A stretch of 64,000 bases of DNA from Clostridiales bacterium COT073_COT-073 (lineage in GTDB: Bacteria; Bacillota; Clostridia; Lachnospirales; Vallitaleaceae), in contig RQYD01000003.1 in assembly GCA_003858485.1 (NCBI GenBank), positions 62,001-126,000 on the forward strand, in the 5' to 3' direction. This document shows, one piece after another, positions 1 to 64,000 of this stretch (position 1 is the first letter of the stretch; the number at the start of each line of letters is the position of its first letter). The notes beneath the pieces are model-generated. The model did not search any database. It was given only the letters and a program-made list of their open reading frames with translations, and was not told where the DNA came from. The position numbers were made by a program, and so were the translations under genes.

Positions 1-1005
1 GATTCACAAAACGAAAAGCGTAAAATTATTGATACAGCCGGTCGGGAAGTGGAGATCCCCAAACAAGTCAAATCAATCATTTGTGTTGGAGTAGGAACTC
101 TGCGCTTTACCAGTTATATGCAGGCGACCGATTTGGTGGTTGGTGTCGAAGAAAATGAAATGAATCCCAAAGTGACCAAGCCCTTCAGTTATGTCAATCA
201 GGAAATTTTTGCCAAGCTGCCTCACACCGGAAATAATGGCAAAACCTATGATGAAGAAATTATCAAGGTAAATCCGGATGTAATCATGACTTCCGGCAAT
301 AAAGAAGCAGCTGATCTGTTACAGCAAAAAACCGGTATCCCGGTGGTAGCAGTACCGCTGATTGATAATATGTTTGATGAAAAGATTTTTCAGATGTTTG
401 CCTTACTGGGTGAAGTTTATGGCAGACCGGAGCGGGCGGAGGAATTGATTGCATATGTTAAAGAATTAAGGGCTGATTTGGAAAGCAGAACCGCTGATAT
501 AAAAGAAGCCGACAAACCGAAAGTATATGTTGGTGGAGTTTCCTTTAAGGGACATCATGGCTTTGAAGGAACTGAAGCCGATTATTCCCCTTTTACTGCG
601 ATTAATGCCTTTAATTTGGCGGATCAAACCGGACAAAAAGGGGCATTTAACATTGACTTAGAGCAAGTTTTAGAGTGGGATCCAGATATTATTTTCCTGG
701 ATTTTAATGGTATGTCCTTGATCAAAGAAGATTATGCCAAAAATGCAGATTATTATAATTCATTAAAAGCAATTGGGCAAGGCCGGGTTTATTCTCAAAT
801 TTCTTTCCGATTTAATGCAGTTAATGCTGAGTTATCAATGGCGGATGCTTATTATGCCGGTAAGATCATCTATCCCGACAGATTTGCGGATATTGATCCG
901 GTGCAAAAGGCAGAGGAAATCTTTGAAAAAATGCTGGGTGTGAAATTTTATGATACTCTCAAGGAAAATGGCTATGAATTTCGAGAAATAAAAATTACAG
1001 AGTAA
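1..1005 (+). CDS. Iron-complex ABC transporter substrate-binding protein, 5' end missing
   Basis: This is the extracellular solute-binding protein of a FecBCD/BtuFCD-type importer, which captures an iron chelate, haem or cobalamin-like ligand and hands it to the permease encoded next. The reading frame is open from base 1, so the real start and the lipoprotein signal lie outside the window; a GTG at 49 falls inside the conserved N-terminal segment (TAGREVEIPKQVKSI) and is not the start. The visible 334 residues have the two-lobe layout of the family: an early 'ICVGVGTLRFTSYM' strand region, 'VNPDVIMTSGNKEAADLL', and the late 'QVLEWDPDIIFLDFNG' segment. The permease and ATPase genes follow in the same direction within a few bases, so all three form one operon. 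The ligand cannot be read from the sequence; iron-siderophore is the commonest case in this family. Confidence 0.9.
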   Translation, partial: DSQNEKRKIIDTAGREVEIPKQVKSIICVGVGTLRFTSYMQATDLVVGVEENEMNPKVTKPFSYVNQEIFAKLPHTGNNGKTYDEEIIKVNPDVIMTSGNKEAADLLQQKTGIPVVAVPLIDNMFDEKIFQMFALLGEVYGRPERAEELIAYVKELRADLESRTADIKEADKPKVYVGGVSFKGHHGFEGTEADYSPFTAINAFNLADQTGQKGAFNIDLEQVLEWDPDIIFLDFNGMSLIKEDYAKNADYYNSLKAIGQGRVYSQISFRFNAVNAELSMADAYYAGKIIYPDRFADIDPVQKAEEIFEKMLGVKFYDTLKENGYEFREIKITE

Positions 1006-1018
1006 AGTGGAGCAGCTA

Positions 1019-2077
1019 ATGACAAAGAAAATAGCGGATTATGAAAAATATAAAAAGAAAAGCCTGATGATTTTAATAGTCCTGGTTTTGGCCTGGTTAG
1101 GGATAGGTTTGTTTTCGCTGGCAGCCGGTTCTTACAATGTTCCGTTGACGGAAATTTTAAAAGCAATTGTTGGCAAGTCGGAGCAGGCCAATGTCAATAC
1201 AATTATCTATAATTTACGGCTGCCCAGAATCTTAACAGCCATGATTGGTGGAACTGGCCTGGGCATAGTTGGCTGTGTTTTACAGGCGATCCTGCGAAAT
1301 CCATTGGCTTCCTCCTCGACCTTGGGAATTTCACAGGGAGCTTCTTTTGGGGCGGCCTTTGCCATTATCGTGTTGGGTGCCGGGGTGCAAGGCAGTGCTG
1401 TTTCAGCTGTTAAATTTGTCAATCCGTTTTTAATCAGTTTTTACGCATTTTTAGGCAGCATTGCGGTTTCCTTTTTGATTTTGGCTTTGTCCAGATTTAA
1501 AAAAATTAGTGCCGAAGGCATGATTTTAGCGGGGGTTGCTTTAAGTGCCATGTTTCAGGGAGCGACTACTTTGCTGCAATTTTTCGCTAATGAAGTTCAG
1601 CTGGCATCGGTGGTTTTTTGGGCATTTGGTGATTTGGGCAGAACGGGTTGGCGTGAGGTCATCATTATGGCGGTGACAGTATTTGTTTCCGGTTGTTACT
1701 TTATGTTTAGCCGCTGGGATTACAATGCGCTGGAGGTAGGAGAACAAACAGCCATTAGTTTAGGGGTTAATGTCAATCGGGTTCGGATCATGAATATGCT
1801 GGTTTGTTCGATCACGGCCGCAGTCATTGTTTCGTATTTGGGGATTATTAATTTTATAGGGCTGGTGGCTCCGCATATTGTACGGCGTTTTATCGGCAAT
1901 AATCATGTGTTTTTATTGCCGACTTCGGCACTAATGGGCGGGATTTTATTGTTAGTCGGAGATTATATTGCCAGAATGGCGATTACACCGGTGATTTTAC
2001 CAATCGGTGCAATTACTTCCTTTATGGGAGCACCTCTCTTTTTATATTTGTTGTTTAAGAGTGGGCAAAGAAAATGA
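1019..2077 (+). CDS. Iron-complex ABC transporter permease (FecCD/BtuC family)
   Basis: This is the membrane-spanning permease of the importer, working as a homodimer with the ATPase encoded downstream. The roughly 350-residue length and many hydrophobic segments fit the ten-helix FecCD/BtuC fold. Family motifs are visible: 'NLRLPRILTAMIGGTGLG', 'LRNPLASSSTLGISQGASFG' and the coupling region 'GLVAPHIVRRFIGNNH' near residue 285, which contacts the ATPase. I place the start at ATG 1019 because a GGAG sits six bases upstream (1009-1012). A GTG at 1007 would add four residues but has no visible ribosome binding site. The gene begins 13 bases after the binding-protein stop and ends overlapping the ATG at 2074, which suggests translational coupling. 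Confidence 0.93.
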   Translation: MTKKIADYEKYKKKSLMILIVLVLAWLGIGLFSLAAGSYNVPLTEILKAIVGKSEQANVNTIIYNLRLPRILTAMIGGTGLGIVGCVLQAILRNPLASSSTLGISQGASFGAAFAIIVLGAGVQGSAVSAVKFVNPFLISFYAFLGSIAVSFLILALSRFKKISAEGMILAGVALSAMFQGATTLLQFFANEVQLASVVFWAFGDLGRTGWREVIIMAVTVFVSGCYFMFSRWDYNALEVGEQTAISLGVNVNRVRIMNMLVCSITAAVIVSYLGIINFIGLVAPHIVRRFIGNNHVFLLPTSALMGGILLLVGDYIARMAITPVILPIGAITSFMGAPLFLYLLFKSGQRK

Positions 2078-2103
2078 GCGGCAGAGTAAAAGAAAGGAAT
2101 GAA

Positions 2104-2868
2104 ATGATAACAGTCAAAGAGATTTCTTTTCAATATGGCAAGGAAAATCCGATCCTGGAGAATATTTCCTTTTCGGCTAAGGCGGGGGAAAGCTTGGCCA
2201 TATTGGGCAATAATGGAGCCGGTAAGAGTACGCTGCTCAAATGTATGAACCGAATTTTGATGCCGCAGCAAGGTCGTGTTTTGGTGGATGGACAGAATAT
2301 TTACCAGATGCCTTTGCACCAAGTTGCTCAAAATTTAGCATTTGTCGAACAGAAGATACCAAATAGCAGGCTAAAGGTCTATGATGTAGTTATGCTGGGA
2401 AGAAAACCCTATATTAAATGGGGGATCCAAAAGCAGGATGAAGAGATTGTACAAGCTGTTTTGCAGCAAATGGATCTTCAAAAGATGGCAGTTCGCTATT
2501 TTGACGAACTCAGTGGTGGGGAACAGCAAAAAATAATGATTGCCCGTGCCCTGGCCCAGCAGCCAAAGGTACTTTTGCTGGATGAGCCAACCAGCAGCCT
2601 GGATCTGCGTAATCAATATGAAGTATTGCAGTTGGTGAGGGATATTGGCCGTGAGAATCAGATTGCAGTTGTCATGGTAATTCATGATTTGAATTTGGCC
2701 TTGCGTTATTGTGATAAATTTTTGCTGATGAAAGATGGCCGTATCTATGAATATGGCAGTCAGGAAATTATTACAGAGCAAAGCATTGCTGAAGTTTATC
2801 AGGTTAAAGTAAAAATTGGCATACTCGATGGAGAAAAGGTAATTTTGCCATGCAGCCATAAAATTTAA
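2104..2868 (+). CDS. Iron-complex ABC transporter ATP-binding protein (FecE/BtuD-like)
   Basis: This is the cytoplasmic ATPase that powers the FecBCD-type importer. All ABC motifs are intact: Walker A GNNGAGKST near residue 35, the Q-loop region 'FVEQKIP', signature LSGGEQQK, Walker B 'VLLLDEPTSSLD' and the H-loop in 'VVMVIHDLNLALRY'. I prefer ATG 2104 because AAAGGA lies five to six bases upstream and the protein then begins MITVKEISFQYG, as in homologues. ATG 2074, which overlaps the permease stop (ATGA), would add ten residues and remains possible. It is the last gene of the operon; a rho-independent terminator follows at 2888-2950. Confidence 0.93.
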   Translation: MITVKEISFQYGKENPILENISFSAKAGESLAILGNNGAGKSTLLKCMNRILMPQQGRVLVDGQNIYQMPLHQVAQNLAFVEQKIPNSRLKVYDVVMLGRKPYIKWGIQKQDEEIVQAVLQQMDLQKMAVRYFDELSGGEQQKIMIARALAQQPKVLLLDEPTSSLDLRNQYEVLQLVRDIGRENQIAVVMVIHDLNLALRYCDKFLLMKDGRIYEYGSQEIITEQSIAEVYQVKVKIGILDGEKVILPCSHKI

Positions 2869-2887
2869 GAGAGCGCTTGTAAAAGAC

Positions 2888-2950
2888 AAAATCACACTGG
2901 ATATCTTGGGAAATCATAAGAATTTTTCCTGGTATCCGGCGTGATTTTTT
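2888..2950 (+). terminator. Rho-independent terminator of the iron ABC operon
   Basis: An 18-base arm at 2888-2905 (AAAATCAC..CTGGATATC) pairs with 2930-2948 (GGTATCCGGCGTGATTTT) with few mismatches, and a T-rich run follows. It sits 20 bases after the ATPase stop codon. Confidence 0.85.
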
Positions 2951-3011
2951 AGTTTGTTTAAAAAAATTGATAGATAAACACGCATCTTGCAAGTGTCCGG
3001 CAGGGCAGTCC

Positions 3012-3509
3012 TTAAAATATAGTGTGATTGAACTCTTTGGTGGCAAAAGCGCGGGCCAGCATTTCTTTAAATTTCTTTATTTCCTTATAGCTATATATTT
3101 TAAAATGTTTGGTATATCGGACCTGACCATCTTGGTCATAAGTATCAGTTGCCAGTTTTTTGGATACTTTGGCTTCATTTTTCCAATCCTGATGCCATGC
3201 CACGATAATTCCGGTTTGGGTTGAGTCGCATTGGATGGATAATTCAATGGAAGGCTTTATAATTTTTCTTTCAAATTGCCCTAAAGAATCAAAAGTGAAC
3301 TTACAGTTTGCAAAATACTTATCTCTGATTTCCCAATCAAAGCCAATGGTTTCACCGGTGGATTCATTTCTGATAAAGCCATCATCGACAAAGGTTTCCT
3401 TTTCGATAGGATTTATGGTAATATTGGGATATGAACTGTCAGCCTTAAATAATACCGAAAATTTGTTTAAAGACTCGGCTGACAGGGCATATTTGCTTGA
3501 TCGATACAT
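3012..3509 (-). CDS. Hypothetical protein, 165 aa
   Basis: I do not recognise this protein. The coding case is good: the start codon at 3509 (ATG, protein MYRSSKYALS) is preceded on the reverse strand by AAGGAGG with correct spacing, whereas the longer upstream frame has no ribosome binding site. The protein is soluble, has no signal peptide, and is rich in charged and aromatic residues. A central segment reads 'GETIGFDWEIRDKYFANCKF', followed by 'IELSIQCDSTQTGIIVAWHQDW', two beta-rich stretches that could belong to a nuclease-like or binding fold, but that is only an impression. It is transcribed alone, convergent with the iron importer operon, and the terminator at 2888-2950 lies between the two ends. 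Confidence 0.72.
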   Translation of the reverse strand: MYRSSKYALSAESLNKFSVLFKADSSYPNITINPIEKETFVDDGFIRNESTGETIGFDWEIRDKYFANCKFTFDSLGQFERKIIKPSIELSIQCDSTQTGIIVAWHQDWKNEAKVSKKLATDTYDQDGQVRYTKHFKIYSYKEIKKFKEMLARAFATKEFNHTIF

Positions 3510-3892
3510 GATTATTCCTCCTTGTAGAATGTTTGCTATGTCCTGGTTATTTGTGTTAGTCATAGAAATACATATTATTTCTAAAAGCCAGGTTTGTAAA
3601 GATTGGGAAGATATTTCTGAGAATTATATCGGTGCAAATCAGTAAAATATAAACATATTTTTGGACTTATTAAATTTCCAATAAAATCCAAAAGAAAAAA
3701 TTAGTTTTTTTTTCAGCTTTATGGTAAAATGGGGCTAAAAGCAGAAGAATAAGGTTTATCCTTAAAAGCTGATTATTTTGTGTTGACCGGCTGTTTTTTA
3801 ATAAGAAGCAAATTATCGCCAGAGAATAAGCGGTCATAAAACAGAATAGAAACTGAATCAACGATATCCGGGCAAATTGCGGGGAGGAAGTA
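3510..3892. other. Intergenic region between two divergent genes
   Basis: This AT-rich stretch lies between the start of the reverse-strand hypothetical gene and the start of the HAD hydrolase. It must hold both promoters. A TAAAAT at 3725-3730 could be a -10 box for the hydrolase, but no convincing -35 box is present. I see no RNA gene, repeat or further open frame with a ribosome binding site. Confidence 0.5.
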
Positions 3893-4705
3893 ATGATTAA
3901 GCTGATTTTAACCGATATGGATGGAACACTTTTAAACAGTGAGCATCAGGTCCCATTACAAACAATGGAAACGATAAGGCAATTACATGGCAAGGGCATT
4001 CGCTTTGGCGTAGCCAGTGGCCGTGAGTATGCAAATATTCGGGCGTATTTTCCGGAGCTGGCCGATGAAATGATTTTTATTGCTGATAATGGAACCTTGG
4101 TATATGATGGTCAGGAAGAAATTTATGTTGACTGTATGGACACTGAGGCAGTGATTCAAATCATTCAGGCCATTCGGATGATTCCCGACACCTGGTTGGT
4201 GCTTTGTGGAAAGGAAATGACTTATATTGAGTGCCGGGCTGAGGAAAGGCAGGCAATTGCGGAAATTGCGTATAATTTTTATAAAAATGTTGAATTGGTT
4301 GAGGATGCAGTCATATATGCCAAACAAAAACAAATTTTAGAGTTGTCGGTTTTTTGCATTAATGGGACAGGACAGGTGGAAGCGCAGCTGCAATGGCTGA
4401 AAGATGATTTTCAACTATATGTGTCCAGTTCAAATTGGATCGATATTTTAAATAAAAGTGCCGGAAAAGGAAATGCACTGAAAAAAGTGCAGGCCCGTTA
4501 TGGTTGGAAACCGGAAGAGTGTATGGTCTTTGGTGATTATCTTAATGATAAAGAAATGCTGCAAAATGCGGGTGAAAGTTATGCGATGGCCAATGCTCAT
4601 CCGGAAATTTTAAAAACAGCTAAATATCAGGCTCCAAGCAATGAAGAAGGCGGAGTGATTAAGGTTATTCGCCAGCAGCTGCTGGAACACCCCAACAAGT
4701 ATTAA
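3893..4705 (+). CDS. Cof-type HAD-IIB family sugar-phosphate phosphatase
   Basis: This is a cytoplasmic HAD-superfamily hydrolase of the Cof subfamily (IIB cap), typically acting on sugar phosphates or flavin/PLP-type phosphates through an aspartyl-phosphate intermediate. Motif I is LTDMDGTLL with the two catalytic aspartates at residues 8 and 10. Motif II is the 'VASGRE' strand end, motif III the lysine in 'KSAGKGNALKKV', and motif IV 'VFGDYLNDKEML', which holds magnesium. The 270-residue length is typical. The start is supported by GGGGAGGAAG just upstream. The substrate cannot be inferred from neighbours; the gene seems to be a stand-alone unit followed by a structured repeat region. Confidence 0.9.
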   Translation: MIKLILTDMDGTLLNSEHQVPLQTMETIRQLHGKGIRFGVASGREYANIRAYFPELADEMIFIADNGTLVYDGQEEIYVDCMDTEAVIQIIQAIRMIPDTWLVLCGKEMTYIECRAEERQAIAEIAYNFYKNVELVEDAVIYAKQKQILELSVFCINGTGQVEAQLQWLKDDFQLYVSSSNWIDILNKSAGKGNALKKVQARYGWKPEECMVFGDYLNDKEMLQNAGESYAMANAHPEILKTAKYQAPSNEEGGVIKVIRQQLLEHPNKY

Positions 4706-4890
4706 AGTGAAGCGCGCAAGTGCAAATGAATGCGACTGCGAAGCAGGCATATTCATTTCACGGCGCTTCACCAGCGGACAGAAGCGCTGGTAAGCGCGTC
4801 TGGTACGAAGTACCAGGGTCTGCTGGTGGAGAACCTTCAACAAGCATCAAAAGTGAAGTGCGCAAGTGCAAATGCGTGTGACTGTGAAGC
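4706..4890 (+). repeat. Structured repeat: two direct repeats flanking a chain of hairpins
   Basis: Between the HAD gene and the DUF2179 gene there is a GC-richer non-coding stretch. Two direct repeats of about 39 bases, at 4707-4745 and 4851-4889, share GTGAAG.GCGCAAGTGCAAATG and a later GACTG.GAAGC. Between them lie several palindromes: GTGAAGCGC at 4708-4716 pairs with GCGCTTCAC at 4763-4771, AATGAAT pairs with ATTCATT inside that arm, ACCAGCG pairs with CGCTGGT (4770-4791), and TGGTAC pairs with GTACCA around a GAA loop at 4801-4815. The pattern suggests a folded RNA or a palindromic repeat element. A 68-codon frame crosses it, but it lacks a convincing ribosome binding site and breaks the repeat logic. 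Confidence 0.6.
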
Positions 4891-4963
4891 CGGTCTAAAA
4901 TCGGGGTGGGGGAAAAGCGGGAGTTTTAAAGGATAAGACAAGAGCAAATATAAGGAGGCAAAG

Positions 4964-5476
4964 ATGCTGTTAGTTTATTTAGCCATATTATTGGTTAAGG
5001 TGTTTGAAGTAACATTGGGGACGGTCAGAATTGTTTTGATCACCAAAGGAGAAAGAGTAAAAGGTGCGATATTGGGAGTGATTGAGGTTATCATCTGGGT
5101 TAGCCTGGTATCGACTGTTTTAAATAATGTGGCAGAGGATCCAATTAAAATTGTAATTTATGCGGTTGGTTTTGGCTTGGGCAATTACTGTGGTTCGCTG
5201 GTAGAAGAAAAACTGGCTATTGGCACAACCCGAATTGAAATTATTGTTTTGCAGGAACATGAGCGCAGACTGACAGAAGCCCTGCGTGATGCCGGATTTG
5301 CAGTGACAGTAATCGATGGCCATGGTAAGGATTATGAGCGGAAAATATTAATCAGTATTGTGCAAAGAAAGAGTGTGAAAGAGTATATTGAAATTGCCAA
5401 GAAAATTCAAAAAAATGCGATGATTACAATTTCCGAAAGCAAACCGGTTTATGGTGGATTTGGGATCCGTAAATAA
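4964..5476 (+). CDS. DUF2179 / UPF0316 family membrane protein (YebE-like)
   Basis: This 170-residue protein belongs to the UPF0316 family (DUF5698 plus DUF2179). The first roughly 90 residues form three hydrophobic segments: MLLVYLAILLVKVFEVTLG, 'AILGVIEVIIWVSLVSTVL' and 'IVIYAVGFGLGNYCGSLVE'. A cytoplasmic DUF2179 domain follows (about residues 110-165), containing the typical 'DAGFAVTVIDGHGKDYERKI' pattern seen also at the end of YitT proteins. The family is widespread in Firmicutes and its function is not established. The start has AAGGAGG seven bases upstream. It follows the structured repeat and has no obvious partner gene. Confidence 0.9.
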   Translation: MLLVYLAILLVKVFEVTLGTVRIVLITKGERVKGAILGVIEVIIWVSLVSTVLNNVAEDPIKIVIYAVGFGLGNYCGSLVEEKLAIGTTRIEIIVLQEHERRLTEALRDAGFAVTVIDGHGKDYERKILISIVQRKSVKEYIEIAKKIQKNAMITISESKPVYGGFGIRK

Positions 5477-5776
5477 AACAGAAAATTTGAGAAAATCCGG
5501 TAATGGATAAAAATTAGAAAAAGAGAGTGGAATCGAACAGAAAAACCACTTTTTTTGTAGAAAATATACAAATAAAAAACCAAATTTAAAAAGCAAGATT
5601 GCAAATATTTTCTCTATGAAAATATTTGGCATTTGCCCGAAAATAAATAATTTGATTGCAAAAAGGCATATAATAGGTTAAAATAATATTAAGAAATCGT
5701 CAAGATTTCGAATGTGGCTGTAATATATTTAATTTAGGTTGCTTTTATACAAAATGCTTAAAGAGGGAGTGATGAA
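5477..5776. other. Leader region upstream of glgC with a perfect inverted repeat
   Basis: This AT-rich stretch has no credible gene. An exact 11-base inverted repeat (CAAATATTTTC at 5602-5612, GAAAATATTTG at 5618-5628, five-base loop) could be a weak terminator for the DUF2179 gene or a binding site. A TATAAT at 5669-5674 probably belongs to the glgC promoter, but there is no good -35 box at the right distance. Confidence 0.5.
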
Positions 5777-7060
5777 ATGGTTGCAAAAGAAATGATTGGC
5801 TTATTATTGGCCGGGGGTCAGGGAAGCAGACTGGGAATTTTGACATCATCTACCGCAAAGCCGGCAGTGCCTTATGGGGGAAAGTATCGGATTATCGACT
5901 TTCCGCTCAGTAATTGTGTAAACTCAGGCATTGATACAGTAGGGGTATTTACTCAATATCAGCCGCTTGAGTTGAATGCACATATCGGCATCGGAAAGCC
6001 TTGGGATTTGGACAGAATTAATGGCGGAGTAACGATTTTATCTCCATTTACCAGTGAGGAAAATAATGATTGGTTTAAAGGAACTGCCAATGCGGTCTTC
6101 CAAAACATTCATTATATTGATAAAATTAATCCTCAGTATGTGGTTATTTTATCCGGCGACCATATTTATAAAATGGATTATGCCAAAATGCTGGAAGATC
6201 ATAAAAAGAATAAGGCTGATGGAACAATTTCTGTGTTTGAGGTGCCTTGGGAGGAAGCCCATCGCTTTGGTATTATGAATACGGATGAAACCAGGAAAGT
6301 TGTAGAATTTGAAGAAAAGCCGAAAGAGCCGAAAAATAATCTGGCTTCCATGGGTGTCTATATTTTTACATGGAGTGTTTTGCGAGATTATTTGATCCGG
6401 GATAATCAAAATCCGAATTCGGATTACGACTTTGGCAAAAATATTATTCCGATGATGCTCGATGAAGGGAAAGCGATGTTTGCCTATCCATTTGTCGGAT
6501 ACTGGAAAGATGTTGGTACCATTGATGCCTATTGGGAATCGAATATGGATTTGATTAAGTTAGTTCCGGAATTTGATTTATTTGATCGTTCGTGGAAGAT
6601 CTACACCAATAATCCGGGAATGCCGGCACACTATGTCGGTGCTACGGGCAGCGTTAAAACTTCCATTATTGGCGAAGGCAGTGAAATATACGGAACAGTG
6701 CGTAATTCCATTATTTTCCCCAATGTATATGTTGGTGAAGGAGCCTATATTGAAGATTCGATTGTAATGCAAGGTTGCATCATTAAAACCGGAGCAAAGG
6801 TTTGGAAATCTATTTTGGCAACAGATGTAACGGTTGGCGAAGGTACGGAAATCGGTGGCGGAGAAAATATTCCGAATATATTAAAGCCACATCTTTATTA
6901 TACAGGAATTACGGTTGTAGGAGAGCGGGCAAAGATTCCTGCCGATAAGAGGATTGGTAAAAACGTAGCCATTCATCATGGTGCTTGTGAAAATGATTTT
7001 CCGGCCGATGAAATCGCCTCCGGAGAAACAATTTTTAAAGGAGGAATCGCTCATGAATAA
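5777..7060 (+). CDS. glgC: Glucose-1-phosphate adenylyltransferase, catalytic subunit
   Basis: GlgC makes ADP-glucose from glucose-1-phosphate and ATP, the committed step of bacterial glycogen synthesis. The N-terminal nucleotidyltransferase domain carries '[20 protein letters not shown]', '[20 protein letters not shown]', '[12 protein letters not shown]' with the metal-binding aspartate, 'EFEEKPKEP' and '[19 protein letters not shown]'. The C-terminal part (about residues 290-400) is a left-handed beta-helix of hexapeptide repeats, used for oligomerisation and allosteric control. The length of 427 residues is slightly longer than usual because of a short tail. The start codon follows AGAGGGAG. 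The gene overlaps the start of glgD by eight bases, so the two are co-translated. Glycogen synthase, branching enzyme and phosphorylase are not in the window. Confidence 0.97.
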
Positions 7061-8174
7061 TATTTTCGGTATTATCACAACGGGAAATCAAAAACCTTTA
7101 CTTGGTGAACTGGCGATGAAGCGGTCGGTTTCGGCTATGCCGGTTGCCGGAAAATACAGAGCTATTGATTTTGTACTTTCTAATATGGTAAACTCCGGGA
7201 TCGATAAGGTTGGTGTGGTTACCCAGTATAGTTATCGGTCGTTGACTGACCATTTGGGAGCAGGTAAAGAATGGGATTTAGACAGGAGAAATGAAGGCCT
7301 TTTCCTGTTTCCACCGTATTTGTCAATGGAACATAAAGGCTGGTATAAAGGTACAGCCGATGGAATGTACCAAAATATTTCTTTCTTAAAACGTTCTCAT
7401 GAGGAATATGTGTTGATTGCCACCGGCAATTGTATCTATTCCACCACATACAATGGCCTTTTGGAAAAACATATCGAAACCGGAGCGGATATTACGATGA
7501 TGTATTATGATATGGCAGGCACACCACTTGAGGAATTAAGAGAATTTGGGCAAATTAAAGTAGATGAAACCGGCCGGGTGGTTGATTTGATGGAAAAGCC
7601 GCTTTCGCCTAAGGATACGGTAGTATCCATGGGAGTTTATGTTTTAAAAAGAGAGCTGCTGATTGAATTGCTGGAAGAAAGTTCTTCCCATGGTTACTAT
7701 GATTTTGTACGGGACATTCTGATTCGTAAGGTCCATGAATTAAAAATTTACGGTTATGAATTTAAGGGATATTGGCGAACAGTCAACAGTATCAGCTGGT
7801 ATTATAAAATCAATATGGATTTTCTCAATAAGGATGTGCGGGAAGATTTATTTGGTGGTGGCAAAAAGGTTTTTACCAAAGTAAAGGATGAAACACCGGC
7901 CAAATATAATCCGGAAGCAGAGGTTAAAAACTCAATTATTGCCGATGGCTGTATTATTGAGGGATATGTGGAAAATAGTATTTTATTCCGTGGGGTCAGA
8001 GTTGGTAAGAACTCCCGGGTAGTCAACAGCATTATTATGCAGGGCTCGGTGATTGAAAATGATGTTAGTCTGGAACATGTTATTTTTGACAAGGAGATCA
8101 CCATTACCGCCAATCATTCCTTAAAAGGAGAAGTCACAGCACCGATGATTGTTGGGAAAAATCGTAAGATTTAA
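7053..8174 (+). CDS. glgD: Glucose-1-phosphate adenylyltransferase, regulatory GlgD subunit
   Basis: GlgD is the non-catalytic or weakly catalytic paralogue that pairs with GlgC in Firmicutes to form a heteromeric, more active ADP-glucose pyrophosphorylase. The fold is the same, with '[20 protein letters not shown]' and '[19 protein letters not shown]' conserved. However, the glycine-rich GGxGxRL nucleotide loop of GlgC is replaced by '[16 protein letters not shown]', which fits a regulatory role. A C-terminal beta-helix (about residues 275-370) is present. The start at ATG 7053 is chosen because AAAGGAGG lies eight bases upstream, inside the end of glgC, and the protein then begins [11 protein letters not shown] as in homologues. 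The longer frame from 6978 is only an upstream extension. Confidence 0.95.
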
Positions 8175-8270
8175 AAAGCTTTGTCAAGTTTTTGAGGTTT
8201 GCTCAAAATTAAAAAGCTAAGGGGAGCGAGCAAAGAGGCTTTTGCTAAAGGATAAGTTAATATTGAGAGG

Positions 8271-8326
8271 ATACCTCTAAAGCAGATGCGGAAAATTATT
8301 TCAAACTGCCTTAGAGGTATTTTTAT
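8271..8326 (+). terminator. Rho-independent terminator of glgCD
   Basis: ATACCTCTAA at 8271-8280 pairs with TTAGAGGTAT at 8311-8320, with an inner GCAG/CTGC pair and a following TTTTATT run. It lies about 100 bases after the glgD stop. Confidence 0.8.
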
Positions 8327-8598
8327 TAAAAAAATTCTTTTCCAGAATGAGGGCCAATGCAGTAATAAAGAAAAAAATCTGTACACTAAAAAAATAATCA
8401 AATTTTAATCATGTTATAAGAGAAATATATAAAGGATATGTTATTCTATCCTTTGATATTTTTTAAAGTTTTTATAAGGAAACGGAATTTGAATTATAAA
8501 AACGGCAACTAAAAACGAACCTATACTTTAAAAGGAATTAGAAAGGTTCATTGGAAAAGGGCAGGCCTTTTCCCCGCACTTTGTAAAGGAGAATAATT
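8327..8598 (+). promoter_or_regulatory. Leader of the large SLH protein with two hairpins
   Basis: No gene is visible here. An inverted repeat AAAGGATA/TATCCTTT at 8431-8454, followed by a T-rich stretch, could stop transcription or mark a leader. A second one, GGAAAAGG at 8553-8560 pairing with CCTTTTCC at 8566-8573, lies directly before the AAAGGAG ribosome binding site of the SLH gene, without a T run. That position suits control of translation or mRNA stability. No clear -35/-10 pair was found. Confidence 0.4.
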
Positions 8599-11500
8599 AT
8601 GAGTATCACTCAAAAAAGAGTCTGTAGTGTACTGTTGGTATTTTGTATGCTATTGACATCAATACCGGGAATCACAGCTCAAATGGGAACTTCACAGGAT
8701 CTGACAATCAGCATTGGTGAGATAGAGCTTAAGCCGGAGGAAGGCAAAGTATATTATAAGAATAATGAGCTTCAGGCAATAACCGTAGAGGATTTATCTA
8801 TGGTGTCTGGTGATTGGGACTATAATGTATATTTTAATACCCAAGCCAATGAATTGATTTTAAATAATTATCAAGGTAAGGACATTTGTTTTTCCGGTTC
8901 CAAGCCGGTAAATATTACAGTGAAAATAGAGGGCAGTAATAAGATTAAGGACCAGACTCAAGGCATGGGAATTGCCAATCTGACCGGTGGTGATTTGGTG
9001 ATTACTGCTGAGTCTTTTGGGATATCCCCCCAACTCGAAATTATACAGGATTATACCGGCAACCAATCAATAATTTATGGAGTTACAGCCGGTAATCTTG
9101 ACTTCCCTCAAGCAGGAAAGGTAAGTATTGAAGGAGAAGCAAAACTTAAGATCAGTTTGGAACATCAAGCTGCTGCCAGCGAAGCAACCGTAATCGGTAT
9201 TTTCGGTAAGACAGTTGAAGTTAAAGAAAAGGCAGATGTCACCATCTCAAAAATGAAGACAGACTTTGCAAATACCACTCGTTTTTCCGGTGCCGGAATA
9301 TATGCGAAAGAGAGCTTAAAAATTTCTACAGGCACTAATGTTAATATTAATGGAAAAGATACTAAAAAAGCATCCTATGCCCTATATTGTGAACAAGATA
9401 AGATTAATTTAGATCGGGCTGAACAAATTATTTTCGAATGGAAAACAGTTGGCAGTGAGGGTGCAGATAGTAAACCGGCAGCACAATACCATAAAAAGAA
9501 TTTGCGTATATTCGAAAAAAATCCAAATAAGATTAAATATGGAAGACCGGACTGGCGTACGGTTACGGTAATTAATGGGCAGACAGATAGAGCGGATAAT
9601 GAGTATTATGAAGGAGAAACAGTTAGCATTTCAGCAGCCAGTATTACCGTTCCTTTTAAAAAATGGACAGGAGTTGCTCCGGCTTTATTTATAGAAGGAA
9701 CATCAGAAAACAATTCTACAGCAAAGTTTAAGCTGCCGGATTACGGATTAAAGATTAGAGCTACTTATCAGGCATTTACCAATACTCCTGTATTTACTGA
9801 GGGAACAAAAGAAATAACCTTGCCAATTATAACCGGGCCGGGAATAGCTTCACCATCTGCCATTTATTTGCTTTCTATAAATGGCAATCCAAATAAGCCA
9901 CAGGATATTAAGAAAGTGATAAATGTCGATGACTTTAAAAATAATCAGAAAACGACAATTGATAGCATGGAAGTCCCGGGTGGACTCTATAAATTGGCAG
10001 TAAAAATTGATGAGATCTGGCATGAGAGTGATAAATTTGAAATTGAATGGTCGGGCCAATTTGCAGCAGTTCCTAATATAGAGGCTATGTATGAGGAAGA
10101 AATTGGAGAAAAATTGATTGCAAAAGCATTTAACATAAATACGGGAGAAGAAATATCTAAAGACGATTTGACTTATCAATGGTATCGGGATGATCAAGAA
10201 ATTCATGGAGAGGTAAATCAACAATATATAATACAGAAGGCTGATCTTGGAAAAATCTTAAAAGTGAAGATTAGTAATAAAATTCTACCGGGAACAGTCA
10301 GTGCATCCACCGGGAAAATTAAAAAAGGATTTCCGCAAACACCGGCTGCACTGGAGGAAGATAATGTGGAAATCACACATAACAGTATTACAATTGCAGA
10401 AGCATTTTGGAATGCTCATCCGGAGTATATCTATCATTTAACCAAAGCCAGTAATGATGAGAGGGTCGGATCTAAAGAGAACAAAGCCGGTGAGAATAGA
10501 GTTTTTGATAATTTGATGCCGGGAAATGTTTATAATCTTACCGTGCAGAAAGCGGAAAATGATTATTATGTAAAATCAGATTCATCAAACGAATTGAAAA
10601 TTAAGACAAAAGAACTCCTCATCGGTACCATTCAATTTGCGGGTGAATTGAAATATGGCAAAGAAATTGAAGCCAAGGTCAGCAATGCACCGGTGAAGGC
10701 TGATAGCCTGAAATATGAATGGCAAAGAGTGAAAAATGGAATGACAGAATCATTGACGGGTACTACCGCAAAACATCAAATTACAGCTGAGGATATTGAT
10801 GCCGAATTACAAGTAGTAGTTACTACCAGGAACAGCCAATACAGTGGTCAGCTTAGTCATAAAACAGCAAAAGTGGCAAAAGCCGATGGCGAGGCGGCAC
10901 CGACGCTTTCGGCCGATGATTTTGTAGTGACCGATAGTCAAATCGGATTGGCAGTTTCTGCACAAGCAGATTATGAATTCCGTTTGAGCAGTACAGCAGA
11001 TTGGAAAAGCGGCAGTCAAAAACTGGAAAATTTAATGTCTGATACAGAGTATCAGCTGGAAATCAGAAAGAAAGAAACGGCTACTCAAAAAGCATCAAAT
11101 ATTCAAATATTACCAATTAAAACACAAAAAGTTGAGGTTAGCATTCGTGGCATTCTGCGCTTTGGAGAAACTTTAACCGCAGAAGTATCGCAAGATATCA
11201 TAAATAGCGGAGCGGTCAGTTATCAGTGGAAGCGTGGCGGTGTAGATATTGCCGGTGCAACTCAAAAGACTTATGTATTGGTAAAAGAAGATATTAATCA
11301 GCAAATAAGTTGTCAGGTGACCAGTGGTTTGGGTGTATACACGAAAAATGCCAACGGCTTAGTGGAAAAAGCCGAACAAGCCGCTCCGGCAAAACCGGTA
11401 CTGGTAGCTAAGACAGACACAAGTATTACCGTTAAAGCGGAAGCTGGACACGAGTATAAAATAAATAAAGCAGGTAGTAATTGGCAAATGACAGCGGTAT

Positions 11501-12342
11501 TTACCGGCTTAGAACCGGATACTGAATATCAAATCAAAGCCAGAAAAGCAATGACACAAACGCATATGCTTTCACCGGAATCGGAAGGATTAACCGTTAA
11601 AACAGAAAAAAATGCACCAAAACCAAAAGAAAATCTTCAGCCATATACACCGGCAGGAAATGAAAATACAGAGATTGTAAAACCGCAACCTCAGCCAAAA
11701 GATGAAAAGAAAAATTCAATGAATCAATCCAAAGACAAGCCGAAAGTGGATGAAAAAGATATGTCCAAAGAGCAAAACACCATGGATAAAGCATCATCTT
11801 TTGCGGATGTGAAAAAAGGTGAATGGTTTGAAAAAGCGGTTCAGTTTGTGTATGAAAGTGAATTAATGCAAGGAACGGATACTATGCACTTCCAGCCAAA
11901 TGCTGAGATTACAAGGAGTCAATTAGTAACAGTCCTGCATCGCATGGCTGGTAGCCCAATGCCAAAAGCTTCAGCAGACTTTAAGGATGTTGAGAGCGGT
12001 TCTTATTACCAAAATGCCGTTTCATGGGCTAAAGAAAATGAAATCGTCAGCGGATATGGAGATGGATTATTTGGTGCAATGGATAATGTAACCAGGGAGC
12101 AATTGGCAGTTCTGCTTTACCGTTTGGCTAATTTGACCGGCAAAGATACCAAGATGCGTGCGGATTTATCCATATTTGCAGATGCAGGTGAAATCAGTGC
12201 ATTTGCCAAAGAAGCATTATCATGGGCCAAAGCAGCCGGATATATCAATGGTACTGACAGTAATCGGTTATTACCGCAAGGTCATGCCAGTCGTGCCCAA
12301 ATTGCTGTTATCCTTATGCGTTATTTACAGGCAAATAAATAA
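8599..12342 (+). CDS. Secreted SLH-domain surface protein with Ig/fibronectin-like repeats, 1247 aa
   Basis: This large protein is exported and non-covalently anchored to the cell wall. A signal peptide (positively charged start, hydrophobic 'VLLVFCMLLTSIPG', cleavage near residue 28) is followed by a beta-rich region of about 330 residues. After that come several Ig-like and fibronectin-like modules of about 90 residues; recurring patterns are 'YQWYRDDQEI', 'YEWQRVKNG', 'YQWKRGGVDI' paired with 'DTEYQLEIRK' and 'DTEYQIKARK'. A charged, proline- and lysine-rich linker (about 1010-1060) leads to three SLH domains at about 1065-1115, 1123-1175 and 1186-1245, each with the aspartate-phenylalanine-alanine start and a TR-x-Q/E core ('ITRSQLVTVLHRMAG', 'VTREQLAVLLYRLA', 'ASRAQIAVILMRYL'). 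The SLH domains bind the pyruvylated secondary wall polymer. The start has AAAGGAG upstream. The ligand of the repeats is unknown. A second, differently built SLH protein lies at 26462. Confidence 0.93.
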   Translation: MSITQKRVCSVLLVFCMLLTSIPGITAQMGTSQDLTISIGEIELKPEEGKVYYKNNELQAITVEDLSMVSGDWDYNVYFNTQANELILNNYQGKDICFSGSKPVNITVKIEGSNKIKDQTQGMGIANLTGGDLVITAESFGISPQLEIIQDYTGNQSIIYGVTAGNLDFPQAGKVSIEGEAKLKISLEHQAAASEATVIGIFGKTVEVKEKADVTISKMKTDFANTTRFSGAGIYAKESLKISTGTNVNINGKDTKKASYALYCEQDKINLDRAEQIIFEWKTVGSEGADSKPAAQYHKKNLRIFEKNPNKIKYGRPDWRTVTVINGQTDRADNEYYEGETVSISAASITVPFKKWTGVAPALFIEGTSENNSTAKFKLPDYGLKIRATYQAFTNTPVFTEGTKEITLPIITGPGIASPSAIYLLSINGNPNKPQDIKKVINVDDFKNNQKTTIDSMEVPGGLYKLAVKIDEIWHESDKFEIEWSGQFAAVPNIEAMYEEEIGEKLIAKAFNINTGEEISKDDLTYQWYRDDQEIHGEVNQQYIIQKADLGKILKVKISNKILPGTVSASTGKIKKGFPQTPAALEEDNVEITHNSITIAEAFWNAHPEYIYHLTKASNDERVGSKENKAGENRVFDNLMPGNVYNLTVQKAENDYYVKSDSSNELKIKTKELLIGTIQFAGELKYGKEIEAKVSNAPVKADSLKYEWQRVKNGMTESLTGTTAKHQITAEDIDAELQVVVTTRNSQYSGQLSHKTAKVAKADGEAAPTLSADDFVVTDSQIGLAVSAQADYEFRLSSTADWKSGSQKLENLMSDTEYQLEIRKKETATQKASNIQILPIKTQKVEVSIRGILRFGETLTAEVSQDIINSGAVSYQWKRGGVDIAGATQKTYVLVKEDINQQISCQVTSGLGVYTKNANGLVEKAEQAAPAKPVLVAKTDTSITVKAEAGHEYKINKAGSNWQMTAVFTGLEPDTEYQIKARKAMTQTHMLSPESEGLTVKTEKNAPKPKENLQPYTPAGNENTEIVKPQPQPKDEKKNSMNQSKDKPKVDEKDMSKEQNTMDKASSFADVKKGEWFEKAVQFVYESELMQGTDTMHFQPNAEITRSQLVTVLHRMAGSPMPKASADFKDVESGSYYQNAVSWAKENEIVSGYGDGLFGAMDNVTREQLAVLLYRLANLTGKDTKMRADLSIFADAGEISAFAKEALSWAKAAGYINGTDSNRLLPQGHASRAQIAVILMRYLQANK

Positions 12343-12760
12343 AAACAGCAGGAAATGAATGGATCCGAAAGTTTTTTGAAAAAATGAAAGACTCAACTGA
12401 TCTAAACAACTTTCTCAGACATATGACTGGAAAGCAATTGCACAGAGGAAATTGTAGTAGGAGCAAAAGTGTCTGAAAAGCAAGAGGAAAAGCTGAGCCA
12501 AATAAAAATACAAGGTTGCCGGACAGGTAAGTCTGCATGATTCTCTTGAAACAGAGAAAAAGCCAAAGAAGAGGTTCTTTTATGACAGACAGCTGAGCAG
12601 CCTTGTATTTTCTTGGGCAAAAATGAAAAGCAAGAACCGGCTAGTGTTTTCAGCCAACTCGGTGTTAGCCTGATCTTGGAAAATGACACCAAATTTTGGG
12701 ACAATGGTAATTGATATATAAGAAAGGAAAATGGTTAAGTCCTTTTTAGAAAAAAAACAC
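12343..12760. other. Gene-free region with a long imperfect inverted repeat
   Basis: No frame here has a believable start. The reverse-strand frames of 70-100 codons are low-quality overlapping frames. An exact 11-base inverted repeat, AAAATACAAGG at 12505-12515 and CCTTGTATTTT at 12601-12611, extends imperfectly in both directions over about 40 bases per arm (12500-12540 against 12585-12620). It could be a decayed small insertion or a structured transcript end. No T-run terminator for the upstream SLH gene was seen. Confidence 0.4.
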
Positions 12761-12790
12761 TTGACAAGGATTTCTGCTTTATAGTATAAT
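12761..12790 (+). promoter_or_regulatory. Promoter of the ylxM-ffh-rpsP-khpA cluster
   Basis: TTGACA at 12761-12766 and TATAAT at 12785-12790 are separated by 18 bases, matching the housekeeping sigma factor consensus in both boxes. The ylxM start codon lies 65 bases further on. Confidence 0.85.
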
Positions 12791-12854
12791 GCCATCTGTA
12801 AAGGAAATCTACTTAACGGTATTTAGTGACCGGAAACCGTAACAGGTGATAACA

Positions 12855-13187
12855 ATGGAAGATTTTGTCAGAAAATCCCTACTATTTGATTTTTATGGAG
12901 AGCTATTAACCGAGCGCCAACGCGAAGTTTATCGTAAATATCATGCCGAAGATTTATCGCTGGGAGAAATCGCTGAGGAATATCAAGTCAGCCGTCAGGC
13001 AATTTATGATTTGCTGAAGCGCTGTGATAAACAATTGGAAAATTATGAGCAGCGATTGCAGCTGCTAAGCCGTTTTGCCGCTCAAAAAGAAAAGATTTTG
13101 CAGATTAGAAGGCTGGCTGAAATGCAGCATAGCCCGGAGATGACAGCCATCTTCAAACTGACCAGTGAAATTTTGGATGAATTATAG
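12855..13187 (+). CDS. ylxM: YlxM-family helix-turn-helix protein
   Basis: YlxM (UPF0122, p13) is a small DNA-binding-like protein encoded next to ffh in many Firmicutes. In related species it associates with and modulates the signal recognition particle pathway. The 110 residues contain a sigma-70 region 4-like helix-turn-helix: 'LLTERQREVYRKYHAEDLS' followed by 'EIAEEYQVSRQAIYDLLKR'. A C-terminal helical segment follows. I choose ATG 12855 because AGGTGA sits five bases upstream; GTG 12846 lies within that ribosome binding site. A strong promoter precedes it and ffh follows 66 bases downstream in the same direction. Confidence 0.92.
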   Translation: MEDFVRKSLLFDFYGELLTERQREVYRKYHAEDLSLGEIAEEYQVSRQAIYDLLKRCDKQLENYEQRLQLLSRFAAQKEKILQIRRLAEMQHSPEMTAIFKLTSEILDEL

Positions 13188-13253
13188 CTTGAATCTTCCC
13201 ATAAAAGTCTTTTCCCATAAACCGAATAGACATGAAAAACCAAAGGAGCAGCT

Positions 13254-14597
13254 ATGGCATTTGAATCTCTATCTGAGAAATTTCAATCAATATTTAAAAA
13301 CTTAAGAGGCAAAGGCAAGCTGACCGAGGCAGACGTTAATGCGGCTATGCGGGAAGTCAAAATGGCACTTTTGGAGGCAGATGTCAATTTTAAAGTGGTC
13401 AAAGACTTTGTGGCGGCAGTTAAAGCCAGAGCAGTTGGTGAAGAAGTAATGGGCAGTTTATCTCCGGGACAGCAGGTGATTAAAATCGTTAATGATGAAA
13501 TGACCAAGTTAATGCAGTCGGATGATTCAGCCTTAACCTTTGCCAAAGAGCCGCCTACCATTTATATGATGGTTGGTTTGCAGGGGAATGGTAAAACCAC
13601 TTCAACTGCCAAATTGGCCGGGCTTTTAAAAAAGCAGGGAAAAAAACCATTGTTGGTGGCCTGTGATGTCTACCGTCCGGCGGCAGTTAAGCAGCTGCAA
13701 GTGGTGGGCAATCAGCAAAAAGTCGATGTTTTTGAAATGGGAACGGCGGTCAGTCCGGTTGAAATTGCAGTGGCGGCCTTAGAGCATGCCCGGAAAAATA
13801 AATATGATTTAATGATTGTTGATACTGCCGGGCGCTTGCATATTGATGAAGAAATGATGCAGGAACTTGTACAAATCAAGGCCAAGCTTCATCCGCAGGA
13901 AATTCTGCTGACCATTGATGCAATGGCTGGTCAGGATGCAGTTAATGTGGCTGAGCGTTTTCATGAATTATTGGATATTACTGGTGTGATCCTGACCAAA
14001 ATGGATGGGGATACCAGGGGTGGAGCAGCCCTGTCGGTTAAGGCAGTGACTCAAAAGCCCATCAAGTTTGTTGGTGTTGGCGAGAAGCTCTCAGATTTGG
14101 AAGTTTTTCATGCCGACCGGATGGCTTCCCGCATTTTGGGGATGGGTGATGTCCTGACTCTGATTGAAAAGGCAAGTGCTAATATTGATGCTGATAAAGC
14201 CAAGGAAATGGAACGCAAGATCCGCAAAGCCGAGTTTAACTTTGAGGATTTTTTGGATCAAATGAAGCAAATGCGCAATATGGGACCATTGACTGATCTG
14301 CTGGCAATGTTGCCGGGGGTTTCCGGGCAGCTGAAAGATATTGAAATTGATGAGTCCGGAATTGATAAAATGGAGGCGATGATATTATCAATGACTCCGC
14401 AGGAACGGCGTGACCCGTCGATCTTAAATCCATCCAGAAAGCATAGAATTGCCAAAGGATCAGGTAATCATATTCAGGATGTCAATCGCTTTATCAAACA
14501 GTTTGAAGAAAGTAAGAAGATGATGAAGCAGATGTCGGGTATGATGAAGGGCGGGAAAAAGAAAAAAGGAATGTTTAATTTGCCTTTCTTCAAATAA
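13254..14597 (+). CDS. ffh: Signal recognition particle protein Ffh (SRP54)
   Basis: Ffh is the GTPase that, with SRP RNA, recognises signal sequences on nascent chains and delivers ribosomes to the membrane receptor FtsY. The N-domain starts MAFESLSEKFQSIFKNLRG. The G-domain shows GLQGNGKTTSTAKLAG (G1, about residue 107), 'VACDVYRPAAVKQL', 'DTAGRLHIDEEMM' (G3), 'LTKMDGDTRGGAALS' (G4) and 'GVGEKLSDLEVFH'. The methionine-rich M-domain (about 320-430) holds many Met residues ('DQMKQMRNMGP', 'MMKQMSGMMKGGKKKKG') that form the signal-peptide groove and RNA-binding site. The length of 447 residues is normal. AAGGAGC precedes the ATG. The SRP RNA gene itself was not found in this window. Confidence 0.97.
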   Translation: MAFESLSEKFQSIFKNLRGKGKLTEADVNAAMREVKMALLEADVNFKVVKDFVAAVKARAVGEEVMGSLSPGQQVIKIVNDEMTKLMQSDDSALTFAKEPPTIYMMVGLQGNGKTTSTAKLAGLLKKQGKKPLLVACDVYRPAAVKQLQVVGNQQKVDVFEMGTAVSPVEIAVAALEHARKNKYDLMIVDTAGRLHIDEEMMQELVQIKAKLHPQEILLTIDAMAGQDAVNVAERFHELLDITGVILTKMDGDTRGGAALSVKAVTQKPIKFVGVGEKLSDLEVFHADRMASRILGMGDVLTLIEKASANIDADKAKEMERKIRKAEFNFEDFLDQMKQMRNMGPLTDLLAMLPGVSGQLKDIEIDESGIDKMEAMILSMTPQERRDPSILNPSRKHRIAKGSGNHIQDVNRFIKQFEESKKMMKQMSGMMKGGKKKKGMFNLPFFK

Positions 14598-14639
14598 GCA
14601 GTCATAAAGGCTGGAACGCAGTAACAGCCTATGATCAGC

Positions 14640-14830
14640 CATTTAATAGTGGCTATAGATGCCGTAAGGCAATGTAACAAAACGAACCTCGACATAAGAG
14701 TTTGAAGCACATGTTTCGTTTTTAGAGAAACGCAAAATGGTGGAAACGCAAGCAATCTTTCAGAGTAAGCTGTAAAAGTATGCGACCCTGAAGTAATGTT
14801 GCCCGGTAAGTTATAAAAGGTGATATTGGT
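14640..14830 (+). repeat. Diverged relative of the 240-bp hairpin element (ffh-rpsP gap)
   Basis: The 314-base gap between ffh and rpsP has no gene. Its central part follows the same order of landmarks as the interior of the 240-bp elements described at 25213 and 48714. GAAGCA is followed by a hairpin (GTTTCG..GAGAAAC here), then GGTG, then CGCAAGC.ATCTT with AGTAAG after a four-base spacer, then GTTGCCC. Individual bases differ widely and the terminal inverted repeats (CTCAACTTTCCC) are absent, so this is either an old eroded copy or a related structured element. Confidence 0.35.
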
Positions 14831-14911
14831 GTGTTTGCCTGCTGCTTAAAGATCATGTGAAAGAAAACTTTCGGGTTTGGATAGAAAAATAGTTTATAGG
14901 AGGTGAAAACA

Positions 14912-15157
14912 ATGGCAGTAAAGATGAGATTAAAGAGAATGGGTGCAAAAAAGGCTCCTTTTTATAGAATTGTAGTGGCAGATTCTAGATCTCCTCGTGA
15001 TGGTAAATTTATCGAACAAGTTGGTTATTACGATCCAACCAAAAATCCTTCGGAATTTAAGATTGATGAAGAAATTGCGAAGAAATGGTTGTCGACCGGA
15101 GCGCAACCGTCTGACACCGTTCGTAAATTACTGAAGATTGCAGGAATTGTTGACTAA
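14912..15157 (+). CDS. rpsP: 30S ribosomal protein S16
   Basis: S16 is a primary binding protein of the 30S subunit, needed for 16S rRNA folding. The 81 residues begin [19 protein letters not shown] and continue '[20 protein letters not shown]' and 'YDPTKNP', all highly conserved. ATG 14912 is the true start: GGAGGTG lies just upstream, and the GTG at 14903 belongs to that ribosome binding site. The gene is followed 28 bases later by khpA, the usual order. Confidence 0.97.
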
Positions 15158-15185
15158 GAAATTCCAGTCAGCAGAGGAGGAAAAA

Positions 15186-15413
15186 ATGAAAGAACTCGTA
15201 GAATTGATTGCAAAATCGCTGGTAGATAATCCGGAAGCCGTAGAGGTTAATGAAGTGGAAGGCGAAAAATCCACTATTATTGAGCTGAAAGTAGCCCAGG
15301 AAGATATGGGCAAAGTTATCGGCAAACAAGGCCGGATTGCCAAAGCAATTCGCACCGTAGTTAAAGCAGCGGCGATTAAATCGGACAAAAGAGTCGTTGT
15401 AGAAATTCTTTAA
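15186..15413 (+). CDS. khpA: KH-domain RNA-binding protein KhpA (YlqC)
   Basis: KhpA is a single-KH-domain RNA-binding protein that pairs with KhpB/Jag and influences cell division and small-RNA function in Firmicutes. The 75 residues contain the KH signature 'GKVIGKQGRIAKAIRTVVKA' with the GxxG loop GKQG near residue 45. The start at ATG 15186 has GAGGAGG seven bases upstream; the longer frame from 15138 overlaps the end of rpsP and has no site. In most relatives rimM, trmD and rplS follow; here a hairpin and an unrelated gene come next. Confidence 0.95.
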   Translation: MKELVELIAKSLVDNPEAVEVNEVEGEKSTIIELKVAQEDMGKVIGKQGRIAKAIRTVVKAAAIKSDKRVVVEIL

Positions 15414-15417
15414 AATT

Positions 15418-15458
15418 ATAAGCCAATCCATGGACTATCTCCGGATTGGCTTATCTTG
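15418..15458 (+). terminator. Terminator after khpA
   Basis: AAGCCAATCC at 15420-15429 pairs exactly with GGATTGGCTT at 15443-15452 (13-base loop), followed by ATCTTGTC. The T run is short, so termination may be partial. It marks the end of the ribosomal/SRP operon. Confidence 0.7.
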
Positions 15459-15612
15459 TCCTGTGCCAAAGCTGGTTTGTACCGGGTTTTAATGGCTGGA
15501 GATTTGAGCAGATAAGGAATGAAAACTGTTTAATGGAAATGATAGGATGATTTTAGCTGAGTTTTTATTATAAAAAAGCGATGAATTTAAAGCATACTGG
15601 AGGAGGACAACG

Positions 15613-16266
15613 GTGGCAAGGGATTTTGTATGGCATGAACTATATGATTTAATGGAAGAAGATAATTGCCCGGTCTGTGCTTTGATCGATAAAAGACTGC
15701 ATCAGGCCATGGACCGTTTTTTATTCGATAGTGTTAATGACCGGGGCCTGCGTAAAAAAATTGCCGAAGCGCATGGCTTTTGTAATTTTCATGCACACAG
15801 GCTTAAAGAAATGGGGGACCCGCTGGCGCATGCGATTTTATATACCGATTTTCTCACGCAGTTATCCGCCGAAATGCGGCTGAATAAACCTAAAAAAATG
15901 AATGCCTATTTAGCAAAACAGGGCTGTTTGTTTTGTGAAACTGCCGCTACCGGAGAAAAAAGCTATGTTCCGGTCATGGTCGAAGGCTTTGCCGATGCTG
16001 ATTTTGTTAAAAAATATGAGAGCAGTGGATTGCTGTGTGCAGCGCATCTGACCCAATTTTTGGAAAAATGCAAATGGAAACCAGCCATTGCCAAAAAAAT
16101 AATTGAAATCAATGAAAAAAAATATCAGCATATGATTGCGGTCTTATCGGAGATCAAACGTAAAAATGACTATCAAAACCAGCATGAAGTCTGGACAGAT
16201 GAAGAAAAAAATATGTGGAAAAAAGTGGTGTCGGTGATGAATGATTTAAGCGGCATCCGCAAATAA
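15613..16266 (+). CDS. DUF6062 family cysteine-rich protein
   Basis: This 217-residue cytoplasmic protein belongs to DUF6062, a family common in Lachnospiraceae and relatives with no established function. Two similar cysteine/histidine modules are visible: CPVC (near residue 20) followed by 'EAHGFCNFHAHRL', and CLFC (near residue 104) followed by 'SSGLLCAAHLTQFL'. The paired CxxC...CxxH arrangement suggests two metal or zinc sites, possibly from internal duplication. The start is GTG 15613 with AGGAGG seven bases upstream. It stands alone between the khpA hairpin and the reverse-strand fru remnant. Confidence 0.85.
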   Translation: MARDFVWHELYDLMEEDNCPVCALIDKRLHQAMDRFLFDSVNDRGLRKKIAEAHGFCNFHAHRLKEMGDPLAHAILYTDFLTQLSAEMRLNKPKKMNAYLAKQGCLFCETAATGEKSYVPVMVEGFADADFVKKYESSGLLCAAHLTQFLEKCKWKPAIAKKIIEINEKKYQHMIAVLSEIKRKNDYQNQHEVWTDEEKNMWKKVVSVMNDLSGIRK

Positions 16267-16269
16267 GTG

Positions 16270-16870
16270 CTTTTTAAGAAGTTAGCTGTATTTAATGCAG
16301 GCCTGTCACCAATGCTCATGGCGATATATCCGGCTAAAATCGGAATTAAAAAAGTAAATGCTCCATTTCTACATTTTTATCGGCAGCGACAATAACGCCG
16401 ACTGATCTGGCAATTTCATCGGCAGTCAAAATATTTTTAGCGCCATCACTGCCATTGGTTTCAACCCGGATAGACACGCCCATTTGCGCGGCTTTTTCCT
16501 TTAAGGAATCTTCGGCCATATAGGTATGAGCAATTCCGGTAGGGCAGGCGGTAACAGCGGCGATCATAAAAAAGAGATAGACCGGCTCGTCATCTAATGC
16601 CTGATAATCAACACCATGCGCACTTTTGGCAAATAAAACACAGGCGGTGTTGACCGCTGAAGTCTTAGCATGAGGCATGGCAACGCCACCGCCCAGACCG
16701 GTAGATGTCATTTCTTCCCGATTTAAAATTTCGCGGCGGAATATTTCTTCATTACTAATCATATTTTTGGCTTTTAAATTGGCAATCATTTCATCAATGA
16801 CTTCCCGTTTGGTGGTAGAATGCAAATCCATAATCATAATTTCTTTTTTTAGTAAGTCTGCAATTTTCAT
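16270..16870 (-). pseudogene. fruA: Remnant of fructose PTS transporter FruA (EIIA-EIIB-EIIC), multiply deleted
   Basis: An intact fructose PTS EIIABC protein has about 600 or more residues. Here only fragments remain in order. Residues 1-105 of a 174-codon frame are the first two thirds of an EIIA domain and keep the phosphorylated histidine (GVAMPHAKT, His67). At about base 16556 the frame jumps directly into EIIB (VTACPTGIAHTYMAE, phosphorylated Cys109), with the rest of EIIA and the linker missing. EIIB stops being recognisable at 'VGVIVAADKNVEME', near 16361. In another reading frame, 16364 down to 16270 encodes 'FTFLIPILAGYIAMSIGDRP', a clear EIIC segment. At least two internal deletions are therefore needed. 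The 174-residue mini EIIA-EIIB fusion could still be translated, but both domains are incomplete, so transport is lost. It is the third gene of the fruR-fruK-fruA order. Confidence 0.82.
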
Positions 16871-16914
16871 AGGCTCTCCTTGTTTGGCGGAAAATGTTGG
16901 ATTGGTAAAAATAC

Positions 16915-17829
16915 TTAGTACAAACGGCTAATTCTGACTTCGGGATAAATAGTTTTAATTTCTTCGTGGGTGGCAATATCTTCGCAGAAAGCGGTGGCAG
17001 TACCGGCGGCAACTGCAAACTGAAAACTGCTTAAAGGCGACTGCTCCTGTTTAATGTGGCTGATAAAACCGGCAATCATGGAATCACCGGCACCAACGGA
17101 ATTCACTAATTTTCCGGAAACGGGAGCAGCATAATAAACAGAATTTGTTTCTAAAAAGAGAGCACCTTTTCCTCCCATAGAAACAATCACATATTTTGCG
17201 CCCCATTCCAGACAGCGTTTTCCATAAAGGATCGCTTCTTCTGTGGAGGTGATCTTATGACCGAAGATTTCTCCTAGTTCATCCAGATTGGGCTTAATTA
17301 AAAGCGGCTTTTGGCAGATCGACTGCTGAAGAACATCACCGGTGGTATCAATTACAAAATCAACTTTTTTTTGCCGGCATAAATCAATCATTTGCCGGAT
17401 AATATCACTGTCAGCACCAGGGACACTGCTGCCGGATATAATCAAAGTATCGCCGGCTTTAAGCTGCTCCAATTTATTAAGGAAAAGAACTTGTTCTGTT
17501 TTGGAGATATAAGGACCCTGACCATTGATTTCGCTTTCCAGATTACTTTTTAATTTAACATTGATACGACTGTTTTGACTGACATTGACAAAATCGTGTT
17601 GTAGCTGGTTTTGATCGAACCATTGCCGGATATAATCACCGGTAAAACCACCTAAAAAGCCCATTGCAATATTTTCGGTGCCGATATTGGAGAGAAGTTT
17701 AGACACCATAATGCCTTTGCCGCCAACATTGATGTAATCTTCTGTTGAGCGATTTAATTCGCCTGCTTTAAAATCATTGACATGAATAATATAATCAATA
17801 GAAGGATTGAGAGTTATAGTATAAATCAT
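16915..17829 (-). CDS. fruK: 1-phosphofructokinase
   Basis: FruK phosphorylates fructose-1-phosphate to fructose-1,6-bisphosphate after PTS uptake of fructose. The 304-residue PfkB-family kinase starts MIYTITLNPSIDYIIHVNDF and shows the first PfkB signature region 'GGKGIMVSKLLSNIG'. It also shows 'IKPNLDELGEIFG' and the second signature 'VNSVGAGDSMIAGFI' with the catalytic aspartate. ATG 17829 is preceded on its strand by AAAGGTGG; the longer frame to 17865 runs into the promoter. The gene is intact, although its partner fruA 44 bases downstream is broken, so fructose-1-phosphate must come from another transporter if FruK is still used. Confidence 0.94.
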   Translation of the reverse strand: MIYTITLNPSIDYIIHVNDFKAGELNRSTEDYINVGGKGIMVSKLLSNIGTENIAMGFLGGFTGDYIRQWFDQNQLQHDFVNVSQNSRINVKLKSNLESEINGQGPYISKTEQVLFLNKLEQLKAGDTLIISGSSVPGADSDIIRQMIDLCRQKKVDFVIDTTGDVLQQSICQKPLLIKPNLDELGEIFGHKITSTEEAILYGKRCLEWGAKYVIVSMGGKGALFLETNSVYYAAPVSGKLVNSVGAGDSMIAGFISHIKQEQSPLSSFQFAVAAGTATAFCEDIATHEEIKTIYPEVRISRLY

Positions 17830-17853
17830 AGCGACCACCTTTCTTTTTTTTAT

Positions 17854-17909
17854 ATCATAACACAATTTTCTATCAAAATCAACTGCTTTCTTTCAAAAAC
17901 TATCAAAAA
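17854..17909 (-). promoter_or_regulatory. fruK promoter with repeated FruR-like operator half-sites
   Basis: Read on the reverse strand, TTGATT (17882-17877) and TATGAT (17859-17854) are separated by exactly 17 bases. Overlapping and upstream of the -35 box are three copies of a TTGAWAG-type heptamer (reverse strand, near 17908, 17896 and 17876), the spacing and sequence style of DeoR-family operators. The DeoR regulator encoded at 18221-18973 is the likely binder, with fructose-1-phosphate as the expected signal. Confidence 0.7.
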
Positions 17910-18147
17910 TTATCGGGCATACATTATGATGCTGATAGTTTCTGCCAATAAAACTCTGATATTATGTATTAGTTGGACTTGAGGATTATGATTTTGTCAG
18001 GGAATGAATTTTGCCATTTGTCGGAGGATATAGGCTCAGCTGGTACTCCGGCAACTAAGAGTTGATCCGGTGTACATTTTAGAAAAGCAGAGAAAGGGAG
18101 AAAACACAGCACTATATCAGAGAGTGTTCCGGTTGTGCGAAAATACA

Positions 18148-18193
18148 ATAAAAAAGACAGAAACCTGCTTCATGAAAGATAGAACAGGTTTCC
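18148..18193 (-). terminator. Terminator downstream of the DeoR regulator gene
   Basis: GAAACCTG at 18160-18167 pairs with CAGGTTTC at 18185-18192, and on the reverse strand a T run (complement of 18150-18155) follows. It separates the regulator from fruK, which has its own promoter. The rest of 17910-18147 shows no gene. Confidence 0.75.
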
Positions 18194-18220
18194 GCCCTGA
18201 ATGAAAGATAATGAACGATT

Positions 18221-18973
18221 TTATGGAGCATAAAGAATTGTAGTTTGTTGTATAATTTCCTCTTCAAGAGCTTCTTTTTGGACATTGGTAATGATAGTAA
18301 CATCAGCCAAATCACAAATTTTAGCAAAAGAAATACTTCCAAATTTAGAGACATCAGCTACCAAATAGGACTGAACAGAGCGACGGATGGCATGGCTTTT
18401 CAAAATGGCCTCACTGACATCCGGGGTAGTTGCAGCAGAGTGAGCGCTGATTCCATTGGCACCAATAAAGGCTTTACTAAAACGGAATTGGTCTAAGCTA
18501 ACCAGAGCTGCTTCGCCAATGATTGTTTTGGTTAAAGGCTTGATCTTTCCGGCTAAAATATAGGAAGGAATATTGTTTTCAATCAGGCGTTCCGCATTGT
18601 ATAGTCCATTGGTCACAACAATAATATTCATCCCTTTTAAAAAAGGAATGATCTCTGAAGTGGTGGTGCCGGAATCCAAATAGATAAAATCACCGTCCTG
18701 GATCAGAGAAGCGGCTAAACGGCCAATTTTCTGCTTTGCCACCATTTGCTGCTTGCTACGTTCGGGAATGGTATAATCATAGGCAAAGGGCAGACCGGTG
18801 CTGACTGCGCCGCCATGTACCCGCTTTAAAAGTCCTTTTTTTTCTAATTCGTCCAGATCACGACGAACAGTAGAAACACTGGTATTTAAAGCAGAAATCA
18901 AATCCTTTAATTTGACAGTATGGTATCGGGCAATGGCATCTAATATATATTGATGTCTTTCTTCGGTAAGCAT
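18221..18973 (-). CDS. DeoR-family transcriptional regulator (FruR-like)
   Basis: This 250-residue protein is a DeoR/GlpR-type repressor. The N-terminal winged helix-turn-helix reads 'MLTEERHQYILDAIARYHTV' then 'TSVSTVRRDLDELEKKGLLK' and 'RVHGGAV'. The C-terminal sugar-phosphate-sensing domain (DeoRC, about residues 75-230) has 'DFIYLDSGTTTSEIIPFL' and 'IVVTNGLYNAERL', with the ribose-phosphate isomerase-like fold. Position upstream of fruK and a broken fruA makes FruR the obvious identity. Unlike the classic fruRKA arrangement it is separated from fruK by a terminator and a 391-base gap with a dedicated promoter. Confidence 0.92.
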   Translation of the reverse strand: MLTEERHQYILDAIARYHTVKLKDLISALNTSVSTVRRDLDELEKKGLLKRVHGGAVSTGLPFAYDYTIPERSKQQMVAKQKIGRLAASLIQDGDFIYLDSGTTTSEIIPFLKGMNIIVVTNGLYNAERLIENNIPSYILAGKIKPLTKTIIGEAALVSLDQFRFSKAFIGANGISAHSAATTPDVSEAILKSHAIRRSVQSYLVADVSKFGSISFAKICDLADVTIITNVQKEALEEEIIQQTTILYAP

Positions 18974-19011
18974 ATTTATAATTCCTTATGTCGGGCAAAC
19001 TGCCTCATATA

Positions 19012-19581
19012 TTACTGCTGTGGAGTGGTTGGATTAGCCGGATTATCCGTCGGTTGATTTGGCTGTCCACCAAAATTTTGCGGTTGACCCTGGTAATTGG
19101 CAGGCTGCTGTGGTTGGTTAAAATTTTGATTATATTGATTTTGATCAAAGCCTGGTTGGGCCTGGGCATAACCTTGATTATATGCCTGATTTGGATCATA
19201 GTACTGATTTTGCTGACCATAAGCATAATTTTGAGCTTGCTGCTGCATATTTTTTTGAGCATTTCCGGCTTCTTTTTTTAGTTCATTCATAGTATTGACA
19301 ATGCCGGTTAATTCCTGATCAGGATAAGCCAGTTTATAAGTATGCTCATATAGCCGGAACAAAACCAGCGCCAGTTCAAAAATAACACGTAAAATGAATG
19401 GAACGGTCAAAAAAGAAACCAGGGCTGTAAAAGATGAGGTCATACCAAATACGCTAAAGCTGATCAAGCCTGCGATCATTTGCCAAAAGTAGCGAATTAA
19501 GAATAAAACAGTTAAAGTCGGATATAAGATTTTAATTAATGCCGGTGTAATAAGAGTTTCAAAATTTAAAAATTTTTTCAT
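19012..19581 (-). CDS. DUF4282 membrane protein with Gln/Asn/Pro/Tyr-rich tail
   Basis: The first about 95 residues hold two hydrophobic segments ('PTLTVLFLIRYFWQMIAGLI' and 'ALVSFLTVPFILRVIFELAL') and the 'LVLFRLYEH' motif typical of DUF4282, a small membrane protein family of unknown role. From about residue 110 to 189 the protein changes to low complexity, with repeated YGQQNQYYDPNQAYNQ, 'NQPQQPANYQGQPQ' and a final 'PTDNPANPTTPQQ'. That tail is probably disordered and surface- or cytoplasm-exposed. The start has GAGGAGG upstream on its strand. It lies close to the DeoR gene on the same strand, but there is no sign of a shared function. Confidence 0.85.
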   Translation of the reverse strand: MKKFLNFETLITPALIKILYPTLTVLFLIRYFWQMIAGLISFSVFGMTSSFTALVSFLTVPFILRVIFELALVLFRLYEHTYKLAYPDQELTGIVNTMNELKKEAGNAQKNMQQQAQNYAYGQQNQYYDPNQAYNQGYAQAQPGFDQNQYNQNFNQPQQPANYQGQPQNFGGQPNQPTDNPANPTTPQQ

Positions 19582-19807
19582 ACTGTCCTCCTCAATGAAA
19601 TTATTTACTGTACATATGATGAACCTTTTTTCATCTGTTACTTTATTTTACTTCATAAACCGAGAAATTGCAAGTAAAAATCACGACCGATTCGGCGAAT
19701 AGCTGTCTTGCTGATCTTTAAATTATAATAAGGTTAGGATAGACAAGGTGAATAGAGCTTACAGAGCAATGCTAAAAAGTCAAGTAACAGTCAAGAAGGG
19801 GACTTTC

Positions 19808-19836
19808 TTGACAGCTGATCAGAAAAAAGGTATATT
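19808..19836 (+). promoter_or_regulatory. Promoter of the ABC exporter pair
   Basis: TTGACA at 19808-19813 and TATATT at 19831-19836 are 17 bases apart. The first exporter gene starts 38 bases downstream. Confidence 0.75.
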
Positions 19837-19874
19837 AATAAGAAAAACTTTCAAATATTGGCGGAGGAGCAATT

Positions 19875-21590
19875 GTGAAAACAATTATCGCTTATTTACA
19901 ACCAAAGAAAAAAGTGATTCTGCTGGGGTTGTTTATAAAATTTGCCGGAACAGTGGCAGAATTATTGCTGCCATGGATCTTAGCGGTGATTTTAAACCAA
20001 TATGCCCCGGCTAAAAACTGGGAAATGACAATTCGCTGGGGGATTGTCATGTTGTTATGTGCCACTTTTGCCTTGATAGCCAATGTAACAGCTAATCGAA
20101 TGGCAACCAGAACTTCGCGTGATATTACTTACCGAATTCGCGGGGATTTATTTGCCAAAGTGATGAATCTTTCTTGTACCCGGGCAGATGCCTTTACTAT
20201 CCCGACTTTAATTTCACGGCTGACAGCCGACACTTATCATGTCCACCAATTAATTGACCGAATGCAGAGGATAGGAGTGCGTGCGCCGATCATGTTGATT
20301 GGTGGAATCATTGTCACCCTGTTGATTGAACCGGTACTTTCTTTAGTCCTGCTTGCAGTTCTGCCCTTGCTGGCTTTTATTGTGCTGCGGGTTTCAGCCG
20401 GCGGTACAAAGCTCTATGAAAAAACTCAAAAATCACTGGATCATTTGGTTCGGCGGGTACAGGAGAGTATGGCCGGCATTCGGGTAATTCAAGCTCTGTC
20501 TAAAAGTGAATATGAAAAGGAGCGCTTTGATCAGGCTAATTCAGAAGTAGTACAATTAGAGCGGAAGGCTACACTTTTGATGAATGTAACAGGTCCGGCA
20601 TTGCATTTTTTACTGAATGGAGCTTTAACTATGGTGGTGGTGGTGGGAGCTTATCGGGTAAACCGGGGATTGACTCAAACTGGTACAATTATAGCTTTTT
20701 TAAGTTATTGTACTTTGATTTTATTAGCACTGATGGCAGTTTCCCGAATGTTTATGATGTATTCCAAAGGAGCAGCCAGTGCCAATCGGATTGCTGAAGT
20801 ATTGGAAACACCAACCGAAAAAATGCCGGAAAATTCAGCGGCCGGGCAGGAGGAGAATCATATTTCCTTTGAAAATGTCAGCTTTTCCTATGATAAAGTG
20901 ATCGAAAATATTTCAAACTTGAGCTTTCAGTTGAAAAAAGGCCAGGTTTTGGGCATTATTGGCCCGATTGGCAGTGGGAAAAGCACGATCCTCCAATTAT
21001 TGCTTCGCTTTTATCAGCCGGATCAGGGAACTATCCGCATCAATGGGAAAGAGCTGGCCGCTTTTTCGGAATCGGAATTATATTGTAAATTTGGAGTGGT
21101 ATTTCAAAATGATTTTTTATATGCGCATACCATTGAAAATAACATCAGTTTAGGCAGACAATTGACGGAAACTCAATTGCAAAAAGCGATTCAAACTGCC
21201 CAGGCTTCTTTTATATATGAGAAAGAGGGTGGGCTTGAATATGAGATTGCTTCCAAAGGACAGGATATCAGTGGCGGCCAAAAACAGAGATTGCTTTTGG
21301 CCAGAGCTTTGGCGGCTCAGCCGGAAATTTTGCTGTTGGATGATAGTTCATCAGCCCTTGATTACAAGACTGATGGCCAGCTGCGGCAAACATTAAAGCA
21401 AAATTTTGCCGGCATCACTAAAATTATCATTGCCCAGCGCATCAGTGCGATCAGAGATGCCGACCAGATCATTGTACTTGAGGAAGGAAAGGTAATCGGC
21501 CAGGGCAGCCATCAGGAGCTGCTAAAAGATTGCCAGTATTATCGGGAAATTGCCCAAGTGCAAATGGGGGAGGGAATGAGCGATGAGTAA
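19875..21590 (+). CDS. ABC exporter half, degenerate-ATPase subunit
   Basis: This is one half of a type IV heterodimeric exporter (BmrC/TM287-like), with six membrane helices (about residues 15-310) fused to an ATPase domain (about 335-571). Walker A GPIGSGKST (near 362) and signature ISGGQKQRL are intact. The Walker B ends 'LLLDDSSSALD' with Asp in place of the catalytic Glu, and the switch histidine is replaced by Gln ('IIIAQRISAI'). These changes mark the non-hydrolysing site in heterodimeric exporters. Start GTG 19875 follows GGAGGAGC. The partner gene overlaps by eight bases, so the two are co-translated. The exported compound is unknown; multidrug or lipid transport is common for such pairs. 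Confidence 0.92.
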   Translation: MKTIIAYLQPKKKVILLGLFIKFAGTVAELLLPWILAVILNQYAPAKNWEMTIRWGIVMLLCATFALIANVTANRMATRTSRDITYRIRGDLFAKVMNLSCTRADAFTIPTLISRLTADTYHVHQLIDRMQRIGVRAPIMLIGGIIVTLLIEPVLSLVLLAVLPLLAFIVLRVSAGGTKLYEKTQKSLDHLVRRVQESMAGIRVIQALSKSEYEKERFDQANSEVVQLERKATLLMNVTGPALHFLLNGALTMVVVVGAYRVNRGLTQTGTIIAFLSYCTLILLALMAVSRMFMMYSKGAASANRIAEVLETPTEKMPENSAAGQEENHISFENVSFSYDKVIENISNLSFQLKKGQVLGIIGPIGSGKSTILQLLLRFYQPDQGTIRINGKELAAFSESELYCKFGVVFQNDFLYAHTIENNISLGRQLTETQLQKAIQTAQASFIYEKEGGLEYEIASKGQDISGGQKQRLLLARALAAQPEILLLDDSSSALDYKTDGQLRQTLKQNFAGITKIIIAQRISAIRDADQIIVLEEGKVIGQGSHQELLKDCQYYREIAQVQMGEGMSDE

Positions 21591-23397
21591 TGTCAAAAAT
21601 CAGCAGTCATCTTTTGGGCGGGGATGGGCCAGTGAAGCTTATGATAAGCCGATTCAGGCCAAGGGTGCAATTTTAAGGCGGTTGTGGCATTATTTATCAT
21701 GTTACCGTTGGGGTTTGGCGTTAGCTTTGGGCTTAATGCTTTTAGCGAATAGTTTATCATTATTTGGTCCAAAACTGTCCGGTTATGCCATTGATGCCAT
21801 TGGTTCAAAACCTGGTCAGGTCGATTTTCCAAATGTATTTTACTATGCTGGCATGATGATCAGTTTTTATTTGGTGGCGGCAGTGACAAACTATATTTTA
21901 GCGGCTGTGATGGTGCATATCAGCCGAAAAATTGTCTACCAAATGCGGCGTGATGTTTACCAGCATTTAATGAGGTTGCCGGTCAGTTTTTTTGACAGGC
22001 ATTTGACAGGTGATATTTTAAGTGTGATCTCATATGATATTGATGTGATCAATGCCTCTTTATCCAATGATTTTGTGCAGATATTGGCCAGCATTATTAC
22101 TGTACTTGGCTCGCTGCTCATGATGCTTTCCATTTCGCCGCAGTTGATTTTGGTATTTGTGGTTACGGTTCCGATTTCCATTATTTTTACCAGGCGACGT
22201 TCGCGTCTGGTTCGGCCCAAATACCGGAAACGCTCACATAAACTGGGAAAATTAAATGGTTTTGCTGAAGAAATTACCGGTGGCCTGAAGACGATTAAAG
22301 CCTATCATCGGGAAGAGTATTTTATTCAGGAATTTGACAAATTAAACCGGGAAGCATGTGAGGCTAATTACGAAGCGGATTGGCACTCCAGTTCCACCGG
22401 GCCGGCAGTAGGCTTTATCAATAATTTGTCATTAGCCTTGGTTAGTATGTTTGGGGCAATCCTGTATATGCAGGGCCGTATTTCCCTGGGGAATGTTTCC
22501 TCTTTTGTGCTTTATTCCCGTAAATTTTCCGGTCCGATCAATGAATTAGCTAATATTATGGCAGAGCTTCAATCAGCATTGGCCGCAGCAGAAAGACTGT
22601 TCCGGCTGCTGGATGAACCAATGGAAACTCCGGATCGGGAAGATGCAGAGGAATTGAAAGAAATCAAAGGTGAAATTAAGCTGCAAAGTGTGGCTTTTGG
22701 ATATGATGAAAAACCGGTGTTAAAGGAAGTGGATATGACAGCCCGGCCGGGTGAAACCATTGCTATTGTTGGAGAAACCGGCTCCGGTAAAACGACAATT
22801 ATTAATTTGTTGATGCGTTTTTATGATATTGACTCCGGCAGTATCACCATTGATGGCAAAGAGATTTGTCATGTTTCCAGAAGCAGCCTGCGCAAGGCCT
22901 TTTCGATGGTACTGCAAGATACTTGGCTTTTTTCCGGCACGATTTTTGAAAATTTGGCTTATGGCCGGGAAGGAGTTACTTTAGAAGAAGTAAAGGCAGT
23001 GGCCAAGGCAGCGAAAATCAATACTTTTATTGAAAGCTTGCCCCAGGGATATGATACCATGATCAAAGACAGCGGCAGTAATATTTCCAAAGGTCAAAAG
23101 CAGCTTTTAACCATTGCCAGAGCCATGCTCCTTGATGCGCCCATGCTGATTTTGGATGAAGCGACTTCCAATGTTGATACTCAGACAGAAAGGCAAATTC
23201 AGGCAGCCATGCTTCATTTGATGAAAACCAGGACCTGTATTGTAATTGCCCATCGTCTGTCAACCATTGTCGGGGCCGACCAGATCATTGTCTTAAAAGA
23301 TGGCAGGGTGGTGGACAGCGGAACTCATCAGGAACTGCTAAACAAAGGCGGGTATTATCAGGAATTATATCAGGCCCAGTTTGACAATCAGGCATAA
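21583..23397 (+). CDS. ABC exporter half, catalytic-ATPase subunit
   Basis: This is the second half of the heterodimeric exporter (BmrD/TM288-like), 604 residues. A long N-terminal cytoplasmic stretch with 'SSFGRGWASEAYDKPIQAKG' precedes six membrane helices (about 40-330), and the ATPase domain occupies about 360-604. Walker A GETGSGKTT (near 396), Walker B 'LILDEATSNVD' with the catalytic Glu, and H-loop 'VIAHRLSTIV' are canonical. The signature motif is changed to NISKGQKQL, where LSGGQ is expected. Because each ATP site uses Walker A/B of one subunit and the signature of the other, this altered signature pairs with the altered Walker B and H-loop of the first subunit, giving one dead and one active site. 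Confidence 0.93.
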   Translation: MSNVKNQQSSFGRGWASEAYDKPIQAKGAILRRLWHYLSCYRWGLALALGLMLLANSLSLFGPKLSGYAIDAIGSKPGQVDFPNVFYYAGMMISFYLVAAVTNYILAAVMVHISRKIVYQMRRDVYQHLMRLPVSFFDRHLTGDILSVISYDIDVINASLSNDFVQILASIITVLGSLLMMLSISPQLILVFVVTVPISIIFTRRRSRLVRPKYRKRSHKLGKLNGFAEEITGGLKTIKAYHREEYFIQEFDKLNREACEANYEADWHSSSTGPAVGFINNLSLALVSMFGAILYMQGRISLGNVSSFVLYSRKFSGPINELANIMAELQSALAAAERLFRLLDEPMETPDREDAEELKEIKGEIKLQSVAFGYDEKPVLKEVDMTARPGETIAIVGETGSGKTTIINLLMRFYDIDSGSITIDGKEICHVSRSSLRKAFSMVLQDTWLFSGTIFENLAYGREGVTLEEVKAVAKAAKINTFIESLPQGYDTMIKDSGSNISKGQKQLLTIARAMLLDAPMLILDEATSNVDTQTERQIQAAMLHLMKTRTCIVIAHRLSTIVGADQIIVLKDGRVVDSGTHQELLNKGGYYQELYQAQFDNQA

Positions 23398-23483
23398 AAA
23401 ATCAACTTATAAAATCGTTTAATAAAGATAAGCCGGAGCGGGAGATTATTACTACAGCTATAACCGGCAGGGAGGGCAGGGAA

Positions 23484-23963
23484 ATGTCAATTGAAAAAGT
23501 CAGAGATTTTTTTCGGAAATTTAATATGGAGGAGCGGATAAAAGAATTTGAGGTATCCAGTGCTACGGTAGAATTGGCGGCCATTGCCTTAAATTGCGAA
23601 CCAGCCCGAATTGCCAAGACTTTGTCTTTTATGGTAGATGGAAAGGCAATTATTATTGTTACCGCCGGAGATGTTAAAATTGACAATGCCAAATATAAAA
23701 GAGAGTTTAAGACTAAGGCCAGGATGCTTACACCGGAAGAAGTGAAAACATTAGTTGGACATGCAATTGGTGGAGTTTGTCCATTTGCATTAAACCAGGA
23801 GATACCAGTGTATTTGGATGATTCACTAAAACGCTTTGCAACCGTTTTTCCGGCGGCCGGCAGCAGCAACAGTGCGATTGAACTGACCATTGATGAACTG
23901 GAGCATGTTGCTGCACCGGTGAAATGGGTCGATCTTTGCAAAGACCGGCCGGGTGCTGATTAA
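23484..23963 (+). CDS. YbaK/EbsC-family aminoacyl-tRNA deacylase
   Basis: This 159-residue cytoplasmic protein belongs to the YbaK/ProX editing superfamily, which removes wrongly attached amino acids from tRNAs (Cys-tRNA-Pro and similar). Conserved features are the lysine in 'RIAKTLSFMVDGKAIIIV', 'VKIDNAKYKREF', 'TPEEVKTLVGHAIGGVCPF' and 'FPAAGSSNSAIELT'. The GHxxGGVCPF loop is the substrate-pocket signature. The exact tRNA substrate cannot be told from sequence alone. ATG 23484 is preceded by GGAGGGCAGGG. It lies 86 bases after the exporter genes and may be co-transcribed with them. Confidence 0.9.
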   Translation: MSIEKVRDFFRKFNMEERIKEFEVSSATVELAAIALNCEPARIAKTLSFMVDGKAIIIVTAGDVKIDNAKYKREFKTKARMLTPEEVKTLVGHAIGGVCPFALNQEIPVYLDDSLKRFATVFPAAGSSNSAIELTIDELEHVAAPVKWVDLCKDRPGAD

Positions 23964-24086
23964 GTTATTTTTATACAGTTTTTGCGAAGTAAAATCCGAT
24001 GCCTTCATGGGCAATTCGCTTGCGGATTGCCAGAGGACCGCAGCTAATGATTTAATGTAAAGTATTTGTTCTGATGGCAACAAAAT

Positions 24087-25181
24087 TTAATTTATACTTA
24101 AAATAGGCAGGCCATGGCTGTAATCAATGAAATACTGATGCTTATTTGTACAATAACAAACATTTTCGATCAGGTTCTTTTTATTTGTTGGAAATTGGGG
24201 ATGATTTGCCATAGTAAGATCAAATAATTTAAGATAATCAGCCTCCAGACCATGTTCACAGGATTGAAAAATTTCGCCATCCACCTCATTTTGAGAAATT
24301 GCAAAAAAATTAAGATTATCAATTTGACTGCTAAATTTCTGTTTTTGGGCAAGGGTAATTAAACTATCCTCAGTTCCATGGTAGCAGATGATATGGCAGT
24401 GATTGGAAAACTTTTGATATAAGTGGTTTAAATCTAAAAGTTCATCATCAAAATCCGTGTTTTGAGCCAGATAATTAAAATAAACAATAATTTCAAGGTT
24501 ATTAGATAACAGATTTACCTTGCGCTCAGATTTTAAATACAGAGGAAAGGTCCAGGCGGAATTATCAATCAGCATGGAGAATAAATGTGGTGCCAGGGCA
24601 TTGCATAAATAAGCCAGATAGGCACCATGCGAATGACCATAAATAATAATTTTATTTATATCAATTTGGTAATTATTATCTTTGAGGATTTCCATGACTG
24701 CAATGACAGCACTGATATTATCCAGAGCCTGCATGATACCCATATCATTAAAATTATTGAGGTCTTCATCAAGGGGTTCTGATATTTCGATTGGATAAGC
24801 ATAGTTTTTTAGAACTTCTGTTAAAGAGGCAGAAAGATCCTGGCTATTATATAGTTTTGAAATTTCTTCGGGAGACAAATATTTTAAATTTTCGATGCTG
24901 ATGCAAGCATTAGTTGGGGTTTGCATAAATTCCCAACCAAAGTAATCACATTGAACAGTAATCAGATTGTATTTGTCAGCAAATTGATGCCGCATTTTTT
25001 GGTAAACTTTGGAATTGGCATGACCACCAAATCCGGGAATGAGTAAAATCAGACCGGTTTGTTCATTTACCCCTTTATCCGGTTCAGCAAAATAAATTCG
25101 AAGTTTACGCTCTTTGGCGCTGTTTTCAGCAGTATAAATACTGGGATGAGCATATATTTCAAAGTCATAATTTTTAGCCAT
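24087..25181 (-). CDS. DUF2920 family alpha/beta-hydrolase-like protein
   Basis: This 364-residue protein resembles DUF2920, a family first noted in Campylobacter flagellin-modification loci. It has an alpha/beta-hydrolase layout: 'TGLILLIPGFGGHANSKVYQ' provides the oxyanion-region strand, 'INKIIIYGHSHGAYLAYLCN' is a nucleophile elbow (GHSHG), and 'HIICYHGTEDSLITLAQKQK' matches the acid-residue turn. A late histidine is present in 'SCEHGLEADYLKLF'. There is no signal peptide, so it should act in the cytoplasm. The start has AGGAG upstream on its strand. A 240-bp mobile element is inserted about 30 bases before the start codon, likely altering its expression. No flagellar or sialic-acid-type genes are nearby. 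Confidence 0.8.
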   Translation of the reverse strand: MAKNYDFEIYAHPSIYTAENSAKERKLRIYFAEPDKGVNEQTGLILLIPGFGGHANSKVYQKMRHQFADKYNLITVQCDYFGWEFMQTPTNACISIENLKYLSPEEISKLYNSQDLSASLTEVLKNYAYPIEISEPLDEDLNNFNDMGIMQALDNISAVIAVMEILKDNNYQIDINKIIIYGHSHGAYLAYLCNALAPHLFSMLIDNSAWTFPLYLKSERKVNLLSNNLEIIVYFNYLAQNTDFDDELLDLNHLYQKFSNHCHIICYHGTEDSLITLAQKQKFSSQIDNLNFFAISQNEVDGEIFQSCEHGLEADYLKLFDLTMANHPQFPTNKKNLIENVCYCTNKHQYFIDYSHGLPILSIN

Positions 25182-25212
25182 AAAGAAATCTCCTCTATTT
25201 AGTAGTTATTGA

Positions 25213-25452
25213 CTCAACTTTCCCACGTTCCTTGGAACAGTCTTTTTTATGGCGTGTGCCGCGGAAGTATCTTTTCGCAGAAAAGTGCGAAAGTGGTGTG
25301 CAACCGCAAGCCATCTTACGAAGTAAGTGGCGAAAGGTAGGTTGCCCACCCGGACAGAAAAACGAAGTTTTTCGACAGGGCACGTTAAATGGGTGATATG
25401 TGCCCGCTCCCTGGAGCGGGATAGAGCCAAAAAAGACTGTGGGAAAGTTGAG
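25213..25452 (+). mobile_element. MITE-like element, copy A (240 bp, full length)
   Basis: The element starts CTCAACTTTCCCAC and ends with the inverted counterpart GTGGGAAAGTTGAG; inside these, AGTCTTTTTT pairs with AAAAAAGACT. It is flanked by a 7-base duplication, TTATTGA at 25206-25212 and CTATTGA at 25453-25459 (one mismatch). The interior is a string of hairpins, for example CTTAC-gaa-GTAAG, GAAAAAC-gaa-GTTTTTC and CCCGCT..AGCGGG, and has no credible gene. It lies just upstream of the DUF2920 start codon. Confidence 0.85.
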
Positions 25453-25661
25453 CTATTGATTTAAATGGATTTATAATCAATAAGAATGTATTAAGTCAAT
25501 TACAATATCGTCAGCTAATTGTCAAATAGTTACCAGGTTGTTACAAATTATAAATTAAGTTTTTCCCCATTCTATAGAATATTTTTCAGGTATAAGTTGC
25601 AAAAGCATCTTTTCTTAGAATTAACTCCTTTTTATAACTGCAAGATTCCTGTAAAAAATGA

Positions 25662-25690
25662 TTGACATTTTGCCGGCTTTGTTTTATAAT
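25662..25690 (+). promoter_or_regulatory. Promoter of the two tRNA-Leu genes
   Basis: TTGACA at 25662-25667 and TATAAT at 25685-25690 are perfect consensus boxes with a 17-base spacer, 23 bases before the first tRNA, as expected of a strong stable-RNA promoter. Confidence 0.88.
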
Positions 25691-25713
25691 TATTTTTGTT
25701 GTTTACCGGACTC

Positions 25714-25797
25714 GCAGTCGTGGCGGAATTGGTATACGCGTTAGACTAAGGATCTAATGGAGTTTTATCCTTGGGGGTTCGAGTCCCCCCGACTGCA
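25714..25797 (+). tRNA. tRNA-Leu (anticodon AAG)
   Basis: The acceptor arm GCAGTCG pairs with CGACTGC, followed by discriminator A. The anticodon stem TTAGA/TCTAA encloses the loop CTAAGGA, giving anticodon AAG (A34 would become inosine). A long variable arm (TGGAGTTTTATCCTTG) and the T arm GGGGGTTCGAGTCCCCC are those of a class II leucine tRNA. CCA is not encoded. Confidence 0.93.
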
Positions 25798-25809
25798 CTC
25801 CAGCAATAA

Positions 25810-25892
25810 GCAGCTGTGGCGGAATGGCAGACGCGCTAGATTCAGGATCTAGTGGTTGCAAAACCATAGGGGTTCAAGTCCCCTCAGCTGTA
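25810..25892 (+). tRNA. tRNA-Leu (anticodon CAG)
   Basis: The acceptor strands GCAGCTG and CAGCTGT pair with a terminal G-T. The anticodon stem CTAGA/TCTAG encloses TTCAGGA, giving anticodon CAG. The long variable arm (TGGTTGCAAAACCAT) and the T arm AGGGGTTCAAGTCCCCT confirm a leucine tRNA. It lies 12 bases after the first tRNA in the same transcript. Its last 17 bases plus 5 flanking bases recur at 26057-26078. Confidence 0.93.
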
Positions 25893-26231
25893 TAGAATAA
25901 AAAATGCACCCATTAGGGTGCATTTTTTATTCTATGAATGCGAAAAGAGGGGGCTTGAACGGAGGTGATAGCAAGTGCCAGTGGCACTTGCGAGCCGACG
26001 GGCCTGAAAGCGCGTGCAAAAACTAAAATAGGAAAAAAAGAGCAAGCGCGCGGAGGAAGTCCCCTCAGCTGTATAGAAACAAAGGAGCTAGAGGCTCTGC
26101 ATAGGGCAAATGCTGCGAAGGATGCATTTGCAAAATGCAAGAGCCTCTGCGAATGACTTGCGAGTATAGAATAAAAAATGCACCCATTAGGGTGCATTTT
26201 TTATTCTATGAATGCGAAAAGAGGGGGCTTG
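25891..26231 (+). repeat. Duplicated tRNA-Leu 3' end and terminator
   Basis: A 67-base block (25891-25957) containing the tRNA terminator is repeated exactly at 26165-26231. Between the copies, 22 bases spanning the tRNA 3' end and its flank (25876-25897) are repeated exactly at 26057-26078. The spacers contain palindromes such as GCAAGTGCCA/TGGCACTTGC (25972-25992) and GAGGCTCTGCAT against ATGCAAGAGCCTC (26092-26150). This resembles an attachment-site footprint at a tRNA gene. No integrase is present. The following stretch to 26461 has a palindrome GCGAATTGC/GCAATTCGC near 26282-26301 and a TATAAT at 26401-26406 that probably serves the SLH gene. Confidence 0.75.
25893..25935 (+). terminator. 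Terminator of the tRNA operon
   Basis: TAGAATAAAAAATGCACCC and GGGTGCATTTTTTATTCTA form a perfect 19-base stem around an ATTA loop directly after the second tRNA. The same hairpin, with 67 bases identical overall, is repeated at 26165-26231. Confidence 0.92.
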
Positions 26232-26461
26232 CCTGCCCACTGCGGAATTGACTTTTTGGCAACCGGCTTTTTCGTTGAACGCGAATTGCTCGCAATTCGC
26301 TGCCTCTTTGTTTTGGGAAGATTACTCGCCGCCGGCAATATGATGTAAGATTTTCATTGGATTTTAATTCGATTCTAATTCTTTTTCTGTTATATCATAG
26401 TATAATATCTACGTTTATACCTTTAGCAACAAATATTAAATTTTTACTAAGGAGTTAATTT

Positions 26462-29400
26462 ATGAAAAAAATGAAACAGCGATTATCGGTGATGATGGCG
26501 ATTATTATGTTGTTTGCCCTCTTTCCTTCTTTTTCAGTGGGGGTTCTTGCGGCGGGTGAGCCTTATTTTATTAATGGTATAGGAGTTTTTGCAAACGGAG
26601 TACCGATCGTAATTGAAGCCGGAAATGCTCCGAATACCTCTAAGATAAGATATGGAAATAATCGATACTTAGATTTAGATCCATCCAAGCCCGGAGATCA
26701 AATTGAAGCAGATTTATCGGGGGAAGAACTTTATGGCGGTTCTAACAGAGGGCATGTAGAGAAAAGCTCTATCACCATGACCGGTGGTAATGTTAAATTG
26801 ATTTTCGGAGGCGGTTTTGGATATAGAGTGAAAGGAGAGGTTAATATTGATATTTCGGGGGACTCAACAGTAAGTACTCTTTTTGGGGGTGGATTTGGTG
26901 CGGATGTTGATGGAACAGTTACTATCAATATTTCCGGAGGAACAATAAAAAACTCTATTTCCGGAGCCGGCTCTCATGATACGACCTCATCAGCGGGTGG
27001 TTCTGTGCAGGCGGTATTTATCAATATTACCGGCGGCACGAATGAGGGTATAATTTATGGTGGCGGATACAAAGGTGGTGCAGTTAAAAAAGATGTTCAT
27101 ATAGCTATTTCCCAAAATGCTAAGGTAAAGGATGTTGTAGGAGGAGGGCTTGAAAGTGCTGTGCAGGGAAGTACCAATATCATGATTTCAGATCATGCGA
27201 CTGCCGGCGACATTTATGGTGGCGGATACAAAAATGGTGAGGTTGCCAAGAATACGAATATTAAGATTGGGGGAAACGCTAAAGTAGAAAATATTTATGG
27301 CGGTGGAGCTCATCATGATACAATATCCAGCTTAGTAAAGGGAAATGCCAGTATAACCGTTACCGGCAGCAGCATTGTTGTAGGAAAGGTATATGGTGAT
27401 GGAGAGAATGGTATGCAGTCTGTCCAAGGAACAAAAAATGGAATGATTAGCTCTGCTGCCAAGATAGATCAAAATAGTTTTACCAATCTTATTGCTAAAG
27501 ATGAAAATCATAACTGGCATATCAAGGGTAATGTAAGCTTAAAGTCAGATCAGAGCATTACGGTTGAAGCAAACGAAAAGCTTAGCATACCGGTTGGAGT
27601 GGCCTTGAATATAGATGGGGAGATTGAGAATCAAGGAGTATTACATGTAGAAGGTACTTTAACAGGAAGTGGACAGTTGACCGGAAGCGGAAAATTTCAA
27701 ACAGTAGTAGAGAATCTGAGGCCGGAAGATATCAGTGTCAAAGACTATACATACACAGGAGAAGAGATTAATCCGGAGCATAAGATACATAAAAAAATTA
27801 CCATGCTAAATCAGGATTTTGATATTGTAAACTGGAAATTTGAAGCAATTGATCCAGCAATGGTTAAAGCGGCGGGAACTTATCGCTTGACATACAAAAA
27901 GAAAAATGAAGAGGTAAGGACGACCAAAGATTTTCAGGTTACACCGGCAAATCAAGGTGGCAGTATTCGGCTGGCTAAACAAGATACCAATCATGACGGC
28001 AAGGTGAATGCAGGCGATATTTTATCGGTTGATGTGGCTGATTTAAATCCTCAAGGTGGTACACTAAACTATTCATGGAAGAAAAAATCAGGAGCTGTGG
28101 AGAAAGAAATAGCGACGACAGCTACATATACCATTCAAGCAGGAGATGCAGGAGTGGAGATATACTGTGAGGTAGCCTTTTCCGGAAATACAGTAGGTAG
28201 CCTGAAAACAGAGACGATAATGCTAAAGTTACCGGCACCGGTTATTAACTTCCCGACAGCCGGTACAATAGAGTATGGTCAAAAATTAAAGGACAGTATG
28301 CTAAGCGGTGGCAGTACCGAGTATGGAAGCTTTGCCTGGAAAAATCCAGAAACAGAGCCAACTGTAGATAATACAGGATATGAGGTAGTCTTTATGCCAA
28401 CTCCGGAAACAATTGCCAAATACGAAGCGATAGCAGTGACCGATAAAAAAATAGCAATTGTAGTTACACCGGCAAATCAAGGGGGCAGCATTCGGCTGGT
28501 CAGACAAGATACCAATCATGATGGCAAGGTAAATGCAGGCGATATTTTATCGGTTGATCTGGCTGATTTAAATCCTCAAGGTGGTACACTAAGCTATTCA
28601 TGGAAGAAAAAATCAGGAACGATGATTACCGAAATAGTGACAACAGATACATATACGATTCAGCTTGGAGATGAAGGAGCGGAGATATACTGTGAGGTAG
28701 CCTTTTCCGGAAATACGGTGGGTAGCCTGAAAACAGATGCAGTAATGCCAAAGTTACCGGCACCGGTTATTATTTTTCCAACCGCAACAGCGATTAATCA
28801 GGGTCAAAAATTAAAGGACAGTATGTTAAGTGGTGGCAGTTCCGAGTATGGAAGCTTTGCCTGGAAAAATCCGGAAACAGAGCCAACCGTAGATAATACC
28901 GGATATGAGGTAGTCTTTACGCCAACTTCGGAAACAATTGCCAAATACGAAACGATAGCGGTAACAAGCCAAAAGGTTGCAATAGTAGTGAATAAGGTTG
29001 CACCGATTCAAAATATTGTTTTGTCCAGTTACGCGCCGAAGATGGATCAACAGAAAGGAAAGCCGGAAAAGAAGACGGTGGAAAAAGGAAAGATACAATT
29101 TATTGATGTAAAGCCGGAAGATTATTTTGCAGAGGCTGTAAACTGGGCAATTGAAAATGATATTGTCAAAGGAACATCAGAAAATATGTTTTCTCCGCAT
29201 AATATCTGTACCAGAGCAGAAATGGTTACTTTTTTATGGAGAGCGGTTGGAAGTTCGCCGGCTACTATATTAAGTCCTTTCAGCGATGTAAGAACGACAG
29301 AGTATTATAGTGAAGCGGTAAGTTGGGCAGCTAAAAATAATGTAATAAGAGGAATAAATGAAAATCAGTTTGGTCCCGATTTAAATTGTACAAGAGCACA

Positions 29401-29629
29401 AATGCTTGCTATGCTGTATAGATATGCCAATTATCCGGTATCAAATGAGAGAATAAGATTTGTTGATGTGCAGGCTGATGCCTATTATGTGGCAGCGGTT
29501 ACTTGGGCAACTGAAAAAGGGATTACAAAAGGGACAAGTGAGAGTACATTTAGTCCGGATGCGGAATGCACCAGAGCCCAAATCATTACTTTCTTATACA
29601 GAATGTATCAGTTAAAAGCTGAGAATTAA
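26462..29629 (+). CDS. Secreted SLH-domain surface protein with beta-helix and tandem repeats, 1055 aa
   Basis: A signal peptide (MKKMKQRLSVMMAIIMLFAL, cleavage near residue 31) is followed by a glycine-rich region, about residues 80-300, with repeating 'IYGGGYKGGAVKKDVHI' and 'LFGGGFGADVDGTVTINIS' units. This is the pattern of a right-handed beta-helix. Two nearly identical 175-residue modules follow (about 494-668 and 669-843), each holding 'DTNHDGKVNAGDILSVD', a dockerin/EF-hand-like calcium loop, and an Ig-like 'SYSWKKKSG' strand. Three SLH domains close the protein at about 876-930, 938-990 and 998-1052, with 'CTRAEMVTFLWRAVG', 'CTRAQMLAMLYRYA' and 'CTRAQIITFLYRMY'. It is anchored on secondary wall polymer and may bind carbohydrate or act as an adhesin. 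The start has AAGGAG seven to eight bases upstream. A terminator follows at 29692. Confidence 0.93.
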   Translation: MKKMKQRLSVMMAIIMLFALFPSFSVGVLAAGEPYFINGIGVFANGVPIVIEAGNAPNTSKIRYGNNRYLDLDPSKPGDQIEADLSGEELYGGSNRGHVEKSSITMTGGNVKLIFGGGFGYRVKGEVNIDISGDSTVSTLFGGGFGADVDGTVTINISGGTIKNSISGAGSHDTTSSAGGSVQAVFINITGGTNEGIIYGGGYKGGAVKKDVHIAISQNAKVKDVVGGGLESAVQGSTNIMISDHATAGDIYGGGYKNGEVAKNTNIKIGGNAKVENIYGGGAHHDTISSLVKGNASITVTGSSIVVGKVYGDGENGMQSVQGTKNGMISSAAKIDQNSFTNLIAKDENHNWHIKGNVSLKSDQSITVEANEKLSIPVGVALNIDGEIENQGVLHVEGTLTGSGQLTGSGKFQTVVENLRPEDISVKDYTYTGEEINPEHKIHKKITMLNQDFDIVNWKFEAIDPAMVKAAGTYRLTYKKKNEEVRTTKDFQVTPANQGGSIRLAKQDTNHDGKVNAGDILSVDVADLNPQGGTLNYSWKKKSGAVEKEIATTATYTIQAGDAGVEIYCEVAFSGNTVGSLKTETIMLKLPAPVINFPTAGTIEYGQKLKDSMLSGGSTEYGSFAWKNPETEPTVDNTGYEVVFMPTPETIAKYEAIAVTDKKIAIVVTPANQGGSIRLVRQDTNHDGKVNAGDILSVDLADLNPQGGTLSYSWKKKSGTMITEIVTTDTYTIQLGDEGAEIYCEVAFSGNTVGSLKTDAVMPKLPAPVIIFPTATAINQGQKLKDSMLSGGSSEYGSFAWKNPETEPTVDNTGYEVVFTPTSETIAKYETIAVTSQKVAIVVNKVAPIQNIVLSSYAPKMDQQKGKPEKKTVEKGKIQFIDVKPEDYFAEAVNWAIENDIVKGTSENMFSPHNICTRAEMVTFLWRAVGSSPATILSPFSDVRTTEYYSEAVSWAAKNNVIRGINENQFGPDLNCTRAQMLAMLYRYANYPVSNERIRFVDVQADAYYVAAVTWATEKGITKGTSESTFSPDAECTRAQIITFLYRMYQLKAEN
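27941..28990 (+). repeat. 525-bp in-frame tandem duplication inside the SLH gene
   Basis: Bases 27941-28465 and 28466-28990 are two in-frame copies of one 175-codon module. Long stretches are identical at the DNA level, for example around GACAGTATG and GGAAGCTTTGCCTGGAAAAA, so the duplication is recent or kept homogeneous by recombination. Confidence 0.85.
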
Positions 29630-29691
29630 GAAAGGTTTACCTGTTCAATAAAATTATTGCATATAGATGATGGATTTAAAATAAAGAATCA

Positions 29692-29735
29692 GGGAGTATA
29701 GCCAAATGATAGAAAGGGTTTATACTCCCTTTTTG
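29692..29735 (+). terminator. Terminator of the second SLH gene
   Basis: GGGAGTATA at 29692-29700 pairs with TATACTCCC at 29721-29729, followed by TTTTT. It lies 63 bases after the SLH stop codon. Confidence 0.85.
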
Positions 29736-29819
29736 ATGTTTAGAGGTCATTTTGTAATTGATCCTGCTGTTTTTATTTATGCCTGGCACTTCTGGTTATT
29801 CTAAGGATGTAGTTATTTA

Positions 29820-29966
29820 CTCAACTTTCCCACGTTCTCTGGAACAGTCTTTTTTATGGCATGTGCCGCGGAAGCATCTTTTCGCAGAAAAGTGCGAAAG
29901 CGGGGGAACCCATGTGCCCGCTCCCTGGAGCGGGATAGAGCCAAAAAAGACTGTGGAAAAGTTGAG
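29820..29966 (+). mobile_element. MITE-like element, copy B (147 bp, internally deleted)
   Basis: Both ends match copy A (CTCAACTTTCCCAC and GGAAAAGTTGAG), and an exact 7-base duplication TTATTTA flanks it at 29813-29819 and 29967-29973. About 93 bases of the interior, between the GCGAAAGCGG and GTGCCCGCTCCCTGGAGCGG blocks, are missing. It sits between the SLH terminator and the 3' end of queH, 13 bases from the queH stop. Confidence 0.88.
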
Positions 29967-29979
29967 TTATTTATATATG

Positions 29980-30612
29980 TTATGTATTCTTTTTTCTGCT
30001 TTCGGCCTCTTTCATGGAAAAAGCACAGCCGCAGTAATCCTGGCGATACATATCAAATTGCCTGGACAATTCAACGGAGCGTTGATATCCCCCCCGTTTT
30101 TTAAAGTCGGAGGGAAGATGTTTGACACCATATTCCTGGCCGATGCGTTCTCCGATTTCATTTAAAATCTGGGAGTTTTTATGAGGGCTGATAGTCAGCG
30201 TGGTGGTAAAATAATCAAAATTATTTTCCTTAGCCAGTAAGGCCGCTTCAGTCAAACGTAAATCATAACAAGCCTGGCAGCGCTCACCACCTTCTCTTTC
30301 CTGAGATAAACCTTTAACTATACGATAATATTTTTCGGTTTCATATTTTCCGGAGATAAAATGAATAGGATGTTTGGGAGTCAACTTTTTAATCAGTCTT
30401 TCCTGCTCATCGACCCGAAACCAGTATTCGTCTTCAGGATAGATGTTGGGGTTATAGTAAAATACAGTAATGGCAAAATAGTCCGATAAATATTCCAGCA
30501 CATAGGAACTGCATGGTCCACAGCAACTATGAAGCAATAAGGAAGGAATTTTTGCTGATTCTTCAACCTTATGAATGATTTTATCTAATTCTGATTGGTA
30601 ATTTATTTTCAT
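29980..30612 (-). CDS. queH: Epoxyqueuosine reductase QueH
   Basis: QueH catalyses the last step of queuosine synthesis in tRNA anticodons, reducing epoxyqueuosine to queuosine without cobalamin. It is unrelated to QueG. The 210 residues carry the DUF208 cysteine pattern: 'LLHSCCGPCSSYVLEYL' near residue 25, 'GGERCQACYDLRL' near residue 130, and 'YRQDYCGCAFSM' near the end. These cysteines bind the iron-sulfur cluster and a second metal site. 'FYYNPNIYPEDEYWFR' is the family signature. The start lies at 30612; its strand has a gapped purine-rich GGGAGAAAAAA site just upstream. No other queuosine genes are present. Confidence 0.93.
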   Translation of the reverse strand: MKINYQSELDKIIHKVEESAKIPSLLLHSCCGPCSSYVLEYLSDYFAITVFYYNPNIYPEDEYWFRVDEQERLIKKLTPKHPIHFISGKYETEKYYRIVKGLSQEREGGERCQACYDLRLTEAALLAKENNFDYFTTTLTISPHKNSQILNEIGERIGQEYGVKHLPSDFKKRGGYQRSVELSRQFDMYRQDYCGCAFSMKEAESRKKNT

Positions 30613-30715
30613 TTTTTTCTCCCATTGATTTTAAATTAAGTTTATATATAGACAAATACTTAGATTTTCAAAGTTAAATTAAATACAGTATAACATATGA
30701 AGTAAATTTATTAAA

Positions 30716-30744
30716 TTGGAAAAACTTTAAATTTATGTTATAAT
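30716..30744 (+). promoter_or_regulatory. Promoter upstream of the patatin-like gene
   Basis: TTGGAA at 30716-30721 and TATAAT at 30739-30744 are separated by 17 bases. Transcription from here would give a leader of roughly 285 bases before the patatin gene. Confidence 0.6.
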
Positions 30745-30767
30745 GTACAAGAATAATCCATGAGTGG

Positions 30768-30827
30768 GCTGGGCTTCACCTCAAGAGATATAGGCTTACA
30801 TGAATATTTCTTTAGGTGAAGCCCGGC
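30768..30827 (+). promoter_or_regulatory. Strong hairpin in the leader of the patatin-like gene
   Basis: GGGCTTCACCT at 30771-30781 pairs exactly with AGGTGAAGCCC at 30814-30824, and the stem extends with GC/GC pairs either side. It begins about 20 bases after the predicted transcription start and has no T run, so it is not a simple terminator. It could be a cis-acting RNA or a small RNA. I cannot match it to a known riboswitch class. Confidence 0.5.
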
Positions 30828-31036
30828 ATATGAGCGGAAACAAATATCGGGAAATGGACATTTTTCGATTACGTTCAGAGAATTTATGTTATTATGAATA
30901 ATGGTTGTAAAAATAGATACTAAAAATCTATTTGTTTGAGGATGAGCTCAAATTACAAAATAAGAAAAAGACTTTGCAAATGTGTTGAGTAATCAGAGAC
31001 GGAAAATAAAATGTGTGTAATTGGGAGGATAGAGAG

Positions 31037-31828
31037 ATGGATCAAAAAATTGGGTTATATTTACAAGGCGGCGGAGCAAAAGGTGCTTTTCAAGTAGGAG
31101 CATTAAAGGCCTTGGCTGAGAAGGGAATCGATTTTGATGTGATTGTGGGAACGTCAATTGGTGCAATTAATGGAATGATGATTTTCTACAAAGGTTACCA
31201 TCGTCTGGAAGAATTGTGGCTGGAAATGTTAAAAGGCCATTATGATAAAGACAGAAAAGCGCCGGTATTGGAAACCAGAGAAGTAGTCGCAGATATTTTT
31301 AAGTATTTAAAAGGGCAAAGAGAAAGCGGGATTGAACACTTTTTTGTAAATTATGCACCAGTTGAGAATAGGCATATTCGTCATGAATTCCGGGATTTAA
31401 AATCAGAAAATGATGAAAAAGTTCAGGCATATGTCAGAGCTTCTTCCCTGTTACCTAATTTTTATAGTTGGCCGGATTTGGAATTGGCAGGTAAAACGCA
31501 GCAGGATATTTTCAGGGAATTAATTATGGCCGGTAGCTATGATGGCTATCTATTAGATGGAGGCTTATTAAATAATCGCTTTTTAGAACCGTTTTTGTTA
31601 ACACCGGTCACAACCATTTACGGGATCGTGTTTGAGCATGATTTTATAGTGCCGGATTCCATTTGGGAAAAATATCGGCCGGAGCAGGTCATTATTATCA
31701 AACCGGATTTTGTCTTTGGTGAAAATGATTCCATGCTTTTTAGTGAAGAAAATTTCAAAAAATGGTATGCGGCAGGATATCAACAAGCTAAGATTACCTT
31801 GGAAAATATTATAGATTCTCAATGTTAG
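31037..31828 (+). CDS. Patatin-like phospholipase family protein
   Basis: This cytoplasmic or membrane-associated serine hydrolase belongs to the patatin/RssA/YlbK group, which cleaves acyl groups from phospholipids or thioesters using a Ser-Asp dyad. Motifs: the oxyanion loop QGGGAKGAFQVG near residue 10, the nucleophile elbow 'IVGTSIGAINGM' near residue 36, and the aspartate in 'LLDGGLLNN' near residue 180. There is no signal peptide. ATG 31037 follows GGGAGGA at 31023-31029; the 24-base longer frame from 31013 lacks a site. The long leader with a strong hairpin is unusual for such a gene. Substrate unknown. Confidence 0.9.
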   Translation: MDQKIGLYLQGGGAKGAFQVGALKALAEKGIDFDVIVGTSIGAINGMMIFYKGYHRLEELWLEMLKGHYDKDRKAPVLETREVVADIFKYLKGQRESGIEHFFVNYAPVENRHIRHEFRDLKSENDEKVQAYVRASSLLPNFYSWPDLELAGKTQQDIFRELIMAGSYDGYLLDGGLLNNRFLEPFLLTPVTTIYGIVFEHDFIVPDSIWEKYRPEQVIIIKPDFVFGENDSMLFSEENFKKWYAAGYQQAKITLENIIDSQC

Positions 31829-31951
31829 TTTTATGATAATTATATTAAAAACTAATAATACTTTAAAAACAAAAGAGTATACTAAAAAGCTATCATATGT
31901 GAATGACCAAAATATGAAGAAAAGATTCAATTTAAAATATTTAATAAAAAA

Positions 31952-32112
31952 CTCAATATGTACACATTCTCCGGAACAGTCTTTTTAGGTATGTAACCGC
32001 CAGCCAGGTCGTATGCCCGAGCAGAAATGTGAAGCATCTCGACAGGGTAGTCTTGCACAGCAAGTTGCGAAAGAGACGGAGCAGAGCCCAAAAAGACAGT
32101 GGCAAAGTTGAG
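31952..32112 (+). mobile_element. MITE-like element, copy E (161 bp, diverged)
   Basis: The left end CTCAATATGTACAC..TCCGGAACAGTCTTTTT and the right end AAAAAGACAGTGGCAAAGTTGAG match the family with changes. The interior keeps the GAAGCATCTCGACAGGGTAG block, which corresponds to the GAAGTTTTTCGACAGGGCAC block of copy A. Flanking A-runs (AAAAAA) could be the target duplication. The element ends 26 bases before the ClpE-like start codon, so it must lie within that gene's 5' leader or promoter. Confidence 0.7.
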
Positions 32113-32138
32113 AAAAAACAAAAGAAAGGCTGTATAGA

Positions 32139-34445
32139 ATGAAATGTAATGTTTGCAATAAAAACACGGCAGTTGTTTTTATGACTAAAATAGACGGCGG
32201 CAAGCAGAGCAAAATTGGCTTATGCTTGCCCTGTGCCCAGCGGCAAGGGATTGCGCCATTGGATGAAATGCTGGCCCAATCCGGAATGTCGCCGGAAGAT
32301 ATGAATAATATTAATGATCAGATGATGCAAATGCTGGATGATCCTCAGATTGGTGACAAAATTAATCAGTTTATGGAAAATTTCGCTGGAGCTGGTGCCG
32401 GTTTTATTGATCCGACATTGGAAACGGAAGAAATGATAGGAGATTCGGGTCAGGAACTCCTGGCGGCAGAAGAAGATTCGCCTAGAAACACAGCAACTAA
32501 AACCAGGGTAAAAACCAATCGCCGAATCAAGCGTAAGAATTTGGATCAATTTGGGATTAATTTAACTGAAAAGGCTAAAAAGGGCGAAGTTGACAGAATC
32601 ATTGGCAGACAAAGGGAGATCGACCGGGTCATTCAAATTTTAAATCGTCGCCAAAAGAACAATCCGGTTTTAATTGGTGAGCCGGGTGTTGGTAAAACAG
32701 CAATTGCTGAAGGATTAGCAGTAAGGATTGCCGAAGGAAATGTTCCACATAAATTATTGGGAACGGAAATTTATTTGCTGGATTTGGCTGGAGTTGTGTC
32801 CGGAACTCAATTTCGGGGACAGTTTGAAGGCCGGATGAAAGCCATTTTACACGAAGCAGTAGAGAGCGGCAATGTTATTTTGGTAATTGACGAAGTTCAC
32901 AATATCACTGGTGCAGGCGGGGCAGAAAGCGGCTCAATGAATGCAGCCAATATCTTAAAACCGGCTTTGGCCAGAGGAGATATTCAAGTTATCGGAGCTA
33001 CTACATTGGAAGAATACCGGAAACATATTGAAAAGGATTCGGCACTGGAAAGACGCTTCCAAAAAGTATTAGTGGAAGAACCGGATGAAGCCGACAGTAT
33101 TGAAATTATCAAAGGGATTAAAGATTATTATGAGAAATTTCATCATGTGATCATCTCCGATCAGGTGATTGAATATGCTGTGCGGATGTCCAAGCGCTAT
33201 ATTCATGAACGTTATTTGCCGGATAAGGCGATCGACTTGATTGATGAAGCCGGTTCCAGAGCCAATTTAAAAAATTTAGGATTGGTGGAATTGGAAGCAT
33301 TGAAAGCGGAGTTAGCCAAGACCATAGAAGAAAAGGAAATTGCGGCAGCGGCGGATGATTATGAAAAGGCGGCCGATTGTCGGATGGATGAATTGCGCCT
33401 GGAAAATAAAATCAGGGAAATCGAAAAGCAGTGTGACCAAGTGGAATTGACTGAAGAATTGGTAGCAGATGTGATTGAATCCTGGACCAAGATACCGGTG
33501 CAAAAACTAACCGAAGAAGAGGCAATGAAACTAAAGCGCCTTAATACTCGCCTTAGCCGCTGGGTCAAAGGCCAGGAAGAAGCAATTTTAGCAGTATCGA
33601 CTGCGATCAAGCGTCGCCGTTCCGGCTTTATGCCAAAACTGCGGCCGGCTTCCTTTATTTTTGTCGGCCCGACCGGAGTAGGTAAAACAGAATTGGCAAA
33701 AGCAGTGGCCAGAGAGCTGTTTGGCAGCGAGGATGCATTGCTGCGTTTTGATATGTCTGAATTTATGGAAAAACACACAGTATCAAAGTTGATTGGAGCA
33801 CCTCCAGGCTATATTGGCTATGATAGTGCCGGACAATTGACAGAAAGAGTACGCCGTCGTCCATATTCGGTAATTTTACTGGATGAAATTGAAAAAGCGC
33901 ATCCGGATGTCTTTCATTTGCTGCTGCAAATCTTAGAAGATGGACGTTTGACCGACAGTCAGGGGCGGACAGTTAATTTTGAAAATACGATTTTGCTGAT
34001 GACCAGTAATGCCGGTACTGATCGTAAGGGAGCAGGAATCGGTTTTAATCCAAGTGTGGAAAGAAGAACAGCCGATAAAGTCAAGTCGGCATTAAATGAA
34101 TTCTTTAAACCGGAATTTATTAACCGGCTGGATGACATTATTGTATTCCAACCATTGACAAAAGAAAATCTGGGAGAAATTGTGGATATTATGATTGAAC
34201 AGCTGCAAAAAACTACCAGAGAAAAGGGATTTTCCATTGAGATTTCGCCGCAGGTGAAAGAATTTTTGGTCAAAGATGGATATAATGAAAATTATGGGGC
34301 CAGACCATTGCGCCGCAGCATTACCCTTCATATTGAGGATGCTTTGGCTGAACTGTTTTTGGAAAAGCAATTGGAAAATGTGGAAAAAGTAGAATTTGTT
34401 ATGGAAGAAGATAAGGTAAAAGCCATTCCTCATTATAGCGAATGA
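32139..34445 (+). CDS. clpE: ClpE-like AAA+ unfoldase (Clp protease ATP-binding subunit)
   Basis: This Hsp100 ATPase unfolds proteins for the ClpP peptidase. The 768 residues begin with a zinc-finger pair (MKCNVCNKN ... [10 protein letters not shown]), the hallmark that separates ClpE from ClpC. The first AAA+ module has Walker [10 protein letters not shown] (near 180) and '[17 protein letters not shown]'. A UVR-like coiled region ('[18 protein letters not shown]', about 405-425) follows. The second AAA+ module has GPTGVGKTE (near 510), '[20 protein letters not shown]' and the sensor region '[12 protein letters not shown]'. No ClpC-type N-domain repeat is present. A ClpP-docking tripeptide loop could not be assigned by eye. 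A weak GAAAGG lies upstream, together with a mobile element 26 bases from the start. No CtsR box was recognised. Confidence 0.9.
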
Positions 34446-34573
34446 TAATGATAGGCAACTAAGAACAGTTCCGGCACACATTAGGTTTTTGAGAAATGCC
34501 GGATGTCTGTATATGGCAGCGGGCTTACCGGTTGCTACCTGGCGCTGGTTCCCTGAAAACTGAGAAAACAACA

Positions 34574-34620
34574 AAGAGGCTTGTAAAATGATAATTGCAT
34601 CATTTTCGGGCTTCTTTTTT
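34574..34620 (+). terminator. Terminator of clpE
   Basis: GAGGCTTGTAAAATGAT at 34576-34592 pairs with ATCATTTTCGGGCTTC at 34599-34614, followed by a T run. It lies about 130 bases after the clpE stop. Confidence 0.88.
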
Positions 34621-35130
34621 CATACTTAAATGACTATTTGATGTGGGAAAACCGGTTTGATAAAGAATTGCCGGGCTGTTTCCATTGTCAGACCAAATGT
34701 TGCACATCGCAGGGGTTAAAGTCTTGCAGCAAACAAAAGGCAAATCTGTAGTCTGAACAAATGGCAAGGTAAATATGCAATAGATTGAAAAATCGAAACA
34801 GGATCTTAAATTGGATTCAAATTTCCTGGGATAAAGAGAGAAGATCCAATTCAGAAAGGGCATAAGAAGATCAGTAGTCAAAGATATTAACACAATTTGG
34901 CCTCAAAAAATAAAATGAATAAGAAAAAAGGCCTATTAATATAGAGAAAAATTCCCTGATAAAAGTGCTGAATGATTAGAGAATATAAAAAAAACAAAAA
35001 ATAATTTATGAATAAACAGCGAAATAACAAAAATAGACCAGAAAAATGAATAGTAATTAGTAATAATTGCTGTTTGAATATTCTGAAAAATTACATATGG
35101 CAGAATAAAAACTAAGATGTTTAAATTCGC
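34621..35130. other. Gene-free region between clpE and the cell-wall hydrolase
   Basis: About 500 AT-rich bases hold no convincing gene. Reverse-strand frames of 97 and 78 codons have unusual composition, no ribosome binding site and no recognisable motif. No repeat, RNA gene or mobile-element end was identified. It might be an eroded gene. Confidence 0.4.
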
Positions 35131-35159
35131 TTGACGGCAGCATAGGCTATCGGTATAAT
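35131..35159 (+). promoter_or_regulatory. Promoter of the SleB-type hydrolase gene
   Basis: TTGACG at 35131-35136 and TATAAT at 35154-35159 with a 17-base spacer, about 115 bases before the start codon. Confidence 0.75.
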
Positions 35160-35273
35160 TGGCAAATCGCAAGTAAATCTTGGAAATAGATGTTTTGCGT
35201 TCACCATAGATGAAACCGAAGAAACAGAGAAAGAAGAAAATAGAAGAAATGAAACAAGAAAGGAGCAGACAAG

Positions 35274-36008
35274 ATGAACTTTCTAAAAAAATTATTTAGT
35301 AGTTTAAAGCAAGGTCATCAAAAGGGTCTGGTTATTTTCGCTGCCTGCTGCGTAATCGTAGTAATGCTTGGTGTAAATGGATTTGTCGCACAAGGAGATG
35401 ACAAGGCTGCGGAGCAAAAAATTCCGGCAGTGGATGATCAGGAACAATTGGAAGCAAATGCGGAAGACACTGTGGAAGAGGGAATATCGCATTATTATGC
35501 TGATAAAATAGAAGAATATATCAGCCAAATGGAAGTCGGGGAACATATTTTGCAAATTGCGGATAACACTGAGGACAGGCAGTTTGTCACTTCCGGGCAA
35601 TTGATTTCCAGACAGGCCAAAGATACTTCCACTGAAGAATATGAAATTTTGACCAGGATTGTGGAAGCAGAGGCTGGTGGTGAACCATATGAAACCAGAT
35701 TGTTGGTTACCAATATTATCCTGAATCGAGTTGAAAATAGCCGTTTTCCTAATAGTATCAAAGAAGTGGTTTTTGCAAATAATGGAAAAAATTATCAATT
35801 TTCACCGTTATCTAATGGCAGTTATTATCGGGTGAAAATTCAGGACTCAACCTGTAAGGCGGTCGATGATGCATTGGCAGGTAAGGATAATTCCGGTGGA
35901 GCCCTTTATTTTATGGTTCGGAAATGGAGCACTCCGCGAAATATTGCCTGGTTTGACAGTAAATTAACCAAAGTTGGTCAAATCGGTGAAGTTGAGTATT
36001 TTAAATAG
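35274..36008 (+). CDS. Membrane-anchored cell wall hydrolase (SleB/CwlJ-type Hydrolase_2 domain)
   Basis: This 244-residue protein has one N-terminal hydrophobic segment ('GLVIFAACCVIVVMLGVNGF'), which is a signal anchor, and an acidic spacer. The catalytic domain (about residues 122-244) is of the SleB/CwlJ family, which acts on spore cortex or vegetative peptidoglycan as a lytic transglycosylase or amidase-like enzyme. The motif 'ILTRIVEAEAGGEPYETRLL' contains the catalytic glutamate, followed by 'VTNIILNRVENSRFP' and 'YQFSPLSNGSYY'. Without a spore-specific operon partner such as ypeB, a role in vegetative wall turnover or germination cannot be distinguished. The start has GAAAGGAG upstream; promoter and terminator flank it as a single-gene unit. 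Confidence 0.88.
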   Translation: MNFLKKLFSSLKQGHQKGLVIFAACCVIVVMLGVNGFVAQGDDKAAEQKIPAVDDQEQLEANAEDTVEEGISHYYADKIEEYISQMEVGEHILQIADNTEDRQFVTSGQLISRQAKDTSTEEYEILTRIVEAEAGGEPYETRLLVTNIILNRVENSRFPNSIKEVVFANNGKNYQFSPLSNGSYYRVKIQDSTCKAVDDALAGKDNSGGALYFMVRKWSTPRNIAWFDSKLTKVGQIGEVEYFK

Positions 36009-36019
36009 GAAGAAATAGA

Positions 36020-36067
36020 AAAAGGCGTTATTCATGATGATTGCTTATCATGAGCAACGCTTTTTTG
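36020..36067 (+). terminator. Terminator after the cell-wall hydrolase
   Basis: AAAGGCGTT..TTCATGAT pairs with ATCATGA..AACGCTTT around a short loop, followed by a T run at 36061-36066. It ends 12-60 bases after the stop codon. Confidence 0.85.
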
Positions 36068-36193
36068 CATTTGTCTTACTTTTAAAGATGGAAGCAAAGG
36101 AAAAATTACATTGAAGAATTTGCTTTAGCATACCTTTTTATTAAGGGATAATTTGCGGATCAGTTTATTTTTTATTTACCAGTTATAAGAATT

Positions 36194-37198
36194 TCATATC
36201 CTGCTGCAGCTTGCCCCTTGAATAAAGGTGGCATTAATTATTTTAGATACAGGTTCATCCGGAGGAGAAATAATTAATTGAAATAATTCATTAGAAATGG
36301 TATGCAAATCTTGTTCAACAGTGGTGATTTGCGGCTGGTGAATATTACTGATAACATTATCAAAACCGACAACCGAGATATCATCGGGTACTTTCAACCC
36401 CAGAGAATAGGCCGCATTTAAAGTACCCAAAGCAATCATGTCATTACAGCAGATAATGGCGGTAGGAGCGCTGGATAGAGATAAAAAATATTGAAGAGCC
36501 TGGCCGCCTGCTTGCAAGGTTAGCTGAGTATTTTGGGTATAAATGTATTCAGGATTCAGGGGGAGATTTTTATTGGCGGTGAATTCAATATAACCTTTTT
36601 GGCGCGAAAGAACAGAATCCATTGGTGTCTTACAGCCAACAAAAGCAATTTTACGATGTCCTAAATTATATAAATAATCTACAACTGATTGCATAATTTG
36701 ACGATTATTTGAGCGGACACTGGAAAATTTACCATGGGTTTTTCTGTCTAAAAAAGCAATTGGAATGGGAATTTTACAGGATTCAAAAATATCAGAGTCA
36801 ATCCCTTCTGTTAAGATGATTCCGGCACAGCGATTGGCTAAACAGAAATGTAAATATTTTTTTTCCAGGTCAGGATTGCTTTCGGTGTTACAAATCAGAA
36901 GAATATAGTTATGATTTAAGCAAATTTGATTTAATTCTTTGATTAACTTGATAAAAAAAGGATTTTCCATGTCGTATATGAAAACAGCAATTGTGTTTGA
37001 GGTTTTAGAGAATAATTTTTGAACAGGTTGATTAGGAATATAATTATATTCCTCAATTATTTTTTGAACCTTTTCTCTGACTGCATCAGAAGTCATGTTT
37101 GGACTATTAATTACCCGGGATACAGTGGCGGTTGAAACACCTGCCAGTTTAGCGGTATCTCGAATTCCAATATAGGTATTTTTTTTCTGTGTGCTCAT
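36194..37198 (-). CDS. LacI-family transcriptional regulator of the glycyl-radical operon
   Basis: This 334-residue repressor has the LacI helix-turn-helix 'IGIRDTAKLAGVSTATVSRV' with 'INSPNMTSDAVREKV' as hinge entry. A periplasmic-binding-protein-like sensor domain follows ('NTIAVFIYDMENPFFIKLI', 'YNLGHRKIAFVGC', 'PTAIICCNDMIALG', 'VVGFDNVISNIHQPQITTVE'). It should sense a sugar or sugar phosphate of the pathway encoded divergently at 37554-46996. The start at 37198 follows GGAGGTG on its strand; the upstream extension to 37237 would cross the operator. An operator with the same core as that of the target operon lies 23 bases upstream, indicating autoregulation. Confidence 0.93.
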   Translation of the reverse strand: MSTQKKNTYIGIRDTAKLAGVSTATVSRVINSPNMTSDAVREKVQKIIEEYNYIPNQPVQKLFSKTSNTIAVFIYDMENPFFIKLIKELNQICLNHNYILLICNTESNPDLEKKYLHFCLANRCAGIILTEGIDSDIFESCKIPIPIAFLDRKTHGKFSSVRSNNRQIMQSVVDYLYNLGHRKIAFVGCKTPMDSVLSRQKGYIEFTANKNLPLNPEYIYTQNTQLTLQAGGQALQYFLSLSSAPTAIICCNDMIALGTLNAAYSLGLKVPDDISVVGFDNVISNIHQPQITTVEQDLHTISNELFQLIISPPDEPVSKIINATFIQGASCSRI

Positions 37199-37220
37199 TT
37201 GAAACACCTCCAAAATTGTA

Positions 37221-37238
37221 ATTGCAACAAGTTTCATT
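37221..37238. promoter_or_regulatory. LacI-type operator before the regulator gene
   Basis: ATTGCAACAAGTTTCATT is a near-palindrome with core TGCAACAAGTTTCA at 37223-37236. The same TG-AACAAGTT-CA core recurs at 37521-37534 before the glycyl radical enzyme gene. Its position in the leader of the reverse-strand regulator suggests repression of its own synthesis. Confidence 0.72.
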
Positions 37239-37486
37239 TTTTGAAAATAATCAAATCAAAAAATGATGAAGATATAAAAATATTTTATTGATTTCTATAA
37301 TATCATAAAAAAGAAAAATAATACAGAGTTTTTTTGTTTTTGTCTTTGAAAATAGATGCCAGATTTAATAAGAGTTAGTAAAAGAAAATTGAAAAGCCAA
37401 TAAAATAAGCGATCCAGAAAGTTTGCCTGTAAGATTGACAAAAAACAGAAAAATAGTGAAAAAATAAATAAAAAAAGATAAAATTA

Positions 37487-37539
37487 TTGACAGGAAATAA
37501 AAATAGTGATATATTCAGAATGAAACAAGTTACATTCTG
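37487..37539 (+). promoter_or_regulatory. Promoter and operator of the glycyl-radical sugar operon
   Basis: TTGACA at 37487-37492 and TATATT at 37510-37515 are 17 bases apart. Directly downstream, at the expected start of transcription, is a 24-base palindrome (37516-37539): arms CAGAATG and CATTCTG surround AAACAAGTTA. A LacI-family repressor bound there would block transcription. The ATG of the first gene is 15 bases further on. Confidence 0.8.
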
Positions 37540-37553
37540 AAAGTGAGGATGAT

Positions 37554-39965
37554 ATGAAAGGAAGAGTTCAAAGGTTAAGAAAGCGTTTATTTGATGTAGA
37601 GCCTCGCATTTGTCCGGAAAGATGTGTTTATTTCACGGAATCCATGAAAAAAACAGAAGGAAAACCTATTTCACTAAGGCGTTCTCAGGCGTTTTATGAT
37701 GTACTAAAACAAATGACAGTTTATGTAAATGAAGATGAATTAATTGTAGGAAATCAAGCACAATGGCCGAAAGCCTCTCCGATTTACCCGGAATATTCAA
37801 TAGAATGGCTGGAAGAAGAGCTGAATGGAAAACCATTTTTTCCTAATGAAAGACCGGGGGATAAATTTAATTATAGTGAAGAAGACAAAGAAAAAATATT
37901 GGAATGTGTTTCCTATTGGAAAGGAAAATCTTTATATGAAAATCTCAGAAAAACTTTGCCAGTTAAAATCAATCAGGCTTGGGATGCGAATGTTATTGAT
38001 GATACTTGGGTTTCGGCAGCCGGATTGGGGAATATTATTGTAGATTATAAAGAAGTTTTGGAAAAAGGATTAACTTATGTAATTGATAAAATAGAAAAAC
38101 AAATTAAGAAATTGGATCCAAAGGCACCCGGAAGCATAAAAAAAATTTGGTTTCTGGAAGCAGCTTTGCAAGGAAATAAAGCAGTAGTAATGTTTTCAAA
38201 TAGAATCGCAGATTGTTGCAGAAACTTAGCTGATAAAGAAAAAGACGATGAAAGAAAAAAAGAACTTCTTGAATTAGAAAGTATTTGCAGAAATGTACCA
38301 TTGAATCCAGCACGAAATTTTCATGAGGCGATTCAATCGATTTATATGATTTTACTGGCAATACATTTAGAGTCAAATGGACATGCCATATCATTAGGCA
38401 GATTTGATCAATATGTATATCCTTACTATAAAAGAGATTTGGAAAAAGGAATTATTACCAGAGATAAGGCGCTGGAGTTAATTGAATGTTTTTTTATAAA
38501 ATGCAATGAGTTAAATAAATTAAGAAGTTGGCCGGATTCTGAATTTTTCCTGGGTTATCAGATGTTTATTAACCTTACAATCGCTGGCCAAACGCAGGCA
38601 GGTGAAGATGCGGTCAACGAAGTATCCTATTTATGTGTGGAAGCATGTGAAGATGTAAAATTGTTTACGCCATCGGTTTCGGTGAAGTGGTTTGAGAAAA
38701 CCGATGATGATTTTATGATAAAAGCACTGACAGCTGCACAAAAACATCAAGGCGGGCAACCGGCATTTTACAATGATAAGGCGTTTATCAGGACATTGGA
38801 AAACATGGGGATTGCAGAAGAAGATAGGATTGAGTGGGCTCCGGATGGCTGTATTGAAGCCTCCATTCCTGGGAAATGGGATTTTGCGGCAAAAGGTCCA
38901 TGGCTAAATGTAGAAAAGGTTTTAGAAATTACCCTTAATAATGGCAAGGACCCCAGAACCGGATATCAATTTTTGAATTTTAATACGGATATATCACATT
39001 GTAAAAGTGTAAGAGAAATTATGGGATTATACAAGCAAGCTCTTGACTATTTTATGGGGCTTCAAGTTGAAACAGAACATATTAATGATGAGATTCATAT
39101 TTTACAGGATATTAACGCCTTCCGGTCGTCACTGGTGCATGATTGTATTGAAAGAGGATTGGATCTGGTAGAGGGTGGATCTATCTATTCGGCTGATGGC
39201 GGACCAACAGCGGGTACAATTAGTGCGGGTGATTCATTGGCGGCAATTGAAGAAATTGTGTTTCAAAAGAAGATGATTAGTATGGACCAATTGTTACATG
39301 CGCTGGCAACTAACTATGAGGATGTCAGCACAAATCCAACTGGTCCTCAAATTAGAGATATTATGCTAAATAAAGCTCCTAAATTTGGTAATGATGATGA
39401 AAAAGCAGATAAATGGGTGGTGGAGCTTGAAGAATATATTGGCTCTGGTTATCGATATAAATACAAAAGCTCAAAATATGGAAAAGGCCCAATTCCTTGC
39501 TGTTATTCTTACAGTCAAAGTCCGGTTAGTGGAAATATTGCTTTTGGTAAAAGCATAGGAGCCACTCCGGATGGAAGAAAAAAAGGTGATCCCGTGAATA
39601 ATGGAATTTCTCCGGCAAATGGTTCAGAAAAACATGGTGCAACTGCCGCCTGTAATTCCGTTATAAAATTACCGAGCATTTGGTTCCAAAAGGGAGCGAT
39701 TTTCAATATGAGATTAATGAAAAGTGCTTTAGATACAGAAGAAAATAAAAGAAAAGTGATTGCTATGATTAAAGTATTGTTTGATAATTATGGCCAACAA
39801 ATCCAATTTAATGTTGTGGATAATAAAGTACTTTTAGCAGCAGTGAAAACACCGGAAAATTATAAGGATTTGATGGTTAGAGTTTCCGGATATAGTGCAC
39901 TTTTTACTTCATTATCCTTAGACTGCCAAATGGATGTAATTAATCGTTCAGAATTGGAATTATAG
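37554..39965 (+). CDS. Glycyl radical enzyme, dehydratase/lyase type, substrate unknown
   Basis: This 803-residue enzyme belongs to the pyruvate formate-lyase/diol dehydratase superfamily. The catalytic cysteine and base are in 'WAPDGCIEASIPGKWDFAAK' (Cys433, Glu435), and the radical glycine is Gly779 in 'RVSGYSALFTSL', about 25 residues from the end. 'SADGGPTAGTISAGDS' is conserved. Residues that bind small diols in the known C. butyricum glycerol dehydratase seem replaced. The GWHDA segment ending in Asp447 is FAAKG here, His164 corresponds to Asn160 in 'GLGNIIVDY', and Ser282 corresponds to Ala278 in 'NGHAISLGRFDQY', while His277 is kept. This alignment was done by eye from memory. The enzyme probably cleaves a C-O bond of a larger polyol or sugar derivative. 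It heads an operon with its activase, a kinase, an ABC importer and a FucA-like aldolase. GTGAGGAT precedes the ATG. Confidence 0.9.
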   Translation: MKGRVQRLRKRLFDVEPRICPERCVYFTESMKKTEGKPISLRRSQAFYDVLKQMTVYVNEDELIVGNQAQWPKASPIYPEYSIEWLEEELNGKPFFPNERPGDKFNYSEEDKEKILECVSYWKGKSLYENLRKTLPVKINQAWDANVIDDTWVSAAGLGNIIVDYKEVLEKGLTYVIDKIEKQIKKLDPKAPGSIKKIWFLEAALQGNKAVVMFSNRIADCCRNLADKEKDDERKKELLELESICRNVPLNPARNFHEAIQSIYMILLAIHLESNGHAISLGRFDQYVYPYYKRDLEKGIITRDKALELIECFFIKCNELNKLRSWPDSEFFLGYQMFINLTIAGQTQAGEDAVNEVSYLCVEACEDVKLFTPSVSVKWFEKTDDDFMIKALTAAQKHQGGQPAFYNDKAFIRTLENMGIAEEDRIEWAPDGCIEASIPGKWDFAAKGPWLNVEKVLEITLNNGKDPRTGYQFLNFNTDISHCKSVREIMGLYKQALDYFMGLQVETEHINDEIHILQDINAFRSSLVHDCIERGLDLVEGGSIYSADGGPTAGTISAGDSLAAIEEIVFQKKMISMDQLLHALATNYEDVSTNPTGPQIRDIMLNKAPKFGNDDEKADKWVVELEEYIGSGYRYKYKSSKYGKGPIPCCYSYSQSPVSGNIAFGKSIGATPDGRKKGDPVNNGISPANGSEKHGATAACNSVIKLPSIWFQKGAIFNMRLMKSALDTEENKRKVIAMIKVLFDNYGQQIQFNVVDNKVLLAAVKTPENYKDLMVRVSGYSALFTSLSLDCQMDVINRSELEL

Positions 39966-39987
39966 TTTGATTTAGGAGGAATAGAAA

Positions 39988-40896
39988 ATGAGAACGTGTA
40001 ATGTCTTCAACATTGAGCGGTTTGCCACAGAAGACGGACATGGGATTCGGACAGTTATATTTTTAAAAGGTTGTCATTTAAAATGCAAATGGTGTGCGAA
40101 TCCGGAATCTCAAAAACAACAATCAGAAATATTATTAAAAGTGAATGCCTGTATTTCATGCGGAAGATGTCAAACCATTTGTCGGGAAAAAGCAATATTT
40201 TTTGACTCTGAGTATGGATATATTACTGATTCAAAAAAGTGTACTTTATGCATGGATTGTGTGGAAGGATGTTATAGGAACGCCAGAGAAGTAATTGGTA
40301 AAAAGTATGATGAAACGGAACTTTTGAATGAAATTCTGTGTGATGAAAAATACTTTAAAATGTCGGGTGGGGGCATAACGTTTAGTGGTGGAGAACCTAT
40401 GAGATATTATAAGCTAATTGATTCGATTGCCAATCAAATGACAGCCAGAGGATATAATACTTTAGTTGAAACCTGTGGTTATGCTCCTACTAAGGCCTTT
40501 GCTGCAATTAAGGATTCAGTGGATTATATATACTATGATTTTAAACAGTTTGACTCACGAAAGCACAAAGAGCTTACGGGGGTGGGCAATGAAAAAATTT
40601 TAGAGAATTTAGAATGGCTGTGTCAGAATTATAAGGGCTTTCTGGCAGTTCGGTATCCATACATTCCCGGGTGTAATGGTGATCAGGATTCCATTCATAA
40701 TTTTTTTAGATATATGACCAAATTGCAAAATGTTCAAGAGATAATTTTTCTTCCCTATCACAGATTAGGAATTACCAAATATCAGGGCCTGGGAAGAAAG
40801 TATGAAATGGGTGAATTACCAGCGATAAGAAAAGCAGAATTAAGTTTTTTAAAGGAAGAGGCAAAGAAATATGGATTAGAAATAAAAATACAGTGA
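39988..40896 (+). CDS. Glycyl radical enzyme activase (radical SAM)
   Basis: This enzyme uses S-adenosylmethionine and an iron-sulfur cluster to install the glycyl radical on the preceding protein. The radical SAM motif CxxxCxxC is in 'KGCHLKCKWCANPESQ' (Cys29, Cys33, Cys36). An inserted ferredoxin-like domain carries two more cluster motifs: CISCGRCQTIC (Cys55-65) and CTLCMDCVEGC (Cys85-95), as in activases of the dehydratase and decarboxylase subgroups but not of classical pyruvate formate-lyase. 'SGGGITFSGGEPM' binds SAM. The 302-residue length is typical. AGGAGG lies upstream; the start is 22 bases after the glycyl radical enzyme stop. Confidence 0.94.
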   Translation: MRTCNVFNIERFATEDGHGIRTVIFLKGCHLKCKWCANPESQKQQSEILLKVNACISCGRCQTICREKAIFFDSEYGYITDSKKCTLCMDCVEGCYRNAREVIGKKYDETELLNEILCDEKYFKMSGGGITFSGGEPMRYYKLIDSIANQMTARGYNTLVETCGYAPTKAFAAIKDSVDYIYYDFKQFDSRKHKELTGVGNEKILENLEWLCQNYKGFLAVRYPYIPGCNGDQDSIHNFFRYMTKLQNVQEIIFLPYHRLGITKYQGLGRKYEMGELPAIRKAELSFLKEEAKKYGLEIKIQ

Positions 40897-40911
40897 AAGA
40901 GAGGACATGAA

Positions 40912-42378
40912 ATGAAGAAAAATATGGTAGCATTTGATTGCGGAAATTCCTCTTGCCGTGTTATTTTGGGAATTTATGATGGAAAATGCATTAAAACAGA
41001 AGTTATTTTACAAGTACCTAATTATATGGTGAGATATCATAATTATTTTTACTGGGATATTTTAATGATTTATCATAAATTGCTTGAAGGCTTAAAAGAA
41101 GTGCAGAAGAAAGTTGATATCATTCATTCAATTGGTATATGTACGTGGGGAGTGGATTTTGCACCATTTGATAAAGAGGGATTTATGTTGCAGAACCCGT
41201 TGTCCTATCGAAATACTGTCGGAGCAGAAATGCTAAGTAAAATATCGGATGAACAACAACGATTTCTATTTGAAGAAACTGGAATACTATGCGATAAAAT
41301 TAATTCGCTTTACATGATAAAGGCCTTAGCAATGAAAATGCCTCAGATTTTTTCGGTTTCGGATAAAATCCTGATGATTCCGGATATCTTAAATTATATG
41401 TTTACTGGGAATATGTTAAATGAACCAAGTGAATTTTCAACTACTCAATTGATGAATGTACGAACTCAAAAAATAAGTGAAAGAGTATTGGAAAATATGA
41501 ATATTCCTCAAAGATTATTTCCTGATTTGGGAAAACATGGAGAAAAAATAGGTAATATTCGAGCGGAAATTAAAGAATATCTGGATATTAAGTATGATAT
41601 TCCGGTAATTTGTGTACCTTCTCATGATACAGCTGCAGCTGTTTTAGCGGTACCAGCCAAGGAAGAAGAATTTATTTTTATTAGTTTAGGAACATGGGCT
41701 TTAATTGGGATGGAATTGGAAAAACCAATTATTACAGAAGAAGTAAGGAAAAGTCAATTAACAAATGAAATAGGGGCATTTCAAAAAATTACTTTATTGA
41801 GAAATAGTGCAGGAATGTTTATTATCCAGAGATTAAAAGCAGAATATGAAAAGGAATATTCATCAATACCGTGGGAAGATTTCAATGATTTGGCAAGAGG
41901 AGTATGCAGTCCGGTACCACTATTTCCGGTTAATGAAAATCGTTTTTTTAATCCTGTCTCGATGGCAGATGAAATATGGAAATATTTTAAAGAGACAGGA
42001 CAAGTCAATACAGAAAAGAATTGGGCGGTGATTGTAGCTGCTTTTCAATATTCAATGGCATTTAATCTTTGTTTAACGGTTGAGAAATTAGAAAAAGTCA
42101 GTAAAAAACAACAGCATAAAATTTATTTGGTTGGCGGCGGAAGCCAAAATAAGAGGCTATGTCAATTGATCGCGAATGTTAGTGGGAAAAAAGTGGTAAT
42201 TGGTGCCAAAGAAAGTACTTCTTTGGGAAATTTAGGCGCACAGCTTAAATTCTTTGAAAAACAGCAATCAATTCAGGATATTCGCGATATTATAGAAAAA
42301 AATATTGAAAAAATGGAGTATATTTGCCAAGAAAGACTAAGTACAGAGATGATGAGTTATCGAAACTTGCTGAGTTAA
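40912..42378 (+). CDS. FGGY-family carbohydrate kinase (rhamnulokinase-like)
   Basis: This 488-residue cytoplasmic kinase transfers phosphate from ATP to a sugar. The N-terminal domain begins 'VAFDCGNSSCRVILGIYDG' and holds 'SIGICTWGVDFAPFDKEGFM' and 'NPLSYRN', a layout close to L-rhamnulokinase RhaB. The hinge and C-terminal domain show 'VPSHDTAAAVLAVPA', 'FISLGTWALIGMELEKP' and 'IYLVGGGSQNKRLCQLIANV', the ATP-binding glycine-rich stretch. By family, the expected product is a ketose 1-phosphate that the downstream class II aldolase could split. No sugar isomerase gene accompanies it, so the free substrate may reach the cell already as a ketose or be produced by the glycyl radical enzyme. GAGAGGAC lies before the ATG. 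Confidence 0.9.
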   Translation: MKKNMVAFDCGNSSCRVILGIYDGKCIKTEVILQVPNYMVRYHNYFYWDILMIYHKLLEGLKEVQKKVDIIHSIGICTWGVDFAPFDKEGFMLQNPLSYRNTVGAEMLSKISDEQQRFLFEETGILCDKINSLYMIKALAMKMPQIFSVSDKILMIPDILNYMFTGNMLNEPSEFSTTQLMNVRTQKISERVLENMNIPQRLFPDLGKHGEKIGNIRAEIKEYLDIKYDIPVICVPSHDTAAAVLAVPAKEEEFIFISLGTWALIGMELEKPIITEEVRKSQLTNEIGAFQKITLLRNSAGMFIIQRLKAEYEKEYSSIPWEDFNDLARGVCSPVPLFPVNENRFFNPVSMADEIWKYFKETGQVNTEKNWAVIVAAFQYSMAFNLCLTVEKLEKVSKKQQHKIYLVGGGSQNKRLCQLIANVSGKKVVIGAKESTSLGNLGAQLKFFEKQQSIQDIRDIIEKNIEKMEYICQERLSTEMMSYRNLLS

Positions 42379-42390
42379 GGAGGATACCCC

Positions 42391-43881
42391 ATGAGTGATT
42401 GCATACTGAGGATGAGTAATATTAATAAGAGCTTTTTTGGAGTTCCGGTATTAAAAGAGGCCAGACTAGAGGTTCTGCCAGGAGAGGTACATGTTCTTTT
42501 AGGGGAAAATGGAGCTGGGAAATCCACATTAATAAAGATTTTATCAGGTGCTTATACCAGAGAAGGAGGTCTTATTGAGATTAATGGTCAGGCAATTCCG
42601 GCGATTAGCCCAAAAGAAGCGCTAAATATAGGGATTAGTGTGATTTATCAGGAATTTAATCTGATTCCTGATTTACCGGTGTATGAAAATATATTTGTGG
42701 GCAAAGAATTTGGAAAGGGCATTTTTGTGGATCATAAACAAGCAATGGAAAAGGCGGAAGTGTTTATGAAAAAAGTAGGGCTGAATGTTAGCCCGAAAAC
42801 CTTGGTCAAAGATTTAAGTGTTGCTCAGAAACAGTTAGTAGAAATTGCAAAGGCAATTTCCAATCATGTAAAAATTCTGGTGCTGGATGAACCGACAGCG
42901 GCTATTACTGAAAAAGAATCGGATATGTTGTTTGAAATTATAAAAGAATTACAAAAAGAAAAAATAGGCATTATTTACATTTCACATCGGATGAAAGAAC
43001 TATTTGAAATTGGAGACAGATGCACAGTAATGAGAGATGGTGAATATGTAGGAACTGTTAATTTATCTGAAACAAGTGAGGATGAATTAACTAAAATGAT
43101 GGTGGGAAGAACGGTAAATTTTGAAAAAAATATTAACAATTTAAAAGACAATGATCAAGTGGTATTGGAGGTGAATCAACTACAATATCGTAATTACTTG
43201 AAAGATATTTCTTTTCAATTGCATAAAGGAGAAATCTTGGGATTTGCTGGTTTGGTCGGAGCGGGGCGAACAGAGGTGGCAAAATGTGTGGTCGGAGCAC
43301 TGAAAAAAACAGGAGGAAGTGTAAAATACAAAAATACCGAACTATCATCCTCTTTGCCGGAAAATATAAGAAAAGGAATTGTTTATTTAAGTGAAGATCG
43401 TAAAGAAGAAGGTTTAGTTCTGAGCCATTCGGTAATGGATAATATTGTGCTCCCCAATTTGAGTAAGCTGGCAAAACCGTTTCTTCGAAAAAAAGAAATG
43501 GTTTGCTGTGCAAACAATTATATTCAAACACTTCGCATTAAAACGCATTCTCATTTAACGGAAGTTCAAAACTTGTCAGGGGGAAACCAACAAAAAGTAG
43601 TAATTGCAAAATGGCTGTATTCAGAAGCGGATATTTGTATTTTTGATGAACCAACCAGAGGAATTGATGTTGGAGCGCGCGAAGAAATTTATAACATAAT
43701 GAAAGATTTAATAGAACAAGGAAAATCAATAATTATGATTTCTTCCGACTTAGTAGAAATTCTCAAAATGTGTGATCGGGTTGCTGTTATGAGAGAGGGG
43801 ATGATTGAAACAATATTGGAAAATAATGCTGACCTAACACAGGAGATCATACTGAAATATGCTATGCAAGGAGGGGAATAA
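42391..43881 (+). CDS. Sugar ABC transporter ATP-binding protein (RbsA/MglA-like)
   Basis: This 496-residue protein has two fused ATPase domains, as in ribose- and galactose-type importers. The first domain shows 'LLGENGAGKSTLIKILSGAY', 'DLSVAQKQLVEIAKAI' and 'VLDEPTAAITEKES'. The second shows a degenerate Walker A ('FAGLVGAGRTEVAKCVVGA'), then 'LSGGNQQKVVIAKWL' and 'IFDEPTRGIDVGAREEIY'. The degenerate second site is normal for this family. It powers uptake together with the permease and binding lipoprotein encoded next. AAGGAGG precedes the start and the gene ends two bases before the permease ATG. Confidence 0.95.
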   Translation: MSDCILRMSNINKSFFGVPVLKEARLEVLPGEVHVLLGENGAGKSTLIKILSGAYTREGGLIEINGQAIPAISPKEALNIGISVIYQEFNLIPDLPVYENIFVGKEFGKGIFVDHKQAMEKAEVFMKKVGLNVSPKTLVKDLSVAQKQLVEIAKAISNHVKILVLDEPTAAITEKESDMLFEIIKELQKEKIGIIYISHRMKELFEIGDRCTVMRDGEYVGTVNLSETSEDELTKMMVGRTVNFEKNINNLKDNDQVVLEVNQLQYRNYLKDISFQLHKGEILGFAGLVGAGRTEVAKCVVGALKKTGGSVKYKNTELSSSLPENIRKGIVYLSEDRKEEGLVLSHSVMDNIVLPNLSKLAKPFLRKKEMVCCANNYIQTLRIKTHSHLTEVQNLSGGNQQKVVIAKWLYSEADICIFDEPTRGIDVGAREEIYNIMKDLIEQGKSIIMISSDLVEILKMCDRVAVMREGMIETILENNADLTQEIILKYAMQGGE

Positions 43882-43883
43882 TT

Positions 43884-44849
43884 ATGGAAATTGTTAAGAA
43901 AAAAATAGATGGGAAATTATCAACACTAACTATTTATTTGGGACTTGGGGTAATTTTTCTGGTTTTTGCATTAACTTGTAAAATCCTGGGAAAAAATTTT
44001 TTGACATTGAATAATTTGTTTAACATAATTACTCAAGCCAGTATTATATCAATTCTTGCAATTGGAGCATCGTTAGTTATTGTTACAGGTGGAATTGATT
44101 TGAGTGTGGGTTCGATTGTGGGGTTTATTGGAATTTTTGGGGGATTGTTAATTAAAGCAGAGCTGCCATTGTTTTTGGCTGGTATTTTATGTATTTTAGC
44201 AGGAGCCTTATTTGGATTTGCTAACGGAATGCTGGTCAGCTATGGAAAAGTTCCGCCATTTATTGTAACTTTGGGAGCCATGCAGGTAGCGAGAGGACTT
44301 GCACTTTTAATCAACCGGGGACAGCCTATCTCGGGTTTTCCCAAGTCGTTGGGCATGGTGATGTCTTTTAAAGTATTTGGTTTGATTCCAGTTTCTGTAT
44401 TATATGTTTTTGTGTTTTACGCAATTATCGTAGTAATTATGGGATATACTAAATTTGGAAGACATATTTATTCGGTTGGAGGTAATATTAATGCAGCCCG
44501 GCTTTCAGGGGTAAATGTAAAAAAAATAATTGTCATGGTTTATGTTTTAAGTGGTATATTTGCGGCAATTGGAGGTATTATGTTGCTGGCGAGATTGACG
44601 TATGCTGATCCTAATGCCGGAGCAGGCTATGAGATGAATGCTATTGCTTCAGCGGTCATTGGCGGCATTTCGTTATCCGGTGGAAAAGGAAAGATAGGAA
44701 ATACCTTAGTCGGAGCCATAATTCTAAGTACACTAACTTGCGGACTTCAAATTATGAATGTTCCGACATATTACCAAACAATTGTCACAGGAATCGTCAT
44801 TGTTTCTGCGGTTTTTGCAGATAAGAAAAAGGAACGCCAAAGTGAATAA
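43884..44849 (+). CDS. Sugar ABC transporter permease (RbsC-like)
   Basis: This 321-residue inner-membrane protein has about eight to ten hydrophobic segments and the BPD_transp_2 signature: 'IGASLVIVTGGIDLSVGSIV' early, 'PPFIVTLGAMQVARGLALLI' in the middle, and 'EMNAIASAVIGGISLSGGKG' with the EAA-like coupling loop late. It forms the sugar channel as a homodimer with the two-domain ATPase. GAGGGG lies upstream and the gene is two bases from the ATPase stop. Confidence 0.95.
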   Translation: MEIVKKKIDGKLSTLTIYLGLGVIFLVFALTCKILGKNFLTLNNLFNIITQASIISILAIGASLVIVTGGIDLSVGSIVGFIGIFGGLLIKAELPLFLAGILCILAGALFGFANGMLVSYGKVPPFIVTLGAMQVARGLALLINRGQPISGFPKSLGMVMSFKVFGLIPVSVLYVFVFYAIIVVIMGYTKFGRHIYSVGGNINAARLSGVNVKKIIVMVYVLSGIFAAIGGIMLLARLTYADPNAGAGYEMNAIASAVIGGISLSGGKGKIGNTLVGAIILSTLTCGLQIMNVPTYYQTIVTGIVIVSAVFADKKKERQSE

Positions 44850-44889
44850 ACAATATCAACTATTTTAAAATTATAAGGAGGCAATCAAT

Positions 44890-45924
44890 ATGAAGAAAAA
44901 GATGATAGCATGGATTATGAGCATAGTAGTTGTAATGTTGGCAATAGGAGGATGCACGGAAACCAAAACAGAAACAAATGGAAAGAATAGTAAGACAGAG
45001 GTAAAAGAAAATAAGGCAGAGATAAAAGAAAATAAAACGGATGATCAGAAAACGATCGGATTTGTTGGTATGACTTTAAACAATGAATACCATATTACAT
45101 TGGCGAATGGAGCGAAAGTTGAAGCCCAGGCCAATGGTTTGAAGATAGAAATTCAAGCGGGAGATCAACATGCCAGTGCCGATGCCCAATTAGGAATTAT
45201 TGAAAATATGATTGCCAATAAAGTGGATGGAATTTTATTGGTACCAAGTTCTTCTGACGGTTTGGAATCTGCTTTGACCAAATGTAAGGAAGCGGGGATT
45301 CCAATTATCAATTTGGATACTAAGCTAACGGATTCCAGTTTAAAAAATGTGGGAATGGATATTCCGTTTTATGGAACAAATAATTTTGAAGGAGCTAGAT
45401 TAGCTGGGGAATATGTATCTAAAAATTTTAATAAAGGAACAAAAACTGCAATTTTAAAAGGAATTGAAGGACAAACAAATGCAGCCGAGCGCTATAACGG
45501 GTTTATAAAAGGCGCTGGAGACGCAATTGAAGTTATTGCTGAGCAAACTGCTAACTGGGAAGTTGACCAAGGATATACGGCTGCCCAAAATATCATTAGT
45601 GCAAATCCAGAAGTAGAGCTGTTTTTCTGTTGTAATGATAATATGGGAATTGGAGCTTTAAGAGCAATTAAGGAAGCAAGTTTGCAGGATAAAATAAAAA
45701 TAATTGGCTTTGATGCTGTTAGTGAGGCTCTTAATTTAGTTGAAAATGGGGAATTCTTGGCAACTGTGGCACAATATCCGGCAGAAATGGGTAAATTGGG
45801 TGTGCAAAATATGATTAAGGTTTTCCAGGGAGAAAAAGCAGAAAATTATATTGATACTGGAACCAAAGTGATTACCAAAGATGATGTAAAAGAATTTAAA
45901 GAATACTTAAAAACATTTGAATGA
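44890..45924 (+). CDS. Sugar-binding lipoprotein of the ABC importer (RbsB-like)
   Basis: This 344-residue extracellular lipoprotein has a type II signal peptide: MKKKMIAWIMSIVVVMLAIG followed by the lipid-attached Cys22 (lipobox AIGGC). A lysine/glutamate-rich spacer, partly a short repeat of KTEVKENKAEIKENK, leads to a Peripla_BP_4 domain with 'IGFVGMTLNNEYHITLANGA', 'IIENMIANKVDGILLVPSSS', 'EAGIPIINLDTKL' and 'ELFFCCNDNMGIGALRAI'. It captures a mono- or small saccharide or polyol. AAGGAGG lies upstream. Between its stop and the aldolase start (45925-46118) is a short stretch without a recognisable gene. Confidence 0.94.
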   Translation: MKKKMIAWIMSIVVVMLAIGGCTETKTETNGKNSKTEVKENKAEIKENKTDDQKTIGFVGMTLNNEYHITLANGAKVEAQANGLKIEIQAGDQHASADAQLGIIENMIANKVDGILLVPSSSDGLESALTKCKEAGIPIINLDTKLTDSSLKNVGMDIPFYGTNNFEGARLAGEYVSKNFNKGTKTAILKGIEGQTNAAERYNGFIKGAGDAIEVIAEQTANWEVDQGYTAAQNIISANPEVELFFCCNDNMGIGALRAIKEASLQDKIKIIGFDAVSEALNLVENGEFLATVAQYPAEMGKLGVQNMIKVFQGEKAENYIDTGTKVITKDDVKEFKEYLKTFE

Positions 45925-46118
45925 ATGGAACAGAAAAATATTCGAGGAAAATTTTATTTAGCTTTCCTGTGTTTTCAGATGTCATTTGATCACACAAAAG
46001 AAAGTTTTGATTTTATTCTTTATAATAGGGTTAGAAGTTTTGATGTAGAAAGCCAAAATTTCAGGTTTTGTTCTTATTATGACCCTTTATGTAAATGGTG
46101 GAAAGGAAGAGCGAAATT

Positions 46119-46775
46119 ATGTTAATGGAAAAAGAAAGATATGAATTAATTAAATATGGAAAAAAATTAGTTGAAGCGGGTTTAACTAAAGGAACTGGTG
46201 GTAATTTGAGTGTTTTCGACCGTGATACTGGATATGTGGCAATCACTCCTTCGGGCATTGATTTTTTCGAGATTCAGCCAGAAGATATTGTGATCATTGA
46301 TTTAGAAGGGAATATTGTCGAAGGTCAGCGCATCCCTTCTTCCGAATGGGAAATGCATTTAATGCCATACCGAACCAGAACCGATATTGATGCAGTGATT
46401 CATGCGCATACCATGTATGCTACAGTATTGGCTTGTCTGCGCTGGGAATTGCCAGCCACTCACTATATGATTGCAGTAGCCGGACCATCTGTCCGGGTGG
46501 CTGAATATGCAACCTATGGCACACATGAACTGGCAATTAATTCCTGCAAGGCAATGGAGGAAAGAAAAGCAGTGCTACTAGCTAATCATGGCATTTTGGC
46601 AGGAGCTAATGATTTGCTCAATGCCTTTAATATCGTTGAGGAAATTGAATATTGTTCTGAAATTTATGTTAAAGCTAAGAATATTGGTACTCCGATTATA
46701 CTATCAGATGAAGAAATGGCATTAATGGCAGAAAAGTTCAAAACTTATGGTCAAAAGCAAAGTATTTTGGGATAA
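46119..46775 (+). CDS. fucA: Class II aldolase, L-fuculose-1-phosphate aldolase-like
   Basis: This 218-residue zinc enzyme splits a ketose 1-phosphate into dihydroxyacetone phosphate and an aldehyde (lactaldehyde for fuculose or rhamnulose phosphate). FucA features are all visible: 'GLTKGTGGNLSVFDRD' binding the phosphate, 'IPSSEWEMHLMPYRTR' with the catalytic glutamate, the zinc histidines in 'VIHAHTMYATVLACL' and 'LLANHGILAG', 'PATHYMIAVAG', and the late 'SDEEMALMAEKFKTYG', which closely resembles E. coli FucA. ATG 46119 is preceded by GGAAAGGAAG; the frame from 46095 starts without a site. The fucO remnant begins five bases after its stop. Confidence 0.88.
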   Translation: MLMEKERYELIKYGKKLVEAGLTKGTGGNLSVFDRDTGYVAITPSGIDFFEIQPEDIVIIDLEGNIVEGQRIPSSEWEMHLMPYRTRTDIDAVIHAHTMYATVLACLRWELPATHYMIAVAGPSVRVAEYATYGTHELAINSCKAMEERKAVLLANHGILAGANDLLNAFNIVEEIEYCSEIYVKAKNIGTPIILSDEEMALMAEKFKTYGQKQSILG

Positions 46776-46780
46776 TTATT

Positions 46781-46996
46781 ATGACAACCAGAATTGTGCT
46801 GAATGAAAAATCTTATCATGGAGAAAGTACATTACAGGAATTAGCGACTGATTACCAGTAGGGGCTTTTTCAGCTGTGGCCTGGGCATTGTGCATAATCT
46901 GTTAACTCAATCGGCTATGAATGTGCCTGTCGCCCTGGTAATCCCAAAGCTCCGATCTTTGAAGATATTAAGAAGTTGTATCTGTTCCTGATGTAA
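46781..46996 (+). pseudogene. fucO: Remnant of lactaldehyde reductase FucO, multiply deleted
   Basis: About 216 bases keep three recognisable pieces of an iron-dependent alcohol dehydrogenase of about 380 residues. The start, MTTRIVLNEKSYHGESTLQE, matches the FucO N-terminus and ends at a stop at 46859. In another frame, from about 46860, 'GFFSCGLGIVHNLLTQ' matches the metal-site region GFSNVGLGLVHGMAH. The final part, PGNPKAPIFEDIKKLY followed by a stop at 46994-46996, matches the FucO C-terminus (GNP..ATLEDIVELY). The order is correct and only internal parts are missing, so several deletions have shrunk the gene in place. It links the operon to lactaldehyde, hence to fucose/rhamnose-type sugars. 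Confidence 0.8.
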
Positions 46997-47069
46997 GAAA
47001 ACAAGATAATTAATTGGCCGATTATATTAAATCAATAAGAATACTATACAAAAAATAAAAAAGAACCCA

Positions 47070-47175
47070 AAAAGGGTTGTTGCAAATATAGAAAGTTCAC
47101 ACAAGATATTGTGATAAGACATAGGAATTTTACCTTGTATTTTGTGCGAAAATCTTAAAATGCAACAGCCCTTTT
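47070..47175. mobile_element. Short IS-derived MITE with long inverted ends
   Basis: AAAGGGTTGTTGCA at 47071-47084 pairs with TGCAACAGCCCTTT at 47161-47174. The inner sequence continues the inverted symmetry imperfectly: GAAAGTTCACACAAGATA against the reverse complement of TATTTTGTGCGAAAATC. The whole 106-base unit is nearly all stem. The end sequence GGG.TGTTGCA with a TTTTGTGC..AAAAT interior resembles ends of IS1182-like insertion sequences; this is from memory. No transposase is included. Confidence 0.6.
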
Positions 47176-47256
47176 AATTTTATATGGAAAAAATAAATTC
47201 AAAGAGATTAAACCAGGTACTATGGCCATTTCGAGAAGCCAGGTATCAGTTCTATT

Positions 47257-47380
47257 CACGCCTCCGAATTATTTGTGCAGATGAATAATAACCATTTTCT
47301 AATTCGCTTAGTTTTTTGGTGAAAATTCTTTTGGATTTCCAGCCGGTACTTTACTTAAAGTTAGAAAACATGATTTCCTA
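47257..47380 (-). pseudogene. Fragment of a second Rpn-type nuclease gene
   Basis: These 124 bases are clearly homologous to 47688-47802 inside the intact nuclease gene directly upstream (on its strand). Shared blocks include CCTCCGAATTATTTGTGC, GATGAATAATAACCATTTT and GCCGGTA.CTTACTTAAA. The frame is shifted (LSKVPAGNPKEFSP in one frame, then KLSELEN in another). It is the relic of a tandem copy or of a partial duplication. Confidence 0.7.
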
Positions 47381-47400
47381 AAACCTGTATACAAAATAGC

Positions 47401-48264
47401 TTACAGACTTAAAATCGTTTCTTCACTCAGTCCGGTTGCCGATACGATATCTTCGATCGGAATATTAAGGGCCAGCAGGTTCTTGGCGATGGTGTTCTTT
47501 TCTTGTTGTATGCCTTGTTTTACTCCTTTATTATGACTTTCGGCAATTAGCGAAGCCCGGTCACATTCATAACGAAAAGCGGCTTCGTATTGCAAACGTT
47601 CTTCTTTATTGCTAAAGAAACGGTTCATGGTTTGATTGGCATAATCAAGAGTGGTATTTTCTTTGGCTAGCATTGATCTCACCTCCGAATTATTTGTGCG
47701 GATGAATAATAACCATTTTTCTAATTCACTTAATTTTGTTAATGAAATTTCATTTGGATTGCTCGCCGGTATCTTACTTAAGTTTAAAAAATGCAGTTCC
47801 AATAAATCATCAAATTCTCTGGAGTCATCAACATTTATCAGTTTATACAAGGAATGAACGGTATTGGCATATTCAAAGCTATCGTTAATCAATGTAATAT
47901 TAATACATTTTTTTAGGGTCGAGTAATTTTCGCCAATAGCGAAGTTTTCGGTATAGCGATTGGCCCAGTAAAATAGAATTCTCTCCGGGAAAAAGCTTTG
48001 ACTTTGGTTTTGCATTTCCAGATTGATTTTTTTGCCATTTTGTAAAGCTAGCTTAAGATCTAGAATTCCCTGTTTAGTATTGCTATATGCCTGAAGGGTA
48101 AAGGGGTTTTCAATCGTGATTTCTGCTAATTCCGGCTTTGGGATTTTAAGCACCAAAGACAGAAATTCCCTTAAAACAGGCCGACCCTCTGGGCTGGCAA
48201 ATAATTTTTTAAATGCGTAATCATTGCGAATGGTAAAAGTAAAATCCTGATGGAAATTGTGCAT
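47401..48264 (-). CDS. Rpn-family PD-(D/E)XK nuclease / putative transposase
   Basis: This 287-residue protein belongs to the Rpn/PDDEXK_2 family (recombination-promoting nuclease, often annotated as putative transposase). The N-terminus 'TIRNDYAFKKLFASPEGRPV' is the family entry. The nuclease core is 'QGILDLKLALQNGKKINLEM' with the aspartate and the Glu-x-Gln of the active site, followed by 'RILFYWANRYTENFAIGENY'. The C-terminus carries 'GVKQGIQQEKNTIAKNLLAL', the short tail repeat often variable in this family. E. coli Rpn proteins stimulate RecA-independent recombination; mobility of the gene itself is unproven. The start has GGAGGATA upstream on its strand. It sits among other mobile debris. 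Confidence 0.9.
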   Translation of the reverse strand: MHNFHQDFTFTIRNDYAFKKLFASPEGRPVLREFLSLVLKIPKPELAEITIENPFTLQAYSNTKQGILDLKLALQNGKKINLEMQNQSQSFFPERILFYWANRYTENFAIGENYSTLKKCINITLINDSFEYANTVHSLYKLINVDDSREFDDLLELHFLNLSKIPASNPNEISLTKLSELEKWLLFIRTNNSEVRSMLAKENTTLDYANQTMNRFFSNKEERLQYEAAFRYECDRASLIAESHNKGVKQGIQQEKNTIAKNLLALNIPIEDIVSATGLSEETILSL

Positions 48265-48706
48265 AGTATCCTCCTTTATTATAGAATATTTTTCTGAAAA
48301 ATGCTAGTAGGAACTTGAGTTTCTGCGAAAAATCAGTTTTAAATCATGTTAGAGCATATTTTAGCAATTTTAACTCTCATCATTTCTGTTTGCCATGAGC
48401 AAGCGGAAACCCACTTTATATAAAGAGTTTCAAAAAAACTGCAGAAACACAAGCAATAGGAAATCAGAGAATGGAGCGGAAAACAAGAACAAGATAAATG
48501 AGGTTTTAAGACAAAATATAAGAATATCTATATTCGCACAATTATCTAAAGTGTGGAGATAGGTATTAGATAAGTTCAGTATAGCAAAATTATCTCCAAA
48601 AGTCGTCCTCTATTAGAGGAATAGGCTTATAATTTTATAAAAAAAGAATAAAATATTTAGATGCAATGGAGCCGGTCTTTTTTTGAATAAAAGTAACTTG
48701 TTATAT
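48265..48706. other. AT-rich gene-free stretch
   Basis: No frame with a ribosome binding site is visible between the nuclease start and the mobile element at 48714. The nuclease promoter should lie at its left end. No hairpin with a T run or direct repeat of note was found. Confidence 0.4.
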
Positions 48707-48713
48707 TTATTAA

Positions 48714-48953
48714 CTCAACTTTCCCACGTTCCCTGGAACAGTCTTTTTTATGGCGTGTGCTGCGGAAGCATCTTTTTGCAGAAAAGTGCGAAAGCGGTGT
48801 GCAACCGCAAGCCATCTTACGAAGTAAGTGACGAAAAGTAGGTTGCCCACCCGGGCAGAAAAACGAAGTTTTTCGACAAGGCTTGTTAAATGGGTGGGAT
48901 GTGCCCGTTCTCCAGAGCGGGATAGAGCAAAAAAAGACTGTGGGAAAGTTGAG
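48714..48953 (+). mobile_element. MITE-like element, copy C (240 bp, full length)
   Basis: The ends CTCAACTTTCCCACGTTCC and GACTGTGGGAAAGTTGAG match copy A, and the length is identical. An exact 7-base target duplication TTATTAA flanks it (48707-48713 and 48954-48960). The interior is nearly the same sequence as copy A, with single-base changes, which suggests recent spread. It lies upstream of the miaB promoter. Confidence 0.9.
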
Positions 48954-49008
48954 TTATTAACAGATGATTTCATTTTATGCCCTGACAGCTTACAGGCTTA
49001 AAATTTTT

Positions 49009-49037
49009 TTGCCTTTTTAGGGGCTTTGTGGTATACT
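49009..49037 (+). promoter_or_regulatory. Promoter of miaB-mutS
   Basis: TTGCCT at 49009-49014 and TATACT at 49032-49037 have a 17-base spacer. The miaB start is about 150 bases downstream. Confidence 0.65.
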
Positions 49038-49189
49038 ATCAGTCACGAAAAAAATAGTAAAAGAAAAGCGGTGAATTACGGAAATGCTGAAGTAAAGCAG
49101 TTTGGTAGCAGATTTGAGCAGGAAACGGCAAGAAAGATCAGAGCTTAATTTATTTTACTGGAGGATGGAAGATTAGGAAGGAAACAACT

Positions 49190-50614
49190 GTGAAAGAAGA
49201 AAAACAACCGGAGCGGATGCTGTCAGCCGACTATCAAAAAACTTTAGCCGACTTGCGACTTAAGGTCAGTCAAATGGCTAAGCAAAAAGACAGACCACTC
49301 TTATATCATATTACAACTTATGGCTGCTTAATGAATGAACATGATTCCGAAAAATTAAGAGGCATTTTGGAAACTATTGGCTATCAGCCGGCTGCCAAAG
49401 AAGATGAGGCCGATATCGTTCTATATAATACCTGCGCCATCCGGGATGGAGCCGAGCAAAAGGTATATGGCCGATTAGGATATTTAAAAACAGTCAAGCG
49501 CAGGCGGCCGGAGATGCTGATTGCCCTTTGCGGTTGTATGACTCAGCAAAAAATTGTTTTGGATAAATTGCAGAAAACATATCGGCATGTGGATATTATT
49601 TTTGGCACTCATAATATTTATATGTTTGCTGAGCTTTTGATGGCATGTCTGGAAACCGGTGAGCAGATCATTGATATTTGGGACAAACATCAGGAAATTG
49701 TGGAAGATTTGCCGATTATCCGGGATAATCCATATAAGGCCAGTGTCAATATCATGTATGGCTGCAATAATTTTTGCTCCTTTTGCATTGTTCCCTATGT
49801 CAGAGGCCGTGAGCGTTCAAGGCCATCGGCTGATGTAGTGGCAGAAGTCCGGGAATTGGTTGCTCAGGGAGTGGTGGAAATCATGCTGCTGGGGCAAAAT
49901 GTTAATTCCTATGGACATGGACTTGAGGAAGATATTAATTTTACCGGATTACTTCGTAAATTGGAAGAAATTGACGGATTAAAACGGCTGCGCTTTATGA
50001 CCTCGCATCCTAAAGATTTAAGTGATGAACTAATTGAATTTATTGGCATTAGTCAAAAGTTGTGTCCACAATTTCATTTGCCGATGCAATCCGGTTCCAA
50101 TAAAGTATTGAAAGAAATGAATCGCCATTACAGCCAAGAGCATTTTATGGAACTGGTGGCTAAATTGCGTAAAGCCCGGCCGGATATTGCCATCAGCACC
50201 GATATTATTGTCGGTTTTCCCGGAGAAACTGAGGAAGACTTTGCCCAAACATTGGAAGTGGCAGAAAAAGCCGAATTTGATATGGCCTATACCTTTATTT
50301 ATTCTCCGCGAACCGGCACCAGGGCTGCGGCCAGAGAAGATAAAATTCCGGATGAAGTCAGCAAAGAGCGTTTTGGCCGATTGCTGAAAGTTGTTAACCA
50401 AAATATTCATAAGAAATCAGTGGCACTGCTGGATACTATCCAACCGGTGCTGGCTGAGGGAATCGGGGAGAATGGTAAGATCAGAGGACGACTGAATAAT
50501 AATCATTTGATTCATTTTGACGGAGATGCCTCTCTTTTGGGGAAAATTGTGGATGTCAAAATTGTCAAAGCCAGAACATTTTATTTAATGGGAGAATTAG
50601 TAAATCATGGATAA
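49190..50614 (+). CDS. miaB: tRNA-2-methylthio-N6-dimethylallyladenosine synthase MiaB
   Basis: MiaB is a radical SAM methylthiotransferase that adds a methylthio group to i6A37 next to the anticodon of tRNAs reading UNN codons. The N-terminal UPF0004 domain supplies Cys46, Cys82 and Cys116 ('ITTYGCLMNEHDSEKLR', 'YNTCAIRDGAEQK', 'LCGCMTQQK') for the sacrificial cluster. The radical SAM cluster is in 'MYGCNNFCSFCIVPYVRGRE' (Cys192, 196, 199). A TRAM domain closes the protein at about 400-470. The 474-residue length is usual; the N-terminus is slightly extended. Start GTG 49190 follows AGGAAGGAAA. The gene overlaps mutS by eight bases. miaA is not in the window. Confidence 0.96.
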   Translation: MKEEKQPERMLSADYQKTLADLRLKVSQMAKQKDRPLLYHITTYGCLMNEHDSEKLRGILETIGYQPAAKEDEADIVLYNTCAIRDGAEQKVYGRLGYLKTVKRRRPEMLIALCGCMTQQKIVLDKLQKTYRHVDIIFGTHNIYMFAELLMACLETGEQIIDIWDKHQEIVEDLPIIRDNPYKASVNIMYGCNNFCSFCIVPYVRGRERSRPSADVVAEVRELVAQGVVEIMLLGQNVNSYGHGLEEDINFTGLLRKLEEIDGLKRLRFMTSHPKDLSDELIEFIGISQKLCPQFHLPMQSGSNKVLKEMNRHYSQEHFMELVAKLRKARPDIAISTDIIVGFPGETEEDFAQTLEVAEKAEFDMAYTFIYSPRTGTRAAAREDKIPDEVSKERFGRLLKVVNQNIHKKSVALLDTIQPVLAEGIGENGKIRGRLNNNHLIHFDGDASLLGKIVDVKIVKARTFYLMGELVNHG

Positions 50615-53222
50615 AGCAAAGCTCACTCCGATGATGCAGCAATACTTTGATTTAAAAACAGAATATGCCGATTGCATTTTATTTTTTCGTTTAGGTGATT
50701 TTTATGAAATGTTTTTTGAAGATGCCAAAACGGCCAGCCGGGAGCTGGAAATTGCACTGACCGGAAGAGATTGCGGAATGGAGGAAAAGGCGGCCATGTG
50801 CGGAGTACCGCATCATGCAGTCGATAATTATCTATACCGCCTGGTCAACAAAGGATATAAAGTGGCAATTTGTGAACAGGTGGAAGATCCGGCGCTGGCC
50901 AAGGGAATTGTTAAGCGGGAAGTGGTGCGGATCGTTACTCCTGGTACCAATTTAAATCCGGACAATCTGGATGAAAGCAAAAATAATTATATTTTTTGTA
51001 TGACTGCTTATGGCGGGAGTTATGGCCTGGCCTATACGGATATTACTACCGGTGATTTCCGGACAACCGTCGTTCACAGCTTTGAAAAGGCAGTCGAGGA
51101 AATCGCCAAAATTGATCCGGCAGAGATCCTGCTGAATCGTGATTTAGCTGAAGATAAAGATTTTGTTCAAAAAATCAGGCAGCAGTACCGAATTTTTATC
51201 AGTACTAAAGAAGATTGGTTTTTCGATTTGGCTGCCTGTAAGGAAGTAATTATCAACCATTTTGGAATATTGTCATTGGAAGGCTTGGGGAATTTGGAGG
51301 CTGCCCATCAGATTGCGGCCGGAGCACTGCTCCGTTATGTATCCGATACCCAAAAGGGCCAGGTCAGCCAGATCGGGCATATTGAAGTATATGTGCCGGG
51401 ACAGTATATGATTTTAGACCCGGCCACCAGACGAAATTTGGAGCTGACCGAAACCATGCGGGACAAAGACAAACGCGGTTCGCTTTTGTGGGTGCTGGAT
51501 AAGACCAGAACGGCCATGGGTGCCAGAATGCTCCGTTTTTTTCTGGAACAGCCATTGATTGATGGCCAGCACATTGAAGAACGTTTATCAGCGGTTGAGG
51601 AATTGAAAAATTCACCGTTTTTTTTGGCAGATGTGCGGGAACTCTTAGAGCCGATTTATGATCTGGAGAGACTGATGACCAAATTAATTGCCAAAACTGC
51701 TAATCCACGTGATTTACTGGCCTTTAAAAATTCGCTGGCGATGCTGCCGCATATTAAAAATCTTTTAAATGAGGGCAATAGCTCAGCGATTTCGGGAATT
51801 CGGGAAAAATTGGATGTGCTGGCTGATCTATGGCAAATGATTGAAAACGGTATTTCGGAAGAAGCACCGATTTCCTCAAAAGAAGGAAATGTCATTAAAA
51901 GTGGTTATGATGAGCAGATTGATAAATATCGCCTGGCTTCCAGTGAAGGCAAAGCCTGGCTGGCCGGTTTGGAGCAAAAAGAAAAGGAAGCAACCGGGAT
52001 TAAAAACCTGAAGATTAAGTATAATCGGGTTTTTGGCTATTATCTGGAAGTGACCAATTCTTATGCTGATTTGGTGCCGGCGCATTATGTCCGCAAACAG
52101 ACAACCGCTAATGCTGAGCGTTATATTACTGAGGAATTAAAGCAGATGGAAGATACCATTCTGGGAGCGGAAGAAAAATTATTAGCCAGAGAATACCAAC
52201 TGTTTAGTGAAATCAGGGAAAAATGCGGAGCCGAGGCAGAAAGGATCAAGCGAACAGCCGGGCAGATTGCCACTTTGGATGTTTACCAGTCATTGGCATA
52301 TGTGGCAGCCGCCCAAAATTATGTGCGGCCCACATTTACAGCGGATGACAGTATGGAAATTGTGGATGGCCGGCATCCGGTCATTGAAAAAATGCTGGCG
52401 GAAAATGAATTTATTGTCAATTCGACCATCTTAAATCAAAAGGAGCATTTGCTGATCATTACCGGTCCGAATATGGCGGGTAAGTCAACTTATATGCGGC
52501 AGATTGCCTTAATTCAATTGATGGCCCAAATTGGCAGTTTTGTACCGGCCGCCTCAGCCAGGCTGGGCCGGGTTGATCGGATCTTTACCAGAGTGGGTGC
52601 ATCCGATGATTTGTCTTCGGGCAAATCGACCTTTATGGTAGAAATGGCGGAAACTGCTAATATTTTGCGGAATGCTACCAAACATAGCCTGGTTATACTG
52701 GATGAAATCGGCCGCGGTACTTCGACCTATGATGGCCTGAGCATAGCCTGGGCGGTGGTTGAGTATTTGGCCAATCGCCAGCTATCGGGAGCCAAAACTT
52801 TGTTTGCCACTCATTATCATGAACTGACGGAGCTGGAAGGTAAGATTGACGGGGTGGTCAATTATTGCATTTCCGTAGCCGAGCGGGGAGAAGATATTAT
52901 TTTTTTAAGGAAAATTGTGCGTGGCGGAGCGGATAAGAGTTATGGTATTCAAGTAGCCAGACTGGCCGGGATACCGGGGACAGTGGTACGCCGGGCAAAA
53001 GAGATTCTGGCTGAGCTGTCAGCGGCTGATATTGCAGCGCAAAGGGAAATTAAGCCGAAAAATCTGGCATTTATGGCGCCGGACAGTGTACAGCTGAATT
53101 TATTTGGCGAGGAGTCGGTCGTTGAGGAGCTAAAGGAGCTGGATTTGGATGAAATGACTCCAAAAGCGGCCTGGATTTATTTAAGTAAGCTACAGGAACG
53201 AATTCGGGCGCAGGAAAAATAA
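50607..53222 (+). CDS. mutS: DNA mismatch repair protein MutS
   Basis: MutS recognises mismatches and small loops and starts repair with MutL. The 871 residues begin with the mismatch-recognition domain, including the Phe-x-Glu motif within 'FFRLGDFYEMFFEDAKTASR'. The connector, lever and clamp domains follow, and then the ATPase with Walker A 'ITGPNMAGKSTYMRQIALIQ' (near 620), 'GRIFTRVGASDDLSSG'-like region, 'VILDEIGRGTSTYDGLSIAW' (Walker B) and 'FATHYHELTELE'. Co-translated with miaB. mutL normally follows in Clostridia; here a 286-base gap leads to ybaB instead. Confidence 0.97.
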   Translation: MDKAKLTPMMQQYFDLKTEYADCILFFRLGDFYEMFFEDAKTASRELEIALTGRDCGMEEKAAMCGVPHHAVDNYLYRLVNKGYKVAICEQVEDPALAKGIVKREVVRIVTPGTNLNPDNLDESKNNYIFCMTAYGGSYGLAYTDITTGDFRTTVVHSFEKAVEEIAKIDPAEILLNRDLAEDKDFVQKIRQQYRIFISTKEDWFFDLAACKEVIINHFGILSLEGLGNLEAAHQIAAGALLRYVSDTQKGQVSQIGHIEVYVPGQYMILDPATRRNLELTETMRDKDKRGSLLWVLDKTRTAMGARMLRFFLEQPLIDGQHIEERLSAVEELKNSPFFLADVRELLEPIYDLERLMTKLIAKTANPRDLLAFKNSLAMLPHIKNLLNEGNSSAISGIREKLDVLADLWQMIENGISEEAPISSKEGNVIKSGYDEQIDKYRLASSEGKAWLAGLEQKEKEATGIKNLKIKYNRVFGYYLEVTNSYADLVPAHYVRKQTTANAERYITEELKQMEDTILGAEEKLLAREYQLFSEIREKCGAEAERIKRTAGQIATLDVYQSLAYVAAAQNYVRPTFTADDSMEIVDGRHPVIEKMLAENEFIVNSTILNQKEHLLIITGPNMAGKSTYMRQIALIQLMAQIGSFVPAASARLGRVDRIFTRVGASDDLSSGKSTFMVEMAETANILRNATKHSLVILDEIGRGTSTYDGLSIAWAVVEYLANRQLSGAKTLFATHYHELTELEGKIDGVVNYCISVAERGEDIIFLRKIVRGGADKSYGIQVARLAGIPGTVVRRAKEILAELSAADIAAQREIKPKNLAFMAPDSVQLNLFGEESVVEELKELDLDEMTPKAAWIYLSKLQERIRAQEK

Positions 53223-53508
53223 AACAAATATATTTTATAATTGTGACTTTTATGATATACTAAATGAAAAAATGGCAGTTGCTTGAAAAATTATGATTGT
53301 ATTTATTCCCCAAATGGCAGGAGAATTGATATAAGCGATTGGATGCTGTCTGGGAATAAAGACTGGAGCTTTTCATTTTAGGCTGAGAAGGAAGAACCTG
53401 ATATAAAAATGTCAGCTAAATGGATGGCTCCGGAAGCAGGAAATATTTGGCAATAATTATGGCAAACATTGATTGAAAAACAAAGAAAGATAAAAGGAGA
53501 ATACTATT

Positions 53509-53865
53509 ATGGCAAAACGTGGTGGATTTCCGGGAGCAATGCCGGGGAATCAGGCAAATTTAATGAAACAGGTTCAAAAAATGCAAAAACAAATGGAAAC
53601 TATGCAGGAGGAGATTGAAAATAAGGAATTTGAGGCAGCCGTTGGTGGCGGAGCGGTAAAGGCGGTCGTCAATGGCAAAAAGGAGCTGAAAGCAATTGAA
53701 TTATCTCCATCAGCAGTTGATCCGGATGATATTGAAATGCTTCAGGATTTAATTGTAGCTGCAGTCAATGAAGCGATTCGCAAGGCGGAAACGGAAATGA
53801 ATGCGGAAATGTCAAAATTAACCGGCGGACTTAGTTTACCGGGAGGCTTTGGAGGCTTATTTTAA
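53509..53865 (+). CDS. YbaB/EbfC family nucleoid-associated protein
   Basis: This 118-residue DNA-binding protein forms tweezer-like dimers that coat DNA. It is almost always encoded with recR. The glycine-rich N-terminus ([19 protein letters not shown]) and the long helix '[20 protein letters not shown]' are typical, as is the strand region '[20 protein letters not shown]'. A glycine-rich tail ends the protein. AAAGGAGAA lies upstream. The stop TAA shares its last base with the recR ATG (TAATG), so translation is coupled. dnaX, which usually precedes, is absent here. Confidence 0.95.
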
Positions 53866-54464
53866 TGGATTATTACGGGAAGTATTTTTCGCGCCTGATT
53901 GAACAGTTCGGGAAACTTCCGGGAATTGGTTATAAAAGTGCCAGACGTTTGGCTTTTCATGTAATTTCTATGCCTGAAGCGGAGGTTGAGGAATTTGCCC
54001 GGGCGATCATGGAAGCCAAAAAAAATACCGGTTACTGTAAGGAATGCTTCACCATTACCGATGAAGAAATTTGTCCGATTTGTGCTTCAACCAAACGGGA
54101 GCCAACCACCATTATGGTGGTGGAGGAAACCAAAGACTTGGTGGCATATGAAAAAACCGGCCGTTATCAAGGCTTGTATCACGTGTTGGGAGGAGTGATT
54201 TCGCCCATGCTGGGAATTGGACCGGGAGACATTCGGACGAAAGAGCTTTTTACCAGGCTTAGGCAGCGGGAAGTTCAGGAAATTATTTTAGCGACCGGCT
54301 CAACCGTCGAAGGAGAAGCAACGGCCATTTATTTAAGTAAATTATTAAAGCCGATTGGGGTGAAAGTGACCCGGATTGCCAATGGTGTGCCAGTTGGTGG
54401 TGATCTTGAGTATGTCGATGAAATGACATTGACCAGAGCCTTAGAGGGAAGAACTGAAATTTAA
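53865..54464 (+). CDS. recR: Recombination protein RecR
   Basis: RecR, with RecF and RecO, loads RecA on gapped DNA during repair. The 199 residues show the helix-hairpin-helix 'QFGKLPGIGYKSARRLAFHV', the zinc finger 'CKECFTITDEEICPICAS' and the Toprim domain 'TIMVVEETKDLVAYEKTG' with 'GDIRTKELFTRL' and 'EIILATGSTVEGEATAIYLS'. These features are complete and the length is normal. It is the second gene of a compact operon; the next gene starts 11 bases after the recR stop. Confidence 0.97.
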   Translation: MDYYGKYFSRLIEQFGKLPGIGYKSARRLAFHVISMPEAEVEEFARAIMEAKKNTGYCKECFTITDEEICPICASTKREPTTIMVVEETKDLVAYEKTGRYQGLYHVLGGVISPMLGIGPGDIRTKELFTRLRQREVQEIILATGSTVEGEATAIYLSKLLKPIGVKVTRIANGVPVGGDLEYVDEMTLTRALEGRTEI

Positions 54465-54474
54465 GGAGGCAGGC

Positions 54475-55038
54475 TTGAATAAGAAATTATTGATGTTCAT
54501 TAATGTGTTGGTAGTGATTTGGTTGGCGGCAGCGCCGGTATCGGCAGCCACCACCACTCAAATTTATGCGGGCAATCAACTCCGGACTTTGGGTATTTTG
54601 CAGGGATCGGGTGATGGCTCTCTGCAGCTGGACAATAATATTACCCGGGCCGAAGTAGCTACGATTATGGTGCGGATTTTAACAGAAAGTCCGGTCCTTT
54701 ATCCTGAGGGCAAGGAATTTGCCGATGTTTCAGCCAAACACTGGGGCAGGGATTATATTCAAAAGGCTTATAAAATTGGAATTATTCATGGTTATCCGGA
54801 CAATACTTTTGGCCCGGGAAACAAAATTACTTATGCCGAAGTGGTGGCAATTATGGTCAATGCTCTGGGACAAAAAGAAAATTTAAATCCGGAACTATTG
54901 TGGCCGGAAAATTATTTAACCAAAGCCAAAGAATTAAAAGTGATTCCCAGTGATAGTCAGGTTTTGCCGGAGCAGGCGATTACCAGAGGTGAAATGGCGC
55001 TGATTGTATGGGATACGATTTTGGTGAAAAATAAATGA
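54475..55038 (+). CDS. Small secreted SLH-domain protein, 187 aa
   Basis: This exported protein consists of a signal peptide (MNKKLLMFINVLVVIWLAAA, cleavage near residue 25) and SLH repeats only. The repeats are 'NQLRTLGILQGSGDGSLQLD' with 'ITRAEVATIMVRIL' (about 30-75), 'FADVSAKHWGRDYIQKAYKI' with 'ITYAEVVAIMVNAL' (about 80-135), and a shorter third one ending 'AITRGEMALIVWDTI'. With no other domain, it might cover or cross-link wall polymer, or act as a partner of larger SLH proteins. Start TTG 54475 follows AAGGAGG with normal spacing. It is embedded between recR and an AIR-synthase-like gene and overlaps the latter by four bases (ATGA). Confidence 0.88.
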   Translation: MNKKLLMFINVLVVIWLAAAPVSAATTTQIYAGNQLRTLGILQGSGDGSLQLDNNITRAEVATIMVRILTESPVLYPEGKEFADVSAKHWGRDYIQKAYKIGIIHGYPDNTFGPGNKITYAEVVAIMVNALGQKENLNPELLWPENYLTKAKELKVIPSDSQVLPEQAITRGEMALIVWDTILVKNK

Positions 55039-56042
55039 GAGAAAAACTTTTAAAAATCGGAAAAGTATCAGAAAAATTATTGAATCGTTGGATCTTTGCG
55101 GCTGGTAACTATCAGCGGGCAGAAGTGCTGCAGGGGCCGGCACTGGGGGAAGATTGTGCGGCAGTGGAGCTGGCGCCGGATGAAATTATGATTTTATCAA
55201 CTGACCCGATTACTGCGACTGAGGAAAATATTGGCTATTTAGCGGTGCATGTGACCTTAAATGATTTGGCGGCGGCCGGGGCCGAGCCGATCGGACTGAT
55301 GGTAACTGTTCTGTTACCGCCGGAATACCCGGAAAGTAGCTTGGAATCGCTGCTGACCGAATTAAGACAAAGCATGTCCGGACAGCAATTGGCAATTTTG
55401 GGTGGTCATACCGAAGTGACGGATGCGGTCAATCGGGTGATTATTTCTGTTACCGGAGTTGGTAAAATTACCAGGGAAAAGGTATTGCTGAATAAAGAAA
55501 TAAAAGCTGGTGATCAAATTGTGATGACCAAATATGCCGGTCTGGAGGGAACTTCGATTTTGGCCAAGGCCAAAGCAGAGGAGTTAGCCAAAGAGCTGAA
55601 TGCTGATTTTTTAAAACGAGCAGCTGATTTGGACCAGCTGATTTCAGTTTTGCCGGAATCAAGAGTGGCCATGGCTGATGCCCGGATCCGGCTGAAAGCA
55701 ATGCATGATGTGACTGAAGGCGGTGTGCTGGGGGCTTTGTGGGAAATATCAGGAAAGGCCGGGAAAGGACTGGCAGTTGATTTAGAAAAAGTACCAATTT
55801 TACAGGAAACCATAGAGATCACTGAGTTTTTTGATTTAAATCCTTATAAGCTGATCAGCAGCGGTTCTATGCTGATGATTGCTGAAAACGGAGAACTTTT
55901 AGTCAGAAAGCTGGTTGATGCCGGGATTCCGGCTGCGATTATCGGTGAATTAACGGATTCCAAAGAAAGAATTGTAGTTTACGCCGGGGTAAGGCAAGCT
56001 ATTCTTCCACCAGAGGGAGATGAGCTTTATAAAATAATGTAG
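55035..56042 (+). CDS. AIR synthase-related protein (HypE/PurM-like)
   Basis: This 335-residue protein has the PurM/HypE/ThiL/SelD fold. The N-terminal domain (ATP-binding) includes 'QGPALGEDCAAVELAPDEIM' and 'VHVTLNDLAAAGAEPIGLMV', with conserved Asp residues for magnesium. The C-terminal domain has 'MHDVTEGGVLGALWEISGKA' and 'LISSGSMLMIAENGEL'. The closest layout is the stand-alone hydrogenase-maturation HypE-like group, but no hyp genes are near, so the reaction is unknown. It presumably activates an oxygen atom of a substrate using ATP. The ATG overlaps the SLH stop; the next gene is 11 bases downstream. Confidence 0.87.
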   Translation: MREKLLKIGKVSEKLLNRWIFAAGNYQRAEVLQGPALGEDCAAVELAPDEIMILSTDPITATEENIGYLAVHVTLNDLAAAGAEPIGLMVTVLLPPEYPESSLESLLTELRQSMSGQQLAILGGHTEVTDAVNRVIISVTGVGKITREKVLLNKEIKAGDQIVMTKYAGLEGTSILAKAKAEELAKELNADFLKRAADLDQLISVLPESRVAMADARIRLKAMHDVTEGGVLGALWEISGKAGKGLAVDLEKVPILQETIEITEFFDLNPYKLISSGSMLMIAENGELLVRKLVDAGIPAAIIGELTDSKERIVVYAGVRQAILPPEGDELYKIM

Positions 56043-56053
56043 GAGGATCCAGA

Positions 56054-56578
56054 ATGGAAGCGAAAAAAACGACCAAAAGAGCAAAGAAATTTACCAAAAC
56101 CATTGAACTATTAGATATTCTGGAAAATGATGCCAGAAGAGAAGTTAAGGATTTAGCGGAAATGCTGGAAGAAAATGAAGCGGATATTGCTTCTCAGCTG
56201 ACAGAATTGGAAAAACAAAAGGTCATTTGCGGTTATCATACTTTAATTAACTGGGAGAAAACTTCCAGCGAAAGAGTGACTGCTTTAATTCAAGTCAGTG
56301 TCACTCCGCAAAGAGGCAAGGGCTTTGATAAGATTGCTGAGCGAATTTATCGTTTTGATGAAGTTCGGTCAGTATATTTGATGTCAGGCGGTTATGACTT
56401 TACGGTAATTGTGGAAGGCAGTACCATGAAAGAAGTGGCCATGTTTGTAGCCAAACGTCTGGCACCGCTGGATTCGGTTACCAGTACAGCTACGCATCTG
56501 ATTTTAAAACGCTACAAAGATTACGGAACAGTCCTTGAGCCTGATGAAAAAGGCGGCAGAATGGCGGTAACACTATAA
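56054..56578 (+). CDS. Lrp/AsnC-family transcriptional regulator
   Basis: This 174-residue regulator carries an N-terminal helix-turn-helix ('IELLDILENDARREVKDLAE' to 'ADIASQLTELEKQKVICGYH') and a C-terminal RAM/ACT-like ligand domain ('VTALIQVSVTPQRGKGFDKI', 'VRSVYLMSGGYDFTVIVEG', 'HLILKRYKDYG'). Such proteins sense amino acids and control their metabolism. The aminotransferase that follows shares one base with its stop (TAATG), so the regulator and enzyme are co-translated and likely work on the same amino acid. A lysine-rich N-terminal tail precedes the helix-turn-helix. GGAGGATCC lies upstream of ATG 56054. Confidence 0.93.
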   Translation: MEAKKTTKRAKKFTKTIELLDILENDARREVKDLAEMLEENEADIASQLTELEKQKVICGYHTLINWEKTSSERVTALIQVSVTPQRGKGFDKIAERIYRFDEVRSVYLMSGGYDFTVIVEGSTMKEVAMFVAKRLAPLDSVTSTATHLILKRYKDYGTVLEPDEKGGRMAVTL

Positions 56579-57846
56579 TGAAAGAATTAAATCATACTGC
56601 ATACCATATGAAGCCGTCAGGGATACGGAAGTTTTTTGATATTGTATTGCAAATGAAAGATGCCATTAGTTTGGGCGTAGGTGAGCCGGATTTTGAAACA
56701 CCCTGGCATATCCGGGAAGAAGGGATTGCCGCTTTGGAAAATGGTTATACCTTTTATACGGCCAATGCCGGTTTAGCAGAACTACGGGAAGAAGTTTGCC
56801 TATATCAAAAACGTCGTTTTGGATTAGAATATGATTCGGAAAGTGAGTGTTTGATTACCGTTGGTGGCAGTGAGGGGCTGGATATCATGCTGCGGGCACT
56901 GTTAAACCCGGGTGATGAGTTTTTAGTAGTCGAACCTTGCTTTGTTTGCTATCAGCCATGCACTGCCATGACCGGTGCCATTCCGGTGGCCATTGCCACT
57001 AAGGAAGAAAATAATTTTAAAATTACCCCCGAAGAAATCAGGGAAAAGATTACTCCTAAGACAAAAGGGATCATTATTTCTTTCCCCAATAACCCAACCG
57101 GGGCGATCATGACTAAAAAAGAGCTGGAAGCGATTGCTGAAGTAATCAAGGAACATGACTTATATGTGATTTCCGATGAAATTTACGCAGAATTGACCTA
57201 TTCGGGCAAGCATTTTTCGATTGCTGCGTTACCGGGGATGAAGGAAAGAACCATTGTGATCAGTGGCTTTTCCAAGGCATATGCGATGACCGGCTGGCGG
57301 CTGGGGTATACCCTGGCACCAGCGGAAATTACAGCAGTGGCTAAAAAAATTCACCAATATGCGATTATGTGCTCGCCAACTCTTAGTCAATATGCGGGGA
57401 TTGAAGCTGCCAGAAATGGGGATGCGGATATTGAAAAAATGAAAGAAGCCTATAACCAACGGCGTCGATTTTTGGTTAAGTCATTTCGGGAAATGGGACT
57501 TTCCTGTTTTGAGCCGGAGGGAGCATTTTATGTGTTTCCATCCATTCAGGCAACTGGCCTTAGTAGTGAAGAATTTGCCTTAAAGCTGCTGGAAGAACAA
57601 AAGGTGGCAGTGGTGCCCGGCAATGCTTTTGGCGATTGCGGTGAAGGCTTTATTCGTTGTTCTTATGCCTATAGTATTGATGAATTAAAATTAGCTGTGG
57701 CCCGAATCGGCAAATTTGTTCAGCAGTTTAATTTAAAACCGGAGGCGGTCGATTCTACTGAAGAAAATAAAGTGGCTGCCAAGGCCGTAAAAACCAGGAA
57801 AACGGTTAAAACGAAAGAGCAGAAAAAGACAAAAAGCTCAAAATAA
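56578..57846 (+). CDS. PLP-dependent class I/II aminotransferase
   Basis: This 422-residue enzyme transfers amino groups using pyridoxal phosphate. It shows 'MKDAISLGVGEPDFETPWHI', 'TANAGLAELREEVCLYQKRR', 'FPNNPTGAIMTKKELEAIAE', 'LYVISDEIYAELTYSG' and the PLP-binding lysine in 'VISGFSKAYAMTGWRLGYTL', then 'FIRCSYAYSIDELKLAVARI'. It fits the aspartate/aromatic (AAT_I) group closest to PatA/AspC-like enzymes of Firmicutes; the substrate is not certain. After about residue 395 there is an unusual lysine/threonine-rich tail (KTRKTVKTKEQKKTKSSK) not needed for catalysis. It is the last gene of the ybaB-to-aminotransferase operon; a terminator follows. Confidence 0.94.
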   Translation: MKELNHTAYHMKPSGIRKFFDIVLQMKDAISLGVGEPDFETPWHIREEGIAALENGYTFYTANAGLAELREEVCLYQKRRFGLEYDSESECLITVGGSEGLDIMLRALLNPGDEFLVVEPCFVCYQPCTAMTGAIPVAIATKEENNFKITPEEIREKITPKTKGIIISFPNNPTGAIMTKKELEAIAEVIKEHDLYVISDEIYAELTYSGKHFSIAALPGMKERTIVISGFSKAYAMTGWRLGYTLAPAEITAVAKKIHQYAIMCSPTLSQYAGIEAARNGDADIEKMKEAYNQRRRFLVKSFREMGLSCFEPEGAFYVFPSIQATGLSSEEFALKLLEEQKVAVVPGNAFGDCGEGFIRCSYAYSIDELKLAVARIGKFVQQFNLKPEAVDSTEENKVAAKAVKTRKTVKTKEQKKTKSSK

Positions 57847-57862
57847 CGGAATGAATCAAAGG

Positions 57863-57903
57863 AAAATAGTGCTTTAACCCGGAGGTGAAGCACTATTTTG
57901 TTA
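57863..57903 (+). terminator. Terminator of the ybaB-recR-aminotransferase operon
   Basis: AAAATAGTGCTT at 57863-57874 pairs exactly with AAGCACTATTTT at 57888-57899 around a 13-base loop. It lies 16 bases after the stop codon. Confidence 0.85.
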
Positions 57904-58004
57904 ATTGGCAAAAAACAAGATAATATGCTAAGTTTGCCTATATGAAAGCTTGCTTTCAATAATAGGCAACGAAAGCAGATTATTAAGGAAAGCTTAGTTA
58001 ATAA

Positions 58005-58127
58005 CACAACTTTCCCCTGTTCTTTGGAACAGTCTTTTTTATGACAGGTGACGTGAAAATCTTTTGGCAGAAAAATGCGAAATATATGCCCGCTCTCCGG
58101 AACAGAACAGGTTCTAAAAGACATGAG
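58005..58127 (+). mobile_element. MITE-like element, copy D (about 123 bp, eroded)
   Basis: The left end CACAACTTTCCC..GTTCTTTGGAACAGTCTTTTTTATG is close to the family, and the middle keeps CTTTTGGCAGAAAAATGCGAAA and TGCCCGCTCTCCGGA. The right end is degraded (AAAAGACATGAG) and most of the interior is missing. No clear target duplication remains. It lies between the aminotransferase operon and trmL. Confidence 0.7.
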
Positions 58128-58329
58128 TAAAAAAAACAATTGTATTTTTGTAAAGCAGATGATACACTTGAAGAAATAAAATTGATAGAGATATGCTGTG
58201 CAAGAGCTGTCATGCATCCCAACTTTGTTATAATTTTTGGAAGATAAGCCCTTGGAATGAAAGGCAGCAGGCTTCAAAGGCCGATGGAAAAAATAAGATA
58301 TTGATTGGATGGATGAAAAAGGAGTAATT

Positions 58330-58824
58330 ATGAATATTGTGTTGCTGGAGCCGGAAATTCCGGATAATACCGGAAATATTGGCCGGACCTGTGTGGCTAC
58401 AGGTACGGGTTTGCATTTAATTAAACCGCTGGGTTTTGATATTGATGAGAAAGCAGTTCGCCGGGCCGGACTTGATTACTGGAAGGATTTAAAACTATTT
58501 GTTTATGAAAATTATCAGGATTTTCTGGAGAAGAATAATTTTCCGAAAGTGATTATGGCGACCACTAAGGCAGAGAAAAAATATACGGATGTCACTTATG
58601 ATCAGGACAGTTTTATTATGTTTGGCCGGGAAAGCAGGGGAATTCCCGAGGAAATCCTAATCACTTCACCGGATAGTTGTGTCCGCATTCCTATGGAAAA
58701 TGAAATTCGCTCCCTTAATTTATCTAATTCGGTGGCCATTATTATCTATGAAGCACTGCGTCAAAATGATTTTTCCGGTCTGCAAACTAAGGGACAATTG
58801 CATCATTTACATTGGAATCGTTGA
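58330..58824 (+). CDS. trmL: tRNA (cytidine/uridine(34)-2'-O)-methyltransferase TrmL
   Basis: TrmL methylates the ribose of the wobble base in tRNA-Leu isoacceptors. The SPOUT fold (trefoil knot) is visible: MNIVLLEPEIPDNTGNIGRT at the start, 'GLHLIKPLGFDIDEKAVRRA', 'FIMFGRESRGIPEEILI' and the knot 'RIPMENEIRSLNLSNSVAII'. The 164-residue length is typical. ATG 58330 is chosen because AAGGAG lies six bases upstream; the frame from 58309 has no site. It is notable, though probably coincidental, that two tRNA-Leu genes lie in the same window. Confidence 0.93.
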   Translation: MNIVLLEPEIPDNTGNIGRTCVATGTGLHLIKPLGFDIDEKAVRRAGLDYWKDLKLFVYENYQDFLEKNNFPKVIMATTKAEKKYTDVTYDQDSFIMFGRESRGIPEEILITSPDSCVRIPMENEIRSLNLSNSVAIIIYEALRQNDFSGLQTKGQLHHLHWNR

Positions 58825-58955
58825 AAACCAGTTGTCAAATTCAAAACCAAATACCGGAAAAGCATATGGTAAAAAGAAGATGGCAGCAGTGCCATGGCTG
58901 ATCAATAAGATATTAGCCGGCAGTAATTAATATGGAAAGATAATTTGAGGAAATT

Positions 58956-60296
58956 ATGAAGGATAAAAGAAAAGAAATATTGGAAGGAGATATCTCCAAA
59001 GGCCTGATTTGGCTGGCATTGCCGATTATGGGCACTTCTTTTTTGGAAATGGCCTATAATTTGACGGATATGTTCTGGATCGGCCGGCTCAGCAGTAGAG
59101 AAGTAGCAGCAGTTGGTACAGCCGGATTCTTCCCTTGGCTGATGATGGGCTTAATTACGATTCCCAGGATCGGTGCGGAAGTAATGATCGCCCAGTCCGT
59201 AGGTCGGCAGGAAGAAAGTGAACGCCGGGCATATATTGCCACCGTTCTGCAAATGGGGGTATTGCTGGGAATTTTATATAGTATTTTTATTTGGCAAAAC
59301 AGCAATTGGCTGCTCGGTTTTTTTAGAATTAAAGAAGCCGAAGTGGTGGCCATGGCTGATGACTATTTGAGGATCGTGGTATTTGGCATGGTTTTTGCCT
59401 TTTTAAATCCGATTTTTACCGGTATTTTAAATGCTCATGGCCAAAGCGGATTACCTTTCCGCTTCAATACCACCGGACTGATCATCAATATTATCCTTGA
59501 CCCGATTTTGATCTTCGGTTTTTTCGGTTTACCGGCCATGGGGGTAAAAGGTGCGGCCTACGCCACAGTGATTGCCCAAATCAGTGTCAGTCTTTTATTT
59601 ATTATGTTTATGATCAAAGACCGCAGTGAATTTTCTGGCATTCCCTTTCGCCGGCTGTTTTTGGATAAGTGGAAAAAAGTGGCAATGACCGGAGCGCCAA
59701 CTGCCGTTCAGGGACTCTTGTTTACCTTGATCTCAATGGTTTTGGCCAGAATTGTTACTTCCTGGGGAGCGGCTGCCATTGCTGTGCAAAAAGTGACTGC
59801 TCAGATTGAGGCAATTTCCTGGCGCAGTGCTTATGGTTTTAGCACTGCTCTGACCACTTATGTTGGCCAAAACTATGGAGCCGGCAATAAGGAGAGGGTG
59901 AAACTCAGTTATCAAAGTGCAATGAAGATGGGGATGGGCATTGGTATTTTTGCTACTGGCCTGTTGCTGTTTTTTCCCCGAATTCTGCTGGCACCGTTTT
60001 TTCATGAAGCAGAGGTCCTGGAGATGGGAGTTCAGTGTATGCGGATTATGGGGGTATCGCAAATGTTTATGGTGACAGAAATTATTACCTCCGGTGCCTT
60101 TAATGGACTAGGGAAAACGGTTCCGCCATCGATCAATGGGATTGTTTTCACAGCTTTGCGCATTCCGATGGCCTGGTATTTCAGTGGCTTGATTGGTCTG
60201 GATGGTGTTTGGTGGAGTGTGGCTTTGTCCAGTGTCTGTAAGGGCATTGTTTTGCCGGGATATTATTATTTTGGCTTATATCGGCGATTGAATTAA
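58956..60296 (+). CDS. MATE-family efflux transporter
   Basis: This 446-residue membrane protein exports drugs or metabolites in exchange for sodium or protons. It has twelve hydrophobic segments arranged as two homologous halves. Typical sequences are 'LIWLALPIMGTSFLEMAYNL' with 'TDMFWIGRLSSREVAAVGTA' in the first half and 'WRSAYGFSTALTTYVGQNYG' with 'AGNKERVKLSYQSAMKMGMG' in the second. The start lacks a strong Shine-Dalgarno site; TTTGAGGAA lies upstream. The terminal region 60297-60461 contains an inverted repeat (AAATATTTTGC at 60343-60353, GCAAAATATTT at 60399-60409) that may end the transcript. The exported compound is unknown. Confidence 0.94.
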   Translation: MKDKRKEILEGDISKGLIWLALPIMGTSFLEMAYNLTDMFWIGRLSSREVAAVGTAGFFPWLMMGLITIPRIGAEVMIAQSVGRQEESERRAYIATVLQMGVLLGILYSIFIWQNSNWLLGFFRIKEAEVVAMADDYLRIVVFGMVFAFLNPIFTGILNAHGQSGLPFRFNTTGLIINIILDPILIFGFFGLPAMGVKGAAYATVIAQISVSLLFIMFMIKDRSEFSGIPFRRLFLDKWKKVAMTGAPTAVQGLLFTLISMVLARIVTSWGAAAIAVQKVTAQIEAISWRSAYGFSTALTTYVGQNYGAGNKERVKLSYQSAMKMGMGIGIFATGLLLFFPRILLAPFFHEAEVLEMGVQCMRIMGVSQMFMVTEIITSGAFNGLGKTVPPSINGIVFTALRIPMAWYFSGLIGLDGVWWSVALSSVCKGIVLPGYYYFGLYRRLN

Positions 60297-60461
60297 AATA
60301 GGACAGCTGTTTTAGGCCAATTCTTCAGGAAGACGGAGCAATAAATATTTTGCAGGAAAATGTGTAATCATATCCAACAGCCTTTTCCGGAAGCTGAAGC
60401 AAAATATTTTATTAGCAAATGGAACTGTTAATCTGCCTATTTGACAGGAGGAATTATCATA

Positions 60462-61292
60462 ATGACGAAAATAAAGATTGAAAAAAATTCAGTTCAGGAA
60501 ACCTTGATTGTTCCATTATATGGCCGAAAAATGTGTGCCGAAAAATTTCCTGATTTATATACGGACCATTCCGCTAAAAAATTATGTGAACAGTTGGATT
60601 ATGATTTTTCTGAGCAGGAAGCGAAGAAAGATTCCTGTCTTTATGAATTTGGTGCTTTGGAAGCAGCCATGCGCCAACTTGACATCATGTGGGAAATACG
60701 TGAATACTTAAAGGAATATCCGGAGGCGACATTGGTCAATTTGGGTTGTGGCTTGGATCAAACCGGCAAAGCTTGTGATAATGGGCAGTGTCGGATCATT
60801 AACATTGATTTTCCGGATATTATATCAATTCGGCAGGAACTGCTGCCGGCTGGCGAACGGGAAAAAAATATTTCAGCTGATTTAAAAGAGGATGGCTGGC
60901 TGACAGAAATCAATGGTGAAAAAGGAGTGATTTTCTTTGCGGCTGGAGTATTTCACTATTTTAAGCGGGCAGATGTTAAAAAGTTGGTATTGACCCTGGC
61001 AGCAAAGTATCCTGGTGGCCGTTTGATTTTTGATACCGTTGGCAAAACCGGTTTAAAATTAATGATGTCAAAAACTTTAAAAAACATGGGCATCAAGGAT
61101 GTCGATGGCTTTTTCTATGTCAATCAGCCGAAACAGGAATTGCAGTGGGCAGATAAAATAAAAGTCAGCAGTAAGGGCTATATGCTGGGCTACTATGATA
61201 TGAAAAATACCGGAATTCGGCGGATACATCGCTGGCTGGCCGGAATTGGTGATAAAATCATGAAGATGGCGATTATTCGGATGGATTTTTAA
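60462..61292 (+). CDS. Class I SAM-dependent methyltransferase, LCM/Tcmp-like
   Basis: This 276-residue cytoplasmic enzyme resembles the leucine carboxyl methyltransferase/TcmP O-methyltransferase family (PF04072). The early 'TLIVPLYGRKMCAEKFPDLY' contributes the arginine/lysine region, and 'ATLVNLGCGLDQTGKACD' is the SAM-binding motif I with the family's Gly-x-Gly-Leu-Asp. 'RIINIDFPDIISIRQELLP' holds the acidic residue after strand 2. The substrate is unknown. Start ATG 60462 follows AGGAGGAATT; the 21-base longer frame from 60441 would overlap that site. Confidence 0.85.
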   Translation: MTKIKIEKNSVQETLIVPLYGRKMCAEKFPDLYTDHSAKKLCEQLDYDFSEQEAKKDSCLYEFGALEAAMRQLDIMWEIREYLKEYPEATLVNLGCGLDQTGKACDNGQCRIINIDFPDIISIRQELLPAGEREKNISADLKEDGWLTEINGEKGVIFFAAGVFHYFKRADVKKLVLTLAAKYPGGRLIFDTVGKTGLKLMMSKTLKNMGIKDVDGFFYVNQPKQELQWADKIKVSSKGYMLGYYDMKNTGIRRIHRWLAGIGDKIMKMAIIRMDF

Positions 61293-61452
61293 ACTACAAC
61301 GGAGGTTCAGGACTTTTGTGATAAAGGTACTGGAAATATATAATATTGAGGTTATGGTGACTGAACAAATGACCGTGAAGGAAGAAAAAAAGTGGTTGAA
61401 AAAGTGGACATGCCGGAAAAGGTGGAAGAAAACAAAACTGGGAGGAAAAGAA

Positions 61453-62229
61453 ATGACAGTTAAAATAGCAAATGGCAATTATGAGATTCCGGCTATTATA
61501 ACCTTACCGGAAGGTGCCGGACTATTTCCGGCAGTGGTGATGCTACATGGCACCGGTTCTGATAAAAATGAGGTTGGTGGTGGCTATGCTATGTTAGCAT
61601 CAGCATTTGCCAAAGCCGGGATCGCATCCATTCGGATTGACTTTATCGGAAGCGGAGACAGTACCGGGGATTATAAAAACTATAACTTTACCACAGCGGT
61701 AGCTGATGCCAACGCTGCCTGTGATTATTTGGCAAAAATGCCGGAAATCAATAGGGATAAAATCGGAATCATGGGCTGGAGCCAGGGAGGGACGATTGCT
61801 CTACTGGCAGCCGGACAAAATCCGGCCTTTCAATCAGCACTGACCTGGGCAGGTGAGCCGGATTTAAGTGATATGCTGCCCAAAGAAGCCTATGAAACTG
61901 CTCAAAAAGACGGTTTTTATACCATGGAATTTGAATGGCGGACAGCACTGAATGTTGGCTTGCAGTGGTTTAAAGAAGTAGAAAAAACTGATGTCTTAAA
62001 GGTGTTTGCCAACTCTAAGGCACCGGTCCTGGCAATTAACGGAACTGATGATACGGCGGTTGCTCCGGAAAAAGCCGGTCAGATTAAAGCGGCCTCCACT
62101 CATCCACAGTCAAAGGCTTTGCTTTTAGAAAAAGCGGACCATACTTTTCATATTTTGGCGGATGATAAATCGACCATCGAAGGCTTGATCAAAACGACTG
62201 TCGATTGGTTTGGTGAAACTTTAAAGTAG
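61453..62229 (+). CDS. Alpha/beta hydrolase (dienelactone hydrolase/S9-like)
   Basis: This 258-residue protein is an alpha/beta hydrolase acting on esters or small amides. The oxyanion segment is 'FPAVVMLHGTGSDKNEVGGG', the nucleophile elbow 'IGIMGWSQGGTIALLAAG' (GWSQG), the acid 'LAINGTDDTAVAPEKAG' and the histidine 'LLEKADHTFHILADDKS', so the triad is complete. There is no signal peptide. ATG 61453 follows GGGAGGAAAAG. An in-frame GTG at 61318 would add 45 lysine-rich residues (KKWLKKWTCRKRWKKTK) without family similarity; that segment is treated as untranslated leader. The gene follows the methyltransferase and may share its transcript. Confidence 0.88.
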   Translation: MTVKIANGNYEIPAIITLPEGAGLFPAVVMLHGTGSDKNEVGGGYAMLASAFAKAGIASIRIDFIGSGDSTGDYKNYNFTTAVADANAACDYLAKMPEINRDKIGIMGWSQGGTIALLAAGQNPAFQSALTWAGEPDLSDMLPKEAYETAQKDGFYTMEFEWRTALNVGLQWFKEVEKTDVLKVFANSKAPVLAINGTDDTAVAPEKAGQIKAASTHPQSKALLLEKADHTFHILADDKSTIEGLIKTTVDWFGETLK

Positions 62230-62244
62230 GAGGGTTCAGGCAAA

Positions 62245-62266
62245 GGGGCTATTGATCAATAGCCCC
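62245..62266 (+). terminator. Perfect palindrome after the hydrolase gene, possible terminator
   Basis: GGGGCTATT and AATAGCCCC pair around GATC 15 bases after the stop codon. The following TAAAATAATAATT is AT-rich but lacks a T run, so efficiency is uncertain; a binding site is the alternative. Confidence 0.5.
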
Positions 62267-62436
62267 TAAAATAATAATTAAAATATCCGGTCAAGTACAA
62301 GCAGCTTACTTTAACGGTAGATGGGAGTCCGGATAAGGAGAATTCCTCTGAGAAATCCATACCATTTACCTGCCAAAAAGAATAAGTTCATGAGCAATTT
62401 TCTTGCTTATAAACTTATTATACGAGGAGGACAGAA

Positions 62437-64000
62437 ATGAAAAAAATGAAAAGGTATTTATTGATCTTAGTGTTGGTAGCCAGCTTATTGTTTGAAGTTT
62501 CAACTACAGCTGCGGATATGACCGGGAATGCACCTTCGATTTTGTGGTTAAGCAAGAATTATGAGTGGGTGCTTGCCTTTTCAGAAGGTTTGGCACCGGT
62601 CCAGGACAAAAATGGTAAATGGGGATTTATTGATACTTCCGGTAAGGAAGTGGTATCCTGTCGCTATGATCATGTCTTTCCTTTTTCTGAAGGCCTGGCA
62701 GCGGTCGGAAATGTAGACAAGGATACGCAGATCGGTAAGCATGGCTACATCAATGCAAGAGGGGAAGAAATAATTCCCTTGCAATATGAATATGAAACGG
62801 CCACCGAGTTTTTGGATGTGGCTTCTTTTTCCGAAGGGCTGGCCCCCGTAAAAATGAAAAATGGCAAGAAGGGCTATATTAATAAGCAGGGAAAGGTCGT
62901 GATCGCACCCCGATATGATATGGCAATGAAGTTTCAGGAGGGACTGGCAGTAGTCAGTCAGGCCGATAAAGAAAGTTATATTGATAAAACCGGACAGGCA
63001 TTGATCAGTCTGCCATCTGGTAAAATAGGCTATCCTTTTGCTGAGGGACTGGCCCAGGTGATTGATAAAAATAATAAAACCGGTTATATCAACCGGCAGG
63101 GAAAGCAGGAAATTGCAGCCCGTTATGGTAATAGCTGGATGAACTTTTCTACTTTTTCTGAGGGACTGGCAGCGGTCGTTCAAGACAATAAGATTGGTTA
63201 CATTGATCATCAGGGCAAAACTGTCATTCCGTTTCAGGAATATCAGGAAGTGCTGCCCTTTTCCGAGGGCATGACCGCAGTTGGAGTGCATGTTCCCTTT
63301 AAAGAGCATATTATTTTGTGCCACTGGGGATATATGAATCGGGATGGTGAGCTGGTGATCCCTCTGCTGTATGAGGCTGAAGTTTCCGATATGAATGGAA
63401 CAGCGCTAACTGAATGGAATTCCTTTAAAGAAGGTCTGGCAGCGGTGCAAAAAGGTGACAGATATACTTATATTAATCAAAATGGTGTGGAAATATTTCC
63501 GTTTGGTATGTTTGATCAAATTACCGCCTTTTCCGGCGGATATGCCATGGTTAAAAAGAATGCCAGATGGGGGATTTTGACCAATCCTTTAACAACCGGA
63601 GTTCAGCCGGTATGGCGAAAAGAAGCAGTGATGGCAGCTTATAGTAATGTGAGGGTGTCGGTAAACGGGAAAAGACAGAGCGGAGTGGAAATTTATAATA
63701 TTGGTAACCGGACTTTCTTTAAGTTAAGAGATATCGCTCAGTTAATGAATCATACTAAAAAATCCTTTGCGGTGGAATGGAATGGTTCAAAGAAACAGAT
63801 TTCATTAATTACCGGTAAAATTTATCAGGCCCGGGGAAACGAACTACAGGGCGGTGATGGCCAAGATAAGACAGCCATCTTGTCAGATGCGGTAGTTGAA
63901 ATTGATGGCAAGTCGGTGACCTTGACCGCCTATGTCATTAATGGTCATAATTATTATAAAATAAGGGATCTGGCAGAAGCCCTGGACATTGATGTGGATT
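62437..64000 (+). CDS. Secreted WG-repeat protein with copper-amine-oxidase-like domain, 3' end cut by window
   Basis: The frame is open from ATG 62437 (after GAGGAGGAC) to the window end, at least 521 residues. A signal peptide (MKKMKRYLLILVLVASLLFE) leads to about eight WG (KWG) repeats of 35-55 residues. These have the pattern FSEGLA-x-V, then KxGYIN or KWGFID, G, and VIP or EVV: 'FSEGLAPVQDKNGKWGFIDT', 'FSEGLAAVVQDNKIGYIDHQ', 'FPFSEGMTAVG'. From about residue 400 a domain resembling the copper amine oxidase N-terminal (stalk) domain begins: 'RVSVNGKRQSGVEIYNIGNR' and 'FKLRDIAQLMNHTKKSFAVE', continuing with 'NYYKIRDLAEALDIDVD' at the edge. Such domains are common in clostridial surface proteins and are not enzymes. 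The role is unknown, probably surface binding. Confidence 0.9.
   Translation, partial: MKKMKRYLLILVLVASLLFEVSTTAADMTGNAPSILWLSKNYEWVLAFSEGLAPVQDKNGKWGFIDTSGKEVVSCRYDHVFPFSEGLAAVGNVDKDTQIGKHGYINARGEEIIPLQYEYETATEFLDVASFSEGLAPVKMKNGKKGYINKQGKVVIAPRYDMAMKFQEGLAVVSQADKESYIDKTGQALISLPSGKIGYPFAEGLAQVIDKNNKTGYINRQGKQEIAARYGNSWMNFSTFSEGLAAVVQDNKIGYIDHQGKTVIPFQEYQEVLPFSEGMTAVGVHVPFKEHIILCHWGYMNRDGELVIPLLYEAEVSDMNGTALTEWNSFKEGLAAVQKGDRYTYINQNGVEIFPFGMFDQITAFSGGYAMVKKNARWGILTNPLTTGVQPVWRKEAVMAAYSNVRVSVNGKRQSGVEIYNIGNRTFFKLRDIAQLMNHTKKSFAVEWNGSKKQISLITGKIYQARGNELQGGDGQDKTAILSDAVVEIDGKSVTLTAYVINGHNYYKIRDLAEALDIDVD

Follow-up and report, generated by a model that had tools for sequence, protein, structure and literature searches.

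An open EIIA-EIIB frame left by deletions in fruA of a Clostridiales bacterium: very probably the remnant of a recently inactivated fructose permease gene

Does a short open frame that keeps both phosphorylation residues of a fructose permease encode a new regulatory protein, or is it what deletions happened to leave of fruA? The question arises from a locus within the window, by which we mean the whole stretch of 64,000 nucleotides analysed from Clostridiales bacterium COT-073. A preliminary description had proposed that a 174-codon frame joins residues 1-105 of EIIA, with His67, directly to EIIB, with Cys109, and that it is followed by a scrap of EIIC in a different frame. Domain profiles and tblastn blocks confirm the fusion, and the scrap does follow, in the -1 frame at about 16293-16367 (Table 1). 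Based on our data we consider it very probable that the window fruA is a recently inactivated gene of a fructose EIIABC permease, lying in a fruR-fruK-fruA operon of the Peptostreptococcus type.

Table 1. Features of the fru locus and of its convergent neighbour, in window coordinates.
Feature	Position	Strand	Evidence
DUF6062 gene, intact, convergent to the fruA remnant	15613..16266	+	PF19538; full-length copies in the two sister species (80% and 74%)
EIIC scrap, L031 residues 346-370, -1 frame relative to the mini-frame, outside its translation	16293..16367	-	tblastn 88-92% to five Peptostreptococcus FruA
174-codon ATG mini-frame fusing the EIIA and EIIB remnants; stop directly past the second deletion junction	16346..16870	-	open reading frame
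EIIB remnant, L031 residues 174-244 (mini-frame Cys109), C-terminal part of the domain absent	16355..16567	-	tblastn 75% to L031; TIGR00829 profile 2-68 of 85; 2r4q residues 5-73 of 106
EIIA remnant, FruA residues 1-105 (His67), C-terminal part of the domain absent	16556..16870	-	tblastn 73% to L031; PF00359 profile 2-104 of 144
fruK, 1-phosphofructokinase, full length, 304 aa	16915..17829	-	TIGR03828 331.9 bits vs cut-off 292
Candidate fruK promoter TTGATT-17-TATGAT among GATAGAAA/GAAAGAAA-like repeats	17854..17882	-	same arrangement in L031 and L032
fruR, full-length regulator of the DeoR family, 250 aa	18221..18973	-	PF08220 and PF00455

The extent of the loss was read from tblastn searches of the window with 16 FruA/EIIA proteins, drawn from 28 loci in named genomes. 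Three collinear fruA blocks were found with 15 of the 16 queries, and the sixteenth, the product of a stand-alone EIIA gene (L053), gave one block. With our main reference, the 629-aa FruA of Peptostreptococcus porci (L031), the blocks cover residues 1-105 (73%, 5e-45), 174-244 (75%, 4e-28) and 346-370 (88%, 1e-8), all far above chance, so that about 428 of the 629 residues are gone. As three collinear blocks remain, the last of them out of frame and cut near the end of the DUF6062 gene, a minimum of three deletions is required. The EIIA-EIIB frame has stayed open because the first deletion is in frame, and the mini-frame keeps its start codon and a plausible ribosome-binding site. The EIIC scrap stops about 26 bases short of where the convergent DUF6062 gene ends, and that gene end is therefore the limit of the third deletion. 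Two points go beyond the earlier account: the remainder of EIIC, nearly as far as the DUF6062 end, was lost in this deletion, and both retained domains are truncated.

The truncation is evident in the domain profiles. PTS_EIIA_2 of Pfam matches mini-frame residues 6-108 at profile positions 2-104 of 144 (E 1.3e-24) and PTS_IIB matches residues 105-167 (E 4.7e-12), while among the NCBIfam models the FRU profile TIGR00829 matches residues 105-171 at positions 2-68 of 85 with 90.8 bits, above its cut-off of 76.85, and TIGR00848 scores the mini-protein at 102.9 bits, slightly below its cut-off of 103.5. Thus neither the EIIA nor the EIIB domain is complete, as it would be in a functional FruA, nor is there a complete EIIC membrane domain, its sole remainder being the out-of-frame residues 346-370 of L031. 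His67 and Cys109 are each the same in all 16 rows of the alignment, and the loops around them are kept. The first deletion, however, takes L031 His113, a residue shared by all 15 intact rows, which corresponds to the second active-site histidine of EIIAMtl.

Inside the retained blocks there is not a single stop or frameshift, that is, fruA has suffered deletions without point-mutational decay. Judged on nine homologues, the two sides of the junctions share in-register runs of 2-4 bases at junction 1 and 2-6 bases at junction 2, where GAAATGG of the window matches both sides by eye. These short matches are consistent with deletion by slippage, though they are no proof of it. A possible fourth remnant beyond the EIIC scrap, the mid-EIIC-like 'NTANFLKS', was rejected, as local alignment gave 14-21 with the best places scattered, which is chance level.

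The rest of the operon is in a different condition. The window has the operon context fruR-fruK-fruA with the gene order of Peptostreptococcus, and in leave-one-out comparisons, which count departures from columns that do not vary among the other rows, fruK has 0 of 54 and fruR 0 of 35; signs of decay are absent from both. The claim that fruK and fruR are intact accordingly holds, with fruK above the TIGR03828 cut-off and fruR a complete DeoR-type regulator. The "good promoter" said to be kept fares less evenly: the pattern alone is no better than shuffled sequence and not significant (14 sites vs 11.8 +/- 2.8), yet TTGATT-17-TATAAT with GATAGAAA/GAAAGAAA-like repeats also stands upstream of fruK in the Peptostreptococcus loci L031 and L032. 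The repeats are likely to be the FruR operator.

Where did the operon come from? Among the named loci the closest are those of Peptostreptococcus, at 55-58% for FruR (five loci) and 57-62% for FruK, and the same is true of the FruA blocks, for which identity to the Peptostreptococcus type is 68-78% in EIIA and EIIB and 88-92% in the EIIC scrap. In a FruK tree of 29 rows, from which L070 (both strands stop-free) and L076 (a long row) were left out, the window and the sister species G002 are sisters (100/99) inside a Peptostreptococcus clade (100/100) and apart from the 7 other rows of the family that were included; 17 family genomes of other genera had a match, and these rows come from 7 of them. 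In both sister species a PadR-like gene, so labelled by eye, and its neighbour adjoin the DUF6062 gene at the place that the fru operon occupies in the window (16267-19012). A tblastn search of the window at 1e-3 did not find this pair. Beyond the fru operon, the window and G002 have in common a DUF4282-like gene, again labelled by eye. Horizontal gain of the operon into the site beside DUF6062 is probably the simplest account of these arrangements; a plasmid search with the operon returned nothing.

Since the mini-frame was found in no other genome examined, dN/dS was replaced by a leave-one-out test of conservation and a neutral bound on age; dN/dS would also have been unsuitable because about one residue in four differs even in the nearest homologues, a distance at which saturation of synonymous sites is to be expected. 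When the window row was compared with the columns invariant in the 15 other rows, it deviated at 0 of 19 columns in EIIA, 1 of 22 in EIIB and 0 of 8 in the untranslated EIIC scrap. As translated and untranslated remnants are preserved alike, the deletions should be young, and the open frame needs no selection; the preservation of the remnants, with no excess of replacements in either kind, thus points to recency and not to selection. The scrap is a small control, whose 8 columns alone bound the age only at 0.18 substitutions per site. For the translated pieces, with at most one change allowed, neutral ages of more than about 0.06 substitutions per site can be rejected, and the bound in use is 0.056, which allows one change and fits the 1 of 41 of the leave-one-out test. 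A tighter bound of 0.035 for zero deviations was discarded as circular, its 39-column list having been taken from an alignment that included the window row.

Based on these observations we propose the following course of events. The genus would have gained the fru operon horizontally, and at least three deletions would then have taken out residues of about 106-173, 245-345 and 371 to the end of fruA. The first may have preserved the frame by chance and so left the 174-codon EIIA-EIIB frame, the second would have shifted the frame and introduced a stop, and the third would have cut EIIC away near the end of DUF6062. As EIIC is lost, no permease is left. The mini-protein, if it is made at all, has neither domain whole and would most likely be unstable and inert. 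That fruK and fruR are still intact could mean either that the loss is young or that FruK is useful without FruA, the latter being suggested by G002, which keeps a solo fruK. This gene is full length and lies at a different site (L100:2515-3438, on contig C37 of G002) in an assembly that is 89% complete; it is 66% identical to the window fruK, and no fruA or fruR remnant was found beside it on the 12 kb examined. This case suggests that fruK may outlive fruA in the genus.

The locus has what is expected of a pseudogene, namely disabling lesions, three deletions of which one shifts the frame, and no intact copy in the draft assembly. In this respect it resembles the bacterial pseudogenes ascribed to failed horizontal transfer (Genome Biol 2004, PMC522871), with which it has in common a probably foreign gene, disabling lesions and no intact copy, and from which it differs in having deletions only, the retained blocks being free of accumulated stops and frameshifts. 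Compared with the Peptostreptococcus-type FruA (EIIABC) itself, the domain order, the gene order and the active-site His and Cys are alike, whereas the window version lacks the membrane domain along with most of the protein and has its EIIC remainder out of frame. Several features do count against decay. Three deletions with no internal stops or frameshifts make a tidy pattern for a gene in ordinary decay. The genome encodes HPr and EI, the His67 and Cys109 loops are kept, and so are the start codon, the ribosome-binding site and an in-frame first junction. The early decay of the operon suggested in the preliminary description is supported for fruA, with its deletions, its out-of-frame scrap, no intact copy found and a mini-frame that is unconserved in the relatives examined; nothing of the kind is seen in fruK and fruR.

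A tidy set of blocks in a draft of 166 contigs might also reflect an error of assembly or consensus, in which a true locus with an intact fruA was collapsed. As this would predict, point decay is absent from the retained blocks, and yet the locus lies deep within a contig of 142,760 bases, and the two junctions that can be judged share so few bases that they should be too short for misjoining by a k-mer assembler. Moreover, the missing parts are on no other contig by protein search and by search for PTS_EIIC, and the same searches of the 166-contig draft found no intact or orthologous fruA elsewhere in the genome. We regard such an error as unlikely. The PTS_EIIC search gave 8 matches in this genome, none with internal stops, so other permeases are present. 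Apart from its own frame, the mini-protein matches just two genes of this genome, at 41% and 25%, which belong to a distant fructose-like PTS with separate subunits on contig C123. There (L099:4772-7014) the EIIA, EIIC and EIIB genes lie near sugar-kinase-like, aldolase-like and dehydrogenase-like genes, the kinase and aldolase labels being given by eye.

The alternative that gives the open frame a purpose is that the 174-residue product was kept to act as a soluble regulatory relay, in which phosphate would pass from HPr~P to His67 and on to Cys109 and the phosphorylation state would signal to a partner. Regulatory roles are held by PtsN-type EIIA proteins and by the EIIB and EIIA domains of PRD regulators. 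Like PtsN, the window EIIA is a soluble EIIA-like domain with a phosphorylatable His and a distant match to the structures 1a6j and 2a0j; unlike it, it stops at residue 114 of the 163 of 1a6j, and unlike PRD regulators the mini-protein has no PRD or DNA-binding part. Its EIIB ends at residue 73 of the 106 of the fructose EIIB 2r4q. HPr and EI are encoded close together on contig C2 of the genome (G000:C2), with a further HPr-family gene on C134, and hence a putative phosphorylation of His67 may occur; the frame is open, the two residues and their loops are intact, and so are fruK and its promoter region. It is the kept His and Cys that speak for a possible relay. Against it, both domains break off early, EIIA near position 104 of its 144-position profile and EIIB at 68 of 85, the invariant His113 is deleted, and the untranslated EIIC scrap is preserved just as well. 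AlphaFold2 gave the mini-protein a mean pLDDT of 71.8 vs 89.0 for residues 1-280 of intact L031, a contrast that is supporting evidence only because the control has a different sequence and alignment. Confidence is still fair for the EIIA part (averages per block mostly 69-95), and values below 50 fall at the Cys loop (105-118) and the C-terminus (163-174).

The relatives examined, sampled at one genome per species, do not share the fusion. No match to the mini-protein was obtained at 1e-10 in either sister species, G001 or G002, so that the "small His-Cys protein" is kept in neither. Across the family 14 of 22 genomes match at this threshold, with frames that, other than the window's own, are EIIA-, EIIB- or EIIBC-sized; a row of G012 that extends across the two parts of the query proved to be a separate EIIA, complete at 150 aa, and one EIIA match, in G005, sits in an open frame of 413 aa. 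No second mini-fusion was found among these 22 genomes. At 1e-25 the mini-protein is matched by 4 of 392 genomes of the order, its own included, and the other three have frames of 641-647 aa. With incomplete domains, the invariant EIIA His lost and an untranslated scrap in equally good order, the proposal that the protein was kept as a regulatory phosphate relay is very improbable. Nor do we give more than slight credence to a trimmed His-Cys protein acting as a soluble phosphate acceptor that would report PTS activity to the fru promoter or drain phosphate from HPr.

We favor, then, a recently inactivated permease gene, caught early in its loss when deletions have already occurred and substitutions not yet. 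An open in-frame remnant that carries both catalytic residues is by itself no proof of a new function, and here the untranslated scrap serves as the control. The reach of the finding past its own genome is small.

Two minor observations concern the sequence itself. The spacer between ffh and rpsP (window 14598-14902, 305 bases) had no Rfam match and gave no sign of a conserved RNA by Rfam, folding or alignment with G002; its fold z-score is -1.34, and about 33 bases beside rpsP align with G002. The mini-frame ends in CTT TTT TAA (window 16346-16367), where a -1 slip on the run of T would reach the frame of the EIIC scrap; this slip-prone run is probably a coincidence of natural codons at the junction.
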